NCBI GenBank assembly: GCA_903930515.1
Contig: CAIYYW010000165.1
Span: 1-8,118 of the forward strand
DNA from: an uncultured delta proteobacterium
GTDB taxonomy: Bacteria > RBG-13-61-14 > DRUE01
DNA: 8,118 nucleotides
Reading direction: 5' to 3'
Below the pieces are notes generated by a model. That model was not told the origin of the DNA and did not search any database. It worked only from the letters and a program-made list of their open reading frames with translations. This document shows, piece by piece, positions 1-8,118 of the stretch; the stretch's first letter is position 1; each line of letters begins with the position of its first letter. The translations under genes were made by a program, and so were the position numbers.

Positions 1-2331
1 ATGGACGACCAACTGGTGCAGATCCCCTGGGAACTGCTTTACAACGGCGCTGAATTCCTCTGCCTGCGCTACAACATCGGCAGAATCGTGAGCACGCAGC
101 AGAGGGTTTCCGAGGCGCAGACCCGCAAGGTGGCGCATCCGCTCAAGATGCTGATCCTGGCCGACCCTCGCGGAGACCTTCCGGAGAGCGCGCGCGAGGG
201 CGTATTGCTCAGGGCAGAGTTGGATCATTACCCGGACCTGGTCAGCGTCAATGTCAAGTCCAGCCGGATAGACCGGAACTACATCCTTTCCCGGATCCGG
301 GACTACGACCTGATCCATTACGCCGGGCATGCGGATTATGATCCCAAGAATCCGGGCGAGTCCGGCTGGCTGATCGCGGACGGAAAACTTAAGGCCGAGG
401 AGATCAGCAACCTTACCGGCAAGAAGCCGATGCCGGCCTTGGTCCTGGCCAACGGATGTCAGAGCGGCCAGACCGACTCCTGGGCGATCAATGAAAATTA
501 CGAGAGCGAAATCTTCGGACTCGCCAACGCCTTCCTGGTTTCGGGAGTCCAGCATTATATCGGCACCTTCTGGGAAATATTGGACGAGCCGGGCCGGGAA
601 TTTTCCGTGGCCTTTTACAAGGAGGTTTTGGAGGGCGGCAGCGTGGGCGAGGCGGTGAAGGTTGCGCGGAAACATTTGATTGACAAATACGGCGAAGAAA
701 CCATTGTCTGGGCCAGCTATATGCTTTACGGAGACCCGAGCTTCAGCTATCTGGGTCAGGCCATGCCCAAGAGCGAGGAGAAGGAAGAGGAAGTCCGACC
801 GGAGAGATACCCTCCTCAGGAAATGCAACTTCGGGGAGCCGGAGCGGAGATGGCATCTCCCAAGAGCAGTATGGGCAAATGGATCGGGATCGGGATCGCG
901 GCAGTCGCCCTGCTCATTTGCGGAATCTGGCTCTTCACCAGCGGGGTTTCGGTGAAGGTTCCGGAAGACGCCCTTGCCAAGGCCTACGCGCAGTTGGAAA
1001 AAGGAGACTTGAAATCAGCGGAAGCGGCTTTTGCCGGACTCTCGGAAAAACGCGGAGACGCCAAGGTCCGTGGATTTGAGGGACTGGCCGGGGTGGCTTT
1101 CCAGCGCAACGACCTTCCCCAGGCGAAGGACTACGCGACCAAGTCTATCCAGATGGACCCGAACGCGATCTACCCTCATATTATTCTCGGCAATATCGCC
1201 TATAACCAGAATGACCCGGCGACCGCGGACGCTGAATACCGGGCCGCGATTGCGGGCGTGAACGGCAAGCCCTGGATGAAATCAGAGGCCTACAACCGGC
1301 TGGGGAGAATCGCGAGCGAAAAAGGACAGGACCAGGTCGCGCTCCGGAACTACCAGGACGCGGTGAAGGAAGACCCTAAGAACGCCGACGCCTCTGTTAA
1401 TTTGGGACAGAAATTGCTCTCTTTGGGCAATCCGGCCCAGGCGCAAACGGCTTTTAAATCCGGCCTGGCCGGGAACCCGGACGATTCCACCCTGTCAATG
1501 CTCCTCGCCGAGTCCATCCGGCAGACCCAGGAGGCGATTGCGGACAAGGAACACGCGGCGCAACTTAACCAGGAAATCTCGGACCTGGTCAAGAGATACA
1601 AGGAAGGCAGGGTCGGCCCGGCTCCGGCGGCAGAGGACCAATGGACTTCCAAGCCCATCACCCTGGCCTTGGTGGACTTTGAGACCAAGGGCAAGCTGGG
1701 GATGATGGAAGGCGAGGATGATTTCCTCAGACTAGCCATCACCAACTCCCTGAAGGAAACCGGAAGGATCCGAGTGGTGGAAAGAGAGAAGCTGGACAAG
1801 GTGATCCAGGAACTCAGTCTCTCTTCCAGCGAACTGGCCTCGGACCAGACCCGTCTCCAACTGGGCAAACTAATGAGCGCGCGCCTGATTGCGACCGGGA
1901 GCATCATCCGCTACCAGGGAAAGCTCCAGATGAGCCTCCGCCTGATTGAGACCGAGACCAGCGAGGTCAAGGTGGCGCTCACCTCGGAGGCCTTCCCGGA
2001 AAACACGGACGCGGGAGAAGTGGCCAAGGGCTTTGTCGGGCAATTGGCCGGGGAATTGAAAAAGGCCTATCCGCTAAGGGGGGAGATCGTTCAGATTTCC
2101 GGGGGCGAGCTGGTGCTCAACATCGGTAGCGGGGTCGGACTCAAGGCCGGAACCAAGATGAGGGTGCTGGATGAGCGTAAAGTCAAAATCGGCGATAAAC
2201 TATCCACTACCAGGCTGGAAACGGGAACCATTGAAGCGACCCGATCCGAAGACCAGCTGGGATACGCGAAGCAAGTGGAAGCGAAGAGCCCGTTCAAGGT
2301 CGGGATGAAGGCGGAGGAGATCGTAGAATAA
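1..2331 (+). CDS. CHAT caspase-like protease, TM-anchored, with TPR, CsgG-like and FlgT_C-like domains (probably 5' partial)
   Basis: Residues 1-250 are a CHAT (caspase/separase-fold) cysteine protease domain. It shows the strand motif IPWELLYNG at 8-16, a histidine motif HYAGH with probable catalytic His110, a cysteine motif ALVLANGCQSG with probable nucleophile Cys153, and the typical closing YGDPSFSY. A charged linker (about 256-290) leads to one hydrophobic helix at about 294-314. Residues 321-520 form TPR-like helical repeats. Residues 552-690 resemble CsgG-family domains (LALVDF, IRVVEREKLDKVIQEL, LGKLMSARLIATGSI), and 690-776 resemble the FlgT C-terminal beta domain. A lysine before the helix suggests that the protease lies in the cytosol and the TPR/CsgG part in the periplasm; this topology is inferred. 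CHAT domains normally have more sequence before the IPWELL strand, so the ATG at base 1 may be internal and the gene truncated by the window. The substrate is unknown. The stop is at 2329-2331, 22 bases before gene 2. Confidence 0.9.
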   Translation: MDDQLVQIPWELLYNGAEFLCLRYNIGRIVSTQQRVSEAQTRKVAHPLKMLILADPRGDLPESAREGVLLRAELDHYPDLVSVNVKSSRIDRNYILSRIRDYDLIHYAGHADYDPKNPGESGWLIADGKLKAEEISNLTGKKPMPALVLANGCQSGQTDSWAINENYESEIFGLANAFLVSGVQHYIGTFWEILDEPGREFSVAFYKEVLEGGSVGEAVKVARKHLIDKYGEETIVWASYMLYGDPSFSYLGQAMPKSEEKEEEVRPERYPPQEMQLRGAGAEMASPKSSMGKWIGIGIAAVALLICGIWLFTSGVSVKVPEDALAKAYAQLEKGDLKSAEAAFAGLSEKRGDAKVRGFEGLAGVAFQRNDLPQAKDYATKSIQMDPNAIYPHIILGNIAYNQNDPATADAEYRAAIAGVNGKPWMKSEAYNRLGRIASEKGQDQVALRNYQDAVKEDPKNADASVNLGQKLLSLGNPAQAQTAFKSGLAGNPDDSTLSMLLAESIRQTQEAIADKEHAAQLNQEISDLVKRYKEGRVGPAPAAEDQWTSKPITLALVDFETKGKLGMMEGEDDFLRLAITNSLKETGRIRVVEREKLDKVIQELSLSSSELASDQTRLQLGKLMSARLIATGSIIRYQGKLQMSLRLIETETSEVKVALTSEAFPENTDAGEVAKGFVGQLAGELKKAYPLRGEIVQISGGELVLNIGSGVGLKAGTKMRVLDERKVKIGDKLSTTRLETGTIEATRSEDQLGYAKQVEAKSPFKVGMKAEEIVE
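877..945 (+). other. Single transmembrane segment in the CHAT protein
   Basis: Residues 293-315 of the first gene form an uncharged run rich in Ile, Ala, Leu and Val (core GIGIAAVALLICGIWLF). A lysine lies just before it, and it is followed by a short polar stretch and the TPR region. It separates the protease domain from the TPR/CsgG-like part. The positive flank on the N-terminal side favours N-in/C-out orientation, which is inferred. Confidence 0.85.
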
Positions 2332-2353
2332 GGATGACCCGAAAGATGTGGCG

Positions 2354-2830
2354 ATGATGAAAAAACTGGTAATAGCAATAACGCTGGGCCTGCTCATATG
2401 GGCAGGCCCGGTTTTTTCCGAGCCGGCCCCGGAATGCGTCAAGGAGGGGGTTAAATACGGGGTGACCCGGGGCAGCTTCCGATCCGAGTGGTGGAACTAT
2501 CTGGAGCGAGGAGAGAGTTACCTGGCCGGCGGCTGCTATCAGGCCGCGCTCAATGACCTGGACCAGGCCATCGCGCTCCGGGGCAAGCAGGTCAAGAACG
2601 AGCGCGACAAGAAACGGGCGCGCACCTACGGCCTTCATTTCGTGGATTATTTCGCGCACCGAGAAAAAGGGATCGCGCTGTATTATTTGGGAATCCATCA
2701 AGAAGCGCGGGTTGAGCTGGAACGAAGCTTGGGCTATACTGATTCTGAGCGGGCCAGGCAATACCTGGAGATGGCAAAGCAGGCTGAGCAAAAACCCGGG
2801 CAAAAAGCCGGCGCAATCCCGGCTAATTAA
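2354..2830 (+). CDS. Small exported TPR-like protein, paralogue of the next gene's N-terminal domain
   Basis: The protein has 158 residues. It begins with a lysine pair and a hydrophobic core (KKLVIAITLGLLIWAG), consistent with a Sec signal peptide cut near VFS/EP at about residue 22. The mature part is a single helical TPR-like domain carrying two strong blocks, GSFRSEWWNY and RARTYGLHFVDYF, and ending in a polar Lys/Gln-rich tail. Aligned by hand without gaps to residues 26-139 of the next gene product, it matches at about 66 of 114 positions, including two cysteines (28 and 61 here), which may form a disulfide in the periplasm. The ATG at 2354 is chosen because it gives a clean signal peptide; GTG 2348 and ATG 2357 are alternatives, and the ribosome-binding site is weak (GAAAG at 2341-2345). 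Function is unknown. It is probably a periplasmic partner of its neighbours or a split-off copy of the module. Confidence 0.85.
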   Translation: MMKKLVIAITLGLLIWAGPVFSEPAPECVKEGVKYGVTRGSFRSEWWNYLERGESYLAGGCYQAALNDLDQAIALRGKQVKNERDKKRARTYGLHFVDYFAHREKGIALYYLGIHQEARVELERSLGYTDSERARQYLEMAKQAEQKPGQKAGAIPAN

Positions 2831-3284
2831 TAACAAATAACCGGAAATTAAGGGAAGGATAAATAAAATGAAAAAAGTCTTCCTCGCAACCGCCTTATCT
2901 TTATTGTTCCTCGGACAAAGCGCCCTCGCGCAAAAGGCGCAGGAATGTCTCAAGAACGGGGTCAAATACGGAGTGACCAAGGGCAGCTTCCGGGCCGAAT
3001 GGTGGAACTACCAGGAGCGGGCGACCAGCTACCTTGACGGGGAATGTTACGCGCCGGCGCTGAGCGACATTGAGGAAGCGGTCAAGATCAGGACCGCGCT
3101 GGTGAAAAAAGATTGCGACCAGAGAAGGGCGCGCACTTACGGGATGCACTTCGTGGATTATTTCGGACATCGCGGACGGGGCGTGGCCTTATATAATCTC
3201 GGCCGGCTGGACGAGGCTCAAAAGGAATTGGAACTCAGCCTGTCCTGCGTGGAATCCAACCAGGCCCAATACTATCTGGACCTG
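2432..3284 (+). repeat. Tandem paralogous module shared by genes 2 and 3 (copies at 2432-2773 and 2943-3284)
   Basis: The two copies encode 114 residues each and align without gaps, with about 66 identities by hand count. The most conserved parts are KYGVT.GSFR.EWWNY..ER near the start and RARTYG.HFVDYF.HR in the middle. Both keep two cysteines in the same places; the second copy has two more. The arrangement points to an old gene or domain duplication within the operon. Confidence 0.85.
2851..2859 (+). promoter_or_regulatory. Ribosome binding site for the gene at 2868
   Basis: AGGGAAGGA ends eight bases before the ATG at 2868. It fixes that start, which also opens a textbook signal peptide. 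Confidence 0.7.
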
Positions 3285-4982
3285 ATCCGCAAGAGCAACC
3301 TGGAAAAAACCGGATGGGACAAAACCCCTCCCAGCCTGGAGCTCACGGACCCGAAGGACAAGAGCTATCTCAATCAGGCCGAGGTTCAACTCCGGGGAAA
3401 GGCCTGGGACGATTCCTTTGTCAAGGAAATCTGGGTCGGAATGGATTCGCTCCCGATCCCGATTTCGGAAAAGGAAATATCCTTCCAGGAGCAGATGGAG
3501 CTCCAGCCGGGCTGGAACAATTTCAAAATCCGCGTGGTGGACCTGACCGGGAAAGAAACCGGCAAGGATTATTCCCTCTATTTGGACCAGCAAGGCCCGG
3601 AGGTGAACATCCTGGAGATCAAGCAGATTTCCGGACCGGAGATTGAAGTGATCGGACAGGTCCAGGACGACGGCGGGATCGCCAAGCTCACCCTCAATAA
3701 TAAAGAAGTGTCCATTGAAAACGGCAAATCCTTCCAGATCAAACTCAATGTGGCCTCGGACTGGAAAATCTGGTTCAAGGCTATTGACCGGGCCGGGAAC
3801 CAGACCGAGGGGATGATCAATCTGAATTCCGAGCCCAAAGGGGCGATGCTGGAAACGCCCCCTCCTTACCGAGAAGCGAGCCTGGACGGAGACTGGCAGA
3901 CCTACCCTTCCCTTCCCTATCAGACCCTGAGCTTCCGGATGATGGAACTGGGAGAGGCCGAGGCCCAGGTGGCCTTCACCGAGATGTATTGGGACCTGAA
4001 GAAAAAGTATGAGAATTATACCGATACCGAGCCGCCTTTGATCAAGCTCAAGGGGCTCAGGACCGAGCAGACGGTTTATTTCCCGGAAATATATCTGGAA
4101 GGACTGGTGACCGACCAGAACCAGATCACCGAACTGACCATCAACGGCAAGAAGGTGGGCCGGGCCCAGAGCAAGAACATCTTCTTCAACCAGATTCTGC
4201 CCCTCAGCCCGGGCGCGAATAAAATCCTGATCCGGGCCAAGGACCCCAATGGGAATGTGGCTGAGAAGACGCTCCGGATCTTCCGGGTGACCCCCGCGGT
4301 GCATACGATGGAGAGCCGGATGGTGGTGAGCATGCTCCCCTTCTATCAGTCCGGGCAGATCCAGGAAATCGGGTCCGTGGCTTATGATAATTTGATCTCC
4401 GCAATCGTGGGCCAGAAGCGGTTCCACTTCGTGGACCGCGCCAAGGTGGAAGCGATTGTGCGGGAGTTGAAATTAAGCGCGGAGCAACTGGTGGACCCGG
4501 CGTACACCCTCAAGGTCGGGAAAATGACCGCCTCCGAGGCGATGATCATCGGCTCGGTCAAGGAAGCCCCCAACAGCATTGAGGTTTACGCCCAGCTTTT
4601 GGATGTGGAAAGCGGAGAAGTGCTTGCGGAAAAAGACGCCTTTAACCGGGACAAAAGCCTGGAATCTTTGAAATATCTTTCCCGCGGTCTCGCCATCCGT
4701 CTCCGCGAGGAATTCCCCCTCCTGGAGGGCAAAGTGATCAAGATGGACGGCAAAAATGCGGTCCTGGATTTGGGGTCATCTCAAAAAATGAAACCGGGAA
4801 TGAGGGTGATCTTTTTCGCGGAAAAAGAAATGACCGATGCTGAAACCGGAATGAAATTAGGCTATACTACGGATCAGGTCGGGATGGGTAAAATTATTAC
4901 GGTTTCTGACCGGATGAGCACCGCGGAGCCGGTCGGAAAGAGCGGAGCGGTCAGTTCGCAGGAAAAGGTAATTACCAAATAG
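2868..4982 (+). CDS. Exported protein: TPR-like module, three Ig-like domains, CsgG-like and FlgT_C-like tail
   Basis: The protein has 704 residues. Residues 1-21 are a signal peptide ending SALA before Gln22; no lipobox is present, so unlike true CsgG it is probably not a lipoprotein. Residues 26-145 are the TPR-like module shared with gene 2, with four cysteines (27, 60, 83, 127). Three beta-rich Ig-like domains follow at about 152-240, 242-320 and 387-474. The first and third open with TPP or EPP and contain patterns such as ITELTINGKKV, like glucodextranase-B/bacterial Ig domains. Residues 321-386 are an unassigned linker. Residues 484-612 are CsgG-like (VVSMLPF, FHFVDRAKVEAIVREL, KVGKMTASEAMIIGSV), and about 615-704 resemble the FlgT C-terminal domain. 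The tail parallels that of the CHAT protein. It probably acts in the periplasm or at the inner face of the outer membrane. Pore formation as in CsgG is not shown. The gap to gene 4 is 37 bases. Confidence 0.9.
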   Translation: MKKVFLATALSLLFLGQSALAQKAQECLKNGVKYGVTKGSFRAEWWNYQERATSYLDGECYAPALSDIEEAVKIRTALVKKDCDQRRARTYGMHFVDYFGHRGRGVALYNLGRLDEAQKELELSLSCVESNQAQYYLDLIRKSNLEKTGWDKTPPSLELTDPKDKSYLNQAEVQLRGKAWDDSFVKEIWVGMDSLPIPISEKEISFQEQMELQPGWNNFKIRVVDLTGKETGKDYSLYLDQQGPEVNILEIKQISGPEIEVIGQVQDDGGIAKLTLNNKEVSIENGKSFQIKLNVASDWKIWFKAIDRAGNQTEGMINLNSEPKGAMLETPPPYREASLDGDWQTYPSLPYQTLSFRMMELGEAEAQVAFTEMYWDLKKKYENYTDTEPPLIKLKGLRTEQTVYFPEIYLEGLVTDQNQITELTINGKKVGRAQSKNIFFNQILPLSPGANKILIRAKDPNGNVAEKTLRIFRVTPAVHTMESRMVVSMLPFYQSGQIQEIGSVAYDNLISAIVGQKRFHFVDRAKVEAIVRELKLSAEQLVDPAYTLKVGKMTASEAMIIGSVKEAPNSIEVYAQLLDVESGEVLAEKDAFNRDKSLESLKYLSRGLAIRLREEFPLLEGKVIKMDGKNAVLDLGSSQKMKPGMRVIFFAEKEMTDAETGMKLGYTTDQVGMGKIITVSDRMSTAEPVGKSGAVSSQEKVITK

Positions 4983-5004
4983 TTCCGGCTGAAAATTTTT
5001 ATTC

Positions 5005-5011
5005 AAGGAGG
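5005..5011 (+). promoter_or_regulatory. Ribosome binding site that selects the GTG start at 5020
   Basis: AAGGAGG is a full Shine-Dalgarno match with eight bases between it and the GTG at 5020. The in-frame TTG at 5014 lies only two bases downstream of the motif, too close to serve, so GTG 5020 is the likely start. Confidence 0.8.
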
Positions 5012-5019
5012 GTTTGGAA

Positions 5020-6603
5020 GTGAAATACTTGAAGAGCAATGCTTTTCTCTTGTTGGCGCTGGTTTTCGCCTTGAAATCTTCAATTTTGGCTGCGGAATTC
5101 CAAGGAGATGTCACCCCCTATTTCTTCTATACCTCGCCCCCGACCCCGGTCGGATCAGGGGCAAGGGCGATGGGAGTCGGAGGAGCCTTCATCGCGGTGG
5201 CGGATGACGGGACCGCCGCGAACTGGAACCCCGCGGCGCTGATCCAGCTGGAGCTTCCCGAAGCGAGCATGGTCCTGGACGGGGACTTTCGGACGATCGA
5301 CGGCCAGAGCGCCAGCCTCTACGATGTCAACTATTTAAGCGGCTCTTACCCGTTCACGGTCAAGGACATCAATATGATTATCTCATTCAATTACCAGCGG
5401 CTTTACGACTATAACCTTAATTTTAAAAATAATGTTGAGTATGCGGTGGACGATAGCGGGAATCAAGCCACCTGGCTGGTTCCCGGAAACGGCAATCCCG
5501 CAAGTGTCACTCAATATGATGTGGTGACGATGAGCGGACTCAATGAGAAAAAGAATTCAGAAATCACCGCGGACAATTCCGGGGAATTGGGAGCCCTTTC
5601 CCCCGCTTTCGCCATTCAGGTTACGCCCAAGTTCAGCCTGGGAATAACCGCCAATTTCTGGAAGGACGGCTGGCTTGATCGGGGTCGGGAATATCAGAGC
5701 AGGCACGAGGAAAAAGGCAATGGAGAGTCCCGCCAGGTGAATTATCTATGGTATGATAGTGATGGAGACTGCACCTGTAATGGAGGAAAGCCTTGCTCTC
5801 CTAATGATTATATTGATGATCTTTCTTGCGTGGATGAATTGATTGATCCGGCTAAATTAGGCAATCCCAATCCGCTTTATTCCAATCCCAAAACTTTTCA
5901 ATTTGACACCATCGTCAGCCAGAGAATGCGGATGCAAGGGGAGAGTTATAACCTTGGATTGCTCTGGGACATTTCTCCCCGCTGGACCATGGGCGCGGTT
6001 TACCGGACCGGGGCGGAACTGAATGTGGACCGGGAAATCAGACAGTTTCAACATCAGACCTCGGCCTGGGCCAGTTTGAATCAGGCCGCCTCGGTAGGAG
6101 AGTTTAACTATGACGAAAAAATCTACCTCCCCTCTTCTTACGGACTGGGAGCCGGGTTCCGCTATTCGGACGCGCTTACCATCAGCGCGGATGTCACGAT
6201 GATGAGGTGGGACGAATATAATTACGAATTGGAAGACGGAACCAGATACAGCCTGATCACCGGGCTGAAACAAGGGATTAATGATGTTGACCCGACCCTG
6301 ACCGGCCGGATCGGCGCGGAATATTTAATCATCAAGCCCAAGTATGTGGTTCCGATCCGGGGAGGATTGTTCTATGACCAGGAGCCGGCATTGGACCGGC
6401 CGGACAGCTTCTACGGGCTGACGGTCGGGAGCGGGTTCGCCTATAAATGGCTGGTTATGGACATCGCTTATTTCTACCGCTTCGGCAGGGATGTGGCAGT
6501 GGGATACGCCGCGAACGCGGAACGGACCGAGCTGATGGAGCAAGCCAAGGGGGATGTGGATCAACACCAGGTGATGCTTTCCGGAATTGTCCATATGCCG
6601 TGA
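5020..6603 (+). CDS. FadL/PorV-like outer-membrane beta-barrel protein
   Basis: The protein has 527 residues from a GTG start chosen by the Shine-Dalgarno at 5005-5011. Residues 1-24 are a signal peptide (hydrophobic core AFLLLALVFA, cut near ILA/AE). Shortly after, GSGARAMGVGGAFIAVADD followed by WNPAAL is the hallmark N-terminal motif of FadL/TodX-type and PorV/UPF0164-type outer-membrane proteins. The rest alternates short polar and aromatic/hydrophobic stretches ending in aromatic positions, as in barrel strands, for example FSLGITANFW, YNLGLLWDI, WTMGAVYRTG and YGLGAGFRY. FadL members take up hydrophobic compounds; PorV-like members serve as surface-protein shuttles or anchors in type IX secretion. 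Which role applies here cannot be told. An acidic cysteine-rich insert (residues about 244-270) is unusual. The C-terminus (GIVHMP) lacks the usual final aromatic residue. Its position just before a large secreted protein gene fits a secretion or anchoring role, by inference. Confidence 0.88.
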   Translation: MKYLKSNAFLLLALVFALKSSILAAEFQGDVTPYFFYTSPPTPVGSGARAMGVGGAFIAVADDGTAANWNPAALIQLELPEASMVLDGDFRTIDGQSASLYDVNYLSGSYPFTVKDINMIISFNYQRLYDYNLNFKNNVEYAVDDSGNQATWLVPGNGNPASVTQYDVVTMSGLNEKKNSEITADNSGELGALSPAFAIQVTPKFSLGITANFWKDGWLDRGREYQSRHEEKGNGESRQVNYLWYDSDGDCTCNGGKPCSPNDYIDDLSCVDELIDPAKLGNPNPLYSNPKTFQFDTIVSQRMRMQGESYNLGLLWDISPRWTMGAVYRTGAELNVDREIRQFQHQTSAWASLNQAASVGEFNYDEKIYLPSSYGLGAGFRYSDALTISADVTMMRWDEYNYELEDGTRYSLITGLKQGINDVDPTLTGRIGAEYLIIKPKYVVPIRGGLFYDQEPALDRPDSFYGLTVGSGFAYKWLVMDIAYFYRFGRDVAVGYAANAERTELMEQAKGDVDQHQVMLSGIVHMP

Positions 6604-6645
6604 CCGGGGTTGTGGGAAATGAATAGGGGAAGGCGATTACGCTAA

Positions 6646-6651
6646 AGGGAG
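6646..6651 (+). promoter_or_regulatory. Ribosome binding site for the gene at 6659
   Basis: AGGGAG lies seven bases before the ATG at 6659 and supports that start, which opens directly into a signal peptide. Confidence 0.7.
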
Positions 6652-6658
6652 AAAGCAA

Positions 6659-8118
6659 ATGAGCGGGAGAATTTTCAGGGTTGCAACCATGTCTTTGCTG
6701 GCGTTGGGCGTGTTCGGCGCCGCCCTGGCCGCCCGGGCGGTAACCAATGTGGAACTCGTGGGACCAGCCACGCCGGTCGGGCCCGGAACCGAGTTCACCA
6801 TGACCCTCAGGGTGAATTACACCTCCTACTCCGTCGTCCCCGGCATCTATTCCTTCAAAATTAGTTTTGACAAAAGCCAGTTTGAACTGGTCTCCGTCAA
6901 GTATGGCAACTACACCGAATTCCAAAGGCCCTCGGTGAGCATCAGCTCTTATTATAATTACTTATACATAAGCGACACCAACAAAAACTATGGCGGAATC
7001 TGCGCAAGCGTTTACACCAAGAACTTCGCCTACCTCCTGCTCCGGGCAAAAAAAGACGCCACCCCGGGCATGGTGTCCAATTTTAATTTTGTCACCAGCG
7101 GCGCATATCCCACTTTCAAGAACTGCGCCGGCGGGACCATCACGCCCGCCTATGTGGGCGCCGTGGTCACGGTTTACGATTATGAGGAAACCACCACCCA
7201 TCTGCAGCAGTATCTGGATCTCAACGCCGACGCCAGTTGGGTGTTTGATGAAAAAGACTTGGATTTCATGAACAACCTCCTGGTCCGCAACAAGCTCAAT
7301 GTGGAAAATCCCTTGCAGGTCAAGATGGGCGGCATCCAGATGGATTTTATGGGACACGCCCGCGCCGGATATTATGACCTGGCCTACGGCGAGGCCGTCA
7401 CCCGTCCCACCCGCTTCATCAGCGCCGGTCCCAACGGCATTTGCAATACCACCAAGATCGCAGACGATGTCCAGATGATTTCCACCAGTTACGGCGCGGC
7501 AAATGCCCTCGCGATCCTTCCCGGCCCCAATAATATCTTGGATACCACCCAAGCCGGGGACGACACCCGCTACGGCCAGACCATCTCCACCGGCGCTAAT
7601 GGCGTTTGTAATTCCACCGCGGTCGGAGACGATCTCCAGCAAATCCCGCTCAATCAGGGACAGCCCTATGCCCTCTGCATTGCGCCCGGGGTAGATGGCT
7701 ACGACGGCGATTCCGTCACCCTGACCCCTCTTTCCGGAGACGACACGAGAATGGCCAGCCCTAAAGCCACCGGCGCCATTCTCCAGACCACCAAATACCG
7801 ACAAAAGGGCCGTGTCAGCTCCATAGTCCAGGTTACTCCCCTTACTTATAGTAACGCCGCCTATCTTAGAAATGCCGGAGACATCCCGGTAATGGTCCGG
7901 GTGCTGGATGAAAACGGCTATCCCAAATCCGGCGTGGCCCCGCTCTTCACCATCACCTCGGGCAATGGCCGGTTCCGCGACGGCCGCGGTTATTCAACCT
8001 ATATCCAGGGACAGCCCGCGGACAAATTCAAGGGCCTGGGCAACGCCCCGGACGGCGCTGTGGGCGGGATCGTGCATATGCCCCTGGGCGAGACCGCCGG
8101 CACCCGGGTGGATGTAAC
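6659..8118 (+). CDS. Secreted surface protein with cohesin-like, EF-hand/dockerin-like, tandem-repeat and Ig-like regions (3' partial)
   Basis: The frame stays open from the ATG at 6659 to the window edge (486 full codons), so the end of the protein is missing. Residues 1-27 are a signal peptide (hydrophobic MSLLALGVFGAALA, cut near ALA or ARA). Residues 28-170 are a beta-rich domain resembling cohesin: GPATPVGPGTEFTMTLRV, then FKISFDKSQFELVSVKYGN, ending GAVVTVYD. Residues 189-200 form an EF-hand-like loop with Asn189, Asp191, Ser193, Asp197 and Asp200 at metal-ligand spacing, followed by LDFMNNLLV; this resembles half a dockerin, but Trp replaces the usual glycine. Residues 254-372 are a compound tandem repeat rich in Asn, Asp and Gly. 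From about 373 a further beta-rich region begins, containing VMVRVLDENGYPKSGV and TITSGNGRF, typical of invasin-type (Big-1) Ig-like domains. It is probably a long surface or extracellular adhesin-like protein. Specific ligand unknown. GGC dominates its glycine codons, unlike the gene before it. Confidence 0.88.
   Translation, partial: MSGRIFRVATMSLLALGVFGAALAARAVTNVELVGPATPVGPGTEFTMTLRVNYTSYSVVPGIYSFKISFDKSQFELVSVKYGNYTEFQRPSVSISSYYNYLYISDTNKNYGGICASVYTKNFAYLLLRAKKDATPGMVSNFNFVTSGAYPTFKNCAGGTITPAYVGAVVTVYDYEETTTHLQQYLDLNADASWVFDEKDLDFMNNLLVRNKLNVENPLQVKMGGIQMDFMGHARAGYYDLAYGEAVTRPTRFISAGPNGICNTTKIADDVQMISTSYGAANALAILPGPNNILDTTQAGDDTRYGQTISTGANGVCNSTAVGDDLQQIPLNQGQPYALCIAPGVDGYDGDSVTLTPLSGDDTRMASPKATGAILQTTKYRQKGRVSSIVQVTPLTYSNAAYLRNAGDIPVMVRVLDENGYPKSGVAPLFTITSGNGRFRDGRGYSTYIQGQPADKFKGLGNAPDGAVGGIVHMPLGETAGTRVDV
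7418..7774 (+). repeat. Compound tandem protein repeat, A-B-A-B with 55-residue period
   Basis: Four related units start at residues 254, 286, 309 and 341 of the last gene. The spacings are 32, 23 and 32, so units 1 and 3 and units 2 and 4 are each 55 apart. A units read I.{2}G.NG.CN.T followed by DD.Q, and B units begin I.PG and end in GDDTR. The fourth unit carries about nine extra residues before GDDTR. Every unit has a paired aspartate after a short gap, which suggests metal (calcium) binding turns, by inference. Confidence 0.75.

Follow-up and report, generated by a model that had tools for sequence, protein, structure and literature searches.

Transmembrane CHAT proteins encoded beside ECF-type sigma and anti-sigma factors: a possible route from the cell envelope to gene expression

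Gene content of the window

The stretch of DNA analyzed here (the window) is a whole contig of 8118 bases (G000:C165). It opens with ORF1, which encodes 776 residues of a protein combining a caspase-like CHAT domain, a membrane helix, TPR repeats, a CsgG/LpoB-like region and a possible FlgT_C-like region, and continues with genes for exported, outer-membrane and secreted proteins (Table 1). A preliminary description of this DNA had taken ORF1 as a whole protein. ORF1 is instead a fragment, since its CHAT match starts at position 32 of the 289 in the profile and the full-length ortholog (L007) has 1123 aa, with 346 more upstream residues; coordinate 1 is not the gene start, the contig edge having cut off the true start together with about 346 residues.

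Table 1. Features of the 8118-base window, with the evidence for each assignment.
Feature	Position	Strand	Evidence
3' part of cyclase-CHAT-TM-TPR-CsgG gene (ORF1)	1..2331	+	Pfam, contig edge, L007 ortholog
CHAT caspase-like domain, lacking the first ~31 positions of the profile	4..735	+	PF12770, E=1.4e-31
Catalytic His110 (His456 of L007)	328..330	+	Alignments, kept in 29/29 homologs
Catalytic Cys153 (Cys499 of L007)	457..459	+	Alignments, kept in 29/29 homologs
Single transmembrane helix, residues 295-313	883..939	+	Hydropathy 2.42; TM in 27/29 homologs
TPR repeats, predicted periplasmic	985..1530	+	Several TPR Pfam matches
CsgG/LpoB-like domain, predicted periplasmic	1738..1920	+	PF03783 2.5e-11, PF13036 2.6e-5
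FlgT_C-like C-terminal domain, weak	2068..2328	+	L035 PF16538 2.4e-4; TsaP/FlgT profile matches
Small exported TPR-like protein	2348..2830	+	phmmer to next protein 7.7e-48
Exported TPR / Ig-like / CsgG-like protein (PERI)	2868..4982	+	Pfam, synteny
PorV/FadL-like outer-membrane barrel	5014..6603	+	PF03349 6.6e-12; synteny
Secreted protein, marginal cohesin-like domain, open at contig end	6659..8116	+	PF00963 5.9e-5

The CHAT domain of ORF1 (residues 2-245) scores 110.5 bits against a curated cut-off of 24. The catalytic pair proposed earlier, His110 and Cys153, is indeed intact, the former lying in the motif HYAGH and the latter in NGCQSG; both residues are found in ORF1 and in all 29 homologs, and are 43 residues apart in the L007 ortholog. 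A single helix between the CHAT and TPR parts, also proposed earlier, is confirmed by a hydropathy of 2.42 for segment 295-313 (the next best segment reaches 1.23) and by its presence in 27 of the 29 homologs. The CsgG-like stretch (residues 580-640) covers only positions 44-103 of the 210 in the PF03783 profile, and LpoB matches the same stretch. The earlier CsgG assignment holds as a partial match to an LpoB-like fold; because less than one third of the CsgG profile is matched, a curli-channel reading was rejected. For FlgT_C there is no Pfam match in the window protein; homolog L035 matches PF16538 with 21.9 bits, under the curated cut-off of 27, and the region gives weak profile matches to TsaP and FlgT (E 0.025-0.26). 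Structure prediction from a two-sequence alignment of the L007 ortholog and the window protein was unusable (pLDDT 35.5).

The small protein encoded after ORF1 resembles the N-terminus of the product of the gene that follows it, PERI, and looks like a partial tandem duplication of that gene. PERI is the conserved next gene in most loci, and its product and the CHAT protein have homologous C-terminal modules (match 2.1e-14). The barrel, likewise a conserved operon member, matches the PorV family (4e-14) and BamG (1.3e-18), both under the curated cut-offs. The PF00963 match of the last protein falls just under the curated cut-off, and a similar large secreted protein adjoins the corresponding operon in genome G002. 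Large secreted proteins with cohesin-like similarity were seen at the operon end both in the window and in another locus (L020:1-6405), and they may form a surface structure that the relay proposed below monitors or controls.

Homologs and their gene neighborhoods

The full-length ortholog, from an uncultured delta-proteobacterial metagenome-assembled genome (MAG), is 79% identical to the window protein. It consists of a coiled-coil-like stretch, a class III cyclase domain (PF00211, 2.3e-24), CHAT (4.9e-40), the membrane helix, TPR repeats and the CsgG-like part, and directly upstream of its gene lie two more, one for a sigma factor of the ECF type and one for a soluble anti-sigma factor of the zf-HC2 kind, the latter overlapping the CHAT frame by four bases. 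Neither the cyclase nor the sigma/anti-sigma pair had been recognized in the preliminary description, which worked from the truncated gene. G002 shares this gene order, at 56-60% identity. A search of the window's own assembly for the upstream genes returned no cyclase fragment of the ORF1 gene and only an ordinary anti-sigma factor (C133). Genome G001, from the same genus as the window organism, matches L007 exactly, and we infer the sigma/anti-sigma partnership in the window's organism from this shared genus and the same order.

The cyclase is found only in a subset, namely six complete CHAT proteins and a fragment in G049. Residues D59, K99, D103, D161, N164 and R168 of L007 are kept in 6/6 complete cyclase-bearing homologs, and the G049 fragment keeps the same catalytic residues. 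With two metal-binding Asp, a Lys/Asp pair and an Asn/Arg pair, the L007 domain qualifies by sequence as a class III nucleotide cyclase; its best PDB relative is Ma1120 (1.6e-33).

In total, 29 CHAT homologs were collected, from at least five phyla as judged by genome grouping, several of the genomes being fragmentary MAGs. The gene is present in all three genomes examined from the window's phylum. Among 289 diverse genomes surveyed, four had it, and these led to G188/G291, to G266 and G293-G297, and to G049, whose copy is cut off inside the cyclase; the anti-sigma profile alone then found G273, G136 and G236, and with it all eight examined genomes of the G136/G273 phylum were found. Each of the 29 CHAT proteins read retains the catalytic His and Cys. 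The recurrent combination of CHAT, membrane helix and outer domains anticipated in the preliminary description was therefore found, with the catalytic pair always kept and with differing outer domains: either TPR-CsgG-FlgT_C-like or, in the G136/G273 phylum, PEGA (Pfam on L085; sequence alignment for the others). The two proteins lacking the helix after CHAT are L089, which ends after CHAT, and L036, in which an ATPase-like region (MAPRQTGKTTF; L036:705-3026) replaces the helix and outer domains and whose gene has no adjoining sigma pair. The residue two positions before the catalytic Cys is Asn; Arg-specific relatives carry Asp at that position. A conserved RG in the CHAT-to-helix linker was considered as a self-cleavage site and discarded, as it occurs in the window lineage and G002 but is not general. 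Genome G266 encodes five CHAT paralogs (L033, L034, L035, L036, L058), three with their own adjacent sigma/anti-sigma pair, a multiplicity resembling that of multi-copy cell-surface signaling families. In the G136/G273 phylum, a gene for an exported AhpC/TlpA-like thioredoxin-fold protein lies between the CHAT-TM-PEGA and sigma genes (L085:1551-2108, L086:6513-7061), and its product may be part of the sensor.

The sigma gene near the L007 CHAT gene, which has no counterpart in the window, encodes a sigma factor with regions 2 and 4 in an ECF-like layout, and the family profile matches, along almost its full length (positions 6-200), the ECF sigma factors SigH, RpoE and SigW in the PDB, the best at about 1e-19. 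The anti-sigma factor matches PF13490 (8.9e-7); its family has near-invariant H-x3-C-x2-C zinc ligands and is predicted to bind sigma; its profile matches DdvA and RsiW at the zinc finger. Linkage was observed in both directions. Starting from CHAT, a sigma and/or anti-sigma gene adjoins in 14 of the 17 loci with enough upstream sequence, the exceptions being L036, L049 and L050. Since the pair is convergent with CHAT in L034 and downstream of it in L055, adjacency survives rearrangement. Starting from the anti-sigma profile, a CHAT gene (in G049 the truncated cyclase) adjoins in 23 of 25 informative loci, and L087 and L090 have the sigma pair without CHAT. Nine CHAT genes missed by the CHAT search were found only beside anti-sigma matches, and four ordinary anti-sigma factors matching at the zinc finger only have no CHAT gene within the 3.2-3.3 kb examined.

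Besides the zinc ligands, the most conserved positions of the anti-sigma factors include one Arg in the linker and, in the C-terminal domain, a Phe and a Tyr. This Arg has the zinc finger and a helix on one side and the C-terminal domain on the other, with the linker around it varying in length, and occurs within a proline-containing motif (e.g. LLTPEPVLQPARG or SPVPVRG) in 26/26 anti-sigma factors; automatic alignment placed it in one column in 19/20 and 23/26, and the rest require shifting by eye. The ordinary zf-HC2 anti-sigma factors used for comparison have no such linker motif. Its position and conservation make the Arg a candidate cleavage site, although an invariant Arg could instead bind sigma or CHAT. 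The cleavage-site reading is weakened by the Asn, rather than Asp, before the catalytic Cys, and by Csx30, whose cleavage by the CHAT protease Csx29 depends on no essential residue in the substrate (PMC10028731).

Proposed relay and alternatives

The CHAT domain is likely cytosolic, because the cyclase, which needs ATP, lies on the CHAT side of the helix and the sigma partners are cytosolic. Positive charges are also slightly commoner on that side. The likely topology, as read from sequence, therefore has CHAT inside and the TPR, CsgG-like or PEGA domains outside. The earlier proposal of envelope-to-cytosol signaling stands in that the domain order, the side of the cyclase and the sigma neighbors make such a device well supported by inference, but its reading of ORF1 as the entire protein does not. 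Our preferred interpretation, which we hold to be moderately probable, is a relay in which an envelope-controlled CHAT protease would cleave the anti-sigma factor and free the sigma factor. The conserved relay would comprise an ECF-type sigma factor, a soluble zf-HC2 anti-sigma factor and, in the inner membrane, a CHAT protease whose periplasmic sensor varies, usually joined by a PorV/FadL-like outer-membrane barrel and a periplasmic partner that has the same CsgG-like module. In this relay, a change in the envelope, such as an altered state of the surface-protein assembly whose genes lie nearby, would be sensed by the periplasmic part, perhaps via PERI and its homologous C-terminal module, and the single helix would transmit the signal to CHAT in the cytosol. 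The protease would then cut the anti-sigma linker between the zinc-finger sigma-binding part and the C-terminal domain, with the conserved Arg as the most likely site, which would part the sigma-binding end from the rest. The freed sigma factor would likely target the envelope and surface genes encoded alongside, and cyclase-bearing forms may add a second output in the form of a cyclic nucleotide.

The relay is supported by the Csx29/Csx30/CASP-sigma and CalpL/CalpT precedents, and weakened by the CHAT genes without the pair (L036, L049, L050), the pairs without CHAT (L087, L090) and the CHAT protein without a helix (L089). CHAT might instead be a non-proteolytic switch or anchor that holds the soluble anti-sigma factor with its sigma factor and releases them by conformational change, as FecR-type regulators do. 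A soluble anti-sigma factor with a membrane-bound CHAT partner would fit such an anchor, as would PDB entry 8rot, a 991-aa CHAT-domain protein with a DdvA N-terminus, which indicates that a single polypeptide can contain both zinc finger and CHAT; however, a scaffold would not need a dyad that is kept in 29/29 proteins across great divergence, and we regard this explanation as unlikely. The case for a cyclic nucleotide as the main output, with the envelope part controlling the cyclase and CHAT being regulatory or self-processing, draws on the conservation of all catalytic residues and of the adenylate-type Lys/Asp pair, on the strength of the Ma1120 match and on the cyclase-bearing L049 and L050, which lack the sigma pair. 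Most homologs have no cyclase yet keep CHAT, the helix and the sigma pair, which leaves this reading improbable.

A role in cell death or defense, with a caspase-like protease of the gasdermin or CRISPR type clustered by chance with regulators, appears very improbable: the weak match to the PADLOC CHAT model BovA (9.9e-9) would agree with it, but the neighbors comprise envelope genes that recur, together with the sigma pair, and no gasdermin-like or cas partner was seen by eye in the neighborhoods read. A CRISPR-type origin likewise found no support in the loci examined, no CRISPR-like repeat array being present in six loci, and with no cas-like neighbor by eye and no array in those six loci the proteins do not fall into the type III-E TPR-CHAT (Csx29) class. 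Returning to anti-sigma cleavage, we give an even chance to the broader proposition that transmembrane CHAT proteases outside CRISPR systems are widespread and turn an envelope signal into cytosolic anti-sigma cleavage, some with a cyclase that lets the same receptor give a cyclic nucleotide as second output.

Relation to known systems

These observations suggest a previously undescribed route from the cell envelope to gene expression. Among open-access papers on CHAT together with ECF sigma factors, cyclases or CsgG, only those on Craspase/CASP were relevant, and the family may have been described elsewhere; an open-access search on HetF/PatU3 found nothing. The experimentally shown CHAT-to-sigma relay belongs to CRISPR systems. 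If the relay proposed here is true, CHAT proteases also serve ordinary envelope signaling in several little-studied phyla, and recruitment could have run from such relays to the CRISPR versions or in the opposite direction. The family would also provide a receptor with one helix, interchangeable sensors and a substrate that is defined and can be tested, and would couple cyclic-nucleotide synthesis directly and physically to a caspase-like protease.

Two of the precedents are CRISPR-linked. When Csx30 is cut by the CHAT protease Csx29 (catalytic residues H615/C658), the ECF sigma factor CASP-sigma is released from inhibition (PMC10028731). Shared with the present family are the 43-residue spacing of His and Cys and the presence in one locus of an ECF sigma factor and a substrate, here a putative one, that resembles an anti-sigma factor; in contrast to that system, no CRISPR or Cas7-11 was seen here, the CHAT protein is anchored in the membrane and has a periplasmic part and in some cases a cyclase, and the anti-sigma factor, unlike Csx30, is a zf-HC2 protein. 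In CalpL/CalpT/CalpS, a signal-activated protease likewise cuts an anti-sigma factor, CalpT being cleaved by CalpL (PMC11417357), and an ECF sigma factor is freed; that system uses a Lon protease and cyclic oligoadenylate, whereas the present one would use CHAT and an envelope sensor. The best PDB match of the CHAT profile is the SAVED-CHAT structure 8tl0 (4.4e-7).

DdvS/DdvA of Myxococcus xanthus also pairs an ECF sigma factor with a zf-HC2 anti-sigma factor, and the DdvA entry 8rot (991 aa) contains CHAT, the match being to its C-terminal end only. In DdvA (8rot/8rw5) the anti-sigma zinc finger forms the N-terminus of a single polypeptide, a fused version of what is here a two-gene arrangement. 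In FecIR, an envelope signal releases an ECF sigma factor, and in RseA/DegS and RsiW such a signal frees it from its anti-sigma factor (PMC10028731). The anti-sigma factors of these three systems span the membrane and are acted on by membrane or periplasmic proteases, whereas in the arrangement described here it is the putative protease that would span the membrane and the anti-sigma factor that is soluble.
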